The translations under genes and the position numbers were made by a program. From a virus: a stretch of 64,000 bases of DNA. The DNA lies in IMG/VR virus record IMGVR_UViG_3300050821_008584, positions 1-64,000 of that record; one strand, 5' to 3'. Shown here piece by piece: positions 1-64,000 of this stretch. Under the pieces are notes generated by a model. The model had not been told where the DNA came from. It ran no database searches and saw only the letters and a program-made list of their open reading frames with translations. Position 1 is the stretch's first letter. The number at the start of each line of letters is the position of its first letter.

Positions 1-24
1 GGCCAGTCGGCGGAAATCCCGAAT

Positions 25-105
25 ACCATAAGTTATGAGGAACCATACCAAGCCGGACCCACACCGCACCGCACCACACCACACCATCGCATCGCCAGAC
101 AAAAA
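25..105. repeat. Degenerate CCATACC-type repeat block (window edge)
   Basis: Short, imperfect words of the type GAATACCATA and GGAACCATACC are followed by a run of CACCGCACCACACC units. The same words recur at 1505-1795, so this is probably one arm of the same repeat family. No convincing ORF covers it; the 66-codon plus-strand frame has repeat-driven composition. Confidence 0.55.
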
Positions 106-133
106 AATAGGGCCGCTTGCTAGGCGGCCCTAT
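101..133 (-). terminator. Rho-independent terminator
   Basis: A 10-bp perfect stem (ATAGGGCCGC with its complement, 107-116 and 124-133) with a 7-base loop is followed on the minus strand by seven T residues (101-107). It sits immediately downstream of the minus-strand gene at 138-386 and should end that transcript. Confidence 0.9.
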
Positions 134-137
134 GGTG

Positions 138-386
138 TTAGCGTGCGGTACGGTTGGCGATGCTGGCAGAGTTCACTTGTGCGCGTGGTGCACCAATTCG
201 CGTGCTGGCTTGCTCGCTGGCCTCGGCGCGTCTAGCTGCGAGCAGGTCAATAAGGCGAGCGAGCATCACGTCAAGGTCTTTTGCGTAGGTCTTGACGGTA
301 TGGTCGCTGTAGTCTGTCTCGGTGCGGATGCGCAGCATGGTTTCGCGCATGGTGAGCAATTGGTCAAGGACGGTTTTAGCTGGCAT
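138..386 (-). CDS. Small hypothetical protein, helical
   Basis: 82 residues, no family recognised. The sequence is rich in Ala, Arg, Leu and Thr and looks helical, with a possible short coiled coil in residues 5-45 (LDQLLTMRETMLRI). It starts with ATG preceded by AGGA nine bases upstream and ends just before a strong terminator. It lies in the same reading frame as the upstream gene at 390-914, separated only by a TAG stop and one codon, so amber read-through would fuse the two. Function unknown. Confidence 0.6.
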   Translation of the reverse strand: MPAKTVLDQLLTMRETMLRIRTETDYSDHTVKTYAKDLDVMLARLIDLLAARRAEASEQASTRIGAPRAQVNSASIANRTAR

Positions 387-389
387 GGT

Positions 390-914
390 CTAGAGTCCTG
401 TCTTGCGGATGTCGGCGAGCAGGTTAGACGTGCTGCCAGGGTCCATTAGATCGGTGCGCGAATCCATTCCCGGGAGTTTTCCAACTGAAGCCCAACCGCG
501 CGGTGTCTCGTAGTTATCTAGTTCGATCGGTGTCAGTGGCGAATGGTCAGAGTGCAAAAAGTCAGTGTCAGGGGATGCGGTGAAGAAACGATAGGCGCGA
601 ACGGTAAACCAAATCGTGGCGCAGGTTAACATGGTCACACTGGCGAATGGGATTAACCTAACCATCGAGGGCATGAATACGATGGTAAGCAAAAAACAAA
701 CGTCTAGCAGGATAGACAGCGGAGCGGAGCCCGCTTCGCTAGATCGCGAACGGTCCTGCATGGCGTAACGGAGATCCGATCGGCGAACATACTGCGCCAC
801 GTCCTCATTGTTTGGCGTCTCTGAGAAATAAAACGGGTCCAGGTGGCCGGCGGAGAAATTCGGTACTGGCATCGAAGTATCGGAATCTTGCTCTACTTGT
901 CGGCGAATTTTCAT
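390..914 (-). CDS. Predicted two-span membrane protein
   Basis: 174 residues, no family recognised. The N-terminal 65 residues are polar. Two hydrophobic segments follow at about 67-85 (SILLDVCFLLTIVF) and 90-108, and the C-terminal 65 residues are polar, which suggests an integral membrane protein with both tails on the same side. The start ATG has GAGACG just upstream. It ends in TAG, in frame with the next gene. It probably shares a transcript with 138-386, ending at the terminator at 101-133. Confidence 0.65.
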   Translation of the reverse strand: MKIRRQVEQDSDTSMPVPNFSAGHLDPFYFSETPNNEDVAQYVRRSDLRYAMQDRSRSSEAGSAPLSILLDVCFLLTIVFMPSMVRLIPFASVTMLTCATIWFTVRAYRFFTASPDTDFLHSDHSPLTPIELDNYETPRGWASVGKLPGMDSRTDLMDPGSTSNLLADIRKTGL

Positions 915-962
915 AGCGTCTCGCTTTCTCTACTCACGTTTAGATCGTGCTACATGAGCAGG

Positions 963-995
963 AAAAACGAGACGCGCAGGGTCGCTGCGCGTCTC
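963..995 (-). terminator. Rho-independent terminator
   Basis: An 11-bp perfect GC-rich stem (969-979 with 985-995), a 5-base loop and a T tract on the minus strand (963-967). It follows the stop codon of 1003-1332 by only a few bases. Confidence 0.93.
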
Positions 996-1002
996 TTAGT
1001 TG

Positions 1003-1332
1003 CTAGGCTATAGCGTCTAGCAGTTCGTCGCGGTCGAGTGTGGGAACGTGGTCGCGAGTCTTTTTGGCAGACTCGAATAGGCGCGTCTGAATCTTGCGCT
1101 CATCTGGCGTGCGCTCTGACTGGAAAGACTTATGCAGGTGGGCTTTGTACGCTGCGAGTCTGGCAATTGCGGAGCGTTCGTCATGTGTGAGGGTCTTCTT
1201 TGGTTTCGCGGTTGCGGTCGCTGCGGTCGCTGTTACTTTGGCAGTGGTTTTTGGCGTTACTTTCGTTGTCAGTTTCATTGCTGGAGTTGCGGTAACTTTC
1301 GCGGTGCGGTCATTCTGTTTCTTCGTTTTCAT
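1003..1332 (-). CDS. Small basic protein with Lys/Thr/Ala-rich N-terminus
   Basis: 109 residues. The first 47 residues are a low-complexity Lys/Thr/Ala/Val stretch resembling histone H1-like or nucleoid-binding tails. The remainder (DERSAIARLAAYKAHLHKSF onward) looks helical. A DNA-associated role is inferred from composition only. It is transcribed from a clear promoter at 1390-1418 and closed by the terminator at 963-995, so it is a stand-alone gene. It ends in TAG directly before that terminator, showing that TAG works as a normal stop here. Confidence 0.7.
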   Translation of the reverse strand: MKTKKQNDRTAKVTATPAMKLTTKVTPKTTAKVTATAATATAKPKKTLTHDERSAIARLAAYKAHLHKSFQSERTPDERKIQTRLFESAKKTRDHVPTLDRDELLDAIA

Positions 1333-1389
1333 GGTTTCTCTTTTCTCAGGTCGGCTAGTTTTGAATCGTGCTAACTAGCTTGCACAGTC

Positions 1390-1418
1390 AAAATAGCAGA
1401 CGCGCTAACGTGTGTCAA
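1390..1418 (-). promoter_or_regulatory. Sigma70-type promoter for 1003-1332
   Basis: On the minus strand: TTGACA (1413-1418), a 17-base spacer and TATTTT (1390-1395), 58 bases upstream of the start codon. Confidence 0.75.
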
Positions 1419-1504
1419 GACAATTCGACGGACAGACCGAAATAAATAAATAAAAAGCGAAAGTGATCAATACGCCACTACGCGGCGCGGATTGTTAGCA
1501 ATCG

Positions 1505-1795
1505 GTTAACAGGTGTAGATATTACCGTCTGGCGTCCCGGAATCCATACCGGCAGTTCCGGAAACCATACCGATCCCGAATACCATACCGCCGGCTTTCC
1601 ATACCGGCCGGAAAAATTACCACATGACCCCAACATTTCGGTTCCCACATGACCCCGCCAATACAGATTCGGAATCACCGATATGACCCCATGAATACAA
1701 GTCCAGAATGACCTCATGATCCCGAGCGCGATCATCGGCCCACAAATAAAAGTCAGTACCACATGACCTCGTTATTTAGTACCAGGACGGCAACA
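1505..1795. repeat. Degenerate repeat array, GGAAxCCATACC / ACATGACCCC units
   Basis: About 290 bases of imperfect units. The left part has GGAATCCATACCG, GGAAACCATACCG, GAATACCATACCG and TTTCCATACCGG. The right part has ACCACATGACCCC, CCCACATGACCCC, GATATGACCCC and CACATGACCTC. Unit spacing is about 18-35 bases. The 94-codon minus-strand frame across it is built only of repeat words and is not annotated. The core GGAAxCCA also appears in the arrays at 7191 and (inverted) 9915. Confidence 0.7.
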
Positions 1796-1824
1796 TAATA
1801 GATAAACGCAGACGCGAAGCAGCA

Positions 1825-1836
1825 TAAGCGTTTACT
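1825..1836 (+). repeat. Dispersed 12-mer TAAGCGTTTACT, copy 1
   Basis: Exact copy of a 12-base word also found at 6825-6836 and, inverted, at 10254-10265 and 10275-10286. All copies lie in non-coding DNA near the repeat arrays. It could be an operator; the AAGCGTTTAC core is LacI-family-like. Confidence 0.6.
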
Positions 1837-1900
1837 GATTCCAGAGGAGTTAGGTGGAAAGGTTATATTATTGCCAACAGACTAGTACCACGGCTTCGCC

Positions 1901-2344
1901 TTATTTCTCTTCGTCGCCTGGCTCACTCGATGTCGCCGGCAGTGTCAATACTTTTGATCGAGCCGCGATCTCCGGAGGCAATGGTTCTTTCACCAACACA
2001 ATTTCAATCCGCCGATCTGCTGGACCAATCTCCACACGCTGTGCTGCTTTGCCATCGGTCGCTTCGCGCATCTCTCTTGCAGGGCCTGGCTCGCCGCGAT
2101 TCACTGCGCGCCGAATTAATCCAAGCGCAACTGCGTCGGCCATCACGTCGCCATCTTTCAACGGATGGAAAAATGGGCTCGCTTTTTTGAGCGACTTCAA
2201 AAGCATCGGCGGAATTGGCTCGTTGAGCTGCCGCGTGTACGCCGCGCGCAGGATCGCTGCCGTCGCGAGACCGGATCGCTTCTCCTGCTTCTGTTTTTCC
2301 AATCCGTTGCTTCTATTGGCAGCGGTTATACTATCAGTAGCCAT
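1901..2344 (-). CDS. Hypothetical protein, possible small terminase subunit
   Basis: 147 residues. A basic, glutamine-rich N-terminus is followed by a helical segment containing PLKDGDVMADAVALGLIRRA and then EMREATDGKAAQRVEI. The last resembles the DGKxxQ-type ending of helix-turn-helix small terminase-like proteins. The position directly divergent from the large terminase (start at 2435) fits that idea, but no diagnostic domain is visible, so this is inference from context. The C-terminus is acidic. Alternatively it is an unrelated DNA-binding protein. Confidence 0.55.
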   Translation of the reverse strand: MATDSITAANRSNGLEKQKQEKRSGLATAAILRAAYTRQLNEPIPPMLLKSLKKASPFFHPLKDGDVMADAVALGLIRRAVNRGEPGPAREMREATDGKAAQRVEIGPADRRIEIVLVKEPLPPEIAARSKVLTLPATSSEPGDEEK

Positions 2345-2434
2345 TAACTCTATTAATACCAGAGTCTTGGGTTTTAGAGCAAGGGCAGAATCGCCATTGG
2401 GAACGGCATTGTGGTGTAAGCTGTAAGCGAATCA

Positions 2435-4234
2435 ATGGAAAGCCAAGAACAAAGCAAACCGCCTGTGGTGCAGCCGCCGAAGCCAAAGGGAGGCAAGCCG
2501 CGGCTCTATTACCAGTGTCCTAAGCATTCCTCGCATGCGTGGTCGAGTGACAACATGGAGACGGCGTATTGCTTCCGGTGTCACAAGACGAGATTAGAGT
2601 TATTGATTCCGCCTGCACCTGAGCCAAAAGAAGCGAACGATCTGGTTGAAGAATTAGTGAAAGGGGCGCAAGGGGATCCGTGTCCGATTCATGTACGGAA
2701 CGTGGACGGATTTCCGGAGCAGAAGCTGCTGGTGGAATCGCCGAAGAAACGGAAGATGGTACGAGCGGGAAGACGAGCAGGGAAAACTACTAGTTCTGCC
2801 ACTTTGACCGTAAATCATTTTGCGAATGGAGGAAGAGTTTTGTATGCCGTGCCTGTGGTGGACCAATTAGACAAATGGTGGAAAGAAGTAACGTGGAGTT
2901 TGAGGGAACTGATCAATGCGGGGAGGGTATACAAAAACGAGACCGAGCATGTGATTGAATTTCGAGGGACTGACAATAGGATCAAAGGAAAGACCGCATG
3001 GAATGCGGATTCATTAAGAGGAGACTGGTGCACACTTTTGATCCTGGATGAATACCAGCTGATGGACGAGACAGCGTGGACCGAAGTTGGTCAACCCATG
3101 ATGATAGACAAAGATGGCGATGCGGTATTGATTTATACGCCGCCATCTTTGGCTACGAAGTCGATCAGCAAAGCCAAAGACAAACAGCACGCCGCAAAAA
3201 TGTTCAAGCGGTGCCAGGCTGATAACGAATGGCTATGTTTGCATTTTTCCTCGAGAGCGAATCCGTTCATTTCGTCAGAAGGAATAGACAGAGCCGAGCG
3301 GAACATGAATAAAGTGGCGTTCATGCAAGAGATCGAAGCGCTTGATTGCGACGAAATACCAAACGCGCTCTGGACGCGGAAAGTATTGGACGACTCCAGA
3401 GTTTTATCAGCGAATTTTTGGGACCGGCAGCAACACCGATTTACCATATCGCCGGACTTGAGGGCGAAATATCCAGAAGCAAAAGAGGCACCGGCATTTC
3501 CGGACGGATATCGCAGGATCGTGGTGGCGATTGACCCATCGGGATCGACGACGACCGAAGTGGGAATTGTGGCGGCAGGCGAGGGCTATGACCAAGAGTT
3601 TTATGTTTTATTTGATGAATCCATGTTCGCGTCAAGGCCGAAGGCCTGGGCAGGAACTGCAATACGACTATTTGAGAAATGCAAGGCCGACCTGATAGTG
3701 GCAGAACGCAACTTTGGCGGTGATATGGTGGCTGAGACCCTCAAAACCGTAGACGAAAATATTCCCTATCGGGATGTGACTTCATCGCGCGGCAAATTGA
3801 TTCGCGCGCAACCGGTGAGTTCTTTGTCTGAACACAACCGGTGCCATATTGTCGGCGAGATGGAATTACTTGAGCAAGAGCTGGTATCCTACACAGGTAT
3901 GCCAGGTGAACGATCGCCGAACCGGTTAGACGCTATGGTGTTTGCTGTGACCGAACTGATTGGGCCCGGAACATTGGGCTTAATCGACTGGTTCAAGGTA
4001 GGAGCACCGGAGCAAATCACCATGCTAAAAACAACCGAGGCCGGAAACCTAGCGGCTGTAGCCACCAACGATCGAACACCGAAATGTCCAAAGTGCCATG
4101 AGGTAACGCTACAAACGAGAATTGCCGACCAGCTTCGATGTGGGCATTGCGGATTCCAACGTTTTGCAACAGGACAGCCAGAAGCTTCACCGATCGGTGG
4201 CCGCAGAATAATCGACCTTCACAAATACCGTTAA
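2435..4234 (+). CDS. terL: Phage terminase large subunit (TerL)
   Basis: 599 residues. This is the DNA-packaging motor: an ATPase that translocates genome into the prohead plus a nuclease that cuts it. The ATPase shows Walker A GRRAGKTT (about 112-119) and Walker B LLILDE (about 201-206). The RNase H-fold nuclease shows VVAIDPSG (about 364), LIVAERNFGG and a final Asp in PNRLDAMVFA. Zinc-ribbon-like cysteine sets lie at both ends (residues 28-49 and CPKCH...CGHC near 546-572), which is unusual for TerL. The protein ends GGRRIIDLHKYR, a variant of the PRRxIxF tail seen on several other proteins here. It is the only plus-strand gene in its neighbourhood and is followed by repeats. Confidence 0.92.
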   Translation: MESQEQSKPPVVQPPKPKGGKPRLYYQCPKHSSHAWSSDNMETAYCFRCHKTRLELLIPPAPEPKEANDLVEELVKGAQGDPCPIHVRNVDGFPEQKLLVESPKKRKMVRAGRRAGKTTSSATLTVNHFANGGRVLYAVPVVDQLDKWWKEVTWSLRELINAGRVYKNETEHVIEFRGTDNRIKGKTAWNADSLRGDWCTLLILDEYQLMDETAWTEVGQPMMIDKDGDAVLIYTPPSLATKSISKAKDKQHAAKMFKRCQADNEWLCLHFSSRANPFISSEGIDRAERNMNKVAFMQEIEALDCDEIPNALWTRKVLDDSRVLSANFWDRQQHRFTISPDLRAKYPEAKEAPAFPDGYRRIVVAIDPSGSTTTEVGIVAAGEGYDQEFYVLFDESMFASRPKAWAGTAIRLFEKCKADLIVAERNFGGDMVAETLKTVDENIPYRDVTSSRGKLIRAQPVSSLSEHNRCHIVGEMELLEQELVSYTGMPGERSPNRLDAMVFAVTELIGPGTLGLIDWFKVGAPEQITMLKTTEAGNLAAVATNDRTPKCPKCHEVTLQTRIADQLRCGHCGFQRFATGQPEASPIGGRRIIDLHKYR

Positions 4235-4235
4235 G

Positions 4236-4494
4236 CTCTGAGTGCGGTTCGCTTCACTACGCTATTCTTCGCTTATCCCTGCTCGGCTAATCTACTCATC
4301 GCTGCACCATGCTTCTCACAGCACCGAGTACGTTTCGACTTGCCGCGTCTTTCAGGGCTACGCATCGCCTCGCTGTGCTTCTCATCGCCGCGTCAATCTA
4401 TGCTTCGCATGGAGTTTGGTTTGGTTTACCGCGCAGTGCTTTTCTACGCTTAGCCAATCAGCGCTTGGCAGTGCGCTGCTTCGGAAAATCATTT
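4236..4494. repeat. Pyrimidine-rich CTTCGCT / GCTACGCT repeat block, left part
   Basis: Non-coding DNA directly after the terminase. It is made of short reiterated words such as TTCGCTTCACTACGCT and GGCTACGCATCGC, which on the minus strand read as AGCGTAGC and AGCGAAGC. The 204-codon plus-strand frame is composed of these words and is rejected as a gene. The same repeat type resumes after the gene at 4495-5031. Confidence 0.65.
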
Positions 4495-5031
4495 TCAATC
4501 CGCGCGACCGCCCCTTCCGCCTAAATCGTCAATCGCTCGAATCGCCGCAGCGCGTGCTTTTGCAAAACCTGCGAGCGACGCGAAGTCGCCGACTGCTGCC
4601 ATCACGGTTCTGCGCATCGCTAACTCTTGCGCAGCAATCGCGGCCGGACTTTTTTGCGCATCCTCGACTGGATAAATGGTTGCGTGGCCGTTTTCGTCGT
4701 CGATCCTGGCTTCCTCGATCAAACTCAAAACGAAAAATGCCTTTTCCGGCAGCGATTGACGGCCAGCACCATCGATCCAAACGATATCGACGCTGCGAAT
4801 GCAGTAGGCGGCAGCGTTTTCCCACGCGCTCGCGGTCAGTTGTCGGAACCGCTTGAAGACTACGGGATAGGCTGGACTGGTTTTGATTCTGCTCGCCACG
4901 GCAAACTCCGCGGTGGTGGGCAGCCGGCCGAGTTTGCTGATGAGCCGATCGACAGCCAAGCCGACCTTCTTGGCTTCGGCGGTAGAAATATGTGCGCCAT
5001 CAACCGGGACATACCGTTTCTTCTTTTTCAT
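4495..5031 (-). CDS. Hypothetical protein, DNA-binding-like
   Basis: 178 residues, no family recognised. A lysine-rich start is followed by LAVDRLISKLGRLPTTAEFAVA and FKRFRQLTASAWENAAAYC, which look like short helical repeats of the type found in small DNA-binding modules. The C-terminus is Ala/Arg-rich and ends GGRGGRAD. It is an island of normal coding sequence between two blocks of CTTCGCT-type repeats. A role in packaging or replication at the repeats is possible but only inferred from position. Confidence 0.65.
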   Translation of the reverse strand: MKKKKRYVPVDGAHISTAEAKKVGLAVDRLISKLGRLPTTAEFAVASRIKTSPAYPVVFKRFRQLTASAWENAAAYCIRSVDIVWIDGAGRQSLPEKAFFVLSLIEEARIDDENGHATIYPVEDAQKSPAAIAAQELAMRRTVMAAVGDFASLAGFAKARAAAIRAIDDLGGRGGRAD

Positions 5032-5905
5032 TTTAACGCTCCGTGTTTGCTTCGGACTCTCTTGTCAGGGCATCGCTTCGTCCTTCTTCGCGTTTCTAAT
5101 CTTGGCCTCGCTACGCTTATAGTTCGGTTCGGATTGGTTGTCCGGGCTTCTCTTCGCTCGACTTCGCGTCTCCAAACTCCTCTGGGCATCGCTACGCTTA
5201 GGTGTTCGCTTGGCTTATCTGCGGCAGGCACCGCACGGCGCTGTCAAGCCGTTCCGTTCTTTGCGCCGCTGTTCTCCTCTTGGTCTCTCGCTGCTACGCA
5301 AGGTACGAGTTCTATTTGTCATGCTCGTCTCCGCTGTGTTTTTCTAAGCCCTGCAGTGCTTCGCACAGCTCAGCATGGCTACGGTACGAGTTAGCCGTAA
5401 TTGTCAATGCGGCGTGAGTTTGATTCTGCTCCGCAGGTCCAGGCTCAGCTTATCCTGTCTTTACTTCTCTCCGCTTCACTCGGCTCCGCTTCTCTCATCT
5501 TCGTGTTCGGTTCGATGCGCTGCGCTATGCCTTCTCGGCTCCGCGCATTGTCATGCACCGCTTCGCTTCGCTACTCGTTCGGCTTCGGCTCAGCACAGCT
5601 GTTCCGGGCTTTGCTAAGCTATGCCACGGTCCGCTCCGTCAGGCCGGTCGTTGCTGGGCGGCGCATGGCTATTCATAGCTTGGCTCCGCAGAGATCAGCG
5701 TTCGATTTGCCTCGCTTCACTAATCAACGGCAATCTCGGCTTCTCTTATCTTTGCGCCGCTCCGCTAATCTAGACGCATCTTCTCAGGGCCTTGGTTCGG
5801 GTTTGATTTGCAACTCTTCGCTTGTCTTGTCAAAGCTTGGCCGAGCCGCACTAAGCTATTTCCAGGCACGGCTTCGCACGGCATGACTCGGCTTCGCTTT
5901 GCTAT
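5032..5905. repeat. Large CTTCGCT / GCTCCGCT degenerate repeat block
   Basis: About 870 bases without a believable gene. The sequence is built of reiterated 7-10-base words (CTTCGCT, GGCTTCGGCTC, GCTCCGCT, GCTACGC, GCATGGC) and is strongly strand-asymmetric, with C/T on the plus strand. Open frames of 80-255 codons on the plus strand arise from this composition and have no ribosome-binding sites or recognisable domains. It could be an origin, a packaging or recombination region, or selfish intergenic repeat DNA. Confidence 0.7.
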
Positions 5906-5909
5906 GAAA

Positions 5910-6635
5910 CTATTTTTCCGTTTGCCAAGCAGCGCCGATGGCTTCGCCTACTTCTGCGGCGTTCAGAAGTTGGAAGGTCCCGAACATTCCGCCGTTTTCT
6001 GGACGCCATGAGCCAACGCCCACTTCGCCCATCGTGGCGAGAAGCGACATCAGATTGGAAAGGCTGACCAAGGTAGGCCAATATTTAATCCGCAGCTCAA
6101 GACCCCATTGGTTGTAACGCGGCCGATAGATTGGGACGGGCACTCGTTTGCCAGGGGCTTTCTCAATATCGGCAATGTGTTTGTCATTGATCGGCTTTGA
6201 TCCGCCGCGAATCAAAAGATAGCCGCGCAGGCCGTCCTGAAATTCCAGCATGACGTCCGGAATCACCTTGACGCCGGCGAGCACTGTGGTTGACGAAATC
6301 TTCTTGAGTCTAGCGAGCCTAGCAGCAGTCGGAAATAGACCACGCCGACCAGTGAATGCTTCGACGGGGACTAATCCAATTTCTTCTTTGGTCTGTTTCA
6401 GGCGCGCGATAAATTCATCCTCGGGATTCTTGATAGTTTTTGCTGCCTGCGCCTTTCCCTCGCCTGACGCAATCATGCTGTCTAGATATTGTTTGGTCTT
6501 GGGATTCTGTAATAGCGGAGCGGTACCTTCGATGGCCGCGAACAAATAGGCCATATTGGGTCGCACGACTTCGATTGGTTTACCTCCAGCGACTACTTTT
6601 GGAGCCAGTTTCTTTGCTGTTGCTGCCGTAGCCAT
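5910..6635 (-). CDS. Hypothetical phage protein
   Basis: 241 residues, mixed alpha/beta, soluble. An Ala/Lys-rich N-terminus is followed by a well-structured region with FTGRRGLFPTAARLARLK, DVMLEFQDGLRGYLLIRG and a conserved-looking C-terminal VGSWRPENGGMFGTFQL. I associate this last type of motif with phage-encoded conserved proteins of unknown function. The start at 6635 is chosen because it follows GGGAGAATCTAAA, the leader shared by many genes here. It is transcribed from the promoter at 6795-6824. Confidence 0.75.
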   Translation of the reverse strand: MATAATAKKLAPKVVAGGKPIEVVRPNMAYLFAAIEGTAPLLQNPKTKQYLDSMIASGEGKAQAAKTIKNPEDEFIARLKQTKEEIGLVPVEAFTGRRGLFPTAARLARLKKISSTTVLAGVKVIPDVMLEFQDGLRGYLLIRGGSKPINDKHIADIEKAPGKRVPVPIYRPRYNQWGLELRIKYWPTLVSLSNLMSLLATMGEVGVGSWRPENGGMFGTFQLLNAAEVGEAIGAAWQTEK

Positions 6636-6794
6636 TTTAGATTCTCCCTCGTTTTGACTTGGATTTGTCTCGCCGCGGCCTGTCCCAGTATGGGCTCGCA
6701 CACTGTGGATTCGGGCATTTCACCGGCTTCTGTGGCGAGCGTGGATACCAGGAATGGCCGCAGCGGAGGCATGTTAGTTGTTTCATGCCGACGA

Positions 6795-6824
6795 ATAGTA
6801 CCTGTATACTGGTTCCGTTGTCAA
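6795..6824 (-). promoter_or_regulatory. Sigma70-type promoter for 5910-6635
   Basis: Minus strand TTGACA (6819-6824), an 18-base spacer and TACTAT (6795-6800). It abuts the 12-mer TAAGCGTTTACT at 6825, so that word could be an operator controlling both divergent promoters. Confidence 0.65.
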
Positions 6825-6836
6825 TAAGCGTTTACT
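6825..6836 (+). repeat. Dispersed 12-mer TAAGCGTTTACT, copy 2
   Basis: Identical to the word at 1825. Here it lies exactly between the -35 of the minus-strand promoter (6819-6824) and the plus-strand promoter, whose TTTACT -35 is part of the word. Confidence 0.65.
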
Positions 6837-6860
6837 GCGCTTGCACTTTTGTGTTATCTT
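6831..6860 (+). promoter_or_regulatory. Candidate promoter for 6895-7190
   Basis: TTTACT (6831-6836), a 17-18-base spacer and TTATCT/TATCTT (6854-6860), about 35 bases before the start of the small gene at 6895. Confidence 0.5.
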
Positions 6861-6894
6861 TTCCACCGTGGTTCTCTATTAAAAGGAGACGGAA

Positions 6895-7059
6895 ATGAAA
6901 GAGAGATCCTCGAGTGAGAAAGTATGCAAGCAGGTGTGCGAACGCGGCGGCCATCGCCTGGCGCAGTTCAACGGCAAAATAGTGTGCGCCCACTGCGCTA
7001 TGACTTATGACGAGATCCGCGCAAGCGGCGGCACGGCTAAACTCAGTAAAGTCGCATGA
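6895..7059 (+). CDS. Small zinc-finger-like protein
   Basis: 54 residues. Contains CKQVC and CAHC (cysteines at 11, 15, 31 and 34), a plausible four-cysteine zinc site. The ATG has an excellent AAAAGGAG ribosome-binding site. The stop overlaps the next start as ATGA, so the two are translationally coupled. It is transcribed divergently from 5910-6635. Function unknown; small single zinc-site proteins of this sort are often phage regulators or adaptors. Confidence 0.7.
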   Translation: MKERSSSEKVCKQVCERGGHRLAQFNGKIVCAHCAMTYDEIRASGGTAKLSKVA

Positions 7060-7190
7060 CAATCTACACAGACCGGGAGTATGCGGAGCAGACGCGGGTA
7101 TTTCTTCGCCAGTTTGGAATCAGAAGCGAAGTAAGACCGTTCGGTAAGTATTGGACCTTGAAGTTTAGACGAAGGATTCGAGCGTTGTGA
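7056..7190 (+). CDS. Small basic hypothetical protein
   Basis: 44 residues, beginning MTIYTDREYAEQTRV and ending in an Arg-rich segment (KFRRRIRAL). The start overlaps the stop of 6895-7059 as ATGA, which strongly supports it as a real gene. No family recognised. It is followed immediately by a repeat array. Confidence 0.6.
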   Translation: MTIYTDREYAEQTRVFLRQFGIRSEVRPFGKYWTLKFRRRIRAL

Positions 7191-7525
7191 ACCACGGAAG
7201 GGCTGTAACCCAAAGGCTATGAAAAGTCCATTTGGAACCCAGCCATGGAATGATTGCTTGGAAATATTGGAGCCCACAATTTGAATGGGGAGCCAGATTA
7301 GAGTGGAGCCCAGGGAGTTGCTGTTCCAAAATCAGATTGGAACCCATCGCGCGAATGCCATGAGTATCTTGTAACCCATGGACGGAGTGCACGAACCAGA
7401 TCGTAAGTGAAAGCCAACCAGAAGATGAAACCAGTCTGTACATGAAGCCCATCAACTGATTGCAGGAGCCATGACCGCATTGAAAGCCAACCGAAAATTA
7501 ATCTTGGGAGATATCGGAATCCAGG
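7191..7525. repeat. Degenerate repeat array with GGAACCCA core
   Basis: About 335 non-coding bases with imperfect units spaced about 17-32 bases apart. The cores vary around GGAACCCA: GTAACCCA, GGAACCCA, GGAGCCCA, GGAGCCAG, GAACCAG, AAGCCCA, AAAGCCAACC. Irregular spacing and degenerate cores exclude CRISPR. The minus-strand frames of 60-96 codons across it are repeat artefacts. The core resembles that of the arrays at 1505 and 9915. Confidence 0.68.
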
Positions 7526-7534
7526 GAGGAGCCG

Positions 7535-8020
7535 ATGAAGCGAAGATCGTTGTTGTACGGAATGCTGACCGCGCCGCTGGCATTTTTGTTCAGAGGCTGC
7601 TTACCGCCTGACAAACGAATCGAGCCTGATCCGGTCGACCGGGAACCGGAGCCGCACTTTGGCCGAGGCATAGAGTGTGCGGTGTTGGTGGTTAATCCTT
7701 GGCGACGCCCTTCTTACGATGCGCCTTCTATCGTCTGGCAAACGTATCTGATCCGAGGGCTCTTTTATAAAGCAAGTTGGTCGCCAATCGCCTGGGAACA
7801 TATCCAAGCAGGAGATATCTGGAAGCGCGTACCGGATAAGTATGAGGACGACGGTGTTCCTTCTATCTGGCGAGCGGCCGACCGCCGCCATTGGAATCTC
7901 AGCTACGACACCGCAATTGTGTGTGACCGTTTCTACAAGCGCAGTGATCCGATTCCAGTCGTTGGGTGGCAGCAATATCCGGGAGATTCGCGCCGTCGAG
8001 CACGAGTGTCGAATGTTTGA
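7535..8020 (+). CDS. Putative lipoprotein
   Basis: 161 residues. N-terminus MKRRSLLYGMLTAPLAFLF followed by RGC (Cys 21) looks like a lipoprotein signal peptide with a weak lipobox. The mature part is rich in Trp, Pro, Arg and Asp, with no domain recognised. A strong GGGAGGAG ribosome-binding site precedes the ATG. The stop overlaps the next gene by eight bases. A surface-exposed phage lipoprotein could act in superinfection exclusion, but this is only a possibility. Confidence 0.7.
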   Translation: MKRRSLLYGMLTAPLAFLFRGCLPPDKRIEPDPVDREPEPHFGRGIECAVLVVNPWRRPSYDAPSIVWQTYLIRGLFYKASWSPIAWEHIQAGDIWKRVPDKYEDDGVPSIWRAADRRHWNLSYDTAIVCDRFYKRSDPIPVVGWQQYPGDSRRRARVSNV

Positions 8021-8564
8021 GCGATTCACCGAAAAGGCCAGGCGGGTAATTTTCTTTGCTCGCTATGAGGCAAGCCAGCACCGCGCAAAAGAGATCCGCA
8101 CCGAGCATTTATTGCTGGGCCTGTTGCGTGAAGATCCTGCGATTCGCGAACGGATCAACGCCGAAGATATTCGCAAGGAGATCGAGACGCAAACAGAGCG
8201 TGGTGATCCGGTCTCAACGGCTATCGGTGACGACATGCCGCTGAGCCGTGAAACCAAACAAGCACTGAATCATGCCGGCGATATCGCCGATTCGCTGCAC
8301 CATGCGCGTGTTGGCACTGAACACATTCTGCAAGCACTCTTAGCTCAACCGGATTCATTAGCCGGCAAGATCCTGAAGGCGCATGGAATCGTTGAGCAGC
8401 TTAGCTTTGAAAGTGCCGTGACCAAACTTCAGCATCAAGTTTCAGACATTGCAGCCGACGTCACCGAACTGGTGAGTGCAGCGCGAGCATTGCTCGATGG
8501 CATGACGGTTCCCGATCATCCGCTGGCCGAACGGCTGCGCAAAGCAGTGGCCAAATTCTCATGA
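8013..8564 (+). CDS. Stand-alone Clp N-domain (double Clp_N repeat) protein
   Basis: 183 residues. Two Clp_N repeats are clear: FERFTEKARRVIFFARYEAS with IRTEHLLLGLL, then PLSRETKQALNHAGDIAD with VGTEHILQALL. This is the N-terminal adaptor- and substrate-binding module of ClpA/ClpC unfoldases. The AAA+ domains that normally follow are absent; the protein ends with a helical tail. As a free N-domain it could compete for host ClpC/ClpA adaptors or redirect proteolysis, which is inference from domain loss. The start at 8013 begins exactly at the conserved MFERFT and overlaps the upstream stop. Confidence 0.88.
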   Translation: MFERFTEKARRVIFFARYEASQHRAKEIRTEHLLLGLLREDPAIRERINAEDIRKEIETQTERGDPVSTAIGDDMPLSRETKQALNHAGDIADSLHHARVGTEHILQALLAQPDSLAGKILKAHGIVEQLSFESAVTKLQHQVSDIAADVTELVSAARALLDGMTVPDHPLAERLRKAVAKFS

Positions 8565-8578
8565 ATCGGATGTGAACC

Positions 8579-8911
8579 ATGAAATGCACAGGCTCCAAAG
8601 AGCAAACCGAAGAAGGAACCGGAAACGCCATGGCGCTCAACGAACAGCTAAACGAAGTTGCCAAAAAGCTTCGCCAGTGGATCCTGTCTCTAGCCGGCAA
8701 TCTTGGCGTGTGGCTCTGCGATCACTGTTATCCGCGGCGCGTAACCAAATCAGAGCTTGGCTGGATGCAGCAAGACTGCCGCGCCGTGATGGCCTACATG
8801 GAAATGCACGGCGAGAATTCCGAATCGACCCGCCAGTGGCTTGTGAAAAGAATAGGCTTGGACCAGGTGAAAAGGGATCCGACTTTTAGCCAAACCAGAG
8901 GATCGGCATGA
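8579..8911 (+). CDS. Small hypothetical protein
   Basis: 110 residues (93 if the ATG at 8630 is used; that site has an AAGGAA upstream). Contains one CDHC motif, and otherwise helical segments such as LNEQLNEVAKKLRQWILSLAG and WMQQDCRAVMAYMEMHG. No family recognised. It lies downstream of the Clp_N protein and is coupled to the next gene by an ATGA overlap. Confidence 0.6.
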   Translation: MKCTGSKEQTEEGTGNAMALNEQLNEVAKKLRQWILSLAGNLGVWLCDHCYPRRVTKSELGWMQQDCRAVMAYMEMHGENSESTRQWLVKRIGLDQVKRDPTFSQTRGSA

Positions 8912-9201
8912 GCTCTTGGCACGGTGCAGTCGATAAACCAGCACTGCTTGCGTTCTGCGACGATAGTTTGTGGTCACCAGCGAGCAGAGCCGACATGCAC
9001 GCTCGCTGCCACGGCCGATCGCTCATTAAATTTCATTCAGCTTCCGGCAGTGAGCCTTGGGTGTATGGAGTTTGTGTATGCCCATGTCACATCGAGAAGC
9101 GGAAGAACATAGCGCGGGATAATGCCGATCGCTGGGAATGGTGGCGTGCGCATCGTGCGCCAATGAATCGTTCGAAGGACCGCTGGATGAATTCAAAGTG
9201 A
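8908..9201 (+). CDS. Small hypothetical protein with Cys/His motif
   Basis: 97 residues. Contains HARCHG and a VCVCPCHIEK segment, plausibly a zinc site, and a Trp/Arg-rich C-terminus. The start overlaps the preceding stop (ATGA). Function unknown. Confidence 0.6.
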   Translation: MSSWHGAVDKPALLAFCDDSLWSPASRADMHARCHGRSLIKFHSASGSEPWVYGVCVCPCHIEKRKNIARDNADRWEWWRAHRAPMNRSKDRWMNSK

Positions 9202-9241
9202 ACTTGTGTTATGGTGCCGAGTTTGAGCCAAAGGAGAGACC

Positions 9242-9904
9242 ATGACAACCCTAGAGAAGAAATTTGGTACGGCCATCTTCGGTTTGGATGCACAGCAGCC
9301 GTTCCCGTATCAGATGGACAAAATAATTTCGGCAGTAAAGATCGCCGAGGATTACGCGCGGATCCGTGTCGCCGAAGCACTCGAAAAAGCCGCGCAAGCC
9401 AGTTGTGCTTTGTGTGACGCACACGTGGCGGTAGAGCTAGCCAGCGAGGCAGAACGCCAGGGCGGAATTGCGTTCGTCCATATCTGGACCGATGGCAGCC
9501 GTAAGCTATGTACCGCAGCCAAGTTGCGTGCGATTGTGCCAGACGCCTCTGGCCTGCTCGCAGAGCAGTATGAGAAGCTGCGGGATGACCGAGACCTTGA
9601 GTGGATTGGAGCGATGGGAGCGGGAGCGGTGGACCTACACGCACTCGGCGGAGTAGACATCAAGAATTATGTCCAATGGCTGATTGGTTCGGTAACGGCA
9701 GGACCGGAGCAAGACATCGCCCGACTCGAGTCCGAAGTCGCACGGCTTACCAAAGCTTTAGAATTGGAACACGAAGACCTGCTGAAGGTGCGGGACCAGG
9801 AGATCGAAGCCGAGTTGCAACTTACTGATCTGCGCACCAAACTACAAGAGTTTATCGCCGCCGCACAACGAGCCCTCGGCCAAGCACACGCGGCTTCAGC
9901 GTAG
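9242..9904 (+). CDS. Hypothetical protein with C-terminal coiled coil
   Basis: 220 residues. The first 60 residues are helical, with CALC. The middle has a compact alpha/beta part. Residues about 155-215 form a probable coiled coil (ARLESEVARLTKALELEHED). GGAGAGACC precedes the ATG. It is the last gene of the plus-strand set 6895-9904 and is followed by a repeat array, with no obvious hairpin terminator. Function unknown; oligomerisation through the coiled coil is likely. Confidence 0.7.
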   Translation: MTTLEKKFGTAIFGLDAQQPFPYQMDKIISAVKIAEDYARIRVAEALEKAAQASCALCDAHVAVELASEAERQGGIAFVHIWTDGSRKLCTAAKLRAIVPDASGLLAEQYEKLRDDRDLEWIGAMGAGAVDLHALGGVDIKNYVQWLIGSVTAGPEQDIARLESEVARLTKALELEHEDLLKVRDQEIEAELQLTDLRTKLQEFIAAAQRALGQAHAASA

Positions 9905-9914
9905 CATTTTGCGC

Positions 9915-10245
9915 AACTAACAACTTGGTTTCCATCTGGCTAATGGCCCTGCACCGTTAGTTTGGTTTCCACACGAAACTTGAGCCTGGCACATGGCGGA
10001 TTTGGTTTTAAAAATTGCGTAATGGCTGCACGGCAAGTTTGGGTTCCAGATGTCCAATGGCCTCGGCACAATAAGCTTGGTTTCCAGAACTGTAATGGGC
10101 GTTGCCTTGCACGTATCTTTTGGTTTCCAGATTTCCGATGGCCTTGACATCGTGCTAATTGGGTTCCAATAAAAAAGTGGCCTTGCAACGCCTTCATTGG
10201 TTTGACCAACACCGGGAAGCTGGTTTTTCAATGCGTTGCCGGTTC
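9915..10245. repeat. Array of about eight degenerate 37-45-base units (TTGGTTTCCA...AATGGCC)
   Basis: The units begin with TTGGTTTCCA or TTGGGTTCCA, continue with about ten variable bases, then AATGGCC and TGCAC-like endings. Units start near 9923, 9960, 10000, 10036, 10077, 10119, 10158 and 10197. Inverted, the core reads TGGAAACCA, matching the GGAAxCCA core of the other arrays. Minus-strand frames of 90-104 codons across the block are repeat artefacts. No cas genes are present and the units differ too much for a CRISPR. Confidence 0.75.
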
Positions 10246-10253
10246 TAGTTCAT

Positions 10254-10265
10254 AGTAAACGCTTA
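10254..10265 (-). repeat. Dispersed 12-mer TAAGCGTTTACT, copy 3 (inverted)
   Basis: Exact inverse copy of the word at 1825, lying at the end of the repeat array. Confidence 0.6.
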
Positions 10266-10274
10266 TCCTGCACA

Positions 10275-10286
10275 AGTAAACGCTTA
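10275..10286 (-). repeat. Dispersed 12-mer TAAGCGTTTACT, copy 4 (inverted)
   Basis: Second inverse copy, 21 bases (two helical turns) from copy 3. The pairing on one face of the helix fits an operator or protein-binding pair. It touches the stop codon of the gene at 10284. Confidence 0.6.
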
Positions 10287-10733
10287 ATTCACCCGCAGCC
10301 TAGAGTTAAGCGTGGCAAAGGTTGTGTTTGCTCCAATCGTTAGAACTTGCGGGATCCACCAGACATGCCGAACCCAGGTGTGGCTTCGCTTCATTCGTTC
10401 GGCTAACCACATTTCGCCTACGATAAGGCCGATCCCGACCGGGACCATACGCTTCCACGTCGGATAGCGACCGATGAGCAATCGAGAAACAGGATCTTCC
10501 TCGTGTCTTGTGATGGTCCATTGCTGCAGATAGGAGCCGCAAAACACTGGAGCCCCATTAACGCTGCAAGGGATCGGTGCCAGTGCGGTCCAATTATGCG
10601 TTCCAATGATTCTTGACGTAGTCACTCCATCGGCAACCAAAGCTGCGGTTGAGATCGAAGTTAAGGCCATTACCGGACGGTCGCGTACAGCTTGGCATAA
10701 GGACGCGACAATCAAGACGCATTCAATAAACAT
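10284..10733 (-). CDS. Predicted multi-span membrane protein
   Basis: 149 residues. Hydrophobic segments at about 1-14 (MFIECVLIVASL), 20-36, 95-110 (PVGIGLIVGEMWLAE) and 122-140 suggest three or four membrane passes. The start at 10733 is chosen because GAGGAGGATC lies immediately upstream. It is the last gene of the minus-strand operon that begins near 16.7 kb. No family recognised with confidence; the topology resembles small DUF5658-like proteins. Confidence 0.65.
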   Translation of the reverse strand: MFIECVLIVASLCQAVRDRPVMALTSISTAALVADGVTTSRIIGTHNWTALAPIPCSVNGAPVFCGSYLQQWTITRHEEDPVSRLLIGRYPTWKRMVPVGIGLIVGEMWLAERMKRSHTWVRHVWWIPQVLTIGANTTFATLNSRLRVN

Positions 10734-10744
10734 TTTGATCCTCC

Positions 10745-11137
10745 TCAGTTCCACTTCAAATAACTGCCGCCCAACTGGTCGATGCGCTTAAAAATCTCGC
10801 TGATCCGTTTGTAATCGTCAGCCGTGCCGGTGTAGGCGGCCTGATCTCGAGCCACAATCAGGTCGACCAGCTCTTGATCGAAGCATGGCAACACAAACGA
10901 TGCGCCAAAGTTGTAGACAAGTCCGCCGTCCCACTTCCAGATGATCGGCTTGCCTCTATCGTGGTCGTAGATGTTAATGCGGCCTAGCCAACACTCGCCG
11001 TGCTCTTCGGCGTAGGCAGCAATCAAATCGCGCTGATGATCGTTCAAAGGATTGACGATTGGATAGCCAGCTTCCATTTCGTGATAGCCTGAGCGAAAGT
11101 CCTCGGTGATTTGGTGTAAGGCATCGGCAATTTTCAT
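10745..11137 (-). CDS. Hypothetical protein
   Basis: 130 residues, acidic, rich in aromatic residues (ECWLGRINIYDHDRGKPIIW). No family recognised. The ATG overlaps the stop of the upstream gene as TAATG, indicating coupled translation. Function unknown. Confidence 0.7.
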   Translation of the reverse strand: MKIADALHQITEDFRSGYHEMEAGYPIVNPLNDHQRDLIAAYAEEHGECWLGRINIYDHDRGKPIIWKWDGGLVYNFGASFVLPCFDQELVDLIVARDQAAYTGTADDYKRISEIFKRIDQLGGSYLKWN

Positions 11138-11381
11138 TAGTCGAACCCCACAATTTTGCTGCCCACAGGTTTCTTTCGTTCGACCACTTTAACCGTGAAT
11201 TTAGCCAGCCTCTCGAAGGCAGCAACGATCTGATCTTCTTTTCGGCCGTTGACAAGTCCAAGTCATTGATACCAGAGAGCTGCGCTTTGATCAGTTTCAG
11301 CTTTTTGGCATCCCGTACCGCCAGCTTATTGCGCTGGCTTATATGCCGCAGAAAAGCCCGTGCTGGTTTAGGTCGTGCCAT
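11137..11381 (-). CDS. Small basic protein encoded in two frames (-1 frameshift)
   Basis: The frame from the ATG at 11381 reads well for about 47 residues (MARPKPARAFLRHISQRNKL...). Beyond CCGAAAAGAAG near 11230 the believable coding continues in the -1 frame (EDQIVAAFERLAKFTVKVVE, ending VGSKIVGFD). The -1 frame stops in TAA overlapping the next ATG as TAATG, exactly as other pairs here, while the zero frame runs 160 bases into the next gene. Either programmed -1 frameshifting at CGAAAAG, a real mutation, or a sequence error. The product would be about 81 basic residues, function unknown. Confidence 0.55.
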
Positions 11382-11803
11382 CAGAGTGTCTCCATATCTT
11401 TGGCGGTGACGGCTTCAATCGTGCTGTCGTCGCAACCATCGTATTTCCAGAGCAGGTTTCCTTCTTTGCCTTGCTGAACCGCATTCGCCTTAGCCTCTTC
11501 GGGATTATTGGCAAACACGCAAGCACTGGCAGTGAGCGAGCCCGAAGCAGTTAAGGCTACCCAATACCGCTTCTTCTCCGTCAGGCCCAAGTCAGCTGCG
11601 GTGAGATTGCGCGATGGCTTTTGTGTGATTGCTTTCCAAGGACGCCCCTTCGAATCAAACCAAGTATCATGGGCGGGATTGAATTGGAACTCTTCTTGGG
11701 TATCGCTTGCGTATGCCCGATTGGCCCAGTCGAAATCCGATCTGTTGACGGTGACAGTTTTATCATCGCCCCATCCGAACGATTTGAGATTGTATGTAAT
11801 CAT
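11381..11803 (-). CDS. Hypothetical protein
   Basis: 140 residues. The start at 11803 (MITYNLKSFGWGDDKTV) is supported by a GGAG six bases upstream and by an ATGA overlap with the upstream stop. Longer starts would overlap the upstream gene heavily. The middle (FDSKGRPWKAITQK and LTEKKRYWVALTASGS) looks like a small beta-rich domain, and the end is acidic. Function unknown. Confidence 0.68.
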   Translation of the reverse strand: MITYNLKSFGWGDDKTVTVNRSDFDWANRAYASDTQEEFQFNPAHDTWFDSKGRPWKAITQKPSRNLTAADLGLTEKKRYWVALTASGSLTASACVFANNPEEAKANAVQQGKEGNLLWKYDGCDDSTIEAVTAKDMETL

Positions 11804-12306
11804 TTGCTGCTCCATAACCGGCTTAGCCATCTGGCAGCGCGAGGCACCTGATTTATTGCCAGAGCGGTCAACTGCGTCGAGAGATTGCCAATGAAGTCTC
11901 GTAAGCTTTCCTCTGTGAGTTTTTGAGACCATTCAGTGACGCCGGCGAAGTCGACGATGCCTTTACTCGTTACCCATCGGATATCGCCGCCGATGTACCG
12001 CAGCTTTTCGTTGCCACTGACGCCAATCTGGCAAACGTCGCCAGGCAGGATATGGCGCTGAATGGCTGTGCAGATATCCAGTTCGAACCATTCATCGTTC
12101 GCGCCGTAGTTTTCTACATCCTGTAATACAGTCGAGGGATATAGGCCGTACCAGCCGAAGTTGAAGTAGCCGTCGTAGTTTTCATCAAAGAAGCCGTCTT
12201 CTTTTGCGTGGTCCTTGAGCCACTGCACGTCGGGATCCGCAAGGAATGCGTCGATGTCTCGCACGCGAAACGATGTGCTTTCCAATGCTCCATAGAAGTC
12301 AGACAT
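11800..12306 (-). CDS. Hypothetical protein
   Basis: 168 residues, acidic and aromatic-rich in the first half (GFFDENYDGYFNFGWYGLYP). Excellent AAAGGAGAATA ribosome-binding site. The end overlaps the next start (ATGA). No recognisable domain; the composition resembles small DNA-mimic or antirestriction-type proteins, but I cannot support that further. Confidence 0.65.
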   Translation of the reverse strand: MSDFYGALESTSFRVRDIDAFLADPDVQWLKDHAKEDGFFDENYDGYFNFGWYGLYPSTVLQDVENYGANDEWFELDICTAIQRHILPGDVCQIGVSGNEKLRYIGGDIRWVTSKGIVDFAGVTEWSQKLTEESLRDFIGNLSTQLTALAINQVPRAARWLSRLWSSK

Positions 12307-12319
12307 TATTCTCCTTTGT

Positions 12320-12454
12320 TTAGTTCCACTTATCTTTCCAAGACATTACCATCAACAAAATCGCAGCTACGGTTAGATATACGTTGTGGCTGCCTTCCCA
12401 TACGAGCAGGCCAAACAGTGTTATCACTACCAAGCGAAAGCAATAGACCAGCAT
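12320..12454 (-). CDS. Small membrane protein, 44 residues
   Basis: Sequence MLVYCFRLVVITLFGLLV then a short loop and VYLTVAAILLMVMSWKDKWN: two hydrophobic helices. It starts three bases after the stop of the upstream gene and fills an otherwise empty gap in the operon. A phage two-helix membrane peptide might be a holin, antiholin or exclusion factor, but nothing proves it. Confidence 0.55.
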   Translation of the reverse strand: MLVYCFRLVVITLFGLLVWEGSHNVYLTVAAILLMVMSWKDKWN

Positions 12455-12456
12455 GT

Positions 12457-12720
12457 TCAAATCACCGGGAACGTCAGTTGCTCGGCTCGACGTCCAGCTC
12501 CGTTGGTTTGGCCGAACAACGATCCAGGTCCATTGCCTTCATCGTCTTGGGACGGATAAATAATGGTGCCGTTGTCCAGCTGCAGAACCAGGGCACTGCG
12601 CGACCAGCCCAGACCTTCCATTTCCTTTGCGGTCATGTAGCGCACCGCAATGATCTTGCGACCAGCCAAGTGTTTGGTTCCGTACTGAGTCCAGCGATCC
12701 AAATATGGATTCTTTGGCAT
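12457..12720 (-). CDS. Conserved small phage-type protein (LVGxxIxxVRYM family)
   Basis: 87 residues. HLAGRKIIAVRYMTAKEMEG, LVLQLDNGTIIYPSQDDEGN and a C-terminal FPVI match a conserved small protein family I know from many bacterial and phage genomes, of unknown function. The start at 12720 is chosen because GAGAGGAGGACTAAA precedes it. Confidence 0.72.
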   Translation of the reverse strand: MPKNPYLDRWTQYGTKHLAGRKIIAVRYMTAKEMEGLGWSRSALVLQLDNGTIIYPSQDDEGNGPGSLFGQTNGAGRRAEQLTFPVI

Positions 12721-12733
12721 TTTAGTCCTCCTC

Positions 12734-12985
12734 TCAGTTAATGGTCGGCATGGAGCCGGTGAAAAACTTCTCCGCACAGTGCCCGCAAATTAAAATGAGA
12801 TCGTCAGCCGTGAGTGTCTTGAGCCGACTGGCGCACGCCAAGCACAACATCTCTCCAGGATCATCTGGTTTCGCTTCCCTGAAATGAGCCGTTGCCGCTC
12901 CATTCTGAACGACGTGGGTACACGCTATGTACGCCAAGTGCCGACCAGGATGTGCTTCGCAGGTTACCGTTTTATCTTTTGCCAT
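12734..12985 (-). CDS. Small zinc-binding hypothetical protein
   Basis: 83 residues with three cysteine pairs or near-pairs: CEAHPGRHLAYIAC, CLAC and CGHC. These suggest one or two zinc sites. GGGAGATGACAAA precedes the ATG. Part of the operon 10284-16650. Function unknown. Confidence 0.68.
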   Translation of the reverse strand: MAKDKTVTCEAHPGRHLAYIACTHVVQNGAATAHFREAKPDDPGEMLCLACASRLKTLTADDLILICGHCAEKFFTGSMPTIN

Positions 12986-12989
12986 TTTG

Positions 12990-13277
12990 TCATCTCCCTA
13001 ACAGAATGCGCTCGGCACGACGTTGAATGCGGTTGCCGCCGTAAACGCGAATACCAGAGTGGCCGACGTAGATGGTTCCGGCTGGCTCTGCGACGATACC
13101 GGCTTCGCGCAGCAGGAACATGGCGAACTTCTGGCCGATGCCACCTTCAGTTGCCTTCCAGACCGAATGAATCAGGTTGTGGTTGCGTTCTTTGAATGCG
13201 CGTTCCTTTGCGCGTTGCTGCTTAATCAACTCCAAGTGGCGATTGGTGCGTCGCCGCATGCCTAATCTGCGTCTCAT
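12990..13277 (-). CDS. Small basic hypothetical protein
   Basis: 95 residues with an Arg-rich N-terminus (MRRRLGMRRRTNRHLELIKQ). The second half has a small mixed domain (AGTIYVGHSGIRVYGGNRIQ). Overlaps the upstream stop (ATGA at 13274-13277). Function unknown; nucleic-acid contact is plausible from charge. Confidence 0.65.
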   Translation of the reverse strand: MRRRLGMRRRTNRHLELIKQQRAKERAFKERNHNLIHSVWKATEGGIGQKFAMFLLREAGIVAEPAGTIYVGHSGIRVYGGNRIQRRAERILLGR

Positions 13278-13768
13278 AAAACACTTCCAGTTTTGACGAG
13301 CGCACCACCGGTTCCAGGCTTTACTACGGCGACGATAATCTTCAATCCAAACACGCTTGGGAAGAATTCGCCTTGTTCGGTAGCGACGCGCCCTTCCTTG
13401 CCATTTGAAGGAAGCTGTGAGATTCCGTCGACGAGAATCTTTTCGCCGTCGAAAGCTTTCAATGTCGCTGGCAGCTTCACTTCCTTGCCGCGCTTGTTTA
13501 CCACATAGGCATCACCAGGCTTGCCGCCCATGGACACCACATTTACAAATATCCTTTTCTTGGACATGCCTTTCTTTCTGTGTTTAAGAATGACTCGGCC
13601 CGGTCGCCAGAAGCCTAGAGCGTCCCAGTGGCCGGATGTAACGATCCAATTGGTTATCCAATTGGTCGCAGTAAAGATGCGCTTGCCACAACGATATGCA
13701 GCAGCTGCCGTGCGGTGTTCGTGATCACAGTCTGTAGTTGTAGTGCTCGCCACGTAATAAGTTTTCAT
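13274..13768 (-). CDS. Hypothetical protein, possibly two fused small genes
   Basis: 164 residues in one frame. The N-terminal 65 residues (MKTYYVASTTTTDCDHEHRT, AAYRCGKRIF) look like a small stand-alone domain. At residue 68 an internal MSKKRIFVNVVSMGGKPGDA could start a second beta-rich domain. There is no stop between them, so I annotate one gene. Overlaps both neighbours by ATGA. No family recognised. Confidence 0.62.
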   Translation of the reverse strand: MKTYYVASTTTTDCDHEHRTAAAAYRCGKRIFTATNWITNWIVTSGHWDALGFWRPGRVILKHRKKGMSKKRIFVNVVSMGGKPGDAYVVNKRGKEVKLPATLKAFDGEKILVDGISQLPSNGKEGRVATEQGEFFPSVFGLKIIVAVVKPGTGGALVKTGSVL

Positions 13769-14178
13769 GCCCGCTCCCTGAAGTCGCTATTCCGGCTGTT
13801 TCCGCCAGCGGCTTCGACCGGCAGTTTGAATTGAGCTCCATCGGAACGTGTGGCGAGCAAAGGGAAAAGGTGCGACCGCGTTGCGAGCCCAGTGATGGTG
13901 TAGGAATTGCCGCGGTAGCGTATGGTCTTGCCCAACTGCGAAGGCTTGAGCCCGTACAGCGCAGCATAACTTTTGAAATCTTCTGCCTCGCGTGAGGCTG
14001 GCGCGCCTTTGCCGTTGGTGATGGCCAGCTCCAACTTGAAATTGCAGAACTGCTCGCGGAATCTGGCATTGGCCACGTCCACCTTGATCCCATACTTCTT
14101 CGCGACGCCTTGCAGTGCCGCGTTTAGTTCTTCCCGCAACTGCCGCAGAACAACTCTGTCAAATGCTTTGATCTTCAT
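13765..14178 (-). CDS. Conserved phage-type hypothetical protein
   Basis: 137 residues. The N-terminal helix LRQLREELNAALQGVAKKYG is followed by ANARFREQFCNFKLELAI. The middle carries KSYAALYGLKPSQLGKTIRYRGNSYTITGL, and the end is Gly/Asn/Arg-rich. I recognise this arrangement from phage genomes as a conserved protein of unknown function; the middle segment resembles a DNA-binding module. Coupled to its neighbour by ATGA. Confidence 0.72.
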   Translation of the reverse strand: MKIKAFDRVVLRQLREELNAALQGVAKKYGIKVDVANARFREQFCNFKLELAITNGKGAPASREAEDFKSYAALYGLKPSQLGKTIRYRGNSYTITGLATRSHLFPLLATRSDGAQFKLPVEAAGGNSRNSDFRERA

Positions 14179-14180
14179 TT

Positions 14181-14498
14181 TTATATCCTCTCAAGTCTCT
14201 GGCCCATGAAGTGCTTTGAGCAAAAGGCCAGGAAGAAATTTACCGATCGATCCTCGTCAATGTGGGTGGCCGGCGCACCACAGGTGTCGCAGTGTTCCCG
14301 TGCCAGTTTGTCGCCATTGTTGCAGGTAGGGCAGACGACCAGATCGAAGCTGCCATCGCGCGGCACAACGACCAGCTCCGATTCGCGGATGTATCTGGAG
14401 CAACGGTCGCAGTGGTAAATAAGTTCCCGTTCATCCGATATCGACGTCCCTGTGGGATGGCCGGGAGGAAAATTAGAGTTGCCTCCGAAGCCGTTCAT
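14181..14498 (-). CDS. Double zinc-ribbon-like protein
   Basis: 105 residues with CDRC, CPTC and CDTC pairs and a later C, giving two probable zinc sites. N-terminus Gly/Asn/Pro-rich. The segment VVVPRDGSFDLVVCP between the pairs is typical of a zinc ribbon. Start overlaps the upstream stop (14495-14498). Function unknown. Confidence 0.68.
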   Translation of the reverse strand: MNGFGGNSNFPPGHPTGTSISDERELIYHCDRCSRYIRESELVVVPRDGSFDLVVCPTCNNGDKLAREHCDTCGAPATHIDEDRSVNFFLAFCSKHFMGQRLERI

Positions 14499-14755
14499 TG
14501 CCGCACCGTGATCGTGACGGCGATGCGTTCGGGTCGGGATTGGAACGTTGCCTTATGAACGTAAATCGTTCCCACAAGGCCGCGGTTGTTAGGACCTGTG
14601 CCATCTTCGTGAAAACGATAGGTGTTCGGAGTCTCCTTCTCAAAGGTAAAAGGGACTGTGACGGTGTTTCCTACGCTGCCTGTAATAAAACCTTCGGGGT
14701 TTTTGGCGCGCTTTGTTGCAACTGTTTTCGCTGCCGCTGTCATTTTCGTTGCCAT
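14495..14755 (-). CDS. Small hypothetical protein
   Basis: 86 residues. The basic Ala/Lys/Thr N-terminus (MATKMTAAAKTVATKRAKN) resembles that of the protein at 5910-6635. A beta-rich core follows (GNTVTVPFTFEKETPNTYRF). The start at 14755 is chosen because of AGGAGAATCAA, a version of the shared leader. Function unknown. Confidence 0.7.
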   Translation of the reverse strand: MATKMTAAAKTVATKRAKNPEGFITGSVGNTVTVPFTFEKETPNTYRFHEDGTGPNNRGLVGTIYVHKATFQSRPERIAVTITVRQ

Positions 14756-14794
14756 TTGATTCTCCTTTCGACAGAACGCCGACATTTGCTACAC

Positions 14795-14866
14795 TTACTT
14801 CAAGCCCAAGGGCCGGTTGAAATCCAAAAACGGAATGGCTCTACTTGCCGTCGTTCGGTTCCTCAT
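14795..14866 (-). CDS. Possible 23-residue peptide
   Basis: A short frame (MRNRTTASRAIPFLDFNRPL...) between two real genes. TAGGCA lies before the ATG. No supporting overlap on its downstream side. Reported only because it fills the 114-base gap. Confidence 0.25.
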   Translation of the reverse strand: MRNRTTASRAIPFLDFNRPLGLK

Positions 14867-14869
14867 TGC

Positions 14870-15163
14870 CTATGTTGAGTGATTCCGGATTGCCCTGGCC
14901 GACGCGAAAAACTTCGCCACGCGCTGGCTCTCTTCCGCTGACGCCGCGATGCCTTCCATCATTTCCATCTCCTGTTCGTAAAACGCGGCGATCTCGGCAG
15001 ACTTCCGGTCCGAGTCGGCCGCTTTTCGCCGCGCCTCAAACTCTTTCGCGGTGAGTAGTCGACCCGCTTTGACGAACTTGGCCTTACGAAACAACGGCAG
15101 TGCTTTGAGGAAAGTAAAGTTCTTTACGTCGCCATTCACAACCAGTACTGTTCTTGTTGCCAT
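14870..15163 (-). CDS. Small hypothetical protein
   Basis: 97 residues. Beta-strand-like start (MATRTVLVVNGDVKNFTFLK), then a long helix rich in Arg, Glu and Lys (AKEFEARRKAADSDRKSAEI) that may form a coiled coil. Strong leader AAAGGGAGAATG before the ATG. Ends in TAG. Function unknown. Confidence 0.68.
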   Translation of the reverse strand: MATRTVLVVNGDVKNFTFLKALPLFRKAKFVKAGRLLTAKEFEARRKAADSDRKSAEIAAFYEQEMEMMEGIAASAEESQRVAKFFASARAIRNHST

Positions 15164-15218
15164 TTTTTCATTCTCCCTTTACTGCCGATTCCGATTTAGC
15201 TCGAACTACCGGAACCGG

Positions 15219-22104: not shown

Positions 22105-22382
22105 GGCGAGTTCGCTGGCGATTCTAGCACTTGTTTCCGCTTCACTAGCCAAGCCTCAATTTCAGCCTTCGCCCGATCGAGGTCGAAATAGTAGCGCGGC
22201 CACATATCGGCATAATCGAGATTCAGCCGTATTCCATTACCGCCAGGCTTTACGTCGATGGTCGCAACCCAGTTTCCTCTGTCGCAATAGCGTGGCCTAG
22301 GTTGGAGAACAATCAGGCAATCTAAGCCCTCGATCTCAATGCATCCGGTGAATTCAGAATCCTGTTTCCAATTCAGAGTCAT
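22101..22382 (-). CDS. Small hypothetical protein
   Basis: 93 residues, beta-rich with a final helix (LDRAKAEIEAWLVKRKQVLE). The start (MTLNWKQDSEF) is fixed by an ATGA overlap with the upstream gene. No family recognised. Confidence 0.65.
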   Translation of the reverse strand: MTLNWKQDSEFTGCIEIEGLDCLIVLQPRPRYCDRGNWVATIDVKPGGNGIRLNLDYADMWPRYYFDLDRAKAEIEAWLVKRKQVLESPANSP

Positions 22383-22864
22383 TTGGCCTTCTTTGTGGTG
22401 CATTCCATAGCCCCATCGTTGATTGGAACGAACCCGCTTCCATCGTAAATGAATGGCACGCACTCGCCTTTGGCGAACCTTGATTCATAAGTCGTAACCT
22501 GCGGTTCCCGCTTTACGGCGCGATAGTATTTGTCTATCGTGTCCTGCTGAAGCTGGTCACGTGTCTTCACGGTCCAGTTCTTGCAAGCTGCCGGATTATC
22601 TTTCAGCACGGCGCGAATAGACTGAGCCTCTTCTGTTTTGATGCAGTTGGTCACTTCTTCTTGTGTCCACACCGTTACTCCGATAGAAGCCAGCGCGTCT
22701 AGTCTGTCAGCCTTGCCGACCACCTTGATCGCAGCGTCGCGAGGAATTTCGTACGGGAATGTCACGTAAAATGTCCGTACACTTGGCGAGAGTCCGCGGC
22801 GGGACTGCCCGAAGATCGCTCCGGCGACGAACACAGCAAGCACGACGAATATAGTTTTGGTCAT
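22379..22864 (-). CDS. Membrane-anchored or secreted hypothetical protein
   Basis: 161 residues. The N-terminal MTKTIFVVLAVFVAGAIFGQ is a signal peptide or anchor; the rest is soluble, with cysteines CIKTEE, ACKNW, CVPF and ECTTK. Directly downstream of dnaB with an ATGA overlap, but no obvious replication link. Function unknown. Confidence 0.68.
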   Translation of the reverse strand: MTKTIFVVLAVFVAGAIFGQSRRGLSPSVRTFYVTFPYEIPRDAAIKVVGKADRLDALASIGVTVWTQEEVTNCIKTEEAQSIRAVLKDNPAACKNWTVKTRDQLQQDTIDKYYRAVKREPQVTTYESRFAKGECVPFIYDGSGFVPINDGAMECTTKKAK

Positions 22865-24216
22865 TCCTGTTCTCCCATCCATGATCCCATCGCTTCCTCG
22901 AAACGCGTACTTTTTGCCAGGAAAACAAACGGCACGATATCGATAGGCCCATTGCGCTGTTTAGCCACAATTACTTCTGTTTCCGCCTTCTGCTCGTCCG
23001 AGATCTCGCCTTTGGTCTTGAACAGGTAAGGCCGATGAATAAAGATCACTGTGTCTGCATCTTGTTCCAACGATCCAGAATCGCGTAAGTCAGAAAGCTG
23101 CGGCCGCCTATCCTCACGCTCCGGGGCTCGCGACAATTGGCTCAATGCGATTACAGGGACGCCCAGATCCTTGGCTAAAGCTTTCAAGCCACGCGATATT
23201 TCGGACACTTGCTCTTGACGGTTTTTGTGACCCTTGCTCGGTGATACCAATTGAAGGTAATCGACAATGACCAAGGCCAAACCTATCTCTCGCTTCATAC
23301 GCGCCAGCCGTACCGAAATGTCAATCACCGAAGCTGAGGAGGAATCGTCTATAGAGATAGGCCATGCCATCATTTCCCCTATGACCTGTGCGATTGTGGT
23401 CCAATCCTCGCGGCGAAGGTGACCTGTCCTAAGCTTGTGCGAGTCAATGCGTCCGCGAGAAGTAAGAAGGCGCGTAAGCAGTGAATCCACTGCCATCTCC
23501 AGGCTAAAGATAGCGATTGGGCCGAGGCCTTGGACTGCAACATTCTCGGCGATGTTAAGAGAAAGTGTCGATTTCCCGACCGAGGGCCTCGCAGCCAGAA
23601 TGATCAGCTCCGAAGGTTGAAGGCCGGACGTCAAAGCATCTAACATGCTGTAGCCAGTCGACAGACCGGTTACACTGCGGCCCTCTTTCAGAATTGTTTC
23701 GACTCGGTTGCTATATTCCGGAATCAGCCGCCGGATTCCTACGAGACCTTTGCTTGTTTGGGTGTCGGATAGAGCTGTAAAAGCCGCCTGGGCTTGCTCC
23801 AGAAGCTGCTGAGCGTCGCTTCCTCCCTCTAAGGCCTCGGCTAGGATAGATTGCGCTGCGTACGCCGTAGACCGTCTAATAGCTAAATCCAGCACAATAG
23901 AGGCATATCTACCGATGTTGCTGATTCTCGGGACGCCATCAATGAGCTGTGAGACATAGCCAGGCCCGCCGCAGACCTCAAGCTCCCCGGTCAATCGAAG
24001 ATGGTCTGTAAGGGTTACCAGATCAATCGGTTCATGCGCGCTGCCAAGCTGCACGATATGAGTGAAAAGCCGGCGGTGCCGATCGTCAAAGAAATGTTCC
24101 GCTTTCAGCTTCTCAATGACCGTGGCAAGCGTATTGTTGTCGAGCAAGACGGCACCAAGCACGGAACGCTCCGCGTCGGGATTGTGCGGCAGCTTCGGTG
24201 TGTCGTCCTGCTTCAT
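22861..24216 (-). CDS. dnaB: Replicative DNA helicase DnaB
   Basis: 451 residues. Hexameric 5'-3' helicase that unwinds DNA at the replication fork. The N-terminal DnaB domain (LPHNPDAERSVLGAVLLDNN) and the RecA-like helicase domain are both complete, with Walker A ARPSVGKST (about residue 210), LVIVDYLQLV as Walker B, and later SQLSRAPE and SGSLEQDADTV motifs. The length and N-terminus are bacterial-like rather than T7/T4-like, hinting at capture from a host (Acidobacteriota-like by eye). The start is fixed by an ATGA overlap. No DnaC/DnaI loader or primase is seen nearby, so loading may use host factors. Confidence 0.95.
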   Translation of the reverse strand: MKQDDTPKLPHNPDAERSVLGAVLLDNNTLATVIEKLKAEHFFDDRHRRLFTHIVQLGSAHEPIDLVTLTDHLRLTGELEVCGGPGYVSQLIDGVPRISNIGRYASIVLDLAIRRSTAYAAQSILAEALEGGSDAQQLLEQAQAAFTALSDTQTSKGLVGIRRLIPEYSNRVETILKEGRSVTGLSTGYSMLDALTSGLQPSELIILAARPSVGKSTLSLNIAENVAVQGLGPIAIFSLEMAVDSLLTRLLTSRGRIDSHKLRTGHLRREDWTTIAQVIGEMMAWPISIDDSSSASVIDISVRLARMKREIGLALVIVDYLQLVSPSKGHKNRQEQVSEISRGLKALAKDLGVPVIALSQLSRAPEREDRRPQLSDLRDSGSLEQDADTVIFIHRPYLFKTKGEISDEQKAETEVIVAKQRNGPIDIVPFVFLAKSTRFEEAMGSWMGEQE

Positions 24217-24725
24217 GCCTTCTCGGTCGCCGGTACTTGCCGGACAAAGAAATTGCGCAGCCATTCGCGAATTTTGCTGCGGCCAGGTGGAAGCGGTATG
24301 ACTGTAATGAAGTAGAAAAATAGGAGACAGCCAAAACTGAAGAGCATCCCAGATGCCCTAACCGCAGCATCCAAGGCAAACATAACGAGCCACAACAAGC
24401 GCCAAGGCCGACCACTAAATTGCAACAACCTATGAATATCTAAGGCGTCCGAATTATAGAGGCTGTGCTCGGCTCGATCACATAGCGAACCTTCCCATGC
24501 CATCAGTGGCGCAACAATAATTGCCATGAAAAGATCCATGCCATAGGTTGGCATGGCCATGAATCGACGGAAGCGATTGATGATCTTGAGAGCTAACCAA
24601 ACAAAACAGAGAAACCTTCCGAACTTGGCGATGCGGAAATTGGTAATGCCAAAGCTGCTCTGAGTCCAGTGTGCAAACTTGGTGCAGCCAGCGAGTATCT
24701 GATCGTCTAGCCAAGTGAAGATCAT
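24213..24725 (-). CDS. Predicted membrane protein
   Basis: 170 residues with hydrophobic segments near 34-50, 62-78 (MDLFMAIIVAPLMAWEG), 106-125 and 126-145 (SFGCLLFFYFITVIPLPP), probably four spans. Coupled by ATGA to dnaB. No family recognised; a membrane protein next to a phage helicase could be an envelope or exclusion protein, but this is conjecture. Confidence 0.62.
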   Translation of the reverse strand: MIFTWLDDQILAGCTKFAHWTQSSFGITNFRIAKFGRFLCFVWLALKIINRFRRFMAMPTYGMDLFMAIIVAPLMAWEGSLCDRAEHSLYNSDALDIHRLLQFSGRPWRLLWLVMFALDAAVRASGMLFSFGCLLFFYFITVIPLPPGRSKIREWLRNFFVRQVPATEKA

Positions 24726-24940
24726 CGGAAGCTCTCTACTTTGGCAATGGCTTCGTCTAGTGGCTTCCAGACATCCGCTTCACGGTCTGCCAATGGCAGT
24801 GTCCAAGACCACATGACCATCTTCTTGGCTGCTTCCAGCAACTCCTGCGCAGCCTCCCGTTCGTTGCGAGCCGCTTGCAGTTGGACCTTGTGCCGTTTGC
24901 TTACGACGTTGAGGAGCCGCTCGATCGCAGGGAAACTCAT
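24722..24940 (-). CDS. Small helical protein
   Basis: 72 residues, mostly helical (VVSKRHKVQLQAARNEREAA), likely a short coiled coil. Overlaps both neighbours as ATGA. Function unknown. Confidence 0.6.
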   Translation of the reverse strand: MSFPAIERLLNVVSKRHKVQLQAARNEREAAQELLEAAKKMVMWSWTLPLADREADVWKPLDEAIAKVESFR

Positions 24941-25632
24941 TTGATCACCAGCGGCTTCCATTCTTCGCTAGGTGCTTCTGCTTTGCGTCCATCCCTCCAT
25001 TCGAGAGCATCTATAGCAATCATGCGAATTTCGCCAAATTCATCCTGCCCGAGATCCTCATCCTCATCATCGCTACAGTAGCGGCTGTCGATTTCGTCCT
25101 CGTCTAGGTTCTCCTCAAGTACCACAATCTGTGCATCGATTTGCGGATAATGATCTGTGCCGAATCCGCTATAGCGTCGGATGCGAGGCTTCAACTCTTT
25201 GAGTGCGGCTATTTCTTCCTTAACTTCCAGGACGGTTCTCTCTTTCGGCTGGGCTGTCCGTACAGTTTCCTTGGTTGAATGTTTGGTCCTCTTAGCCTTG
25301 GGCATGGCGTTCACTCCTTGATGATGAAGTCTGAATTCCAAATCATTGGCGAATACGGAGACCTTATTTTGCGGCAACCGGAGCAGTTTTTGATCGCGTG
25401 GTAGTTTGCAGACGTTTGCGCGAAAGATGGCCGAACCAGCGCATTGCTGATTCGAAACCGTGTGACAATCTATCAGCGACTCGCCGTGCGCGGCAGCCAA
25501 CCACTCGCTGATGCTGAAGTTCCCAATCCATCCCTTTAACGACTTGCGGGCCCAAGGACAATCACTGCACGGTGAAGTATGTTGGCGTTTACGAGGTTTT
25601 GCCTGATCGGCTGTGACTAATTGGTGCTTCAT
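24937..25632 (-). CDS. DUF6283-family protein with acidic C-terminal extension
   Basis: 231 residues. Residues 20-105 match the DUF6283 pattern: PCSDCPWARKSLKGWIGNFS, ESLIDCHTV, QQCAGSAIFRANVCKLPRD. Its Cys/His set suggests a metal site, function unknown, common in phages. From residue 110 a second, highly acidic domain follows (LDEDEIDSRYCSDDEDEDLG). The ATG at residue 110 (25305) has GGAG before it, so two products, full-length and C-terminal only, are plausible. A second DUF6283-like protein lies at 44646-44924. Confidence 0.8.
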   Translation of the reverse strand: MKHQLVTADQAKPRKRQHTSPCSDCPWARKSLKGWIGNFSISEWLAAAHGESLIDCHTVSNQQCAGSAIFRANVCKLPRDQKLLRLPQNKVSVFANDLEFRLHHQGVNAMPKAKRTKHSTKETVRTAQPKERTVLEVKEEIAALKELKPRIRRYSGFGTDHYPQIDAQIVVLEENLDEDEIDSRYCSDDEDEDLGQDEFGEIRMIAIDALEWRDGRKAEAPSEEWKPLVIK

Positions 25633-25895
25633 TTCAGGCCTGGTTTAGCCACTGGTTTTACCTTGGCTAGCTGCTGTATTTTGTAGGCAGTCAGAACAGT
25701 AGCCGCGTACAGACCGGCCAGCATCTCGAATGGATCGGAACTAGCAGCGGAAGCCGCTCTACTTGCGGACTTACAGATCCTTCCGACCACGCGCTTGCGT
25801 TTCCATGGACCCAGAGAGATATCCAGACTTGTTAGTGCGATATGGTTGAACCCGCTCAGCCAAACGTCAATCTCGTCAGGTTTTCTTTGTCTCAC
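25629..25895 (-). CDS. Small hypothetical protein
   Basis: 88 residues, with SASRAASAASSDPFEMLAGLYAA in the middle (small-residue-rich helix, possibly membrane associated) and a basic tail. ATGA overlaps on both sides. Function unknown. Confidence 0.58.
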   Translation of the reverse strand: MRQRKPDEIDVWLSGFNHIALTSLDISLGPWKRKRVVGRICKSASRAASAASSDPFEMLAGLYAATVLTAYKIQQLAKVKPVAKPGLK

Positions 25896-26413
25896 GGTCG
25901 CACCTTGATGAATTCGGAGAAATGATTTCCAGCCACGAATTTATTGAACTCTTCCTCGCGCAAGATGAATTCACCGGCCTTGCCAAGCGTAGCGTCGCGC
26001 GATTCAATGCCGGCGAATATTTCTATGTGGACATGACCGCCTAGCAGCTTCCATCGGTATCGAATGCGCAGCCGATCAATCGCCAACGCTTGGGCAATCG
26101 ATGTCCATCCAAAGCTGCCTTTCATCAGGAATGCCACGCCTTTCGGGACATCTAACCCCGCCTCTCCAGACATAATCGCGCAGCGAAGCTTTGGATTGTC
26201 CGTCCGTAAAGCTTGGATCAATTCAATGCCTTTCATCCCTGAGCCCGTATTTTGATCTGAGATAACCGCATCTGGACCAGCAAGGCCGTGCCTGACCATC
26301 CTAAGTGCTTCTTCTGGTGAATTAATGAGTACAGCCTCGCAACCGTTGAACTTAATCATGTCGCCAATGGTCGAAAGAATGTCGCGATCATCATCCACAA
26401 CGAGAATATTCAT
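25892..26413 (-). CDS. Receiver-domain (CheY-like) protein
   Basis: 173 residues. MNILVVDDDRDILSTIGDMI, VISDQNTG (phospho-acceptor Asp about 53), MSGEAG and FLMKGS (conserved Lys) define a response-regulator receiver domain. The last 60 residues are not a DNA-binding output domain; they end in EEEFNKFVAGNHFSEF. No histidine kinase is nearby, so it may intercept host two-component phosphotransfer or act as a phospho-independent switch. The start is fixed by an ATGA overlap. Confidence 0.85.
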   Translation of the reverse strand: MNILVVDDDRDILSTIGDMIKFNGCEAVLINSPEEALRMVRHGLAGPDAVISDQNTGSGMKGIELIQALRTDNPKLRCAIMSGEAGLDVPKGVAFLMKGSFGWTSIAQALAIDRLRIRYRWKLLGGHVHIEIFAGIESRDATLGKAGEFILREEEFNKFVAGNHFSEFIKVRP

Positions 26414-26703
26414 TGGATTCCACACGCTTTCAGCAATCGGTCGCGAAGTTGTGAATCGTAACCGGGGTTCTCATCCGAGGCATTCACGATGTCGATTGCA
26501 AGGTCCCTAGCTAATCCAATTGTCGATGCCACTAGGAATGCCGCCCAAGTGTCAGACATAGTTAATGCAGATATTGGACAGTGTTTCTCACGTAGGCCAC
26601 GCCTTATAGCCTTTTGCCGCTTACCGTTAGACACGGTAAAAGTGCGCAGTTGCCAGTCCCGCGGCGTTTTTTCCAGCCTGATGATGAATTCATCGAGCGT
26701 CAT
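26410..26703 (-). CDS. Small hypothetical protein
   Basis: 97 residues, mixed; begins MTLDEFIIRLEKTPRDWQLR and ends LRDRLLKACGIQ. Coupled to the receiver-domain gene. No family recognised. Confidence 0.6.
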   Translation of the reverse strand: MTLDEFIIRLEKTPRDWQLRTFTVSNGKRQKAIRRGLREKHCPISALTMSDTWAAFLVASTIGLARDLAIDIVNASDENPGYDSQLRDRLLKACGIQ

Positions 26704-26712
26704 TTGAGGCTC

Positions 26713-26838
26713 CTAGCATTTTAATTTCCCTCTTTTGAACAGAATGTTGCGAGTTTCGGCAATTATTTTGCCAAGTAAGCTTCCAATTACCCAAACAGTG
26801 GCAAATTTTAATGCGGCCACGTCGGATGGTGTAAGCAT
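26713..26838 (-). CDS. Small single-span membrane protein
   Basis: 41 residues (MLTPSDVAALKFATVWVIGS...), one probable transmembrane helix and a basic cytoplasmic tail (RNILFKRGKLKC). The start at 26838 lies four bases after the stop of the upstream gene. The longer upstream frame would overlap it heavily and is less likely. Confidence 0.5.
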   Translation of the reverse strand: MLTPSDVAALKFATVWVIGSLLGKIIAETRNILFKRGKLKC

Positions 26839-26842
26839 TAGA

Positions 26843-27328
26843 TCATCCACCCGCCTTTGCAATGGCGTCTTTGGTTTCCTGTCTGGCGTCAAATGTGTGC
26901 GACATCGTGAACGACTCCAATGCCTTCTGTACCTCTTGAAGATTGGCACGCAGTTTAAGATAGTGCTTAGCTTCGGTTTCGGTTAACCGCATAAGATTGT
27001 CGCCGCTGTGGCGATAGCCGCTCATCTGTTCTGTTTGTTTCTCTTTGTCCCACCGGATAAGCAAATTATCATTGGAGCCGTGGATGCCAACGATGACTCC
27101 ATGTTTCAACTTGCCCGCGGATGAGTCCCAGCTTTCCTCTTCCCAATAGTAAAAAGGGATGGAAATGGGTCGCCGTTTTGGATTGGTCGCCTTCATCAGG
27201 CGATCTTTCAGTACAGCCAGTGTGGGTGCATGGATGGTCTCACCTTCTAATACCGTGGTGAATTGGCCGTCGACATCCACACCGATCTCAAACTTTTGGC
27301 CGCGTATATCTACATCACTAAATTTCAC
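26843..27328 (-). CDS. Hypothetical protein, GTG start
   Basis: 161 residues. The start GTG at 27328 follows AGGAGGAGGAC and overlaps the stop of the tiny upstream gene (GTGA). Beta-rich N-terminal half (VDIRGQKFEIGVDVDGQFTT) with helical C-terminus (KHYLKLRANLQEVQKALESF). No family recognised. Confidence 0.65.
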   Translation of the reverse strand: MKFSDVDIRGQKFEIGVDVDGQFTTVLEGETIHAPTLAVLKDRLMKATNPKRRPISIPFYYWEEESWDSSAGKLKHGVIVGIHGSNDNLLIRWDKEKQTEQMSGYRHSGDNLMRLTETEAKHYLKLRANLQEVQKALESFTMSHTFDARQETKDAIAKAGG

Positions 27329-27429
27329 GTCCTCCTCCTGAAGTAGCCCTTCTCCGCAAGCTCTCTGCGCCATCTGCGCTCGCGGCGATAGGCGATGAAT
27401 AAGCCAATGAAGTCTCGGAGCCAGCTCAT
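27325..27429 (-). CDS. Tiny basic protein, 34 residues
   Basis: MSWLRDFIGLFIAYRRERRW followed by RRELAEKGYFRRRT. An amphipathic or membrane-peripheral helix with a strongly basic end. It is supported by ATGA overlap upstream and GTGA overlap downstream. Its last codons also encode the AGGAGG ribosome-binding site of the next gene. Confidence 0.6.
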   Translation of the reverse strand: MSWLRDFIGLFIAYRRERRWRRELAEKGYFRRRT

Positions 27430-27623
27430 GACTTCTCCATTTCGCAATAGAAGATATCGCGAGTCCAAGACGTCAGTCCCGGGTGAAGTCTCTGTTCTTG
27501 GTGCTCCAGTTCATCGCTGAGACTCTTAGCGGTTTCCCAATCAAGTCCGGAGCGAACAACCCGTGTGCCACGGAAGTCTTTTTTGTTGATCGACCGGATG
27601 ACGCTATAGGTTTTGCCTTTCAT
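27426..27623 (-). CDS. Small hypothetical protein
   Basis: 65 residues (MKGKTYSVIRSINKKDFRGT...). The start at 27623 has GGAGAAGTC upstream and lies within the end of the preceding gene. Ends coupled (ATGA) to the 34-residue gene. Function unknown. Confidence 0.58.
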   Translation of the reverse strand: MKGKTYSVIRSINKKDFRGTRVVRSGLDWETAKSLSDELEHQEQRLHPGLTSWTRDIFYCEMEKS

Positions 27624-27852
27624 GACTTCTCCGTTTAGTCGTGATAGAGAGGACCACATCATGGCCAGCATCAATTACGATATCCACCTGCTGAGAGGGA
27701 CCAGCCTGAACGATCTCGCCAATGCTACTGCTGCTCAAGCAATCGCCAACAATGCAGTTGACAGAAGGGGTGTCAGGTGAAACCACAAGTTTCACGTGTC
27801 CGCGTGGACACACGTATGGTGTCACCCGAAACCGAATGCGCTCCCCTTTCAT
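27604..27852 (-). CDS. Small beta-rich protein with Cys/His motif
   Basis: 82 residues. CPRGHVKLVV and VNCIVGDC suggest a zinc site; the second half is beta-rich (QVDIVIDAGHDVVLSITT). It starts four bases after the ParB stop. Function unknown. Confidence 0.55.
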   Translation of the reverse strand: MKGERIRFRVTPYVCPRGHVKLVVSPDTPSVNCIVGDCLSSSSIGEIVQAGPSQQVDIVIDAGHDVVLSITTKRRSHERQNL

Positions 27853-27856
27853 TGGA

Positions 27857-29347
27857 CTATGCCTTAGCGGCGGCTGCTTTCTTTGGTTTGGCTTCCTTCA
27901 GCTTCTTTTGGGTGGCTTGCTTGGCGATCTCGGCCAATGGAATCTTCACAGCCTTGGCCTTGGCCTCGAGCAGTTCTGCTTTAGCTGTGCTGCCGGCGTA
28001 AAACCAGAGTTCGCGCTCGGCTAACGTCAGCAAGAATAACCACTGCTCCACGCCCTTGGTTGTAAGTTTAGCGAGATTCTTTGCGATGGTTGCGCCGAAG
28101 TCGTTCCCGCCATACTGCGCCTTTTTCGCTTCCCATCCCATCGCGTTGCAGACCGATCGAGCATGGTCGGTGCTCAAATCGCGAATCCGCCAATCCAAGA
28201 TTTCGCGATAATCGGCTGGCTTTATCTCAAACTCTTCCGCAGCCAGTTCCTTGAAGATGAGCGCACGACGCAGGAGTTCGATCTTCCTGGCTTTCAGTCC
28301 CTTCTTGCTGTGGCCGCTCTCGATGTCCGAAACCTCTTTCTTATTGTGGGTCTTACACTTGGGATTGACGCACACGACGAGGGTCTGACCCAACTTGACG
28401 TCATGGATGCTGTGATCGAAAGTGCCGCGCCCTTTCTCAACCACTATGCCTTCCTTGAGATCGGCGCATGTTTTGTCGTCACTGAGAGTCCATTCGGTTA
28501 TGCCCTTCGGTTTCCACCCGGGCGTGAAGTCCTCTCCTGCAGTCAACAGTACAGCATCGGGATGAGTGGCCACCTGAATCTTAACGAAGGCACGAACTTT
28601 ATTCTCAAAGCAATCCGGATCCGTGCAGGTATCCGCATCCTTAATGTCAAAAAACAGCAGCTTGTTCGCTCCAGTGCGTTTTGGGCAAGCCAAGCAACTG
28701 CCGGCCTTCTCTACCAGCTTGGCATCCTTGGTATCGAATGGAGCTTCCGCCAGATTCAAAAAGAATTGCCGATCGATCTCCTGAGCCAGTTGCCGCGCGC
28801 TCCAGCCGTTCTTCAACCATTGGACGCATTCCTTCTGTTGTTCCGGCAACAATCGGGCGACCTGGAGCGCATGAGATTGGCTAATCTCGAAGCTGCGGAA
28901 GAGTTTCTTGACCGGCTCGATCAGATCGCAGAACTTAAGCCTGGTCTGCACATGCCAATCGGTCTTGCCGGTCTTTGTGGCGAGTTGGTCGATCGAATAC
29001 CCGAACTGTTTTTGGAGCCGCTGATAGCTCTCTGCTTCGTCAAGGCTATGCAAATCCTCTCGTTGACAATTTTCGACCAGCTGAATTTCGAGGACCTCGT
29101 CATCGCTTAGCGATTTGATGATGCAGGGTACTTCCTTCAAGCCAGCAGCCTTGGCGGCACGCAGACGCCGTGCGCCGGATACGACTTCCTGGCCCTCGTT
29201 GTTGGACCTAACCAGCAAGGGCAGCAATATGCCCTTCTCTTTGATCGAGCCGGTTAGTTCCTTGAGGGACGTCTTGTCGAACATGGTGCGCGGATTGGTC
29301 TTTGATTCGTGAAGCTGATCCACTGCGATTTGCTGAATCTCCATCAT
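27857..29347 (-). CDS. ParB/RepB-family partition-like protein with Cys-rich region
   Basis: 496 residues. The N-terminal ParB domain carries PRTMFDKTSLKELTGSIKEKG, VSGARRLRAAKAAG (CTP-binding arginine patch type) and VENCQREDL. A helix-turn-helix segment follows (SIDQLATKTGKTDWHVQTRL). Residues about 215-260 hold SCLACPKRTG and CTDPDCF, a probable zinc site seen in a subset of element-borne ParB proteins. The C-terminus is Ala/Lys-rich. It may bind centromere-like sites and form clamps, or act as a transcription silencer. No ParA is found in the window. Strong leader GGGAGAATCAAAA before the ATG. Confidence 0.88.
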   Translation of the reverse strand: MMEIQQIAVDQLHESKTNPRTMFDKTSLKELTGSIKEKGILLPLLVRSNNEGQEVVSGARRLRAAKAAGLKEVPCIIKSLSDDEVLEIQLVENCQREDLHSLDEAESYQRLQKQFGYSIDQLATKTGKTDWHVQTRLKFCDLIEPVKKLFRSFEISQSHALQVARLLPEQQKECVQWLKNGWSARQLAQEIDRQFFLNLAEAPFDTKDAKLVEKAGSCLACPKRTGANKLLFFDIKDADTCTDPDCFENKVRAFVKIQVATHPDAVLLTAGEDFTPGWKPKGITEWTLSDDKTCADLKEGIVVEKGRGTFDHSIHDVKLGQTLVVCVNPKCKTHNKKEVSDIESGHSKKGLKARKIELLRRALIFKELAAEEFEIKPADYREILDWRIRDLSTDHARSVCNAMGWEAKKAQYGGNDFGATIAKNLAKLTTKGVEQWLFLLTLAERELWFYAGSTAKAELLEAKAKAVKIPLAEIAKQATQKKLKEAKPKKAAAAKA

Positions 29348-29364
29348 TTTTGATTCTCCCTTTT

Positions 29365-29655
29365 TTAATTTACTTTCTGACTTTGAACGATAAAGACCGT
29401 CGGCTTATATGCAGGTGGCTTCCAATTCCAGCACGTGAACCAGCGGATCGGATTAAAAACGTATGCCGGTTCCTGAAGCGGAAAGGCTATCGCTACATCG
29501 TGCCAAAAGGCACAGCGTTGCCAGTCGTATTTCTCAATGGCTTCACCCCAAGGCTTTGAAACCGCACTTCGATATACCGTGAAAGCGTGCTGATTCCAAA
29601 CTAATGCTCCTGAAAGGAATAAGAGTGGCGGAATTGCTACCACAATGATGAACAC
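29365..29655 (-). CDS. Small membrane-anchored protein
   Basis: 96 residues with an N-terminal hydrophobic helix (MFIIVVAIPPLLFLSGALVW) and a Trp-rich soluble part (WFTCWNWKPPAYKPTVFIV). Directly upstream of parB. Function unknown. Confidence 0.6.
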   Translation of the reverse strand: MFIIVVAIPPLLFLSGALVWNQHAFTVYRSAVSKPWGEAIEKYDWQRCAFWHDVAIAFPLQEPAYVFNPIRWFTCWNWKPPAYKPTVFIVQSQKVN

Positions 29656-29656
29656 G

Positions 29657-30106
29657 TTATTCTCTCCTGTTCTGAATCGCGACTATTTTTTCCAGCAGCT
29701 CCTTAAATTCTAAGTTAGACATCCATCTCGTTGGGACACATCCAAATGGGCACCGCATCCATTCGTTGTCAGTTACACCCCAAAAACGGCAGACGGCTGG
29801 CCGAATACTGTAAGCCATGCATGCGCCCATCAGTGACAGGAAAACGCATTTAGTTTCGCCGTCTGGAACAAGCCCGATGAAGTCACGCCGAAGGCTTTCA
29901 GGCGTAGGCAGGTGCTTACCGATTCCTGGCTCCCAGCCTTTCTCTTCGAAAATCGGAATAGTTTCGAGTACGCCGCGCTTTTCTTCTAGCCGCTGTGCCT
30001 CAATCTTCGGAATCAGGATTGGACCGCAATAATTCCAGCATTTCCGTTGGCAGGCGACCGTTGGCAGTTCCGCGTAAAGAGCGTCCAGTTCTTCGTACTT
30101 GCTCAT
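29657..30106 (-). CDS. YkgJ-like cysteine-cluster protein
   Basis: 149 residues. ACQRKCWNYCG, CVFL, ACMAYSIRPAVCRFWG and a C-terminal CPFGC reproduce the cysteine spacing of the YkgJ/CxxCxxCC family, which binds zinc or an iron-sulfur cluster and is of unknown function. The start is fixed by an ATGA overlap. Confidence 0.72.
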   Translation of the reverse strand: MSKYEELDALYAELPTVACQRKCWNYCGPILIPKIEAQRLEEKRGVLETIPIFEEKGWEPGIGKHLPTPESLRRDFIGLVPDGETKCVFLSLMGACMAYSIRPAVCRFWGVTDNEWMRCPFGCVPTRWMSNLEFKELLEKIVAIQNRRE

Positions 30107-30333
30107 ATCCAGCACTCCACGATCTGCCGTTCATCGCTCTGGTTCCGGTGAAACCGGACAGCGCTCGGCGCAAGGTTCATAATTCTGCTGCGAGCATTGT
30201 CGAGGCTGTGTCCGCGGTAGACGATCTCCTGCGGAACGGCTTCACCGTCTAGCGCGATAAATCGCCGGACGATAAAATCATCCGGATAATCTTTCGGATG
30301 GTCGTAGACCACAAACATCATCAAGTCGCTCAT
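30103..30333 (-). CDS. Small hypothetical protein
   Basis: 76 residues, beta-rich start (MSDLMMFVVYDHPKDYPDDF) and a compact alpha/beta composition. ATGA overlaps both neighbours. Function unknown. Confidence 0.6.
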   Translation of the reverse strand: MSDLMMFVVYDHPKDYPDDFIVRRFIALDGEAVPQEIVYRGHSLDNARSRIMNLAPSAVRFHRNQSDERQIVECWI

Positions 30334-30932
30334 ATAATGAAACGATCTAATGCTTGATAGACTCGCGGGGCTACCAGTCGATGTTTGTTGACAAGATCCA
30401 CAAACCAGCGAATGCGTTCATGCACCTTGCTTGGCGTGTACCCGTCGATGATCGTGAAGAATAAAAACAAATCCATATGTTTGATCGAAAGGATGTTGTT
30501 CAGCTTGGCTTGTTTGATGTGCCCGTTTTTCTCGAAGCCTTTCCAGATCGCCCAATTCTCGTCATGGAACTGCACCATGTTAAGCAGATCGTTCCTTTGC
30601 TCTGGCACCAATAGATGATCGTCCAAAAACTCTGCCAAAAACTTTCTGGCTAGAGTAGCGTGACTTTGATTGCCTTCGATCGGCGAATCTCTCATTGCCC
30701 AGAACTTCATCGTGTCGTGTGTGTGGACCAGGATGCGTAGCTCCCAGTATTCATATTCGGAGAGCAAGGGATGCAGCACCATCAGATTATTTTCGAGATC
30801 GAGAATATGGAGCTCGACCGTCCCCTCGACGTGACCGGTTCGCGGTTTGCCAAACTTCACGCCTTCGACGTACCGCGGATCGGCAATGATCTCTTCGTAG
30901 ATTTGTTGCAGATCCTCAACGTATACACTCAT
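30330..30932 (-). CDS. HD-domain-like phosphohydrolase
   Basis: 200 residues. GHVEGTVELHIL, ILVHTHDTMKF and FHDENWAIWKG place His and HD residues as in metal-dependent HD-domain phosphohydrolases, though one later Asp of the classic motif is not obvious. HD proteins in phages hydrolyse nucleotides or cyclic nucleotides; the substrate here is unknown. Coupled by ATGA on both sides. Confidence 0.65.
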   Translation of the reverse strand: MSVYVEDLQQIYEEIIADPRYVEGVKFGKPRTGHVEGTVELHILDLENNLMVLHPLLSEYEYWELRILVHTHDTMKFWAMRDSPIEGNQSHATLARKFLAEFLDDHLLVPEQRNDLLNMVQFHDENWAIWKGFEKNGHIKQAKLNNILSIKHMDLFLFFTIIDGYTPSKVHERIRWFVDLVNKHRLVAPRVYQALDRFII

Positions 30933-31120
30933 CGGACTCCCTCGTACTTGTTGGCGATGATGTTAAAGGGACCAAAGCAGGCAATGAGCGCAGTCTCATC
31001 ATGGCGTTCCATGAAGTGGTTGGCTTCATCTACGGTGTCGGCAATGGCGCGCACCAGGAATCGCTTGCCCATACTGTAAATCCAGAGATGCTCTCCGCCT
31101 TTCTTCGCTTTGTGGATCAT
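30929..31120 (-). CDS. Small hypothetical protein
   Basis: 63 residues (MIHKAKKGGEHLWIYSMGKR...), alpha/beta, start fixed by ATGA overlap with 31117-31416. Function unknown. Confidence 0.58.
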   Translation of the reverse strand: MIHKAKKGGEHLWIYSMGKRFLVRAIADTVDEANHFMERHDETALIACFGPFNIIANKYEGVR

Positions 31121-31416
31121 GCCACACCCCGTTTCTGCGCGTTTGCATCCCAACGTTCCTGCAGATTAAAAGGAAAAGGGATTACCCCTGGCCTGTGGTT
31201 GTCGAAAGCGTCCATGAATTCGCGCATGGTTGGAGATGTGTCCGCGGAGTGTTCGCCCGCCTCGTTAGGCATCTGCCAGAAGATCTCTTCGCCGTAGACT
31301 TGAGCCCACAACGCGCCGGCCCTGCGTATGGCAATCGCGATAGGGCACTCTGTATGGCTAAGAGGAACGCCTTGAGCGATATCTTTGAGTGTCACCCAGA
31401 CGTGGATGGTTTTCAT
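31117..31416 (-). CDS. Hypothetical protein
   Basis: 99 residues beginning MKTIHVWVTLKDIAQGVPLS; mixed composition. AAGGAGTTGAATA precedes the ATG. It overlaps the end of the upstream membrane-protein gene by about 60 bases. Function unknown. Confidence 0.6.
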   Translation of the reverse strand: MKTIHVWVTLKDIAQGVPLSHTECPIAIAIRRAGALWAQVYGEEIFWQMPNEAGEHSADTSPTMREFMDAFDNHRPGVIPFPFNLQERWDANAQKRGVA

Positions 31417-31549
31417 TATTCAACTCCTTTTCAACCCAAGTTTTTCTTAGGTCGTCCCATACAATCCAAAGCCAGAAAGCTAAAGCGATAAATCCGAAAC
31501 CGGCAATGCCACAGGCAATACTCCAGATCTCTCTATCTTCAGGTGTCAT
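31358..31549 (-). CDS. Small single-span membrane protein
   Basis: 63 residues. One clear transmembrane helix (IACGIAGFGFIALAFWLWIV) and a polar, Arg-ending tail. The start at 31549 (MTPEDREIW) is placed behind the shared leader GGGAGAATCAAATTG. Function unknown. Confidence 0.62.
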   Translation of the reverse strand: MTPEDREIWSIACGIAGFGFIALAFWLWIVWDDLRKTWVEKELNNENHPRLGDTQRYRSRRSS

Positions 31550-31617
31550 CAATTTGATTCTCCCTTTTGAGGCTACTGGCCTACCCTCGAACCGCTCCGT
31601 CACAGCAGCTTGGATTG

Positions 31618-32100
31618 CTAGTTGTAGATTACCGAGAATCCGCTGCCAGCTTGCATGTAGTAGTAATGTGTCCCGTAGCGCATCACCGGACCGTGGGTGA
31701 AGGTGAAGTGGCCAGTTCCGCTGAACGTCTGGTTATCGCCATCGGTCGTAGTGCCGCTCAGCGTAAAGTCCACGGCGTTAAGGAATCCCTGAGCATCGTA
31801 GGATTTGACTATTGAGCCTAGCTGTATTGTGCCTAAGTCCCAACCATGCGTGCCAAGCCCGGCGATGAATCCGTATGTGCTGAATATGTCGGACCAGAAT
31901 GTGCCCGATACGAAGTCGCCGCCATTCGTGGTGAATGGGACGCCGTAACAGTAGAGTGGAGATGTACCGCAGTTCGTCTGCATTGGAACTGTGATCGTGA
32001 CGATTGCGCTGGAACCTTCGTCTTGACCCTTAACCCGAACTGCGACAAGCAACAACAGGACTGCCAGAACCGGAACGATGAATCGTCTTACGATTTGCAT
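31618..32100 (-). CDS. Secreted beta-rich protein
   Basis: 160 residues. Signal peptide MQIVRRFIVPVLAVLLLLVA. The mature part is Gly/Thr/Ser/Tyr-rich and beta-like (VDFTLSGTTTDGDNQTFSGT, GHFTFTHGPVMRYGTHYYY). Exported by the host if expressed. No domain recognised. It interrupts a run of cytoplasmic-type small genes. Confidence 0.68.
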   Translation of the reverse strand: MQIVRRFIVPVLAVLLLLVAVRVKGQDEGSSAIVTITVPMQTNCGTSPLYCYGVPFTTNGGDFVSGTFWSDIFSTYGFIAGLGTHGWDLGTIQLGSIVKSYDAQGFLNAVDFTLSGTTTDGDNQTFSGTGHFTFTHGPVMRYGTHYYYMQAGSGFSVIYN

Positions 32101-32399
32101 TGGTCGATCTCCTTTTGAGTGTGTGTGAGTAATTTTGGCTTTCTTTTACGGGTCGATTGCTGTAACTGTTCCAACACTTCCTTCGAATCCTCCTCGATAC
32201 GTGTGACCCATTCCAGTTGTTGTTGGAGCGACACGTTGCCTTTACCTCGCATGAATGCCGAAGGGCCAACGAAGTGGGTCCAGTCGCCATTGATGAGCAA
32301 TAGCTTGCTCTCTGGATGATTGTTACTGGTCCAAACATTTGCACGTGGCACCATCTCAAACCAGCCGAAGCTGCGTAGCGTTAGACGCATCAAGTCCAT
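32088..32399 (-). CDS. Hypothetical protein
   Basis: 103 residues. Alpha/beta start, then a long helix (LEWVTRIEEDSKEVLEQLQQ) and a basic end. Overlaps the start of the secreted-protein gene by 13 bases. Function unknown. Confidence 0.58.
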   Translation of the reverse strand: MDLMRLTLRSFGWFEMVPRANVWTSNNHPESKLLLINGDWTHFVGPSAFMRGKGNVSLQQQLEWVTRIEEDSKEVLEQLQQSTRKRKPKLLTHTQKEIDQCKS

Positions 32400-32476
32400 T
32401 TTTTATCGGCCCTCCCACCCAGGTACGGGAATCTGCTTGAAATCTTTGGCGTCCAGCCTGGTTCGCAATCGTTCAT
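32390..32476 (-). CDS. Tiny protein, 28 residues
   Basis: MNDCEPGWTPKISSRFPYLG followed by GRADKKWT. Start fixed by an ATGA overlap with the upstream zinc-protein gene, and its end overlaps the next start. Its only support is that coupling. Confidence 0.42.
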   Translation of the reverse strand: MNDCEPGWTPKISSRFPYLGGRADKKWT

Positions 32477-32781
32477 GTAGGCACCGCCCATCCGTTCTCG
32501 CGGCATAGTTCGGCATATTTGAGCCGGCATAAACGATGCGGACAGTGTTCCGAATTCATCCAAGTCGAAAGATGATCCGGCTCGACAAGGCCCCAGTTGA
32601 TGAATACTGATTTGCCGCACCTGTTGCAGATGAATTCATCGAATGGATTACACGTTGAAATGTCACGCTCTTGCCAGTCGTTGGTCCCAAACTCTTTGCC
32701 GCGTGGACAATAGGGACACTCGATCCTCTGGCTGTCCACGTGCGCTGTTGCGAACATCGGGACGTGAATGAAGAGTTGCAT
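32473..32781 (-). CDS. Zinc-binding hypothetical protein
   Basis: 102 residues. CPYCPRGKEFG, CNRCGKSVF and CPHRLC give four to six cysteines in zinc-ribbon spacing. A compact FINWGLVEPDHLSTWM segment follows. Function unknown. Confidence 0.65.
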   Translation of the reverse strand: MQLFIHVPMFATAHVDSQRIECPYCPRGKEFGTNDWQERDISTCNPFDEFICNRCGKSVFINWGLVEPDHLSTWMNSEHCPHRLCRLKYAELCRENGWAVPT

Positions 32782-32885
32782 TTATCGCTACCACCTCTTG
32801 CAATTGGAGCAAAACAGATTGCGGCCATCGCTAGCCACAGGACAAGTGCGACCGCAATAACCGCAGTGATGTCGCCAGTATTCAT
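32556..32885 (-). CDS. Possible small membrane protein overlapping a zinc-protein gene
   Basis: The first 34 residues (MNTGDITAVIAVALVLWLAM) form a convincing transmembrane helix, but the rest of the frame overlaps the gene at 32473-32781 and is likely not real protein. The true gene may be short with a lost stop. Low confidence. Confidence 0.3.
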   Translation of the reverse strand: MNTGDITAVIAVALVLWLAMAAICFAPIARGGSDKCNSSFTSRCSQQRTWTARGSSVPIVHAAKSLGPTTGKSVTFQRVIHSMNSSATGAANQYSSTGALSSRIIFRLG

Positions 32886-32915
32886 ATATCCAGATGATTT
32901 TGCGCGCCATGTTTT

Positions 32916-33695
32916 CTATGTGAAGGACAGCGTACTTTTCCGTATCAAGTCGCGATAATCGTCATACTGTTTCGGATATTCGCGTACCAATCTGCCATCC
33001 AGCTCGACTCCCATCTCGGTTCGGACAGCCGCACTCTGCTTGAAAAAGCGAGCTACCTTACGTCGTTTACAGGCTGCGAACATTTCTCGCACCCACTGAT
33101 GATCCATGGGCCGGAAATTCTTCGTGTTGTTGCCGGACTCGCCACCGATGATGCACCAAGAGTAGCCTGTTAGAGACTGATCAAATTCGGGCATCAGATT
33201 TTCGAGAAGCGGCTCCGCTGAAATGAATCGGACATAGGCTGGAACGTCACGCAAAGCGTCCAATGCCCGGAGGTGCTTCTTCATGCCTATGCTAGTTCCG
33301 AGCCAAACATTGCGGTAACCAGATCCCCAATCAGGTGGGAGTCTTTTGGCGATCAGCTCTGGCCTCTTCGTCAAGATTTGATAGATCATGTTTGGAGTGC
33401 GGCGAATGATGCTCCAAATTTCCGGACGCCATTCGTCGGCTTGCTGAATGAAAAAATCAGACAGACTGCAAGTAAATACAAGATCACAAAGCCCATCTCG
33501 TTCAGCTTGCTTCTGCCAACGTATAGGGTCATTCCAGGTCTTGGTGCGCACCACTGTATCGAATGCTCCCTTGCCACGTGTGCGGTTAATCATCACTTCT
33601 GCGTAGCAATGGTCGCAGGCAGAATTTACGTGCCTACAACCCACGAATGGATTCCAAGTCCTAAAAGCCCAGCTTATGCGTGTGGTTTCTCCCAA
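32916..33695 (-). CDS. DUF5131 (phage Gp37/Gp68) family protein
   Basis: 259 residues from a TTG start that follows AAGGAG and gives the family-typical beginning MGETTRISWAFRTWNPFVGC. CRHVNSACDHCYAE (a CxxxxxxCxxCY-type cluster, radical-SAM-like), FTCSLSDFF, ILTKRPEL, WLGTSI and CIIGGESG are all family hallmarks. The family is widespread in phages, with predicted radical-SAM-type chemistry and no assigned substrate. First gene after the promoter at 33731. Confidence 0.9.
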   Translation of the reverse strand: MGETTRISWAFRTWNPFVGCRHVNSACDHCYAEVMINRTRGKGAFDTVVRTKTWNDPIRWQKQAERDGLCDLVFTCSLSDFFIQQADEWRPEIWSIIRRTPNMIYQILTKRPELIAKRLPPDWGSGYRNVWLGTSIGMKKHLRALDALRDVPAYVRFISAEPLLENLMPEFDQSLTGYSWCIIGGESGNNTKNFRPMDHQWVREMFAACKRRKVARFFKQSAAVRTEMGVELDGRLVREYPKQYDDYRDLIRKSTLSFT

Positions 33696-33730
33696 GGCAC
33701 ACTCCTTCACAACTTATTTAGCGATGTTTA

Positions 33731-33760
33731 ATGTTAGCGTTAGTAGCTACGATCTGTCAA
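33731..33760 (-). promoter_or_regulatory. Sigma70-type promoter for the DUF5131 gene
   Basis: Minus strand TTGACA (33755-33760), an 18-base spacer beginning GATCGTAGC and TAACAT (33731-33736). The spacer start matches the promoter at 49788. Confidence 0.8.
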
Positions 33761-33784
33761 CAACTTTGACCAGCGCGTGTGTGT

Positions 33785-33982
33785 TCATGGCTTTGCGACT
33801 GGAAAATACTGCAATTTCGGAGTCAGCTTCGCACGATAAATGGAGTCGCCTGTGCGTATCCACCGATCCTGAAGCGATGGTTTTTGAAATGGCTCTAAAA
33901 CAACCATGCTCAACATTCCGCCTTCGCCAATCAGAAATTGACGCAGCATCCTCTGCCATACCGGACAATCAAGTGGTGGCAT
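33785..33982 (-). CDS. Small hypothetical protein
   Basis: 65 residues (MPPLDCPVWQRMLRQFLIGE...), with CGGAGGCAC directly before the ATG. It overlaps the end of the methyltransferase-like gene by 14 bases. Basic C-terminus. The competing frame at 33747-33968 has no such ribosome-binding site. Confidence 0.55.
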   Translation of the reverse strand: MPPLDCPVWQRMLRQFLIGEGGMLSMVVLEPFQKPSLQDRWIRTGDSIYRAKLTPKLQYFPVAKP

Positions 33983-34619
33983 GTGCCTCCGTTGGTTTAA
34001 CCAGCAAAGCGTAATAATCGACGCGCCGCAAAGTGATCTTGTAACCGAAGGCAATCTTCGCAGTCGGACATGGCTGCAATAATTGACACCGATCGCCATA
34101 CTCCATGAGCTCTACCTTGCCTGGAACGTCCCACTCTTCAGGGATGCCCATCACCTTCTTTGCAAGTTTGGAGATCGGCATCCTGCCGGCTCCGTAGGTT
34201 ACGCGGCCTCTCGTCAGAAACACCGCTGTTGGCACTCGAATCCTAAATAACAGTGCTTGCCAGATCGCGAAAGGATCGCCAAAGCAGTCGACGTCCACGC
34301 AATTGTATCTACTCAAACCACCGCCTTCGTCAAGCGCGGCGATCAATCGCGGCGTGATCTTGAATCGTATCTGTCCTGGCTGTCGAGCCACAGAATCAAT
34401 TGGTGTATAGCTTTCGACGTTCAGAGCTTCCGGCGCATTTTTTAAGCGTGCCGGCTGTCGCAAAGATCCCCAAATTGTTCCTTCTCCCGCGAAGAGGTCT
34501 AAAACGCGCAACGGCTCAAGCCCTGCCTGCTTGATGAGTTTGCGCCGCAGTGCTGTTTTATCGCCGAGCGATTGATTGTCCGTCTTCAGTTTCAGTTTCG
34601 GTGATGGTAGCAGTGTCAT
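33969..34619 (-). CDS. SAM-dependent methyltransferase-fold protein
   Basis: 216 residues. VLDLFAGEGTIWGSL is motif I of a Rossmann methyltransferase. YNCVDVDCFGDPFAIWQALL resembles the DxDxFGxP motif of Trm1-type tRNA methyltransferases, placed where the catalytic loop would be. A C-terminal strand region follows (KIAFGYKITLRRVDYYALLV). The substrate is unknown; tRNA or DNA are both possible. Downstream of a cytosine methyltransferase and an XRE-like gene, with an ATGA overlap to the gene upstream. Confidence 0.68.
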   Translation of the reverse strand: MTLLPSPKLKLKTDNQSLGDKTALRRKLIKQAGLEPLRVLDLFAGEGTIWGSLRQPARLKNAPEALNVESYTPIDSVARQPGQIRFKITPRLIAALDEGGGLSRYNCVDVDCFGDPFAIWQALLFRIRVPTAVFLTRGRVTYGAGRMPISKLAKKVMGIPEEWDVPGKVELMEYGDRCQLLQPCPTAKIAFGYKITLRRVDYYALLVKPTEAHATT

Positions 34620-34804
34620 TTGTTCCTCTGTTTTGGCAACGCCTTATTCGTGGCGTGCAACCTATCTGCTTCGGCATTCAGGAATCCTGCGCCGACACGA
34701 TAGGCAGCGTGTGGCATCAATTTGTAAAGAGCGCGAGGCCGCTCGCCATCATCTGAGAGCCAAAGGATTGCATTCTCCACATACTTTGGAATCTTGCGCT
34801 TCAT
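34616..34804 (-). CDS. Small basic hypothetical protein
   Basis: 62 residues; helical, with KYVENAILWLSDDGERPRAL and a basic tail. ATGA overlaps on both sides. Function unknown. Confidence 0.58.
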   Translation of the reverse strand: MKRKIPKYVENAILWLSDDGERPRALYKLMPHAAYRVGAGFLNAEADRLHATNKALPKQRNK

Positions 34805-35184
34805 GCAGCCTTCCCTGGAGGCTCAAGTCCTAATGCTTTGAGCGTTTCCGCGCCGAGATAACGTTGAATTTTCGGTCCCGGCGGCCGTTTGCCTTTAAGC
34901 ACATAAGAGAGATAGGAAAGACTGCAACCAATCTCTTTAGCCAATTCCCCAATTGTGCGATCGCCCTTGCGTTCGAGAAGGGCCTCTCGAATTAAGTGGC
35001 GTTTACGCTTGGGAACAGCATTCAGACATTGCGGCGCGGACTTCATGGCGTGTCTGGACCATTTCGATCTTTGCTCACTGTCATATTTCTTGGCGCGCGC
35101 CTTGCCGCCTTTGGCACCAATTTTTTTGTAGTATTCCTTTATCTGTGCCGGCGACGCCGCCTTCAAGCGATTCTTGTTCGACAT
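34801..35184 (-). CDS. Helix-turn-helix (XRE-like) DNA-binding protein
   Basis: 127 residues. Basic N-terminus with KKIGAKGGKARAKKYDSEQR. Residues about 75-110 read TIGELAKEIGCSLSYLSYVL KGK (split here for length), a clear helix-turn-helix with a recognition helix. It overlaps the start of the operon partner at 34804 and the end of the cytosine methyltransferase gene by 22 bases. It may regulate the methylation genes, as C proteins do in restriction-modification operons; this is inference. Confidence 0.75.
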   Translation of the reverse strand: MSNKNRLKAASPAQIKEYYKKIGAKGGKARAKKYDSEQRSKWSRHAMKSAPQCLNAVPKRKRHLIREALLERKGDRTIGELAKEIGCSLSYLSYVLKGKRPPGPKIQRYLGAETLKALGLEPPGKAA

Positions 35185-36791
35185 AGTACTCTCCTTCTCT
35201 CTTTTGTCTCGGCGCGATCCTGAAGCACCGCGGAACAGAGGGCGGCAGCGGTTGCTACTGGAACAGCATTGCCAATCTGCCGTACGACATCTTCCCGCGT
35301 GCCCTTAAACGTATAAGAATCGCCAAATCCTTGAGCCCGAGCTAGCTCATGTGGCTGCAACATCCGGAAACGAATATCGACATAGAACTGGCCAGCCTCG
35401 GTTGTGACCAAGGCGAACCGGTCTTTGGTGGTGACGGTATCGAGCGGTTCATCAACGCTATTGGCTTTGGCCGTGCCGTTAAACTTAGCGATAAACGGCT
35501 CGACAAGACAGGTCCTGGCCTTGCTTGTCTGCGTTGGGACCGGAGCATCGAGTGGCCTAACCGAAGGTGAATCGGCACCTTGATGATCGATATTTAGAAG
35601 AAATGGCTCGACCAATGCGACTCCGCGGCTCGTCGTTGTTAACGTCTGAAGCGGCCGATCTACCGATCGCGGCGTCCCTTCTGATGATTGCGGAAGGATG
35701 AACGGCTCCACCAATCCCATGCTGCGCTTGGTCGTGACTGTCGGCAATGGCTCATCCACGCTCTTCGAGCGTCGCTTTTCCCCGTCGTGATTCACAGCCA
35801 CAAGGAAAGGATCGACCATCGCAATAGCACCTTTTGCGGCTATAGTCGGCAGTGGCGCGTCTACGCTACGCGGCGTGGCTCCCGATTGCTGGCCAATCAC
35901 GAATGGCTGGCATAGTCCGAAATGCGCTCCGCTCCCAGTTACTGTGGGAAGTGGTTGATCAATCGACCTGGAATGCTGATGATTTCTGAGCACGACTAGG
36001 AACGGTTCGGCATTCGCACCGCCAAATCGTCTAAGGCCAGCTGCGATTCGAGCAATCGTCTTTGTGGCCAGTGGCCGCTTGCGCGTGAAGATGCTTTGGC
36101 CTGGGATCGACCAGTCAATGACTCCGCGTGCCGTCCGCCAGGGTTGCAGTTTGCTATCGATCAAACTGCCGCCAGCTACCTTATTCGGAGGGCCATAACA
36201 TGGCTCCGGCCAATAAACTGGTTTGCCTCGCCGGCAAATAATGAAGAGACGTTCACGTGTCGTCGGATCTCCGAAGTCGGCCGCATTTAGGATGCGATCC
36301 TCGACGTTATAACCTAGAGCCCTAAGGCTATTCAGGAATTGGATATAGAGATGACCGCGGAGCCGCTTGATCGGACGCCCATTTGCGCCAATCGGCCCCC
36401 ATGTACGGAATTCGCGGACGTTCTCGATGATGATGTTCTCAATATAGAGTGCTTCAGCCCAACGCAAAATGTGCCAAGCCGAGGCACGGCTTTGTTCTGA
36501 CATTGGCTTGCCGCCACGGGCGTTACTGTGATGGGTGCATTCTGGCGAGGCCACCAAAATATGGAGCCGCCCACCAGGGACTGCTTTGCGTGGTTCTACG
36601 TTATCTATGGATTGGCACAGGTGCTTGGCTAATGGATGATTGGTCGAATGGGTGTCGATGGCGACGTCCCAATGGTTGATTGCCAACAGTTTCAGTTTGC
36701 GATTCAGCAAAAGACATGCCTGGGCAAGTCCGGTAGACGTGCCTCCACCGCCGCAAAATAAATCGGCTGCCAATACTTCAGCTTTACTCAT
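35163..36791 (-). CDS. Cytosine-5 DNA methyltransferase with tandem-repeat target domain
   Basis: 542 residues. LAADLFCGGGGTSTGLAQA is motif I, ASPECTHHS (about 81-89) the catalytic Cys loop in a PEC variant, IIENVREF motif VI, and QIGNAVPVATA near the end motif X. Between about 262 and 475 the usual target-recognition domain is replaced by about six repeats of roughly 33-37 residues of the form RSVDxPLPTxTTK...LVEPF. No cognate restriction enzyme is recognised nearby, so it probably protects phage DNA from host restriction or regulates gene expression. Confidence 0.92.
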   Translation of the reverse strand: MSKAEVLAADLFCGGGGTSTGLAQACLLLNRKLKLLAINHWDVAIDTHSTNHPLAKHLCQSIDNVEPRKAVPGGRLHILVASPECTHHSNARGGKPMSEQSRASAWHILRWAEALYIENIIIENVREFRTWGPIGANGRPIKRLRGHLYIQFLNSLRALGYNVEDRILNAADFGDPTTRERLFIICRRGKPVYWPEPCYGPPNKVAGGSLIDSKLQPWRTARGVIDWSIPGQSIFTRKRPLATKTIARIAAGLRRFGGANAEPFLVVLRNHQHSRSIDQPLPTVTGSGAHFGLCQPFVIGQQSGATPRSVDAPLPTIAAKGAIAMVDPFLVAVNHDGEKRRSKSVDEPLPTVTTKRSMGLVEPFILPQSSEGTPRSVDRPLQTLTTTSRGVALVEPFLLNIDHQGADSPSVRPLDAPVPTQTSKARTCLVEPFIAKFNGTAKANSVDEPLDTVTTKDRFALVTTEAGQFYVDIRFRMLQPHELARAQGFGDSYTFKGTREDVVRQIGNAVPVATAAALCSAVLQDRAETKERRRVLCRTRIA

Positions 36792-36972
36792 GTGCCCGCT
36801 TGATCATTTTGATATTCAGTTCGGCGAGCCATATCGCGAACCAGATCCTCTGCGAAGGGGAAAGGGTCATAGCGAAGGCCATCAGCGCAAGATGCCGCGG
36901 GCTGTCGTTGAACTTAACGACTGTGTCCACTTCCCATTTTTTATATGCAGTGATCGATAGAGTCATTGCCAT
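36784..36972 (-). CDS. Small hypothetical protein
   Basis: 62 residues with a central hydrophobic stretch (LALMAFAMTLSPSQRIWFAI) that may be membrane associated, and a basic end. Overlaps the methyltransferase start by eight bases. Upstream lies GGGAGG and a TATAGT element, so start and promoter are not clearly separable here. Confidence 0.52.
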   Translation of the reverse strand: MAMTLSITAYKKWEVDTVVKFNDSPRHLALMAFAMTLSPSQRIWFAIWLAELNIKMIKRAHE

Positions 36973-37006
36973 AACTATATCATGCCTCCCAAGGTATGTG
37001 ATATCC

Positions 37007-37960
37007 TTAGCTTGTTGGGGTCAGGCGTGCCCGGGTGCGGCGCGGCAAGGAGCGGTTGGGCAAGGTACGGCATGGCTTGGCCCCTTTCTCACGCTCAATT
37101 TCTTCAGCTATGTTCTTCCTAATTGTCGTCCAGGCCTTTTGTGCCCTAAGAGTTCCGATCGTCTTTGCTCCACCGCACGGCTCGCAAATATGCCTAAAAG
37201 GCAATTCACAAAGTGGGTCGTTATGCTTGTATCCCTGGTGGCATTTCGGGCATGAATGAGTATGATTTTCGACGATCTTAATATCCTCCGAAGGCAGATC
37301 GTCTCGATCAGTACCAATCATCAGTTCCATTTCTATCTTATTTAGTGCGTCGCGCACATTGTAAGATGAAGCCTTTGCTATGGCCTCAAAATCTAGTGGA
37401 TGTCGTCCACCTTCCTTCTTGTAAATTCGCCGTAGATAATGCTCTATTTCACCTTCAAGTGTGTCGCGCTCAAATGGCAATATGCGGCAGCGAGAGAGGA
37501 ACCGATCTTCTAAAGTTGCCGTGCTATTGCAAGTAAAAAAGAACACCGTGCTAGGTGGTTTGGCTGTTGCATCCAGCTTTGACAGGAAGGCCTGTTGAGC
37601 GGCATTAGTGATTTGATCTGCTTCATCACAGATTACTGCGTGCCAAGCCGCTGGTTTGCCTGTTGTAAAATTAAATGCGGCGAAATAGCACATCCTCGTG
37701 ACAGTCTCGACCATTTCTAGATCGCAAGATCGTGACGGGATTAAATGTGTTTCCGCCTGAATTTGGTTGGCGACGGCCATGGCGAACGTGGTTTTCCCTA
37801 CGCCCGACTGCCCAACAAATAAGAAAGCAGCATCGAATGGCCTATGTACGAATGCTTCCATGATCTTTTTGGGTTTGATGAGGCCGATAAAGTCTGCAAC
37901 TCGCTTGGGCCTGTACCGTTCCGTCAAGGGTTGAGGAAAATCTATTTTGGATTGGCTCAT
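37007..37960 (-). CDS. RFC-type clamp-loader subunit (AAA+)
   Basis: 317 residues. LTERYRPKRVADFIG is the typical clamp-loader N-terminus. Walker A GQSGVGKTT (50-58), Walker B ICDEAD (about 110) and FLSRC, the SRC arginine-finger motif of clamp loaders (about 157), are present. It would open a sliding clamp on primed DNA with ATP. A zinc-finger-like CPKCHQGY...CEPCG lies at about 238-260, and a C-terminal tail (about residues 291-317) is encoded by GC-rich repeat DNA. No sliding clamp is recognised in the window. Archaeal/T4-like small-subunit architecture rather than bacterial DnaX. Confidence 0.88.
   Translation of the reverse strand: MSQSKIDFPQPLTERYRPKRVADFIGLIKPKKIMEAFVHRPFDAAFLFVGQSGVGKTTFAMAVANQIQAETHLIPSRSCDLEMVETVTRMCYFAAFNFTTGKPAAWHAVICDEADQITNAAQQAFLSKLDATAKPPSTVFFFTCNSTATLEDRFLSRCRILPFERDTLEGEIEHYLRRIYKKEGGRHPLDFEAIAKASSYNVRDALNKIEMELMIGTDRDDLPSEDIKIVENHTHSCPKCHQGYKHNDPLCELPFRHICEPCGGAKTIGTLRAQKAWTTIRKNIAEEIEREKGAKPCRTLPNRSLPRRTRARLTPTS
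37018..37095. repeat. GC-rich CCATGCCGT-type repeat inside the clamp-loader 3' end
   Basis: On the minus strand it contains CCAAGCCATGCCGTACCTTG, which closely matches CCAAACCATGCCGTGCCGAA at 59797-59816. The following CCGCTCC, GCCGCGCC and CCCGGGC words also recur there. It encodes the last 20-25 residues of the clamp loader. Confidence 0.6.
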
Positions 37961-38151
37961 TTGATCTGGCCGCTCCTGTCGTAAATGTTGTGAAAGACAT
38001 ACTCACCTTGCTCATCCTTGATTACATTTGGATGGTCACGGCCTGAGCCCTCGACGTCGTAATCGAATACCTCAATCGTTACGCCGTCAGGAATGTTGCG
38101 GATTTCCTGAATGAGACCGCCTTCCAAGATGATGCGAATGGGTTCGGTCAT
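37957..38151 (-). CDS. Small conserved-looking hypothetical protein
   Basis: 64 residues. IRIILEGGLIQEIRNIPDGV and EVFDYDVEG form a pattern I know from small phage and plasmid proteins of unknown function. The start is fixed by an ATGA overlap with 38148-38345. Confidence 0.68.
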   Translation of the reverse strand: MTEPIRIILEGGLIQEIRNIPDGVTIEVFDYDVEGSGRDHPNVIKDEQGEYVFHNIYDRSGQIK

Positions 38152-38345
38152 GTTTTGGTCCAAAGATGCATTTCGGAAACGATGAGTTCCAAGCTACTAC
38201 CTTCACCAAGTGATACTTTGAATTTGCCAGCCTTGCGAATTTCTTCTAGATGATGCTGACAAGCGTAGTAAGTTTGGTCTGTACTGAGAGGCCTTGCAGT
38301 TACTTCGCCAACAGCTTCATTCTCACAATTGAATTGGCAGATCAT
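38148..38345 (-). CDS. Small hypothetical protein with Cys/His motif
   Basis: 65 residues. CQFNCENEAVGEV and YYACQHHLEEI suggest a single zinc site of treble-clef type. Function unknown. Confidence 0.6.
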   Translation of the reverse strand: MICQFNCENEAVGEVTARPLSTDQTYYACQHHLEEIRKAGKFKVSLGEGSSLELIVSEMHLWTKT

Positions 38346-38348
38346 TTT

Positions 38349-38588
38349 TCACCCATCATTTTTAGTCTCCGTTTTCTCGAATTGTATGATTCGCCGTGGC
38401 CGCAGTTCTAGCTCCGCGATCCTACGGTGCAATGCTGCAATTTCCTCTGCTGCCAGTGCCTTCTCATGCATCTTGGCGCGCCGCTCCCAATTCTTGAGCG
38501 ACGTATTCAGGCGACGGATACGCTTGAGCGTGGCCTTGACCATCTCCTGAGCCTCAACCAGTTTGCGTTTGCGTTTGGCCGTCTCCAT
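38349..38588 (-). CDS. Coiled-coil protein with PRRIIxF tail
   Basis: 79 residues, almost entirely a charged coiled coil (KMHEKALAAEEIAALHRRIA). Near the C-terminus it carries LRPRRIIQFEK followed by TETKNDG, a copy of the tail motif found on Ku, the terminase, the AAA+ ATPase and the SWIM proteins. Function unknown; a structural or adaptor role fits. Confidence 0.68.
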   Translation of the reverse strand: METAKRKRKLVEAQEMVKATLKRIRRLNTSLKNWERRAKMHEKALAAEEIAALHRRIAELELRPRRIIQFEKTETKNDG

Positions 38589-38595
38589 GTTCGGC

Positions 38596-38802
38596 CTAGC
38601 GTCTTACTAGCGTTTTCTTGGCCACTTCTTTTTTGGCCTCGTGTGCTGGCACCCAAACCCAGGCCATGACATAGGCACCGGCATCTTCTCCGCGGCTCAC
38701 TCTGCCCTTGGGCAGTTGTCCGCTGTCTTCGTCCACTTCGATGGTCCCTTCCTCGTTGTACAGCCTACGTGCTGCCGCAATGTACTTCTTGTCAGATATC
38801 AT
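38596..38802 (-). CDS. Small hypothetical protein
   Basis: 68 residues beginning MISDKKYIAAARRLYNEEGT. Contains SRGEDAGAYVMAWVWVP, a beta hairpin-like segment I associate with small phage proteins of unknown function; basic tail KKTLVRR. Overlaps the upstream gene by 11 bases. Confidence 0.6.
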   Translation of the reverse strand: MISDKKYIAAARRLYNEEGTIEVDEDSGQLPKGRVSRGEDAGAYVMAWVWVPAHEAKKEVAKKTLVRR

Positions 38803-39013
38803 TCGCTTTTGCCTCCGCCTTCTTTGAGATCTCAGCCAATGCGGACTGTAACTCCGCTCGGCTTAGATGTTGTTTGGGCCACGGATCGCCGAAGCTCTTC
38901 CAGGCCGTGTTAGGCTTCACCCGATAGTTCAGCCAAGTGAAGAAGGCTCGGCTGCCGTAGCGACGCCGCTCGAAGTAGTATTCGATGTTGCCGTTTGTGA
39001 AAATAACGAGCAT
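38792..39013 (-). CDS. Small hypothetical protein
   Basis: 73 residues (MLVIFTNGNIEYYFERRRYG...). The start overlaps the ligase stop as TGATG, so it is coupled to the ligase. The C-terminal half is helical (LQSALAEISKKAEAKAND). Function unknown. Confidence 0.6.
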   Translation of the reverse strand: MLVIFTNGNIEYYFERRRYGSRAFFTWLNYRVKPNTAWKSFGDPWPKQHLSRAELQSALAEISKKAEAKANDI

Positions 39014-40107
39014 CAGGACACAGCACCTTTGTAGGCTACTTTTAATTGCGCCATCGTACACTCGCTTTCATTGACGTCCGTTCGTAGCCCGATGATTCGC
39101 GGCTGGTAAAGCCGGCCGTTCTCGCCCTGCACGTAAAGGAAACGAATTTCAACCAATGAGCCGGTACAGATTCTCTTATCCTTTCCAATTAAGCTGGCAC
39201 GGCCCATCTCGCGCCATTTGCCATTGTCGAGTAACGCGACGGTCGCACTGTTGTGGCCCTTGTCTCCGACGCGAATCACTTTGAAGGTAGCCATCTTGGT
39301 GAATTTGAATTTTTTGTGATCTCCTCGTCGGCCGCCTTGGTAAACGGCATGAATGAATTTCGCCACGATGCCTTCCGCTCTGGCTTCTTGGACGCTACGG
39401 AAGCCGATGCGTTTTTGCATCTTCGTTTTCCATGTAGAGATAATTTCCACGTGCGACCGCTGCTGTTTGCGTGGAATAAGTTTGGCGCGATGTTCGCAGC
39501 GGTCCCGATAGGGAAGCATAGAGATATTTTTGCCGTTGATCTCCAGTAGGTCGTAAACGATCAGGTCGTCCCCGATGAGCTCGCCGTCGATAAAGAACGT
39601 CTTGGCGTCGAACCTCTCCAGATCGTTGACCAATGGAGCAGGGAGCGCGACAGACGTGCCCAATTTGTTGAAGCCAGTGTACTTGCCTGGACCGAGTTTT
39701 TGGACTTGGCGGCGCTGCCCGTTTGCCTTGAGTTCTATCCAGTAATCTTCTCTTTCCATGTAGGTGGCAAGTTGTTCTTCGGTGATCTCTTCGAGCAGTT
39801 CAGCTGGAAAGGGCGTGCGCGCACCAAGCGCGGCGATAGGCACCGGCACTGGGGCCTGGGCCGAGCCGTTCTTGACTGGCTGATAGCCATTGCGCATCTT
39901 GTCGGCAACCAGACGGTCGAAAATATGTTCCGCTTCATCAAGAGGGACCGATTGGGCTTTACTACCTGTCTGAAGTGTTGAACCAAGTCTGCCGAATTCA
40001 AATGTTATCGAGTAGCCGTCTTGTGCCTTCTGCAGGTGGATCCTATATTCTTTATGACTTGATCCACCAACGCCTAAATCTGAATACTCAAGTATTATTG
40101 ATTTCAT
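39013..40107 (-). CDS. WGR-domain ATP-dependent DNA ligase
   Basis: 364 residues. The N-terminal WGR-like domain (YRIHLQKAQDGYSITFEFGR, about 20-75; WGRxG appears as FGRLG) is fused to an adenylation domain with motif I ELKANGQR (Lys 127, the AMP-accepting lysine), IDGELI...VYDLL (motif III), EGIVAKF (motif IV) and HKKFKF (motif V). A C-terminal OB-fold-like region follows. Motif I reads KANG instead of the usual KxDG, a KxxG nucleotidyltransferase variant. With Ku at 48511 it may form a phage end-joining pathway. Leader GGGAGAATTAA before the ATG. Confidence 0.85.
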   Translation of the reverse strand: MKSIILEYSDLGVGGSSHKEYRIHLQKAQDGYSITFEFGRLGSTLQTGSKAQSVPLDEAEHIFDRLVADKMRNGYQPVKNGSAQAPVPVPIAALGARTPFPAELLEEITEEQLATYMEREDYWIELKANGQRRQVQKLGPGKYTGFNKLGTSVALPAPLVNDLERFDAKTFFIDGELIGDDLIVYDLLEINGKNISMLPYRDRCEHRAKLIPRKQQRSHVEIISTWKTKMQKRIGFRSVQEARAEGIVAKFIHAVYQGGRRGDHKKFKFTKMATFKVIRVGDKGHNSATVALLDNGKWREMGRASLIGKDKRICTGSLVEIRFLYVQGENGRLYQPRIIGLRTDVNESECTMAQLKVAYKGAVS

Positions 40108-40864
40108 TTAATTCTCCCTTGTGTAATTTATTTATCTGAATACACCGCGCGATGAAGTCGTCGTGTGACAACTTGCCTTTCATTCGATTGCATTGCCAAC
40201 AACATGGCACCACATTTGCAGCAACGTATCCGATGGTGTTATCTACTCGATCTATGCCATTAAAGTGTCCGGATGAAACATCGGTTTTGTGGCCGCAGTA
40301 ATAGCAAGACTTTTTAATAAGGCGGTCTACTTGCCTAAAGCTAAGGCGGAACGGCCTTCCTAGCCGTGCACTCCATCTATGATAGTGGTAAAAAATTCTT
40401 CGCCTGCGTGCTAGATGATTAGGAAGTCTATTGTGGCCACCTCTCTGACAGCCACAGCTAATTACCGCTCTGGCAGTAAGACGGCCGTATGGAACACGCG
40501 TTTCGTTGCCACAGTCGCATTTGCACAACCAAGCCTTGTGCCTCCGGATGTAACCATCGCGTTTTATCGCAATCAATAATCCGAAGCGTTCGCCAGCTAT
40601 GTTTTTATGCCTTATGCATCCACAGCTTCTAGTGTTGCCAGTTTTTAGATCTCCAGTGGTAACGATGATCTTGTTGCCGCACGTGCACACGCATACCCAC
40701 GTTAATTGATTGCGCCTTTTCTCTTTGGCTAAAGATATTACGGTAAGCCTAGAGAATCTCCTGCCTGTTAGGTCTTTGAATCGCCAGTTGAATGTGGGAC
40801 ATGTATGGCCAGTGCCGCGAATACGGCCGCAGTGTGGGCATCGATTTTTAATGATTCGGCGTAT
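40088..40864 (-). CDS. HNH homing endonuclease, non-ATG start
   Basis: 258 residues. NRCPHCGRIRGTGHTCP zinc module, then two modules of the WxCxCxCGN...SCGC type seen in phage homing endonucleases, and a C-terminal HNH core (CYYCGHKTD, FNGIDRVDN, NVVPCCWQCNRMKG). It would cut DNA to spread its own gene. The start is unclear: the perfect shared leader GGGAGAATAAAA is followed by ATA (40862-40864) where an ATG is expected; ATT at 40852 or a TTG at 40909 are alternatives. The TTG would overlap the gene upstream. Confidence 0.82.
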   Translation of the reverse strand: MRRIIKNRCPHCGRIRGTGHTCPTFNWRFKDLTGRRFSRLTVISLAKEKRRNQLTWVCVCTCGNKIIVTTGDLKTGNTRSCGCIRHKNIAGERFGLLIAIKRDGYIRRHKAWLCKCDCGNETRVPYGRLTARAVISCGCQRGGHNRLPNHLARRRRIFYHYHRWSARLGRPFRLSFRQVDRLIKKSCYYCGHKTDVSSGHFNGIDRVDNTIGYVAANVVPCCWQCNRMKGKLSHDDFIARCIQINKLHKGELNEINNT

Positions 40865-40895
40865 TTTTATTCTCCCTTTGCCTTTTCTCGGCAGG

Positions 40896-41048
40896 CTACC
40901 GTTGTTCAAGTTTGGCTAAGCAAGCCTCAAGCCATTGCCGGAAGCATTTTTCGTGAGCATAAATAAAAGGATTGCTATTTCTTGTCGGAATACGAAAACA
41001 AGTGATCGCGCCAGTCCGTTCTTTACAGAATCGGCATTGGCGCTTCAT
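40896..41048 (-). CDS. Small zinc-finger-like protein, 50 residues
   Basis: MKRQCRFCKERTGAITCFRI continues to AHEKCFRQWLEACLAKLEQR. Two CxxC-type cysteine sets with His make a likely zinc site. The start overlaps the upstream stop (ATGA). Ends in TAG. Function unknown. Confidence 0.62.
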   Translation of the reverse strand: MKRQCRFCKERTGAITCFRIPTRNSNPFIYAHEKCFRQWLEACLAKLEQR

Positions 41049-41236
41049 CGTGGTCCAGAATCGATGTTGAACCATGTCTCGCCCAACTCTTCTTTTTGCT
41101 TTGTGGTCAGAATCAGATCGAACGACTCCAACAGCCTTTCTTCTCTAAGGGATTTAGCCGCAGCTATGAACAGGTCCGCGGTTTCATCTTCGGTCAGCTT
41201 TCCTATGTCGATTGATTGGGTCCCAAATCTTAACAT
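41045..41236 (-). CDS. Small acidic hypothetical protein
   Basis: 63 residues, helical, acidic (IDIGKLTEDETADLFIAAAK). GGAGAAAGCAAA before the ATG. Coupled on both sides. Function unknown. Confidence 0.6.
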   Translation of the reverse strand: MLRFGTQSIDIGKLTEDETADLFIAAAKSLREERLLESFDLILTTKQKEELGETWFNIDSGPR

Positions 41237-41769
41237 TTTGCTTTCTCCTCGATTGGTTTCAGTGGATCGCCATCTACAGTCAGGCCGTGCCGTTTGGCAA
41301 TATCTTCCGGCAGTGGTGCTACAGCCTTCAAAGCTTTTACCTGTTCGCGAATGATCGGGACATTTGTTTCGATTGAGTCAATCTCGTCCTGAATCCATAT
41401 CCGTTGATCTTCGAGATACTTGATTTCCTTTGGGTGAAGTGTCGCGCAATAGATCGCAGCTGAATATCCCAGGTAGCCTTTTGGTGTTTTACGCCACCAG
41501 CGTTTGTGTCGGCGCATGAAGGCGCAGTCGCGAGCCGTTATTAATTCTTCTGGATCTCCAATCAGGCGATGCAGGCCATCATGGTCGTTTAAGTCCAGCT
41601 TGCAAGCGTTGCTGCGTTCGATGAAGTAAGTCAGGTCCCCAATCTGTACCCGTCGGCAATCGAGTGCTTCCGGAGCCTCACGCAGCGCGTCATATAGCTC
41701 GGCCATCTTTTGGGCGCGCTCCCGGGCCTCGGCCTTGTTCTCAATTGTGCCGAACAGCGTTTGGACCAT
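41230..41769 (-). CDS. Hypothetical protein
   Basis: 179 residues, largely helical; ARERAQKMAELYDALREAPE and KYLEDQRIWIQDEIDSIETN look like coiled-coil segments. The middle has CAFMRRHKRWWRKTPKGYLG. No family recognised. Confidence 0.65.
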   Translation of the reverse strand: MVQTLFGTIENKAEARERAQKMAELYDALREAPEALDCRRVQIGDLTYFIERSNACKLDLNDHDGLHRLIGDPEELITARDCAFMRRHKRWWRKTPKGYLGYSAAIYCATLHPKEIKYLEDQRIWIQDEIDSIETNVPIIREQVKALKAVAPLPEDIAKRHGLTVDGDPLKPIEEKAKC

Positions 41770-41952
41770 CTATACTTCGCCCTCAAGTTCATCGACGCGG
41801 CGATCAACTAGCCGTATATCGTGCCGAACATCCCGAAGCTCACTTTGCAAGTCATCCTCGTCAATTAGATCGCGATTGCAAGCGCAAGCCAATTGTTCAA
41901 CGCGGTCAGCCACAAAGTACCAAATCACCTGCCCGATCACTCTGCGGAGCAT
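41770..41952 (-). CDS. Small helical protein
   Basis: 60 residues, with an acidic coiled-coil C-terminal half (LQSELRDVRHDIRLVDRRVD). Starts inside the end of the upstream gene. Function unknown. Confidence 0.58.
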   Translation of the reverse strand: MLRRVIGQVIWYFVADRVEQLACACNRDLIDEDDLQSELRDVRHDIRLVDRRVDELEGEV

Positions 41953-42683
41953 GACGATTCCGGTGTAGGTTCCGTCTTGTGCAGTTTATTTTGGTAGTTT
42001 CTTATGGCAGCTTCCGCTGCCGCACGATTGTAGGAAGCCTGGACTAAATACCAGCACGCTTCGTAGCCATCATTAATCCGCTGCGCTTCCTCGCGTTTGT
42101 CACGACCGGCAGGTGATTTGAACCAATTCATGAATAGGCCAGGCAACTGCATGTATGGCCGATCATCATTGCTGCCGTTTTCAAGGCACCATTCACGTAT
42201 GGCGTGGGCATAACAATAACGCTCTAAGCCAGCGGCGTATTCTCGGACCAAAATGCGAAAGATCGATTGGGCAGTGCCGTCGCACTGAGATCCGATTTCT
42301 TGATACCGCTTGTCGTGGCGTTTGCTGTCAGAGGATGAGATTCTCTGTTCGGCGACCGAGAAATAGCGGACCTTCGAATCCTCTTTCCACTTGATCGATG
42401 CGGCGAATTCGATCTCTTTCCTGCTTGGCCGGCGCGAAATATGGAACCGCACGGCCTCAAGCAATTCCTGATCGTCTTTCATGGCCTCGGCGAGTGATGC
42501 GAGATAATCAGCTGCCTGATCGACGGTCACAGACCAGTCCGGTGAATGCTGAACCAGATCGTGACCGTAGGTGTGGTAGATACGGAAGTGATCTAAAAAC
42601 GGAGCATTGAAATCCATGGCCTGAGAATCGTAGGCATAGCCAAATTCATCGGAATGCGCCAACGGCTTAAACTTTTTGAGCAT
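41937..42683 (-). CDS. Hypothetical protein
   Basis: 248 residues, helical, acidic N-terminus (FGYAYDSQAMDFNAPFLDHF) and Tyr/Ala-rich C-terminal helices (CWYLVQASYNRAAAEAAIRN). No family recognised. First gene behind the promoter at 42722; its ribosome-binding site GGGAGAATC lies in an ATTCTC/GAGAAT inverted repeat that could mask it. Confidence 0.68.
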   Translation of the reverse strand: MLKKFKPLAHSDEFGYAYDSQAMDFNAPFLDHFRIYHTYGHDLVQHSPDWSVTVDQAADYLASLAEAMKDDQELLEAVRFHISRRPSRKEIEFAASIKWKEDSKVRYFSVAEQRISSSDSKRHDKRYQEIGSQCDGTAQSIFRILVREYAAGLERYCYAHAIREWCLENGSNDDRPYMQLPGLFMNWFKSPAGRDKREEAQRINDGYEACWYLVQASYNRAAAEAAIRNYQNKLHKTEPTPESSCSAE

Positions 42684-42721
42684 AAGATTCTCCCTTTTGA
42701 GAATTGACTGCTAGTTCTATT

Positions 42722-42750
42722 ATTATATCGTGGTAGGTACGGTATGTCAA
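42722..42750 (-). promoter_or_regulatory. Consensus sigma70 promoter for the operon 36.8-42.7 kb
   Basis: Minus strand TTGACA (42745-42750), a 17-base spacer starting TACCGTACC and TATAAT (42722-42727): both hexamers perfect. Confidence 0.92.
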
Positions 42751-43005
42751 CTACGGTTTGACAGGTTTATGTCTGGCAACGAGCGACGATCCACCGTCAA
42801 GCAGTACGACTTTGCCTTCGTCTACAATGGCATCGCCCAATTTTGCTGCCGCTGCGTCTAATTCAGCATCCAACCTTTGGAGCTCTTTATTAAGACGACG
42901 CTGTTCTTTTTTAGCCGCGCGCAATTCTCGCTTTAGTTCTTTGCGCCGTTTCAGATATTCGTGCTTACCTAGCACGCTTTGTCTCCTGAGCGATAAATTT
43001 GTCAT
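42751..43005 (-). CDS. Small coiled-coil protein
   Basis: 84 residues. Residues 15-55 are a charged coiled coil (RRKELKRELRAAKKEQRRLN), followed by GKVVLLDGGSSLVARHK. It starts within the end of the large gene upstream and stops (TAG) right at the promoter for the next operon. Function unknown. Confidence 0.6.
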   Translation of the reverse strand: MTNLSLRRQSVLGKHEYLKRRKELKRELRAAKKEQRRLNKELQRLDAELDAAAAKLGDAIVDEGKVVLLDGGSSLVARHKPVKP

Positions 43006-44653
43006 AATCTAGAAATAAATGGCTTATCAATCCTCGCCGGACAGTCGGCCGGTAAACGTGGCCTAAGCCGCGCTGGTGACCGCCGATCCAAATTACGCGC
43101 ACATTGCCGTTGGCGTCACGCTCGAATCGTTGGGCATCTAAATGTCGGAAGTGGCCGCGGACATCAAAGCAAACGCTCACATGCCGGCCGGTGGTTCCAT
43201 TTGGCTTCTCATCGTCACGGTGTAGGTACCTATAGCGCGGCAACTGAAACGGCAGAACATAGTATGGCTTGTCGGATTTTGGAAGCCCGGAGAGCTCGCG
43301 TCCGCAGCGTTCGTGATGTTCTGGCCGAATCCGAACCTTGACGATATTCTCAGCGGCCAAGAAGTACATGAGATTGGCTGTCATAAACATCAGCCGATCC
43401 GCGTGTGCTCTTTCGCCTGGGTGGGCAATCTCATCTGGATCGCCAACTTTGAAAACGTCCAACCTTTTAGGCCAGACGGACTCGCAAAGCGTGACGACAT
43501 AGTTGTCTATAGCGGGTATATCGCCAAGTTCAGGATGCTTAATCCACATCGGTTTTTCATACCATGTGGCGCGAATTACCGGTTTGTCTTCAGGCCATCC
43601 AAAAAATTTATGCGGTGGTAAGTTCCTTTGGATATGCACGGCACGATAAGTCGTATCTGGCAGACTATAGGGAGCCAATACTAGCGGTGCAGGCTTTAGA
43701 TTTTGTTCGGTCTCCGACACAAAAATATCTGGGCGTTTCCATGGTCGAAAATCAAACTTCAGCTCTCCGTTGAATTCAATGAACATTTGATCGTGGATGC
43801 AAGGCGGAAAGTGTTTCCACCGAATCTTCACGGTCCTGAACTTTTCTATTTCACGCACGTCGAGCCAATATCGCACCGACGATTCCAAGGAATCCGCATA
43901 TTTGTGCTGCATGTGCGCCTTAACGGCTGCTTCCTGTTGCGATGCCTTGTCATCCATGGTCTGCATCAGCTTGATTGTCAGTACGGCATCGTATCGGTAG
44001 TCGTAGATGAGTCGGTCGATAATCATTCCTTTTCCTTTTTTGTCGTATGCTACTGCTTTCGGAACCAAGGCAGCATGATCGTCGTCAGGCACGTCGAATC
44101 CTGCTTTGAAGACCAATCGTTCGCCCAACACACCATCGGCTCTACGATACGTACCTTGACTATGACTATCTTTTTTACACGGAATCTTAATGCTGATCGG
44201 ATCGTCAGGCCGACCTGCGGCAGTGACCGCAGCATTGGTTCTGCATTTGCCGCATTCGACTATCCATATGCCACACTCTGGAGCCGGATAAGGCAGATTC
44301 ACATAGCAACTAGCTTCTTGTCCTTCAGTAACATCTAGCCTTCGACCGTTTGGATAATCAGGATTCGGCGGAATCCTTGCTTTCCCACGACCGGAAGGCT
44401 TGAATTCAATGTGATGATGCGTTTTTATCAACGAACTAGAACCATCGGTGAAGAGCAGCAACGCGCCGTCAGGCTCTCGATGCGCACCTAGATAGCGCGG
44501 GTCCTCTTCCACTTTATGAAGGTCAGCTTTTTCGTGAATGTAGTCGTAGGCCGCCGTGCCCTTAATGGCATCGGTTGTGTGACCAGTTACGGCTTCCAAA
44601 TACAGCTTGAACTCATGCTCGGACAGGATCTTCTTGAGGATTAGTTCATCCAT
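42965..44653 (-). CDS. Large hypothetical protein
   Basis: 562 residues, soluble, no family recognised. N-terminal helical part (LILKKILSEHEFKLYLEAVT), then a region with a possible zinc set (CGIWIVECGKC and IPCKKDSH), and a long mixed C-terminal part rich in Arg, His and Pro with GRHVSVCFDVRGHFRHLDAQ and VRVIWIGGHQRGLGHVYRPT. The size makes it a likely enzyme or structural protein. Start chosen at MDELILKK (44653), eight bases inside the preceding gene. Confidence 0.75.
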   Translation of the reverse strand: MDELILKKILSEHEFKLYLEAVTGHTTDAIKGTAAYDYIHEKADLHKVEEDPRYLGAHREPDGALLLFTDGSSSLIKTHHHIEFKPSGRGKARIPPNPDYPNGRRLDVTEGQEASCYVNLPYPAPECGIWIVECGKCRTNAAVTAAGRPDDPISIKIPCKKDSHSQGTYRRADGVLGERLVFKAGFDVPDDDHAALVPKAVAYDKKGKGMIIDRLIYDYRYDAVLTIKLMQTMDDKASQQEAAVKAHMQHKYADSLESSVRYWLDVREIEKFRTVKIRWKHFPPCIHDQMFIEFNGELKFDFRPWKRPDIFVSETEQNLKPAPLVLAPYSLPDTTYRAVHIQRNLPPHKFFGWPEDKPVIRATWYEKPMWIKHPELGDIPAIDNYVVTLCESVWPKRLDVFKVGDPDEIAHPGERAHADRLMFMTANLMYFLAAENIVKVRIRPEHHERCGRELSGLPKSDKPYYVLPFQLPRYRYLHRDDEKPNGTTGRHVSVCFDVRGHFRHLDAQRFERDANGNVRVIWIGGHQRGLGHVYRPTVRRGLISHLFLDYDKFIAQETKRAR

Positions 44654-44924
44654 GAATCCGCTCCATGATCCGCACAAATTGATTCGATATGCTATGGCGG
44701 TCGAGCCATTCGATCGCACCAGCGCACATCAAGCCTGTGCCGGCAACTGAATCGCCATCTTCGTTGTGCGCTACGGTCTTGTGGCATTCAAAAGCTTCTC
44801 CGCGCCTAAGTCCGTCAAGGATCCCGCGCCACCGGCCCGGGCGAAGCGAACGGCGCAAATGAAGGCCTATGCCACTAGTACGGAAGGGGCAGTTTGAACA
44901 CTTTTTTGGAACCCTCCAACTCAT
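44646..44924 (-). CDS. DUF6283-like protein
   Basis: 92 residues. KCSNCPFRTSGIGLHLR, FECHKTV and GLMCAGAIEWL reproduce the Cys/His order of DUF6283 (CxxCPFR...CHxT...CAGA) and thus resemble residues 20-75 of the protein at 24937-25632. Probably metal binding; function unknown. Confidence 0.72.
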   Translation of the reverse strand: MSWRVPKKCSNCPFRTSGIGLHLRRSLRPGRWRGILDGLRRGEAFECHKTVAHNEDGDSVAGTGLMCAGAIEWLDRHSISNQFVRIMERIHG

Positions 44925-45126
44925 ATAGCTCCTGTTGGCTCACACTTTTTCTGGAACCAAACTTATACAGCCTGCGTTTGGCTTCTCGGTTTTGAATGCG
45001 TTCGCATGGTTTACATCGCCGCCAGCCGCGTGAATCGATGCGCGTATTGCGTTTGTTGTAGACGTGACCGCGAGGACAGCGGCTTTTCAGTGCGTTCCGC
45101 TGGCTGAGTACAGGATAGTGATTCAA
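44875..45126 (-). CDS. Small zinc-finger protein (CPRGHxY type)
   Basis: 83 residues, TTG start overlapping the upstream stop (TTGA). SRCPRGHVYNKRNTRIDSRG followed by RRCKPCERIQN is a known short zinc module of phage HNH-associated proteins. Basic throughout. It overlaps the DUF6283-like gene by 50 bases. Confidence 0.65.
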   Translation of the reverse strand: MNHYPVLSQRNALKSRCPRGHVYNKRNTRIDSRGWRRCKPCERIQNREAKRRLYKFGSRKSVSQQELYELEGSKKVFKLPLPY

Positions 45127-45476
45127 TGTTGTTTCACCAGTCCTAGTTTTATTTCGTCCTCTTGGTTCAATTCGGTGCAATCCTGATCGTCTAAGAGATA
45201 GCCAACTGACCATAAGACTTCTCTGACTTGGCCGGTGCGCCCATTGATATCGATAACCTTTGTGCCTAGCGCATATTTATTAGGCTGTTCTGGAAGGCAA
45301 CCGTGTTCGTGCATTGTCATAAGCAACGCGACTTGGCCTTTCACGGTATTTTCCACGAGTGTTGGAATCATCAAAGAACTGCCGTTCATCACGTCTTCAA
45401 CCTCAAGACCATGAGGAACGGTGACGAAGGTTAGGTACGGCTTCATCCACAATGGAACTTTCCATTTCGTAGTCAC
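45123..45476 (-). CDS. Hypothetical protein, GTG start
   Basis: 117 residues. The start GTG at 45476 overlaps the upstream stop (GTGA) and follows AAAAGGATGATC. Beta-rich, with GTKVIDINGRTGQVREVLWS, an SH3-like strand pattern. Function unknown. Confidence 0.62.
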   Translation of the reverse strand: MTTKWKVPLWMKPYLTFVTVPHGLEVEDVMNGSSLMIPTLVENTVKGQVALLMTMHEHGCLPEQPNKYALGTKVIDINGRTGQVREVLWSVGYLLDDQDCTELNQEDEIKLGLVKQH

Positions 45477-45694
45477 ACGATCATCCTTTTCTTCCAATCA
45501 CGGCAAAGATCGGTTTTCTTGATTGGAAATTGCAATGTTCCCTGGCAGCCATATCGATCCAAAGGACAGAACAGCAAATACTTCGGATCACCGGTTGTGA
45601 ATACAAGGAAATCGCAATAGTTGCCGCGAACCTTGCCAACGAATTGCTTGACCATGAGCTCTCGCGGAAATCCAACTGGCTCATCTGGATTCAT
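45473..45694 (-). CDS. Small hypothetical protein
   Basis: 73 residues (MNPDEPVGFPRELMVKQFVG...). GAGGCCAA before the ATG. Beta-rich with single cysteines (CDFLVF, CPLDRYGCQG), possibly zinc. Function unknown. Confidence 0.58.
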   Translation of the reverse strand: MNPDEPVGFPRELMVKQFVGKVRGNYCDFLVFTTGDPKYLLFCPLDRYGCQGTLQFPIKKTDLCRDWKKRMIV

Positions 45695-45759
45695 TTGGCC
45701 TCGCATTCATCGATAGCCTCGTTTAAGCGACCCATCGGTTCGGTCAGGTTGTGCCCCAT
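45691..45759 (-). CDS. Tiny protein, 22 residues
   Basis: MGHNLTEPMGRLNEAIDECE followed by AK. Acidic helix. Its stop overlaps the next start (ATGA) and it begins within the end of the previous gene, so coupling supports it. Confidence 0.42.
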   Translation of the reverse strand: MGHNLTEPMGRLNEAIDECEAK

Positions 45760-45998
45760 CCATCTCGGACCGCTTTGGCTGCGTACAAAAGCTTCTCGTT
45801 CGGAGTCTCTGTGGGAAGGCTCAGATTCAGGACCAATTCGAGAGCGTCAACTATTTCCTGACTGGCGTTCCAGGCTGGTGTTTGGTTGGCCGATTTTCGC
45901 TTGGCGTCTGCCAATAAACTTTTTAACGAAGCGATATGTTTTGAGACGAGCCGGCGTGCTGTAGCACGCTTCGCTGCTGCCATTGCGTCTTGATTCAT
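45744..45998 (-). CDS. Small helical protein
   Basis: 84 residues (MNQDAMAAAKRATARRLVSK...), basic N-terminal helix and a helical C-terminus. Start fixed by ATGA overlap with 45995. Function unknown. Confidence 0.6.
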   Translation of the reverse strand: MNQDAMAAAKRATARRLVSKHIASLKSLLADAKRKSANQTPAWNASQEIVDALELVLNLSLPTETPNEKLLYAAKAVRDGWGTT

Positions 45999-46228
45999 GA
46001 ATGAGCCACCTGCCCTTCCGGAGTTGTATGCTTTATCATCCAAATATTGAAGTGGCTTGTCGCGCAGCCCATTCCGCCAAAGGCGGCTCGGCCACGCTGT
46101 TCGGCTTCTTCGGTAGCCATGAATTTGAATGAGATTTCACAGCCGCGTTGTCCTTGCGGAACATGGCTTTCCTGAAATACCAAGCAGTGAACGGTTGTAA
46201 TCGGTTCTCCACATCCATAGCAGTTCAT
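45995..46228 (-). CDS. Small zinc-binding protein
   Basis: 77 residues. MNCYGCGEPIT with later C-H residues (VHCLVFQE, GCEISFKFM) suggests a zinc-ribbon-like fold. ATGA overlaps on both sides. Function unknown. Confidence 0.6.
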   Translation of the reverse strand: MNCYGCGEPITTVHCLVFQESHVPQGQRGCEISFKFMATEEAEQRGRAAFGGMGCATSHFNIWMIKHTTPEGQVAHS

Positions 46229-46572
46229 AGTTTCTCCAATTCCAATGACTTCTTGCCTACGCGCAACATCCAGGACTCTGGCTTGATATTCTTCAGCCAG
46301 TCAGAGACCGATGGGATAAAGCCGCAGTCTTCGAGGACGTGTTGTTCCCCGATGAATCGGGTGGGAATCTCTTTGCCGTCTGAGTTGCGAATCGAAACGC
46401 CAAAGATGCGCTCGGCCATGAAGATGCCTTCGGAATGATGCCGCAGTGCTCTATGGCGAAATGTGGCGTGAAAACTTTTTGATTCGTCGAACCAATTGTG
46501 AATAGGCAGATAATCCTCTACCTGGCCACCGTACTTTTTGACAGACGACTGAGCATGATGAAGTGGGTGCAT
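46225..46572 (-). CDS. DUF6915-family protein
   Basis: 115 residues. MHPLHHAQSSVKKYGG, EDYLPIHNWFDESK, FRHRALRHHSEGIFM, GEQHVLEDCGFIPS and the DWLKNI end agree with the small conserved family I know as DUF6915, found in phages and bacteria, function unknown. Several conserved His suggest metal binding. TAATG overlap with the gene upstream. Confidence 0.75.
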   Translation of the reverse strand: MHPLHHAQSSVKKYGGQVEDYLPIHNWFDESKSFHATFRHRALRHHSEGIFMAERIFGVSIRNSDGKEIPTRFIGEQHVLEDCGFIPSVSDWLKNIKPESWMLRVGKKSLELEKL

Positions 46573-46940
46573 TAGAGTGTGAACTTCCGTGGATCTTCCT
46601 CGGTTGATTGCACGTACCAGTTATGATTGATGTCGAGCTCGCCAGCTTCAACGTGGAGCTGGAACGTCCCGGTCGAGCCCTCGTTTTGGTCCCAACCGCC
46701 CAATTCTTCCAACAAGATGGTCTCGAAAATACTGTTGATCTTTTTGCTGAGTTCGCCGGATGGGATTATTTCGACTTCGGGTTCATCAGAGAACTTGGCA
46801 AAGAATTTAGCCGGTTCCGTAGTACCTTCGTCGCCGCTGCCGCTGTACGCCATAGAAACGATAATAATGTGCGCAGCTTTCAGATCCGGCAACATCGCCT
46901 TGAGATCCGCCAATGCTTTACTTATTGCTTCGTTATTCAT
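46572..46940 (-). CDS. Hypothetical protein
   Basis: 122 residues, acidic, mixed alpha/beta (ALADLKAMLPDLKAAHIIIV). A C-terminal FQLHVEAGELDINHNWYV strand region. Coupled by TAATG to its neighbours. Function unknown. Confidence 0.62.
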   Translation of the reverse strand: MNNEAISKALADLKAMLPDLKAAHIIIVSMAYSGSGDEGTTEPAKFFAKFSDEPEVEIIPSGELSKKINSIFETILLEELGGWDQNEGSTGTFQLHVEAGELDINHNWYVQSTEEDPRKFTL

Positions 46941-47302
46941 TAGTTATCCTCCAAGAATCTAGGTTCCTTCGGCCGAGTGTCGATATTGGTCCACTTGTCG
47001 CGTGGGCCATAGAGCCTAGCGATATCCGCGGCATCACTTGGCTCATGCAGATCCCAAACGGGCATTTCCCCATAGTAGGCTGCGGCCCAAAAATCAAGAA
47101 TCCAACGGTCGTCGACGACTAAGAAATCGTGTCCGCCTTCGTCATGCCCAAGGAAAGCAGTAGGATTATCTTCGGCGTAATAGCCATAAATGATGCCGCC
47201 AACAATTGCGCGAGATTCGTCAGCGGCCTGTGTGCATATGAATGGTCTTGTGGCAAGGCTGGCCCAGACGTCAGCCAACCTAATCATTAGCTCACGGCTC
47301 AT
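46940..47302 (-). CDS. Hypothetical protein
   Basis: 120 residues, acidic; HDFLVVDDRWILDFWAAAYY in the middle. Resembles small uncharacterised phage proteins by composition only. Function unknown. Confidence 0.62.
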   Translation of the reverse strand: MSRELMIRLADVWASLATRPFICTQAADESRAIVGGIIYGYYAEDNPTAFLGHDEGGHDFLVVDDRWILDFWAAAYYGEMPVWDLHEPSDAADIARLYGPRDKWTNIDTRPKEPRFLEDN

Positions 47303-47326
47303 AAAAACGACGGCTCCTTCAGACGT

Positions 47327-48511
47327 TTAGATATGGCAATCAATAATCGTTAGAATCGTATCGTCTGGCAGTCCATCGATCAGAGACGCGAACTTGATAT
47401 TCCATTCGTCGTGGTCTTCCTCGTTCGAGACGACTCCCCACCAGCCCATGCTGCCTCGCTCGTACCACTGGCCATCTTTGATGACTGCAAACGTCGTCAG
47501 AGCCCCGGCGCGTGCTCGGCGCAAATACTCTTCACGCGCTACCAGAAAGTCGTCCACCTCATACCATGTTGCCGTTTCGTTTTCACGAAGCGCGACTACC
47601 GCAGGTTGCTGATTGTAGTATTTTCTAGCGGCGTCAAAATCGACGTTAGGTCTACCTTTCCCATCGACACCGTTTTGATGAAGTTTTTTTACTTCCTCCC
47701 AGGTTAGAGGACGCTGGTGTGCTCCTATGATCGACCACACTAGATCGTATTTTCTTGCTGCCTTTTCTTCTGCTTCATTGCGCATTCCCTCGATGTCTAT
47801 GTCGCATTTCCGGCACAGATCGGCGCGGTCTCTCTCAGGTGCTTTGTAATCTGAAGCTATTGCTTGGATTCCTGGTTTGCCCAGGACGCCAACGCCAACC
47901 GCTTTCAATTTGAAATAGCCGGTCCAGCGGCCACCTACCGAATACCAATCCCATTTTTTGTTTGGGTTTGTGCGATCAACAACTTTCACGACTGTGCCGC
48001 CCGAATCTACCAGCGTGTAGCCGTATTTGTGTTTGCCAACCAGGTCAGGCTGTTCGCCAAAGGGAACAACTTTATGGCCATACCAGCCTTCAACAAACTT
48101 GGCGAGTGTCTCTGCTTCGGGAGTCGGAACCTCAACTTCATTCCAGCCCTCCGGCAATTGGAAAACTTTGGCACGGTAGCCCAGGCCGTCGTTCCAATCT
48201 GTTGAAAGCCAGCGGATACCACCGCCAAAGCCAGAGCCAAACATTTTGCCGTGCTCCGCTATCTCTTCTGGCGTTGGATCGCGCCAAAACTGTGGCTTGG
48301 CATTACCTTCTTCTGTATAAGGATTGTGAAGTATTCCCTCTGGATCACGGTATCGCGTGGTGGTGTGCTCAGTGTATTGAGCGCGAGCCTCTTCGGTTTG
48401 ATCTATGTTTTGAACGTACTGGTTATCGTCGCCAGTACTCTCAAACTTATGGAATGGAGCCAACTGCCCTTCAGGATCGTCACCTATAACTAGGACCGCA
48501 TAATGACTCAT
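47327..48511 (-). CDS. Conserved phage protein of unknown function
   Basis: 394 residues. MSHYAVLVIGDDPEGQLAPF at the N-terminus and KKWDWYSVGGRWTGYFKLK in the middle are hallmarks of a conserved family found in many phages. CRKCDIDIEG suggests a metal site. C-terminal part with FAVIKDGQWYERGSMGWWG. No biochemical role known to me. It lies directly downstream of Ku with a TAATG overlap, so the two are co-translated; a shared pathway is possible. Confidence 0.8.
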   Translation of the reverse strand: MSHYAVLVIGDDPEGQLAPFHKFESTGDDNQYVQNIDQTEEARAQYTEHTTTRYRDPEGILHNPYTEEGNAKPQFWRDPTPEEIAEHGKMFGSGFGGGIRWLSTDWNDGLGYRAKVFQLPEGWNEVEVPTPEAETLAKFVEGWYGHKVVPFGEQPDLVGKHKYGYTLVDSGGTVVKVVDRTNPNKKWDWYSVGGRWTGYFKLKAVGVGVLGKPGIQAIASDYKAPERDRADLCRKCDIDIEGMRNEAEEKAARKYDLVWSIIGAHQRPLTWEEVKKLHQNGVDGKGRPNVDFDAARKYYNQQPAVVALRENETATWYEVDDFLVAREEYLRRARAGALTTFAVIKDGQWYERGSMGWWGVVSNEEDHDEWNIKFASLIDGLPDDTILTIIDCHI

Positions 48512-49368
48512 TAGGCCGCCTTGCCTTTCTTGCCCTTGGTTTTTTCAGCAACTTTCGCCGGCTCTGGCTCAGCATTCAACTTGATCGACCGACGCGGCTT
48601 GGGAGTAGCGAGTGAAGCAGACAGCGCGGCCATGAGATCTTGGGCCGGAGGAGCGACTGCAACATTGACCGCTTGCGGTGCCTGGACCGACTTGTCCAGC
48701 TTGGATTCGATCAATTGAGTTAAGCGCATGTAGTAGCCATCTTCGAATATCTCGGGATTGAATTCGGAATCGAAACTTTCGGCCAGTTGTCGTGCCAATT
48801 TCAGTTCGGACGCTGTGAACGCGACCGCTTCCAGATCTTCGAATTCAGCGAGTCTTGCAATCTCTGTCGGATACCAAATGTAATGAACGATCAGCCCATT
48901 GCCTTTGGGCCGCAAGAGAATTACGTTCTCCCTGCCTGACTTGGCTAGTTGAGCAATGGCGACACGGCCAGTATCGGTGAGCGTCTTGACGAGGAGACCG
49001 TAGGCTTTGCGGCCGACATCTTCTGGCAGTAAATAAAAGGATTCGGCCAGATAGAGTGGGTCGACGTCGGCCCACTTGACGCATTCTGTAATCTCCAACA
49101 CTTTTCCGCTGCTTGGCGTAAGCTGTTCGATCTCTTCTTTGGTAATCTGAACGATCTTCCCGTCGATTGCATAGCCCTTGTAGATTTGTTCCGGAGCCAG
49201 CATCTCTTGGCAGGCGTTGCAATACTTCGGTTCTTTGACCGGACCATTGCATTTGGTGTGATAGGTATGCAGTTCAACGCGTTTGTCCCGGGCTCCTACG
49301 TACAACCGTACCGGGATATTCAACAAGCCGAAAGACAAATGTCCCTTCCAAACGGTATGCGCTCCCAT
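48511..49368 (-). CDS. ku: Ku-family DNA end-binding protein
   Basis: 285 residues. VWKGHLSFGLLNIPVRLYVG, CNGPVKEPKYCNACQEM, IYKGYAIDGKIVQITKEEIE, DPLYLAESFYLLPED and AYGLLVKTL are typical of prokaryotic Ku, which rings broken DNA ends and recruits a ligase for end joining. The tail (about 235-285) is basic and disordered and contains KPRRSIKL, the motif shared with other proteins here. Start at 49368 behind GGGAGAATCGAA. A WGR-ligase is at 39013. Ku is known in a few phages (for example mycobacteriophages Omega and Corndog), where it acts on genome ends. Confidence 0.93.
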   Translation of the reverse strand: MGAHTVWKGHLSFGLLNIPVRLYVGARDKRVELHTYHTKCNGPVKEPKYCNACQEMLAPEQIYKGYAIDGKIVQITKEEIEQLTPSSGKVLEITECVKWADVDPLYLAESFYLLPEDVGRKAYGLLVKTLTDTGRVAIAQLAKSGRENVILLRPKGNGLIVHYIWYPTEIARLAEFEDLEAVAFTASELKLARQLAESFDSEFNPEIFEDGYYMRLTQLIESKLDKSVQAPQAVNVAVAPPAQDLMAALSASLATPKPRRSIKLNAEPEPAKVAEKTKGKKGKAA

Positions 49369-49390
49369 TTCGATTCTCCCTTTTGCGAAC

Positions 49391-49771
49391 TTAGCGGCGT
49401 CGCGGTACCTGTTCCTGCTCGACATCTTCTAACTTCACAGCCTTGCTAAAAAATAGGTGAGCCTTACTGGCCGACCAATTTGCCCGATGAGCCAGAAATG
49501 TGGTGATTACGTGATTGACCGCATCCTGCCATCGCACAAATTTGCCAATCACGCGATGATTAAATCGTGCCCCCAACTGAAGGAGTGCCAGCCACTCCAT
49601 TCTGTGTTTGACATATCCGATTCGATAGCCATCCAGATAAATGTCCCACATCGTATTCGACTCGTTGTACAAAGCAACCAATTCACTGCCATCCACCAGT
49701 GTCTTAAAACGCCGCGGGGCCGGTTGGCCCGGCCCCACTTTTACTTTGGCAAATGGCTCCGGCTTTCTCAT
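49391..49771 (-). CDS. Hypothetical protein
   Basis: 126 residues, first gene behind the promoter at 49788 and immediately upstream of ku. Basic N-terminus (MRKPEPFAKVKVGPGQPAPR), an alpha/beta core with LYNESNTMWDIYLDGYRIGY, and an end reading EQVPRRR. The last residues resemble but do not complete the PRRxI tail. Function unknown; possibly a partner of Ku from position. Confidence 0.65.
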   Translation of the reverse strand: MRKPEPFAKVKVGPGQPAPRRFKTLVDGSELVALYNESNTMWDIYLDGYRIGYVKHRMEWLALLQLGARFNHRVIGKFVRWQDAVNHVITTFLAHRANWSASKAHLFFSKAVKLEDVEQEQVPRRR

Positions 49772-49787
49772 GGCTCTACACTCTCTT

Positions 49788-49816
49788 ATTGTATGTTACT
49801 TGCTACGATCTGTCAA
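49788..49816 (-). promoter_or_regulatory. Sigma70-type promoter for the ku operon
   Basis: Minus strand TTGACA (49811-49816), a 17-base spacer starting GATCGTAGC and TACAAT (49788-49793). It overlaps the last codons of the gene at 49803. Confidence 0.85.
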
Positions 49817-50885
49817 ATGTAATGATCCGTCGCGGTTTCAAAACAACCATCGTGTCTAGGGCGGCTTTGATGTTTTCAAAACCTTGCCTTACATGTGCCC
49901 GCAGTTCGTCGTTGGTTCGCAAAGACTCGGCGTCGTTGCCGGTGAGCAACTGTTTTGCCCGATCGACAAGAACCTTCATTTGAAGATCGTTGCCGATATT
50001 GCGTGGCTCGAAGTTTTCCAAAAACTGCTGGAACTTCGTGACAGAGCCTTCTTTGAACATTTTGAGCCGGCCTTCTTCGTTGGGCGCAAGCCTATCTGCC
50101 AAGTGATTGACGAACTCCGACATGTGGCTGCGAAGCATCTGTCTGTGAACTTGGGCGAGATCTGCCCAATCTTGCTGCGCTTTTCGGCGTTCCTCTTCGT
50201 AGATTTCCTTTGATACACCGGCCAAGTTCGGTGCGCTATCCACGTAAAGGAACCGCCACGACACTTGAAAGGCAGCCATCAGTTGTTCTCTGGTCATGTA
50301 GTCGGCCTCGTTATATTGGGGACCGAGCCTCTTTTGAGATTCTGCTTTGATGGCTTCGTAGCGTTTGCCGAGCGATTTGATGAATGGTTGAACGGTCGCA
50401 GTGCCTTCCTTGAGTTTGGCGTCCACTTGCATCACGAATGCGGTCGGCATGATGTATACGCCGCGCTTAATGTACGACGGCAAAGCCAAGTTCTCAACGT
50501 ACCGGCGCATCTCACCGTAGCTGGACGTGATCTTGTCTAGTTCTTCCGCTTCGATCAGCCGCTTCGTCAGGTGTAACCACGCCTTGTCCACTTCGCTTTC
50601 TTTGGCTGCGGCGCGCTTGTCACTTGACTTGACTTCTATGTTGTCAGTGTCCACCTTGCGGCGATTGCCGATGCCATGGAAAGTGAGGACCATAACGCAG
50701 GTGCGCGCCATGATCTGATCGGGCGAAACAAGTTCCGGATTCGTCGGCAATTTGATCGCCGGCAATGGTTGCAGTTTAATTGTCTTTTTTGGCGGCAGTG
50801 GCGGATTGCTGCGGTTCCTCTTGCGAGTCTCCCAAGCCTTCTGTGCTGCTGACTTCTGGATTGCACTACGTTGTGCTGATCTCAT
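49803..50885 (-). CDS. Large hypothetical protein with PRRIITF tail
   Basis: 360 residues. Basic Ser/Lys/Arg/Pro-rich N-terminus, then an alpha-helical body (KAWLHLTKRLIEAEELDKIT, EEERRKAQQDWADLAQVHRQ). It ends VLKPRRIITFDRS, the best copy of the shared C-terminal motif. The overall organisation recalls DUF3150-like proteins that neighbour AAA+ ATPases in phages, but I cannot confirm that family. Start at 50885 behind GGGAGAATCAAAA. Last gene of the cluster with DUF1257, SWIM and AAA+ proteins. Confidence 0.75.
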   Translation of the reverse strand: MRSAQRSAIQKSAAQKAWETRKRNRSNPPLPPKKTIKLQPLPAIKLPTNPELVSPDQIMARTCVMVLTFHGIGNRRKVDTDNIEVKSSDKRAAAKESEVDKAWLHLTKRLIEAEELDKITSSYGEMRRYVENLALPSYIKRGVYIMPTAFVMQVDAKLKEGTATVQPFIKSLGKRYEAIKAESQKRLGPQYNEADYMTREQLMAAFQVSWRFLYVDSAPNLAGVSKEIYEEERRKAQQDWADLAQVHRQMLRSHMSEFVNHLADRLAPNEEGRLKMFKEGSVTKFQQFLENFEPRNIGNDLQMKVLVDRAKQLLTGNDAESLRTNDELRAHVRQGFENIKAALDTMVVLKPRRIITFDRS

Positions 50886-50982
50886 TTTTGATTCTCCCTT
50901 TTGCTTCAAATCGGCGGACACTACCTTGGGGCCTGGGCTTCAGATCGGATTTGGTTGTGTCCGCCGTTTCGCTCACGCGAAA

Positions 50983-51255
50983 TCATGTAAACAACTTGGC
51001 TAACAACCACTTATGTTCGGCAGCTAGCGCTGCCGATCTAGTGGTGAAAGGTCCTAATATCGGGTTATCGACGTTCAAGTTGAATCGCTTGACCGCTGGC
51101 GACATGTCTGCAATCCATCGGCCGGATGGCGTGGGCTCAACGAAGCTAGCCCGCTTGATAGTCATTTGGCTGTCAGGGAATAGATCGGCCAAGATGTCAT
51201 CGTAGAGTGCAAAGATCTTTCCATTCGGAGCGATGCGCATACGATACGTAGTCAT
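50983..51255 (-). CDS. Small conserved-looking protein
   Basis: 90 residues. MTTYRMRIAPNGKIFALYDD and PILGPFTTRSAALAAEHKWL. The C-terminal LGPFxxRxxAxxAExxWL pattern looks like a short recurring phage module. The ATG overlaps the stop of the HNH remnant (ATGA). Function unknown. Confidence 0.65.
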   Translation of the reverse strand: MTTYRMRIAPNGKIFALYDDILADLFPDSQMTIKRASFVEPTPSGRWIADMSPAVKRFNLNVDNPILGPFTTRSAALAAEHKWLLAKLFT

Positions 51256-51563
51256 GGGTTATAAACCCTCCCGCTTTCTCCTCGCTTTATTCTGCCGACT
51301 TGGTGACGACTGATTCCGTATTCTTTGGCTATGGCTGTGTGAGATTTTGTCGATTTTCTAATTGCGTCCCACTTCTCTGGAGTTAATTTAATGTTGCCGT
51401 TCCTGGCCCGCCCGCGTACTACACAATCATGTATATTTTCCTTCTGAGTACCTTCAATAAGGTGCTCAGGCTGAATGCACAATGGCGTATCGCAGGTATG
51501 GCCAACAGCCGTTAGGTAACCTTGGATGAGTTCGTCGCAGCGTTTTGGTCTAAGGTCAACAAA
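51252..51563 (-). pseudogene. HNH endonuclease remnant lacking its N-terminus
   Basis: About 103 codons open after a TAG at 51564-51566, with no ATG. RCDELIQGYLTAVGHTCDTP, LCIQPEHLIEGTQKENIHDC and VVRGRARNG are the second half of an HNH homing endonuclease. The rest (KLTPEKWDAIRKSTKSHTAI and GISRHQVGRIKRG) is its usual DNA-binding helix-turn-helix. The N-terminal part with the first zinc ligands is missing. It is either a decayed homing gene or one needing amber read-through; the only possible N-terminus upstream is very short. Confidence 0.65.
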
Positions 51564-51590
51564 CTAATACTGGCTTAGTAGGCATCCGCG

Positions 51591-51785
51591 TCAGGCCCTA
51601 TTCTTAATCTGAACCTCTGTTTCTTTTTCATACATTTCGCTTGTGTTTTCACTGCTCACCACCTTTCCAAGGCCTTCTTCAAAAGTCTTTGTGAGTTCCT
51701 TGCATGATCTTCCCTTCACGCCCTTGACGCTGATAGTCGCGTTGCCTTCGGGCGAAACGCGGATTCGTACGATTTCCTCTGCCAT
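51591..51785 (-). CDS. DUF2997-family protein
   Basis: 64 residues. IVRIRVSPEGNATISVKGVK followed by GRSCKELTKTFEEGLGKV matches DUF2997, a small protein usually encoded next to DUF1257/Ycf35 and Ycf46-like AAA+ genes, exactly as here. Molecular role unknown. AAGGAGATCAC before the ATG. Confidence 0.82.
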   Translation of the reverse strand: MAEEIVRIRVSPEGNATISVKGVKGRSCKELTKTFEEGLGKVVSSENTSEMYEKETEVQIKNRA

Positions 51786-51794
51786 GTGATCTCC

Positions 51795-52178
51795 TTATTT
51801 GAGATTTATTATTCGTCGTGGCCGTAGAACGTATTCTTCTCGTTCCTTTCGTGCCTCATTTCGAGAGACGATCTGTTGTTCAGTTCGAATCAGACCGTCG
51901 AGCTGATTTAGATATTCACTATTTGCGTACGCAGGACTCTGAGGAACCGTCGTTATGTGATCGCATACTGGATCGCCAACTATTCGACGACCGTTCACCT
52001 GTCCGTTCGGACAATTGCAAATCCACATGTGATCGGCAGTGCGCAAAACACGAAACGCTGCTCCACCGCTACAAAGCGTCCATCCTATCTGCCCATCGGC
52101 ATCTACATAGATAGGAATGCGTCTCCCGCGGATATCGCGGCGTTCGCCGAACTCAAGCGGAGAAATTGTGTAGACCAA
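51795..52178 (-). CDS. SWIM-type zinc protein with PRRIINL tail
   Basis: 127 residues, TTG start behind GAGGTGACTTAAG. HMWICNCPNGQVNGRRIVGD then PVCDHIT gives CxC...CxH, a SWIM-like zinc site. The C-terminus is a charged helix followed by LRPRRIINLK. One of three tandem SWIM/PRRxI genes around the DUF1257 gene, probably paralogues. They may recruit partners to DNA or to the AAA+ protein; this is inference. Confidence 0.75.
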   Translation of the reverse strand: MVYTISPLEFGERRDIRGRRIPIYVDADGQIGWTLCSGGAAFRVLRTADHMWICNCPNGQVNGRRIVGDPVCDHITTVPQSPAYANSEYLNQLDGLIRTEQQIVSRNEARKEREEYVLRPRRIINLK

Positions 52179-52196
52179 CTTAAGTCACCTCGCAAC

Positions 52197-52601
52197 TTAT
52201 GTTCGTCGCGTGGCTATGACGTCGATAAAGCCTTGCGCGTCGACCGTTGTTCGAACCTTGAAGCCTTTCTTCTTCCATTGCTTCTTGGAATAGGCGACGG
52301 TGTATGCTTGCTTCAGTTTGTTAGCGTTTGGACCAACAAGTTCTTCGAGCCCGTAACCGCCACCATAAAAATCGGTTTGCAATCTGTGGCGACCAGGCCT
52401 GCCTGTCTCGGAGACCCCTATTTCAAACGCACGGCTGTTATTTGCTACGCGAATTGCATGATCGCAGCGACCTTGCTGGCCACCAAACTGCTTGAACGTT
52501 TTTTGGCCGCGCAGGAATTCCAGCCCAGGGATGCTTTTTACGGCATCCTCTAGGCAGTTGATGTCCGTGACTTCTAATTCTATGTCCGAGGTGTGACTCG
52601 T
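52197..52601 (-). CDS. DUF1257 (Ycf35-like) protein with apparent ACG start
   Basis: 134 residues. SHTSDIELEVTDINCLEDAV, a Gly/Gln-rich middle (FLRGQKTFKQFGGQQGRCDH), YGLEELVGPNANKLKQAYTV and GFKVRTTVDAQGFIDVIA match DUF1257, the bacterial relative of chloroplast Ycf35. Family members begin MSHFT; here the equivalent codon is ACG (52599-52601), seven bases after GAGAGGG, and no ATG/GTG/TTG fits. The ATG at 52621 is out of frame. Forms a cluster with DUF2997 and a Ycf46-like ATPase. Confidence 0.78.
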   Translation of the reverse strand, partial: TSHTSDIELEVTDINCLEDAVKSIPGLEFLRGQKTFKQFGGQQGRCDHAIRVANNSRAFEIGVSETGRPGRHRLQTDFYGGGYGLEELVGPNANKLKQAYTVAYSKKQWKKKGFKVRTTVDAQGFIDVIATRRT

Positions 52602-52617
52602 ATAGCTACCCTCTCTT

Positions 52618-52998
52618 TCATTTGTCGAATGTGATTTTTCTTCTTGGCCGTAATTCCGCCATCGGTGTGTCGTCTTTTTCACGTCTGATCTTCATTTCCT
52701 CGTCATACTGTTTCTTTACTTCCGCGCTGTGCTTAGCTTCCGCTGTGAGTTGTTCTCTCCTGCCTTCTCCTTTCCGGTGATGCACAAACGCCTCCGCAAT
52801 GTGTTCACACGCCGGCTTTATCCAAGGATGACCTGGACCGAACTTTGCGGTCGGTGTCCAGATTTTTGGTGGATCGCCTGAGCAATCGCATTGCCAAGTA
52901 CCATCTTGGTTAGCGCGAACTAAATTGGCTGGGCCACGAAGAGTTACAATACCAAATTCAATCGTGCCGTTCGGATACCTCCACGCTTTTGTAATCAT
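52618..52998 (-). CDS. SWIM-type zinc protein with PRRKITF tail
   Basis: 126 residues. TWQCDCSGDPPKIWTPTAKF with a later ACEHIAEAFVHH forms the CxCx(n)CxH SWIM signature with a 25-residue insert. A basic helical region follows and the protein ends AELRPRRKITFDK. Two codons separate it from the preceding SWIM gene. Role as for the other SWIM proteins. Confidence 0.75.
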   Translation of the reverse strand: MITKAWRYPNGTIEFGIVTLRGPANLVRANQDGTWQCDCSGDPPKIWTPTAKFGPGHPWIKPACEHIAEAFVHHRKGEGRREQLTAEAKHSAEVKKQYDEEMKIRREKDDTPMAELRPRRKITFDK

Positions 52999-53004
52999 TT
53001 TTGG

Positions 53005-53301
53005 TCAACCCAATTGAATGACACGACGAGTTTGCAAAACAAACACGGGATGCGATGTAGGCTCAGGTGGCCGTATCATCTGTCGCCGTGCCTGTTCCTG
53101 CATCTGCGTGATCGGCATTGCCTGATGTGGTTCTTCGGCCTTGACGCCAAGGATATGTTTACAATCCAGTTTTGGGGCTTTGCAAAACTTCCACCGTGGA
53201 CATGCGCAGGCCCATGTGCCGTCTAAGTACTCGGTCACCTTATAAACATCATCACCTGTATGGCTCCGAACTTCCCATTGATGAAGGAACGCGCGCGCCA
53301 T
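53005..53301 (-). CDS. SWIM-type zinc protein with TRRVIQL tail
   Basis: 98 residues. YLDGTWACACPRWKFCKAPK followed by LDCKHILGV is a compact SWIM site. It ends VFVLQTRRVIQLG, a variant of the tail motif. Start overlaps the AAA+ stop (TAATG). Confidence 0.75.
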   Translation of the reverse strand: MARAFLHQWEVRSHTGDDVYKVTEYLDGTWACACPRWKFCKAPKLDCKHILGVKAEEPHQAMPITQMQEQARRQMIRPPEPTSHPVFVLQTRRVIQLG

Positions 53302-54887
53302 TAATTCACCTGCTCTTTTTTGCCGCCGTTACCAGGTTCAGGCATGATCTTGCGTCTCGGCTTGGCTGGAATGACTCCGATCGCTACAACCATATCTGGT
53401 ACTGGCTCAGGTTCGATACCTTCCGGCGCATGATATAGACCGGAGTAGGTGGCAGAAATAAAGTTTCCATCTGCCTGTCGTCTAAGATCCTTGATCTTAT
53501 CCGCAGAGGAAACGGAAATGGGCACGATATACTTGGCCGCGTCCACTAGCGGACATGCCAAGACATGCGCGTTATAGCAGCAATTGCGGATTTCTGCAGC
53601 GGTCCAGCCTAAATCGTCTGGCCGCGGTCCCTCTATCTTGTATTTCTCCTGGTAGATTTTCCAAGCCGCCTCTTTTTCCGGTTTGGTCGGCAGATCGAAA
53701 AAGAACGTGCCAGATCTAAACCTGCGTCGCATCTCCGGCGGCAACGAATCGAATCTATTACACGTACAGATGTAGTACACCTGATCCTGACTTACGGCAT
53801 GGACCACCTTCAGGGCATTGCGAATGTTCTCGCCCGATTGGCCGACGTGCGAAGCTTTCATGCCGGCCAGATCGAAGAAGATCAACGGGACCCCCCACTC
53901 ATTGGCAATCGCTTTAGCAAGTAATGTTTTGCCGGCTCCAGCGACGCCGAGGAACGCACTCCCTTCTGCTTCGGTTTCTTCCATGTCTGTCAGAAGAGTG
54001 CCAACCATTTCGGTTGTGGTATCTCCGGTGCCGATCGCGCCAAAATTGGACATATGCTTGTCGATCTCGTCAATGAATACGATGGTGCGACGCCGCAAAG
54101 GCCCCATGCCGCGACGGCGATGAAATTCCTTGGCGTTATCGAGCCCGACAACGCTCTTGAAGTCATCCTTGCCGCGCCAGATGCTCAGGCCAGGCGTCAT
54201 TTCGATTTGCTGGCGTTTGCGTTCCCATAAGCTTTCAATATCAAGGCCCTTTTCGGTGATGCTCATGGCCGTAACCTGCTCTGCGGGAAAAGCTGCGAGG
54301 CCGGAGAGTGCTTCGACGGCACGTTCAAGGATTTCCTGTTTCGGCGATGGAAGATTTCCTGCCAAATACATTTCGCCCACAATAGCTGCCAGGCCAGCCG
54401 CGTCCGGAAGTGGTTCGTCCAGAATCAATACATCTTGCGCCAGCTGCGGAGGCAAAGTGATGGACGGGCAAAGCAGGACCAAAGTCTTATTTTCCTGTTT
54501 GAGTTTATCGCGAAGGTTCCAAACCGCCTGTATGACGCGATGATCGTTAAAGAAGAGATTCAGGTTGTATGCAAAGATTATAGTGCCTCTCGGGGTTGCT
54601 TCCTTCGCAGCTATCTTCACAAGGAAAGCCAAAGGATCTTCCAGACGATCTTCATCGTTATCACGGTCACGGTTTGGTTTTACCAGTTGCCGGACGACGT
54701 TTTTACCGTCCGGTTCGTTGACGCCCACTATGCCTGAGACGGAATCCCACAGGATCATGGCCGCAACCTGAGCCTTATCTCTGGCGATATCGGCGACCGT
54801 TGCGGCAGGATCCGCCGTGCGAATTGCAATGAGCGGGGTACTAACTCTACGAGCAGCACGAAAACGCTCTAAAAACGAAGTTTGCAT
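53301..54887 (-). CDS. Ycf46-like AAA+ ATPase with Walker B before Walker A
   Basis: 528 residues. The N-terminal 220 residues (ATVADIARDKAQVAAMILWD, VLLCPSITLPPQL) follow the Ycf46 pattern, as does KRQQIEMTPGLSIW and VVGLDNAKEF. Then the order is unusual: Walker B TIVFIDEIDK (268-277) comes first, Walker A GVAGAGKT (314-321) second, and sensor 1 CTCNRFD (374-380) and arginine finger RRRFR (387-391) last. In ordinary AAA+ proteins Walker A comes first; two blocks appear exchanged. Near the end AKPRRKIMPEP carries the shared motif. Leader GGGAGAATCAAAA before the ATG. Likely remodels a complex with the DUF1257, DUF2997 and SWIM neighbours. Confidence 0.85.
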   Translation of the reverse strand: MQTSFLERFRAARRVSTPLIAIRTADPAATVADIARDKAQVAAMILWDSVSGIVGVNEPDGKNVVRQLVKPNRDRDNDEDRLEDPLAFLVKIAAKEATPRGTIIFAYNLNLFFNDHRVIQAVWNLRDKLKQENKTLVLLCPSITLPPQLAQDVLILDEPLPDAAGLAAIVGEMYLAGNLPSPKQEILERAVEALSGLAAFPAEQVTAMSITEKGLDIESLWERKRQQIEMTPGLSIWRGKDDFKSVVGLDNAKEFHRRRGMGPLRRRTIVFIDEIDKHMSNFGAIGTGDTTTEMVGTLLTDMEETEAEGSAFLGVAGAGKTLLAKAIANEWGVPLIFFDLAGMKASHVGQSGENIRNALKVVHAVSQDQVYYICTCNRFDSLPPEMRRRFRSGTFFFDLPTKPEKEAAWKIYQEKYKIEGPRPDDLGWTAAEIRNCCYNAHVLACPLVDAAKYIVPISVSSADKIKDLRRQADGNFISATYSGLYHAPEGIEPEPVPDMVVAIGVIPAKPRRKIMPEPGNGGKKEQVN

Positions 54888-54938
54888 TTTTGATTCTCCC
54901 TTTTGGTTTTGCGATTTATTTGCGGCTAATCGCTGCCG

Positions 54939-55271
54939 TTATTTGGCCTTCTTATCCCGTAGCATAAAGCGCCTCATGTTAACGTACATCCAGCGCCCGT
55001 TTGTGGTGTCGCGGCGCAGCTTCTTGAGTTCTCTGACCAAGAGTGCCCGTCGAATCGTAATATAAATTTGCAATGGTGGCCCGATAATTGCGAGCGGCGC
55101 ACAGACCATCATTCCCATTGTGTACAGCATGGTCCGGATTTGTTTCAAGCTGAAGATACTCGGCATGTTGCCGTAAGGAACGTGCTTCCGCATCTCTTTT
55201 CGGTCTTGCATCCATACCCACAGCAACCCTAGCAGCATCCACACCAGAGTCATGATCACGCCAGGATTCAC
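54939..55271 (-). CDS. Predicted membrane protein, GTG start
   Basis: 110 residues. Two hydrophobic segments: MTLVWMLLGLLWVWM (about 7-21) and TMLYTMGMMVCAPLAIIGPP (about 48-67), separated by a basic loop, with a basic C-terminus. GTG directly after GGGAGAATCGAC. Upstream of the AAA+ gene; a membrane link for that complex is conceivable but unproven. Confidence 0.65.
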   Translation of the reverse strand: MNPGVIMTLVWMLLGLLWVWMQDRKEMRKHVPYGNMPSIFSLKQIRTMLYTMGMMVCAPLAIIGPPLQIYITIRRALLVRELKKLRRDTTNGRWMYVNMRRFMLRDKKAK

Positions 55272-55304
55272 GTCGATTCTCCCTTGCGCCGTTCGCGGTC
55301 GGCA

Positions 55305-55520
55305 CTACCGTTGAATCAACCAATCTCCCATCAGCGGCAAATAAATAACTACGGCAGCTACGATGATGAGCAGCGCAAGAGCGTAACCGATGACTGCCCA
55401 ACCGTTAACGTATTTGTGATCCGCTTGCGTGACATGACGGCCGCTTCCACTGCATAACCAGCATCCAAGGTTGCCGCGGCCATAGCAGGCAGGGCACGGT
55501 ACTGACTTATGCTGTGGCAT
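55305..55520 (-). CDS. Zinc-finger membrane protein
   Basis: 71 residues (MPQHKSVPCPACYGRGNLGC...). Two CxxCxGxG-like repeats (CPACYGRG, CWLCSGSG), as in the DnaJ zinc finger, then one transmembrane helix (GYALALLIIVAAVVIYLP). Function unknown; the DnaJ-type finger suggests protein binding at the membrane. Confidence 0.68.
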   Translation of the reverse strand: MPQHKSVPCPACYGRGNLGCWLCSGSGRHVTQADHKYVNGWAVIGYALALLIIVAAVVIYLPLMGDWLIQR

Positions 55521-55836
55521 TTTTGTCCATTTGGCCAGCGAGCCATTCATGAATACTTGAAATGACGTCCTTCACCATCGCGATTTTGTCTGGCCAATGC
55601 CACTTGTAAACATGGCCAATCACACGCGCGGTGTTGCCGCCAGCCGCGACGATCACAGTGTAGTCAGCATGATGAGTTTCGATAACCTGCGCGGGGTTGC
55701 CGTGACTGAATACGGCAAAGTCTCCAGTTCTTCCGTGCTCAATCATTTCTGCGAGCGTCTTGACGAATTCCTCTGGGTTTCTGCGGATATCACCAATTGC
55801 ATCGTTACGAATGATCACCGTAGTTTGATTGCCCAT
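55507..55836 (-). CDS. Hypothetical protein
   Basis: 109 residues, alpha/beta: NPEEFVKTLAEMIEHGRTGD, PAQVIETHHADYTVIVAAGG. I have seen similar short proteins in phages, function unknown. First gene behind the promoter at 55892; the leader contains a hairpin at 55857-55885. Confidence 0.65.
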   Translation of the reverse strand: MGNQTTVIIRNDAIGDIRRNPEEFVKTLAEMIEHGRTGDFAVFSHGNPAQVIETHHADYTVIVAAGGNTARVIGHVYKWHWPDKIAMVKDVISSIHEWLAGQMDKNATA

Positions 55837-55856
55837 TAGAACTCCCTCTCAGTTTT

Positions 55857-55885
55857 GTTAGTGCTTAGATCGGTCTTGCACTAAC
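55857..55885 (-). promoter_or_regulatory. 5'-leader hairpin
   Basis: Inverted repeat GTTAGTGC / GCACTAAC (55857-55864 and 55878-55885), an 8-bp stem with a 13-base loop, lying in the transcript leader between promoter and ATG. It could stabilise the message or bind a regulator. No T tract follows, so it is not a terminator. Confidence 0.6.
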
Positions 55886-55891
55886 AGCAAC

Positions 55892-55920
55892 ATTATAGCT
55901 TAGTAGGTACGATATGTCAA
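55892..55920 (-). promoter_or_regulatory. Consensus sigma70 promoter for the operon 49.8-55.8 kb
   Basis: Minus strand TTGACA (55915-55920), a 17-base spacer beginning TATCGTACC and TATAAT (55892-55897), both perfect. Confidence 0.93.
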
Positions 55921-55923
55921 CTA

Positions 55924-56226
55924 TTAATAACCGCTGATTGGCAAGGTTACTTCGGACGGAAGGGAGTATGCCTTAGCTTTCCTGCGAATAATGGCGATCA
56001 ATGAGCGTGCGGAAGTTAATTCGATTGCGCCATTCATGATGGCCAAGGCCCGCTTAGACTTAGAAATATCGAAATGTTCTTTCGGCGTACCGGGATACTG
56101 TATCCACTTGCGGGCGATGCCGATCGCATCTGCCATCCGATTGAGCTCGTCCGTAGTGTCAGCAAACAAATGACACATGATCATGCGACCAAGTGGATAA
56201 AGCGATGCATCGACATATACGCTCAA
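55924..56226 (-). CDS. DUF4031-family protein
   Basis: 100 residues. SVYVDASLYPLGRMIMCHLF, ADTTDELNRMADAIGIARKW, EHFDISKSKRALAIMNGAIE are the signature of DUF4031, a small protein common in phages and bacteria, with unknown function. Ends just before the promoter at 55892. ATGA overlap with the upstream gene. Confidence 0.85.
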   Translation of the reverse strand: MSVYVDASLYPLGRMIMCHLFADTTDELNRMADAIGIARKWIQYPGTPKEHFDISKSKRALAIMNGAIELTSARSLIAIIRRKAKAYSLPSEVTLPISGY

Positions 56227-56855
56227 GATTTCTTTTCTTCCTCTGCGTTCCTTGCCTGCTGAACACTGATATCGCTGATAGCTTCGAGTGCCTGATAGTG
56301 TGGCTGAATTTCATCGAAACGATTGAATGGAACGCCCAAAAGGATCCAAATCATCTTGGGAGGAGGCTGCAGATCGATTTTGTCGATTCGCTTTCTGCCC
56401 TTGCCGTCGTTCAGAAGATTGTCCAACTCGATTGGTTCAAATAGTTCCGTTAGGTCGACGTCCGTACTCTTCAAGATGTCGGTGTCCCATTCCAGGTCAA
56501 CCTGCCCAACTCTGTTGTCATGGGCTGCCAGTTCTCTAGCCTTCTTGTCGTCACCTTCAAGATTGAGATCTTTCCGACGTACGGCAACCAGCGTATCGCC
56601 ATCAGAGTCCACCACCATGACTTTTTTGTAGCCCAACTGTCTGGCCTGCTCAAAGGTGGCATTCCCGGAGATCACGCGATTCTCAGCATCGAGCAATATC
56701 GATCGGCCGGCCCCAAACTTTTTGAGTGAAGACTTCAAAAGTTTTTTGCCGCGCGGCGTATGCCTGTTGGGATTGTTTCTGTCCGGCTTAATATCCTCGA
56801 TGGGCTCAAAATCAATGTCAGAGAGCAATGAATCATTTGCGTTTTTGGCTGCCAT
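56223..56855 (-). CDS. ParB-like nuclease-domain protein
   Basis: 210 residues. PIEDIKPDRNNPNRHTPRGK, LLDAENRVISGNATFEQARQ and GYKKVMVVDSDGD, LAAHDNRVGQV form the ParB N-terminal/nuclease fold that in phages often precedes DNA methyltransferase or transposase-like genes. The C-terminus is acidic and Pro/Lys-rich. Start at 56855 behind GGAG. May bind or modify DNA sites; a second ParB-type protein is at 27857. Confidence 0.8.
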   Translation of the reverse strand: MAAKNANDSLLSDIDFEPIEDIKPDRNNPNRHTPRGKKLLKSSLKKFGAGRSILLDAENRVISGNATFEQARQLGYKKVMVVDSDGDTLVAVRRKDLNLEGDDKKARELAAHDNRVGQVDLEWDTDILKSTDVDLTELFEPIELDNLLNDGKGRKRIDKIDLQPPPKMIWILLGVPFNRFDEIQPHYQALEAISDISVQQARNAEEEKKS

Positions 56856-57051
56856 TTCGAACATCTCCGTTATCTGCAATGCGCTTGTCGTTGGTTAAAA
56901 GATATTCCCAGTGGATGCGCCGAATGGTCTGAGCAGAAACACCGAAGCGTTTGCCGATCGCCGCTGCGTTGATACTTTCGGACAATAAAAGATTGATAAT
57001 TTTTTTGCGGTCTTCCGCAGAGAAAAGCGGCTTGGGGCCGTTATTACCAGA
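56833..57051 (-). CDS. Small helix-turn-helix protein
   Basis: 72 residues from ATG at 57051 (a TTG at 57102 is possible; neither has a clear ribosome-binding site). PLFSAEDRKKIINLLLSESI and NAAAIGKRFGVSAQTIRRIH form a homeodomain-like helix-turn-helix as in transposases and phage HNH C-termini. Overlaps the ParB-like gene. Likely DNA binding. Confidence 0.65.
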   Translation of the reverse strand, partial: SGNNGPKPLFSAEDRKKIINLLLSESINAAAIGKRFGVSAQTIRRIHWEYLLTNDKRIADNGDVRNGSQKRK

Positions 57052-57107
57052 CATGTAACTGGAGTGTATGGGTAAACCATAAGATAAGTCAAATAATGCC
57101 AATGTTA

Positions 57108-57584
57108 TTAGAGCAAAATCACACGCCGCGGCTTCACAAAGTCTGCCACTTTGGGCAGGCCAATCGGCTCAGAATTAGAGCAATTACAAACATCGCCGGC
57201 TGCATCCAGGGCTCTGCAATCCACATCCGGATGCAGATAGTGACCGCAGTGAACACATTTTTGCGTAGCACCGATCGTCGTAAGTCCGCTTCTGATAATA
57301 GCCTTGCATGAGTCGCAAACAGGACGCTGGTAGGTTGATTCGAAAAGCTGGGCGCAATTTGTGCACCGTATCCTGAACGTAGGTGGCGGTTCCGGCACAA
57401 CATTGTCTGGATGAAAGCCTCGATGGCGCAGTTCTGCTTTGACACTTTCTATAAGCCAATGCCATTTCGGACTGCTGGCATAGACGGATTCAAGAAGCCA
57501 AAGTAAATATTGGTCTGGTAGTGCAGCTACCTTACTGCCTTTGTATTGGCCTATGGGAATCGTGGCACGACCGTGCCGGCTCAA
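57108..57584 (-). CDS. Zinc-ribbon protein with PRRVILL tail
   Basis: 158 residues. The N-terminal 50 residues (ATIPIGQYKGSKVAALPDQY, LLWLLESVYAS) look like a DUF3820/exonuclease-associated small domain. They are followed by two zinc ribbons, RCTNCAQLF...CDSCKAI and CVHCGHYLH...CNCSNSEP. It ends VKPRRVILL, another copy of the shared tail. Coupled by ATGA. Confidence 0.72.
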   Translation of the reverse strand: MSRHGRATIPIGQYKGSKVAALPDQYLLWLLESVYASSPKWHWLIESVKAELRHRGFHPDNVVPEPPPTFRIRCTNCAQLFESTYQRPVCDSCKAIIRSGLTTIGATQKCVHCGHYLHPDVDCRALDAAGDVCNCSNSEPIGLPKVADFVKPRRVILL

Positions 57585-57880
57585 CGTATTAACATCCTTG
57601 CAACTTTGTGTGCGGCAGGATCAGATTGCTTTTCAAGCCATGCGATGTATTCCGCTCGCTGTTCATCATGCAACTCCGCTAGTTGACAGTGATTCTTGAA
57701 GAAGAATCCGAGCGCACCAGCAAGAATCTTGCCCCACAGTTTGCCATGTAACGCGGCGCGGCCAGCTCTCGCGGATATGGTTTCGTCGAGGTTACCAAAG
57801 CAGAGCACATTAACGCCTTCATCAAAAGCTATCGCCACTCGCACCAAATACGAAGTTTTATCGGGTTGTGGCACGTTCAT
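57581..57880 (-). CDS. Small hypothetical protein
   Basis: 99 residues. SYLVRVAIAFDEGVNVLCFG, NLDETISARAGRAALHGKLW and ALGFFFKNHCQLAELHDEQR. This resembles small phage-type proteins with an endonuclease-inhibitor-like composition, but I cannot assign a family. Start by ATGA overlap with the epimerase-like gene. Confidence 0.65.
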   Translation of the reverse strand: MNVPQPDKTSYLVRVAIAFDEGVNVLCFGNLDETISARAGRAALHGKLWGKILAGALGFFFKNHCQLAELHDEQRAEYIAWLEKQSDPAAHKVARMLIR

Positions 57881-58848
57881 GCGGACACCCTTTGAGAGAC
57901 CTGTGATGCAATCCAAGCATACGTCTCTTTGAGCCCATCCACTAATTTTACTTGCGGCTCCCAGCAGATGGCTCGGCGCAATCGCAGATTGTCGCTACTT
58001 CTCCCTCGCACTCCCTCAGGCTTGGATGTGTCATGTATTTTTTGGATGGACTTGCCCGCGATGCCTGCCACAAGATCTACGAGCCCATCGATCGTTACGA
58101 GCTCGGCCGTTCCAAGATTCAACGGATGAACGTAGCCAGCATTCATGATCCGGACGAGACCTTCGATTGCATCGGAGATATATAAGTATGTCCGAGTTTG
58201 TTTTCCGTCTCCCCAAATTTCAATCTCATCGCCGTCTTTAGCTAGCGCGACTTTTCTGCAGATCGCGGCCGGAGATTTTTCGCGGCCACCGTCATAGGTT
58301 CCCAAAGGTCCGTAGACGTTGTGAAGGCGCACGATCCTGACATTGAGCCCGTGGTCTTTCCGGTAATACGCAGCCATCTGTTCTGAGAATAATTTTTCCC
58401 ACCCGTACCCATCTTCCGGGTCAGCCGGAGAAACATCTGTTTCTCGCAGCGGCGTGATCTTGGTCTTGGTCTGTCTCCATTTTGGATACACGCAAGCCGA
58501 TGAGGTGTAGAGATACCGTTTCACATTATTTTGTCGAGCGGCCTCGAGCATGTTCACATTAATGAGGACGTTATCACGGGCTACATCAGCAAGATGGGAT
58601 GTGATCCACGCTATGCCACCCATATTTGCGGCGAGCTGATAGACCTCGTCCATGCCCTTAGTCACGAATTCGCAATGGCGATATTCGCGCAAATCGAACA
58701 GGTGAAAGTAATCGGCTGGGCTACCTTCGAACTCTGGCCGCTTGATATCCGCGCCGGCGACCCAATGACCGTCAGCTTTAAGACGCTTTATAAGCCAATG
58801 ACCGATGAAACCACCACCACCGGCAACAAGTATTCGTTTCTGCGTCAT
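57877..58848 (-). CDS. GDP-mannose 3,5-epimerase-like short-chain dehydrogenase
   Basis: 323 residues. N-terminal NAD(P) site VAGGGGFIGHWL, YTSSACVYP (catalytic Ser region) and YGWEK (YxxxK), with NMGGIAWI, GPLGTYDGGREKSPAAICRK and GDGKQTRTYLYISDAIEGLV as in GDP-mannose 3,5-epimerases and related NDP-sugar epimerases. It probably makes an unusual sugar nucleotide used to glycosylate phage DNA, virion or host surface. No glycosyltransferase is recognised in the window. Start by ATGA overlap. Confidence 0.88.
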   Translation of the reverse strand: MTQKRILVAGGGGFIGHWLIKRLKADGHWVAGADIKRPEFEGSPADYFHLFDLREYRHCEFVTKGMDEVYQLAANMGGIAWITSHLADVARDNVLINVNMLEAARQNNVKRYLYTSSACVYPKWRQTKTKITPLRETDVSPADPEDGYGWEKLFSEQMAAYYRKDHGLNVRIVRLHNVYGPLGTYDGGREKSPAAICRKVALAKDGDEIEIWGDGKQTRTYLYISDAIEGLVRIMNAGYVHPLNLGTAELVTIDGLVDLVAGIAGKSIQKIHDTSKPEGVRGRSSDNLRLRRAICWEPQVKLVDGLKETYAWIASQVSQRVSA

Positions 58849-58976
58849 TTTTGAGTGGCCTTCTTTTTCTTCGGGCAGTGAATGCATCGCTGCCATCGGT
58901 TACCGTCGCGATCAAAAATGATCTCACGGCTGAACTTGTGCTGGCCGGAAATGGATTTGCACTTTGCCTGGCTCAT
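58845..58976 (-). CDS. Small zinc-type protein, 43 residues
   Basis: MSQAKCKSISGQHKFSREII continues to RWQRCIHCPKKKKATQK. One CxxC plus an earlier Cys/His may form a small zinc site; basic tail. Start overlaps the upstream stop (TAATG) and its own stop overlaps the epimerase ATG, so it is a well-supported tiny gene. Confidence 0.6.
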   Translation of the reverse strand: MSQAKCKSISGQHKFSREIIFDRDGNRWQRCIHCPKKKKATQK

Positions 58977-59161
58977 TAGCGTTGCCCGTGAGCTGCTTTA
59001 TTTGCCGTAAGATTAGACGGCCAGAAGAATGCGTACTGCTGACCACCATTGAAGTAGGTCACTTTTACTAAACCTTCATCGGTTATTTTCTCGACGGTCA
59101 GTGCGGGAGATCCGCTATTGAGATACACGACATCTCCTGGCTTGAGTTCATTTAGCTCCAT
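58976..59161 (-). CDS. DUF2158-like (YodC-type) small protein
   Basis: 61 residues. LKPGDVVYLNSGSPALTVEK and GLVKVTYFNGGQQ follow the GDxVxLKSGxPxMTV...F pattern of DUF2158. Function unknown. Ends coupled to the tiny zinc gene. Confidence 0.72.
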   Translation of the reverse strand: MELNELKPGDVVYLNSGSPALTVEKITDEGLVKVTYFNGGQQYAFFWPSNLTANKAAHGQR

Positions 59162-59173
59162 TGGAATGTCCTT

Positions 59174-59575
59174 TCACTTTGATAGCAAGACGTTGTGCAT
59201 AAAAGCTAACGCCGCGCTGGATTCATTCGTGCGCTTTCGTCCGCGGCATTGTGATGGGCCAAACATAAACACCTTCCAGCCAAGTCGCTGCGCCTCATTA
59301 ATCTTCTCGTAGCTTAGTTCCATGTATGCACCGCGGTTGTGGCCTCCCGGGTTGGTTGGATTATTTTTATTCATGTAGATTCCGCCGTTTACTTCTACTG
59401 CTATCCTACGGTCTGGCCAAGCAAAATCCAGTCGCCACTTGCGCGTAGGATGGAAAATATACTGGCGTTCCGGGGTCGGAAGGCCGTAGAGCTTGAATTC
59501 GGCAAATAGATTATCTTCCAACTCGTGCCTCTTGCTTTTTTGTTGCAGTACTTCGAAGCTGCCTTGATCGCTCAT
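59174..59575 (-). CDS. PD-(D/E)XK endonuclease-like (DUF559/Vsr type)
   Basis: 133 residues. RKWRLDFAWPDRRIAVEVNG gives the D-x(n)-ExV nuclease core (D in LDFAW, E in VEVNG), followed by a C-terminal helix and LGWKVFMFGPSQ as in Vsr/DUF559 small nucleases. It probably cleaves or nicks DNA. Start at 59575 (MSDQGSFEVLQQ) by ATGA overlap. Confidence 0.8.
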   Translation of the reverse strand: MSDQGSFEVLQQKSKRHELEDNLFAEFKLYGLPTPERQYIFHPTRKWRLDFAWPDRRIAVEVNGGIYMNKNNPTNPGGHNRGAYMELSYEKINEAQRLGWKVFMFGPSQCRGRKRTNESSAALAFMHNVLLSK

Positions 59576-59754
59576 TGGGAATCCGCTGTGACCTCTTTCG
59601 CCTGTTGTTTCCGTTTGTGGTCTTCGTAATCCGCCAGTGCCTTTGCTTGGAGCCTCGCTGCGCCACAGTTGCAATTAGGACCATCTAGAATTCTACAGAC
59701 TGGCGCATGGCCTAGAGCTCGCGCCAAGTTCTCGGCTATCTGCTCAAGACTCAT
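59572..59754 (-). CDS. Small hypothetical protein
   Basis: 60 residues (MSLEQIAENLARALGHAPVC...), with CRILDGPNCNCG, a possible metal site, and a basic helix. It begins directly after a hairpin terminator, so it must have its own promoter or depend on read-through; no ribosome-binding site is visible. Confidence 0.55.
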   Translation of the reverse strand: MSLEQIAENLARALGHAPVCRILDGPNCNCGAARLQAKALADYEDHKRKQQAKEVTADSQ

Positions 59755-59761
59755 AACATTT

Positions 59762-59791
59762 AAAAAAAAGGCGAGAGGAAATCCTCTCGCC
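59762..59791 (-). terminator. Rho-independent terminator
   Basis: Nine- to ten-pair stem GGCGAGAGG/CCTCTCGCC (59770-59778 and 59783-59791) with an AAAT loop, followed on the minus strand by eight T residues (59762-59769). Ends the operon 59890-63987. Confidence 0.92.
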
Positions 59792-59792
59792 T

Positions 59793-59862
59793 CACCCAAA
59801 CCATGCCGTGCCGAACCCCGCCTAGCCTTGCCCGGCACAACCGCGCCAAGCCCGGGCTCGCC
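59793..59862. repeat. GC-rich CCATGCCGT-type repeat
   Basis: Words CCAAACCATGCCGTGCC, CCCCGCC, CCTTGCCCGG and GCGCCAAGCCCGGG match those in the 3' end of the clamp-loader gene (37018-37095) and partly the block at 25-105. Non-coding here, between a terminator and the next gene. Confidence 0.62.
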
Positions 59863-59889
59863 ACATCTGCATAATCGTACACTCTTTGG

Positions 59890-60504
59890 CTATAGCAATT
59901 CACTTTGAATTTGGTCCATTTTTAGCCAGATTACTCCGCCGAAATTACGGCAGGCGAACTTTTCGACGACTGGCGTCAAATCACACAGCATTCTGAATGA
60001 TAGGCGAATAATATCTTTTGAAGCTCCACTGCCCTTATCCTCGATCACTTGCAAACGAATCTTTTGGACTGGTGAATCCTGCTCAAGGTCCGATTCCTCA
60101 TCATCTGGCGCTAGCCTCAGATCGAAACGTTGCGTGCCAACGCCAATCACTTCACTCAACCTGCAAGTACCTTCTTCAATATGCTCCCACTCGTTGAGGA
60201 TCTTCGCCGGCAACAAACTGCGGTGATCGTTGGTGAGTTCAAGAGAGAATTCCAGTGCAACGCTTCTATTATCCTTCTCAATTTCAAAATGCGGCCGCAC
60301 GAAGTTAACAGCCATGAAGCCGTTGACGATCCGGCTCGGCATTTCTGCCGGTTCCGTTTGTAGTTCTTCCGCTACTAATTGTTCCGGTTCCTCCGGATTC
60401 TTTTTCGTAGGCTCATTAAAATCGGCCTTGGGATCCAGTTTACGTGGTGCGCGTTTCTTTGCGGTTTCGCGTCCAGCCAATCTGACTTGTCTTACTCGTG
60501 CCAT
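59890..60504 (-). CDS. Hypothetical protein
   Basis: 204 residues. N-terminal 60 residues basic then acidic and disordered; the rest is beta-rich (SVALEFSLELTNDHRSLLPA, KDIIRLSFRMLCDLTPVVEK), compatible with a beta-sandwich. AAAGGAGAACTGA before the ATG. No family recognised. Confidence 0.68.
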   Translation of the reverse strand: MARVRQVRLAGRETAKKRAPRKLDPKADFNEPTKKNPEEPEQLVAEELQTEPAEMPSRIVNGFMAVNFVRPHFEIEKDNRSVALEFSLELTNDHRSLLPAKILNEWEHIEEGTCRLSEVIGVGTQRFDLRLAPDDEESDLEQDSPVQKIRLQVIEDKGSGASKDIIRLSFRMLCDLTPVVEKFACRNFGGVIWLKMDQIQSELL

Positions 60505-60516
60505 TCAGTTCTCCTT

Positions 60517-60753
60517 TCAACAAAATGATTGAGGATTATCGGCAACATAATCGCGCCAAGCCGCTTCGAGAATATCTCTATCGCAATGACAGCTCCCTCG
60601 TCGTCGGCAGCCAAGCAGATGCTCGCCGGCTAGTACGCGGCGAATTGCTTCTGCCAAACGCGGAGCATGATCCAAAACGACTGGCTCTGGCCAGCGTTTC
60701 TTGTGCATGGCCTCCATTTCATTGTTCGATATTTTGCGAACACCTTTGCCCAT
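60517..60753 (-). CDS. Small zinc-binding protein
   Basis: 78 residues (MGKGVRKISNNEMEAMHKKR...). GCRRRGSCHCDRDILEA near the C-terminus is a possible zinc site. Start by TAATG overlap. Function unknown. Confidence 0.6.
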   Translation of the reverse strand: MGKGVRKISNNEMEAMHKKRWPEPVVLDHAPRLAEAIRRVLAGEHLLGCRRRGSCHCDRDILEAAWRDYVADNPQSFC

Positions 60754-61097
60754 TAGTTTGTCGGCATCCCTGCTTGGACAGTTCCAATTGGAAATATCCC
60801 AAGGATCTTTCTGCATTCTTCGTTAGCGCAACGCACGACCATTATAAAAAATGGTCCCAGTTGAGTCTGGCGTCCCCTCAACCCTTCGGTCATGCAATAT
60901 GGGCAGATCGGGTTGCCAAGCTTAGGCGGTACGATCTCGACCGTGGCAGTCATGGTTACATTGTCTTCTTCGATTACCAGTGGGACCTCGGCCTCTTTGT
61001 GGAAAGGGTTGGAACACTCCCGCGGCTCATCCTGGTCGTGCAGCATTCGCGGGAGGCCTCTGTAACCGCCACAGTTCGGACATTTTGCCTGTGCCAT
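60753..61097 (-). CDS. Zinc-ribbon hypothetical protein
   Basis: 114 residues. CPNCGGYRG, PICPYCMTEG and RCANEECRKI give two or three zinc pairs. Beta-rich between them. AAGGAGTTCC before the ATG. Function unknown. Confidence 0.65.
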   Translation of the reverse strand: MAQAKCPNCGGYRGLPRMLHDQDEPRECSNPFHKEAEVPLVIEEDNVTMTATVEIVPPKLGNPICPYCMTEGLRGRQTQLGPFFIMVVRCANEECRKILGIFPIGTVQAGMPTN

Positions 61098-61105
61098 GGA
61101 ACTCC

Positions 61106-62095
61106 TTAAGACTCTCGCACATCACGTTTGGTCGCACCGCAATTAATACATGGCCTCAGGTCATCAATTTCCCCTTTGGCCCAAATATGATAGCCATCCA
61201 CACTCTTGTTGCATCGAGAATATAAACGTCGTCGATCTTGCTTTTTCTCGCCTTCATGCTTCTCTCTAAGACGTCCAGCAGCAACGAGCTTCATGCAGTT
61301 TCGGCTGTAATAAATCTGTGTGCGAGCACGGGGGAAAAACTCACGACCACATGGACAGGGACAAATACGCTTTACCTTTTGGCTAACAGTCCTTAGCTTT
61401 GATTCTGACGTTGTTATACGTTCCGAGGCATCACTCGTACGTAGTTGTTCTTGAACCAAGCCGCTCGCCGGCACTTCAGTTTGCAGAACTTCTGTTTTTG
61501 TCTCCTCTGCCTGAATTCCTTGCCGCAGTTGGCACAAATTATCATTGGCCACTGCTGACTCTGAGTAACCTTTTGACTTCCATTTTTCAGCGATGTAGAT
61601 TTTGGCATCTTCGACACTCCTGAACATCAGGTTCGACTTAATGCCATTGCAGATGTGGCAAGCAGCACCAAAATTGACGTGCTCGTTGTTTTGATCGTAA
61701 GCCCATGGTACAAGATGGTCCCAATGTAAGCGCAGCCTAATTAGCCGATCGTATCTGAATACAAAAGATCCAAACAGCCTATCGCAATAGAGGCACCGAT
61801 TTTCCTGTCGTTCCAGTATTTCGTCGCGCCTCTTCTTGCAAGGAGACCGCCTAAATTGCGGCGAAATAGACATGCGTTTATATTGGATAATTTTCGATGG
61901 TTGATTCGCTTGGCTTCCGCAACACTGGAATACATTATCTGTTATCAGGGCGATGCGTTGGCAGGTCGTACAATATCCGCGCTGAAGTTGAACGCGGCCA
62001 TAAATTGCTATATGGCGATCTCCATTAGAAGCGTCCATGACGCCCAGTATATGCGTCGGGACGCTTCTAATCAATGCTGTACCGTGTGTGTTCAC
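61106..62095 (-). CDS. HNH endonuclease with flanking zinc modules
   Basis: 329 residues from GTG (62095); a start at MDASNGDRHI (62038) is also possible. CLYCDRLFG, HWDHLVPWAYDQNNEH, FGAACHICNGIKSN form the HNH core. The C-terminal third holds ICPCPCGREFFPR, a CXXC-rich module, and CINCGATKRD. Likely a homing or phage-type nuclease; free-standing between the HerA-type gene and an unrelated operon. Confidence 0.8.
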   Translation of the reverse strand: MNTHGTALIRSVPTHILGVMDASNGDRHIAIYGRVQLQRGYCTTCQRIALITDNVFQCCGSQANQPSKIIQYKRMSISPQFRRSPCKKRRDEILERQENRCLYCDRLFGSFVFRYDRLIRLRLHWDHLVPWAYDQNNEHVNFGAACHICNGIKSNLMFRSVEDAKIYIAEKWKSKGYSESAVANDNLCQLRQGIQAEETKTEVLQTEVPASGLVQEQLRTSDASERITTSESKLRTVSQKVKRICPCPCGREFFPRARTQIYYSRNCMKLVAAGRLREKHEGEKKQDRRRLYSRCNKSVDGYHIWAKGEIDDLRPCINCGATKRDVRES

Positions 62096-62100
62096 ACAAT

Positions 62101-64000
62101 TTAATCGAAAAGTATTGTCGCGGCCCTGACCATTCCACGACCAGCTTCCTCAATAATTCGGCGCGACATCATTCTGCTTAAGTAGGCATCTCTGCTTGAT
62201 CTTTTGTAACCAGTCTGCTCGCCGAGCCATTCACGATCTACGGGTTCACCGCTATTGGAAATGATTAATTCGAATAGTGCCTTTTCGCCCTGTGGCAATT
62301 TTCGTCGCCAATATTCCTGCAACTCTGAACCAGTGGGCAACCTCTCATAATCGCTGCCAAGGGCTGCGATGCCATCGTCAGTAACTATAAGCCGTCCGTT
62401 TCGATCATCTATAAATCCCTTACCGCGGAGCCGCGCAACATAAGCGTCGCGTGAGGACCGCTTATATCCAGTAAGCACGGAAAGTTGATCACGTTCGGTT
62501 CCTTCGTTATATTGCGCTATAGCCTTTAAGCACGCCAGTTCGCCAACTGGCAAATCTCCGTTGGACGGTGGTATCAACAACTTTGAGCGTTCTTGAAAAT
62601 TGGCTCGCGTGTTGGCGTCTTGCACTGGGACCGCTGGTGCGATATGGCTGGTATCTGCAGACAGTTTGTGGACATCTACATTGACCGATATAGGCTCCTT
62701 CGACATAACCCGCTCAATTGATTTTAATAACGCCGTAGCTTCTCGTTTCAAGCCCTCAAGCTCAGCCGCCTTAGCGGATAGGCTGGCTTTGGCCAATTTG
62801 CGCAGTTCGTTCGTTGTTGCCTTTATTAGCCGGTCTATATCTTCAGGCCTGACGTCAGCTCCCTCAAAGCCTATGGCGTTTAATTTCACGATGATCTTCA
62901 TGGACTTCTCCAGCAATATGCGCATCGGCGCATGTGCTTGCTCTACCTGCCGCACAGCCCGATCAATTGCCCGCTGCATGACCGCAGGGTCCGGCTGTAA
63001 ATTTTTATTTACGCTCTGTGAATTTTGTTTTACGGGTTGAGCCTTGGCTTGTTTCTCGAGTTCCCGAATCCGTGCGCGTAACTCTTTAGGGTCCTCGGCT
63101 TTAGCACGCTCGATGGTCTCTTTCATGCGCGCCGCGTACTTGGCTAGATCCGGCTTGGCTGCCTCACCGGTTACTTTCCGCGGCCGCTCCCCGGGTTTCG
63201 GGGTCGCGCTAGAGTCGAATGTTTCCCGCAGGCGTATTTGCACGATTTTCTCGAACTTCAGCCAGCCGGGAGAGACAACCAAACATTGTCCGACATTTAG
63301 TGACCGCAGACTTTCAATGAGCGTTTTGATTCGATCCTTGGGAACGTGATCGCCCATCCAATCCATTACAGCGGCAACCGAATTGGGCCCGACGATGCGG
63401 AATGAGAACATTGCATCGGCCAGTTCTGAAACACTCTTATTCAAGCGTGCGCTGCGCTGCGTCAAAAAAACAATGCCGATTCCAAAATTGCGACCTTCTT
63501 CAGCAATCTGCTCCCAAACACCGACGCAAGCCGCAAGCTGTTCTGCGCCGTGTGGAATGGTCTGCGGGATGTACCGCGCAGCTTCATCAAAAACTTGCAG
63601 AATTGGTTCACGTCTGCGGCCTGCAACTAGTTTCCCTTGGTATTGAAACAGCCGTCTGCCGTACTCTGTGATGAATCTGATTTTTTCGCCAGTGCCCCAA
63701 GTCTCACCGTTTGGCCGGCGCGAGATATCGATAATGGCGTTTGTCCCAATCTCATCTACAACCAAATCCGCAACCACAGAACCAGCGGTCGGTTCAATTG
63801 GAATATCACCATGAACGCCGCCAAGGATGATGCATTCGATACCCTTGCCCTTGCCATCTGCAGAGTGACGCAAACCCCAGGCAACACCCAACGGATCGAT
63901 GTAAGTCCATCGCAAGCCAACTTTGGAGCATTCTTCGACAAGAACGCTGCCATAATTTGTTTTTCCTGTGCCTTTACCACCGTACACAACGATGGTCGAT
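62101..64000 (-). CDS. HerA/VirB4-type ATPase, N-terminus cut by window end
   Basis: At least 628 residues, continuing past the window edge. YGGKGTGKTN is Walker A, ILQVFDEAARYIP Walker B, and GIVFLTQRSARLNKS a sensor/Q motif as in HerA/FtsK-family DNA translocases. A Lys/Glu-rich coiled coil follows, then two repeats of a winged-helix-like module, each with the phrase GYKRSSRDAY (about residues 515 and 610). It probably pumps or remodels DNA, for example in packaging or conjugation-like transfer. It is the first gene of the operon ending at 59762. Confidence 0.82.
   Translation of the reverse strand, partial: STIVVYGGKGTGKTNYGSVLVEECSKVGLRWTYIDPLGVAWGLRHSADGKGKGIECIILGGVHGDIPIEPTAGSVVADLVVDEIGTNAIIDISRRPNGETWGTGEKIRFITEYGRRLFQYQGKLVAGRRREPILQVFDEAARYIPQTIPHGAEQLAACVGVWEQIAEEGRNFGIGIVFLTQRSARLNKSVSELADAMFSFRIVGPNSVAAVMDWMGDHVPKDRIKTLIESLRSLNVGQCLVVSPGWLKFEKIVQIRLRETFDSSATPKPGERPRKVTGEAAKPDLAKYAARMKETIERAKAEDPKELRARIRELEKQAKAQPVKQNSQSVNKNLQPDPAVMQRAIDRAVRQVEQAHAPMRILLEKSMKIIVKLNAIGFEGADVRPEDIDRLIKATTNELRKLAKASLSAKAAELEGLKREATALLKSIERVMSKEPISVNVDVHKLSADTSHIAPAVPVQDANTRANFQERSKLLIPPSNGDLPVGELACLKAIAQYNEGTERDQLSVLTGYKRSSRDAYVARLRGKGFIDDRNGRLIVTDDGIAALGSDYERLPTGSELQEYWRRKLPQGEKALFELIISNSGEPVDREWLGEQTGYKRSSRDAYLSRMMSRRIIEEAGRGMVRAATILFD

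Follow-up and report, generated by a model that had tools for sequence, protein, structure and literature searches.

The window analysed here comprises 64,000 nucleotides, positions 1 to 64,000 of the IMG/VR virus record IMGVR_UViG_3300050821_008584. At 51591-54887 it contains a contiguous minus-strand operon with every member named in the initial annotation: DUF2997, DUF1257/Ycf35, three SWIM-type proteins and a Ycf46-like ATPase. The Ycf46-family AAA+ ATPase (528 aa; 53301..54887) has a segment-swapped core and the C-terminal tail KPRRKI. It is followed by SWIM-type zinc protein 1 (98 aa; 53005..53301; tail QTRRVIQLG), SWIM-type zinc protein 2 (126 aa; 52618..52998; tail RPRRKITFDK), the Ycf35/DUF1257 family protein (52197..52601), which likely starts at ACG where its homologue in locus L002 starts at ATG, SWIM-type zinc protein 3 (127 aa; 51795..52178; tail RPRRIINLK) and the DUF2997 protein (64 aa; 51591..51785). 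Further along the same strand lie a fifth conserved small protein of about 90 aa (50983..51255; EPTxxGxWxxDxSP...GPF), a DUF3150-family protein (49803..50921; tail KPRRIITFDRS) and a Ku-like DNA-end-binding protein (48511..49425) with the tail-like sequence PKPRRSIKL near its C-terminus. Compared with L002, dN/dS is 0.08-0.31 in eight of the nine genes, for which protein identity is 43-76%, and SWIM protein 3 is too divergent for an estimate. General recoding of TAG, hinted at by a CTA tRNA, is not evident, since TAG is the stop of 27 of the 131 long ORFs.

The DUF2997 protein belongs to Pfam PF11211 (E 9.8e-16, 57.8 bits, cut-off 24.1). No direct Pfam match over threshold was obtained for the DUF1257, DUF3150-like and fifth proteins, and family-level evidence was therefore used. 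The window DUF1257 protein has no match to Pfam DUF1257 (PF06868) at E<=1, but for 23 of the 27 proteins in its family a match is obtained at E<=0.1 (best 2.1e-15), and the family profile matches a DUF1257 protein from a cyanobacterial plasmid with E 9.7e-19. Likewise, the protein at 49803 does not match PF11348 directly, and 24 of its 56 homologues do (best 3.1e-25). In the alignment of these homologues, the C-terminal tail contributes the sole invariant residue, its Arg. A Foldseek search with a model of the DUF3150-family protein retrieved no solved homologue below E 0.4, and its VIA-align matches were generic helical bundles only. The three SWIM-type proteins all contain a CxCx(n)CxH motif. 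The best match to Pfam SWIM (PF04434) is weak and confined to SWIM protein 1 (E 0.015, 15.3 bits, below the cut-off of 19.6); hence they are labelled SWIM-type rather than SWIM members, and proteins 2 and 3 are assigned by their motif.

Few molecular motors have been studied as much as AAA+ ATPases, whose definition and detection rely on the order of their motifs. The ATPase at this locus departs from the canonical order of Walker A, Walker B and sensor 1, a departure that went unnoticed in the initial annotation. The Walker B block (residues 268-307, TIVFIDEIDK...EETEA; 53967..54086, minus strand) is transposed ahead of the Walker A block (residues 308-366, EGSAFLGVAGAGKT...VHAVS; 53790..53966, minus strand), which leads directly into the sensor-1 strand. 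In profile searches, the match to Pfam AAA (E 4.7e-17) is broken into several separate stretches, and a profile of the ATPase matches Cdc48 in three non-colinear pieces. Alignment of the profile with a Ycf46-type protein from Pseudanabaena extends over 438 columns (8-490; hhalign probability 100, E 1.7e-42), and the sole large displaced piece in the alignment with cyanobacterial Ycf46 is the Walker B block. Homology to the cyanobacterial Ycf46-type protein, also found by BLASTP (E 5e-28), is full-length and includes the N-terminal half. By these sequence comparisons, the window ATPase is a descendant of the Ycf46 family, as a rearranged branch of it.

The order of the blocks was classified in 162 relatives, 70 of which, counting the window ATPase, are swapped and 92 canonical; intermediates such as A-B-A-B duplications were found in none of the 162. 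Swapped ATPases form one clade of 63 with a support of 1.0 when the swapped blocks are left out and of 0.996 when the blocks alone are used, consistent with a single move of the Walker B block ahead of Walker A in the ancestor of the clade. The record being metagenomic, an artefact of assembly or annotation has to be considered. We regard this as ruled out by the 70 independent copies of the order, each in one open frame, which come from independent assemblies; one of these copies is from an isolated phage, Tunturi_3, whose genome is complete. In the literature searched, which was mostly open-access, no description of a swapped AAA+ protein was found.

Despite the transposition, the swapped ATPase keeps its catalytic residues and is predicted to keep an AAA+ core. 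Walker A K320, Walker B D273/E274, sensor-1 N377 and R389, a candidate arginine finger, are invariant in 32 diverse swapped proteins. Both junctions of the swap fall at the passage from a helix to the strand behind it, which still allows the polypeptide to form the same core of five strands. An AlphaFold model (pLDDT 86, pTM 0.78) has the five expected core strands and predicts an ordered AAA+ core; it is on this model only that the fold was recognised. Compared by VIA-align, the model matches p97 D2 (3cf0) with Z 15.8 and rmsd 2.7 over 201 residues and p97 D1-D2 with Z 17.6 and rmsd 6.1 over 397 residues. The D2 match may omit the moved block, and its exact placement in three dimensions is therefore taken from the AlphaFold model.

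The neighbours of the ATPase are conserved together elsewhere, in many phages, in plasmids and in planctomycete genomes, contrary to the outcome that was to count against a functional cluster. DUF1257 is found in 44 of the 46 swapped loci that are 12 kb or longer, DUF3150 in 45, DUF2997 in 30 and the fifth protein in 18. The large protein at 49803 had been described as flanking the cluster and sharing its tail; the tail stands, but the protein is a core member rather than a mere flanking extra. The fifth protein is a further core member, and SWIM proteins with the tail are again found next to the module in other genomes. The evidence for membership of the Ku-like protein is weaker, and we refer to it as associated with the module. 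Nor is the module a trait of phages only: it is carried by planctomycete contigs, by Ca. Manganitrophus, where an annotated four-gene operon is found on a plasmid, and by cyanobacterial plasmids. No description of the five-gene set was found in the literature searched on DUF1257, DUF2997 and DUF3150, which was mostly open-access. At the present locus the cluster adjoins phage DNA-replication and recombination genes, and the neighbours of the module include RecT/Bet-type annealing proteins, Rad52, Ku, DnaB, DNA polymerase and primase. Since such neighbours are common in phages, this context is suggestive only.

A second feature of the cluster is a C-terminal RxPhi tail common to the ATPase, the DUF3150 protein and the SWIM proteins. 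Its presence on several members, as first noted, is real, and the corresponding partners of other genomes carry it too. With a strict PRRxI pattern, the tail is found in four of the nine cluster genes and in five of 261 genes elsewhere in the 164,879-bp record (Fisher p 7e-5). Only component-specific comparisons of tails were used. When C-terminal tails were searched broadly with a loose pattern, the 66 hits among arbitrary neighbours were close to chance (44 expected; up to 66 after shuffling). RxPhi is present at the C-ends of 97% of the ATPases and 97% of the DUF3150 proteins, compared with 37-46% of internal windows. Moreover, an ATPase tail and a DUF3150 tail of the same genome are more similar than tails paired at random (18.4 vs 14.5, p 2e-4, partly corrected for common descent), and the same holds within the swapped clade (18.0 vs 14.8). 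A terminase and Ku of this phage also carry the tail. This, and the richness in arginine in many lineages, would fit a basic peptide that binds nucleic acids, was acquired independently by several proteins associated with DNA and serves no common docking site. We find this unlikely: the conserved elements are one Arg and a hydrophobic residue spaced from it, and in many tails a single Arg is embedded in an acidic stretch (SRAISFDED, GRKFRFDEE).

Taken together, tag-sharing partners and a swapped motor ATPase in a phage of a soil bacterium point to one previously undescribed machine. It is somewhat better than an even bet that a once-rearranged AAA+ protein, now widespread in a phage lineage, is the motor of a machine of five to eight proteins docked via co-varying RxPhi tails. 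As to its function, our main reading, with a probability of roughly 0.5, is a p97-like remodelling machine with tail-docked partners, probably acting on replication or recombination nucleoprotein. The p97-like motor would consist of an N-terminal AAA-like half, which lacks recognisable nucleotide motifs, and the catalytic AAA+ domain. Its partners would be Ycf35/DUF1257, DUF2997, DUF3150 and the fifth protein; many lineages add at least one SWIM-type protein, and these (and here Ku) would act as adaptors or clients. The proteins may form one physical complex, in which one docking site is probably shared by the lineage-specific RxPhi peptides of the ATPase, of DUF3150 and of the SWIM proteins, in the way that NorD docks on NorQ. 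ATP-driven remodelling would probably be directed at the replication or recombination nucleoprotein of phages, with versions of the machine carried by other mobile or cellular elements.

The p97-like architecture could also belong to a general chaperone or unfoldase, with RxPhi as an ssrA-type tag that threads proteins into the pore of the ATPase. On a Pseudanabaena plasmid, genes for Hsp70 and GrpE are found beside DUF1257, DUF2997 and Ycf46, which, together with the link between cyanobacterial Ycf46 and CO2 utilisation (PMC7496141), favours a more general protein-remodelling role. We hold this to be possible but doubtful, since the tail is carried by the ATPase itself in 97% of cases, further residues often follow it near the end, which fits docking better than a degradation tag, and none of the genes recognised in the sampled neighbourhoods encodes a protease. 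A chaperone for insertion of metals or cofactors is another option. MoxR-VWA pairs drive metal insertion, and on Cupriavidus plasmids DUF3150 is flanked by a MoxR-like ATPase and a VWA protein; it would be the shared partner and the SWIM proteins metal carriers or targets; a DUF2997-ycf35-ferredoxin cluster in Synechocystis (PMC4284462) is in line with this. The sampled surroundings of the phage modules contain neither a recurrent metalloenzyme nor a recognised VWA gene, and such a role seems distinctly improbable. Finally, canonical relatives match models of IetA-type AAA ATPases in PADLOC (E 4e-19), which speaks for an anti-phage defence or counter-defence system. These matches run through the generic AAA domain, none of the partner proteins matches a PADLOC model at E<=0.01, and we give defence very little credence.

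A conserved swapped lineage indicates that the AAA+ fold tolerates changed connectivity with the catalytic residues kept, and offers a direct way of testing how AAA+ proteins fold and evolve. In addition, the module places Ycf46, Ycf35, DUF2997 and DUF3150, on which we found little or no functional work, in a common and testable context in culturable phages, with the RxPhi tail as a simple handle for locating the complex.

Among known systems, Ycf46 of cyanobacteria and plastids (Slr0374-type) shares its N-terminal half, AAA+ blocks and C-terminal region with the phage ATPase, and in cyanobacteria has DUF1257 and DUF2997 as neighbours as well. The cyanobacterial protein examined has the canonical order, no RxPhi tail and no recognised DUF3150 neighbour, whereas the phage clade has the moved Walker B block, the tail, DUF3150 and often SWIM partners. 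Canonical phage AAA ATPases of the same family (Corndog-type mycobacteriophage gp100, Rhizobium phages L338C and RHph_I4) differ from the window ATPase in having Walker A before Walker B. RHph_I4 has DUF1257 and DUF2997 genes close downstream of the ATPase, and Firecracker encodes Ku nearby, as here; no DUF3150 homologue was detected in the Corndog-type, L338C and RHph_I4 loci. Similar to p97/Cdc48 and Rix7, the window ATPase has two AAA-like halves, of which the catalytic one resembles D2, but its first half is devoid of nucleotide-binding motifs, its blocks are ordered differently and it has no p97 N-domain. MoxR-VWA systems (NorQ-NorD) also combine an AAA+ ATPase with a dedicated partner, and the docking of the NorD C-terminus on the NorQ AAA+ ring (PMC13036017) provides a precedent for C-terminal docking. 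They involve a different AAA+ family and a VWA protein in place of Ycf35/DUF2997, and given the Cupriavidus plasmids, DUF3150 occurs in both settings. A parallel to the swap itself is found in the circularly permuted P-loop GTPases of the YjeQ/RsgA kind, where the catalytic motifs occur in a non-standard order and the fold is thought to be kept. In these GTPases, the G motifs are shifted circularly, whereas here one block is transposed in an otherwise colinear AAA+ protein.

The ATPase encoded at 53301-54887 on the minus strand has an unusual motif order, its Walker B motif (TIVFIDEIDK) lying about 46 residues N-terminal of the Walker A lysine (GVAGAGKT). A profile of three such swapped proteins matched Cdc48 in three non-colinear pieces: positions 309–368 of the profile correspond to residues 521–580 of the chain and positions 269–314 to residues 581–628, and in the first Cdc48 domain positions 368–445 were matched after the Walker B piece. 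In canonical relatives from planctomycetes and plasmids, these blocks follow the standard order. A cyanobacterial canonical Ycf46-type protein aligned with the phage family over 438 columns (E 1.7e-42), its Walker B block appearing as an insertion exactly at the site where the phage block is absent. The ATPase represents a branch of the Ycf46 family with a rearranged core, and the module that surrounds it is built of known domain families. The open-access literature, of which coverage was incomplete, yielded no account of an AAA+ ATPase with swapped segments or of the module gene set; copies may exist unremarked in annotation databases.

The swapped order is old and widely distributed. Among 162 classifiable proteins from scanned viral contigs and genomes, those of the named phages included, 70 are swapped, 92 canonical and none of intermediate block order. 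Swapped copies occur in many soil and other metagenomes, on MAG contigs of Acidobacteria, Armatimonadetes, Nitrospirota and deltaproteobacteria, and in the isolate Tunturi_3, a Tunturiibacter phage with a complete genome sequence. Trees built from 151 near-complete proteins placed all 63 swapped sequences in one group, with support of 1.0 when the swapped blocks were left out and 0.996 on the blocks alone. This grouping points to a single transposition event and not to the gain of a foreign domain. An Acidobacteria MAG contig (L093, JABCZL010000017.1) is identical in size (123,707 bp) and match to the IMG/VR virus contig of relative L002, and thus appears to be a phage contig binned as host. 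At locus L051 (1092-2558), the reconstructed frame of a swapped-clade ATPase contains eight stops, which points to a pseudogene or else to a frameshift in the assembly.

The swapped enzyme looks functional. Across 32 diverse swapped proteins, there is no variation in the Walker A Lys, the Walker B Asp-Glu, the sensor-1 Asn or an Arg in the position of the arginine finger, and the ATPase is probably active. The structure is well predicted by AlphaFold (pLDDT 86, pTM 0.78), the strands succeeding one another along the chain as beta3, beta1, beta2, beta4, beta5, where the strand names are our own assignment. As a whole it resembles p97 D1-D2 (Z 17.6, 397 residues, rmsd 6.1). The match to D2 (Z 15.8, rmsd 2.7, 201 residues) omits 44 residues of the stretch 232-476, roughly as many as the moved block holds, and so may say nothing on the block's position.

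The gene cluster proposed in the initial annotation is real. All of its genes are found tightly packed on the minus strand: DUF2997 (51591-51785), SWIM-type protein 3 (51795-52178), a probable DUF1257 protein (52197-52601), SWIM-type proteins 2 (52618-52998) and 1 (53005-53301), and the ATPase. The module is larger than that annotation reported. The protein at 49803-50921 (-), described there as a flanking protein with the same tail, does share the tail, but is itself a component, probably of the DUF3150 family, with homologues in 119 loci (24 of the 56 tested match Pfam DUF3150), and a small fifth protein at 50983-51255 (-) is conserved in 63 loci. The neighbours are kept together in other genomes: with presence scored anywhere in the fetched locus, of the 46 swapped loci measuring 12 kb or more, 44 contain DUF1257, 45 DUF3150, 30 DUF2997 and 18 the fifth protein; of the 52 canonical loci in this size range, 44, 33, 41 and 24 do, respectively. 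A Ca. Manganitrophus plasmid has the annotated order AAA, DUF1257, DUF2997, DUF3150, with the fifth protein next; in planctomycete contigs, DUF1257 and DUF2997 precede the ATPase and DUF3150 follows it. Relative to L002 (72% identical), dN/dS is 0.08-0.31 for 8 of 9 genes; SWIM-type protein 3 allowed no estimate. The DUF1257 frame has an apparent ACG start (52599-52601) where L002, its closest homologue, has ATG; this is a non-standard start or a mutation, or translation begins instead at a GTG further upstream that overlaps the SWIM gene. Small HTH-like proteins that resemble each other in their motifs are encoded at 51252-51482, inside the module, and at 56833-57102. The window, which is the first 64 kb of a 164,879-bp IMG/VR virus record, also has two tRNA genes (19650-19863), both supported by Rfam; ARAGORN labels the one with anticodon CTA tRNA-Pyl, and the other has the four-base anticodon TCTA. 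Across the whole record, TAG still terminates 27 of 131 long ORFs, so general recoding is not evident.

The shared C-terminal tail is a defining feature of the module; it was initially noted on several members, and is present on the ATPase, DUF3150 and SWIM-type proteins. The motif RxPhi (an R, then any residue, then I/V/L/F/M) occurs within the C-terminal 24 residues of 97% of ATPases (37% of internal windows) and 97% of DUF3150 proteins (46% of internal windows), and the tail Arg is the sole invariant residue in 56 aligned DUF3150-family proteins. The ATPase tail is present in 74/75 cases where DUF3150 was found vs 13/21 elsewhere, uncorrected for phylogeny. Tails from the same genome are more similar than random pairs (18.4 vs 14.5, p 2e-4; 18.0 vs 14.8 in the swapped clade alone), with phylogeny not fully corrected. 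Tail-matched SWIM-type proteins adjoin the module in L014, L024, L028, L030, L038, L041, L046, L088, L099 and L112, among other loci; those of L041 and L088 fall outside the automatic pattern and were read by eye. In this phage, the motif also occurs on Ku, a terminase-like protein (599 aa, 2435-4234, ending in GGRRIIDLHKYR) and a few small proteins. A PRRxI-type tail is also seen on three further small proteins without assigned function (38349-38588, 57108-57584 and, in the record, 157594-158049). The initial proposal of one complex is consistent with the shared tails, which may bind one common site.

Among the sampled neighbours of swapped modules are RecT- and Bet-type annealing proteins, Ku, DnaB helicase, DNA polymerase and primase on viral contigs, and Rad52, AEP primase, sliding clamp and helicases on MAG contigs. 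The ATPase probably acts on a replication or recombination nucleoprotein assembly. A cyanobacterial plasmid operon (NZ_CP112875.1; GrpE, Hsp70, DUF1257, ATP-binding protein, hypothetical, DUF2997, Ycf46) provides a chaperone context for the Ycf46 family. In cyanobacteria, the activity of the carbonic anhydrase EcaB falls when Ycf46 is lost (Jiang et al. 2015, cited in PMC7496141), so the substrate may differ from setting to setting. On Cupriavidus plasmids, DUF3150 has a MoxR-like ATPase on one side and a VWA protein on the other. In the NorQ-NorD pair, the C-terminus of the partner docks onto the AAA+ ring (PMC13036017), a precedent for the docking proposed here for the module tails.
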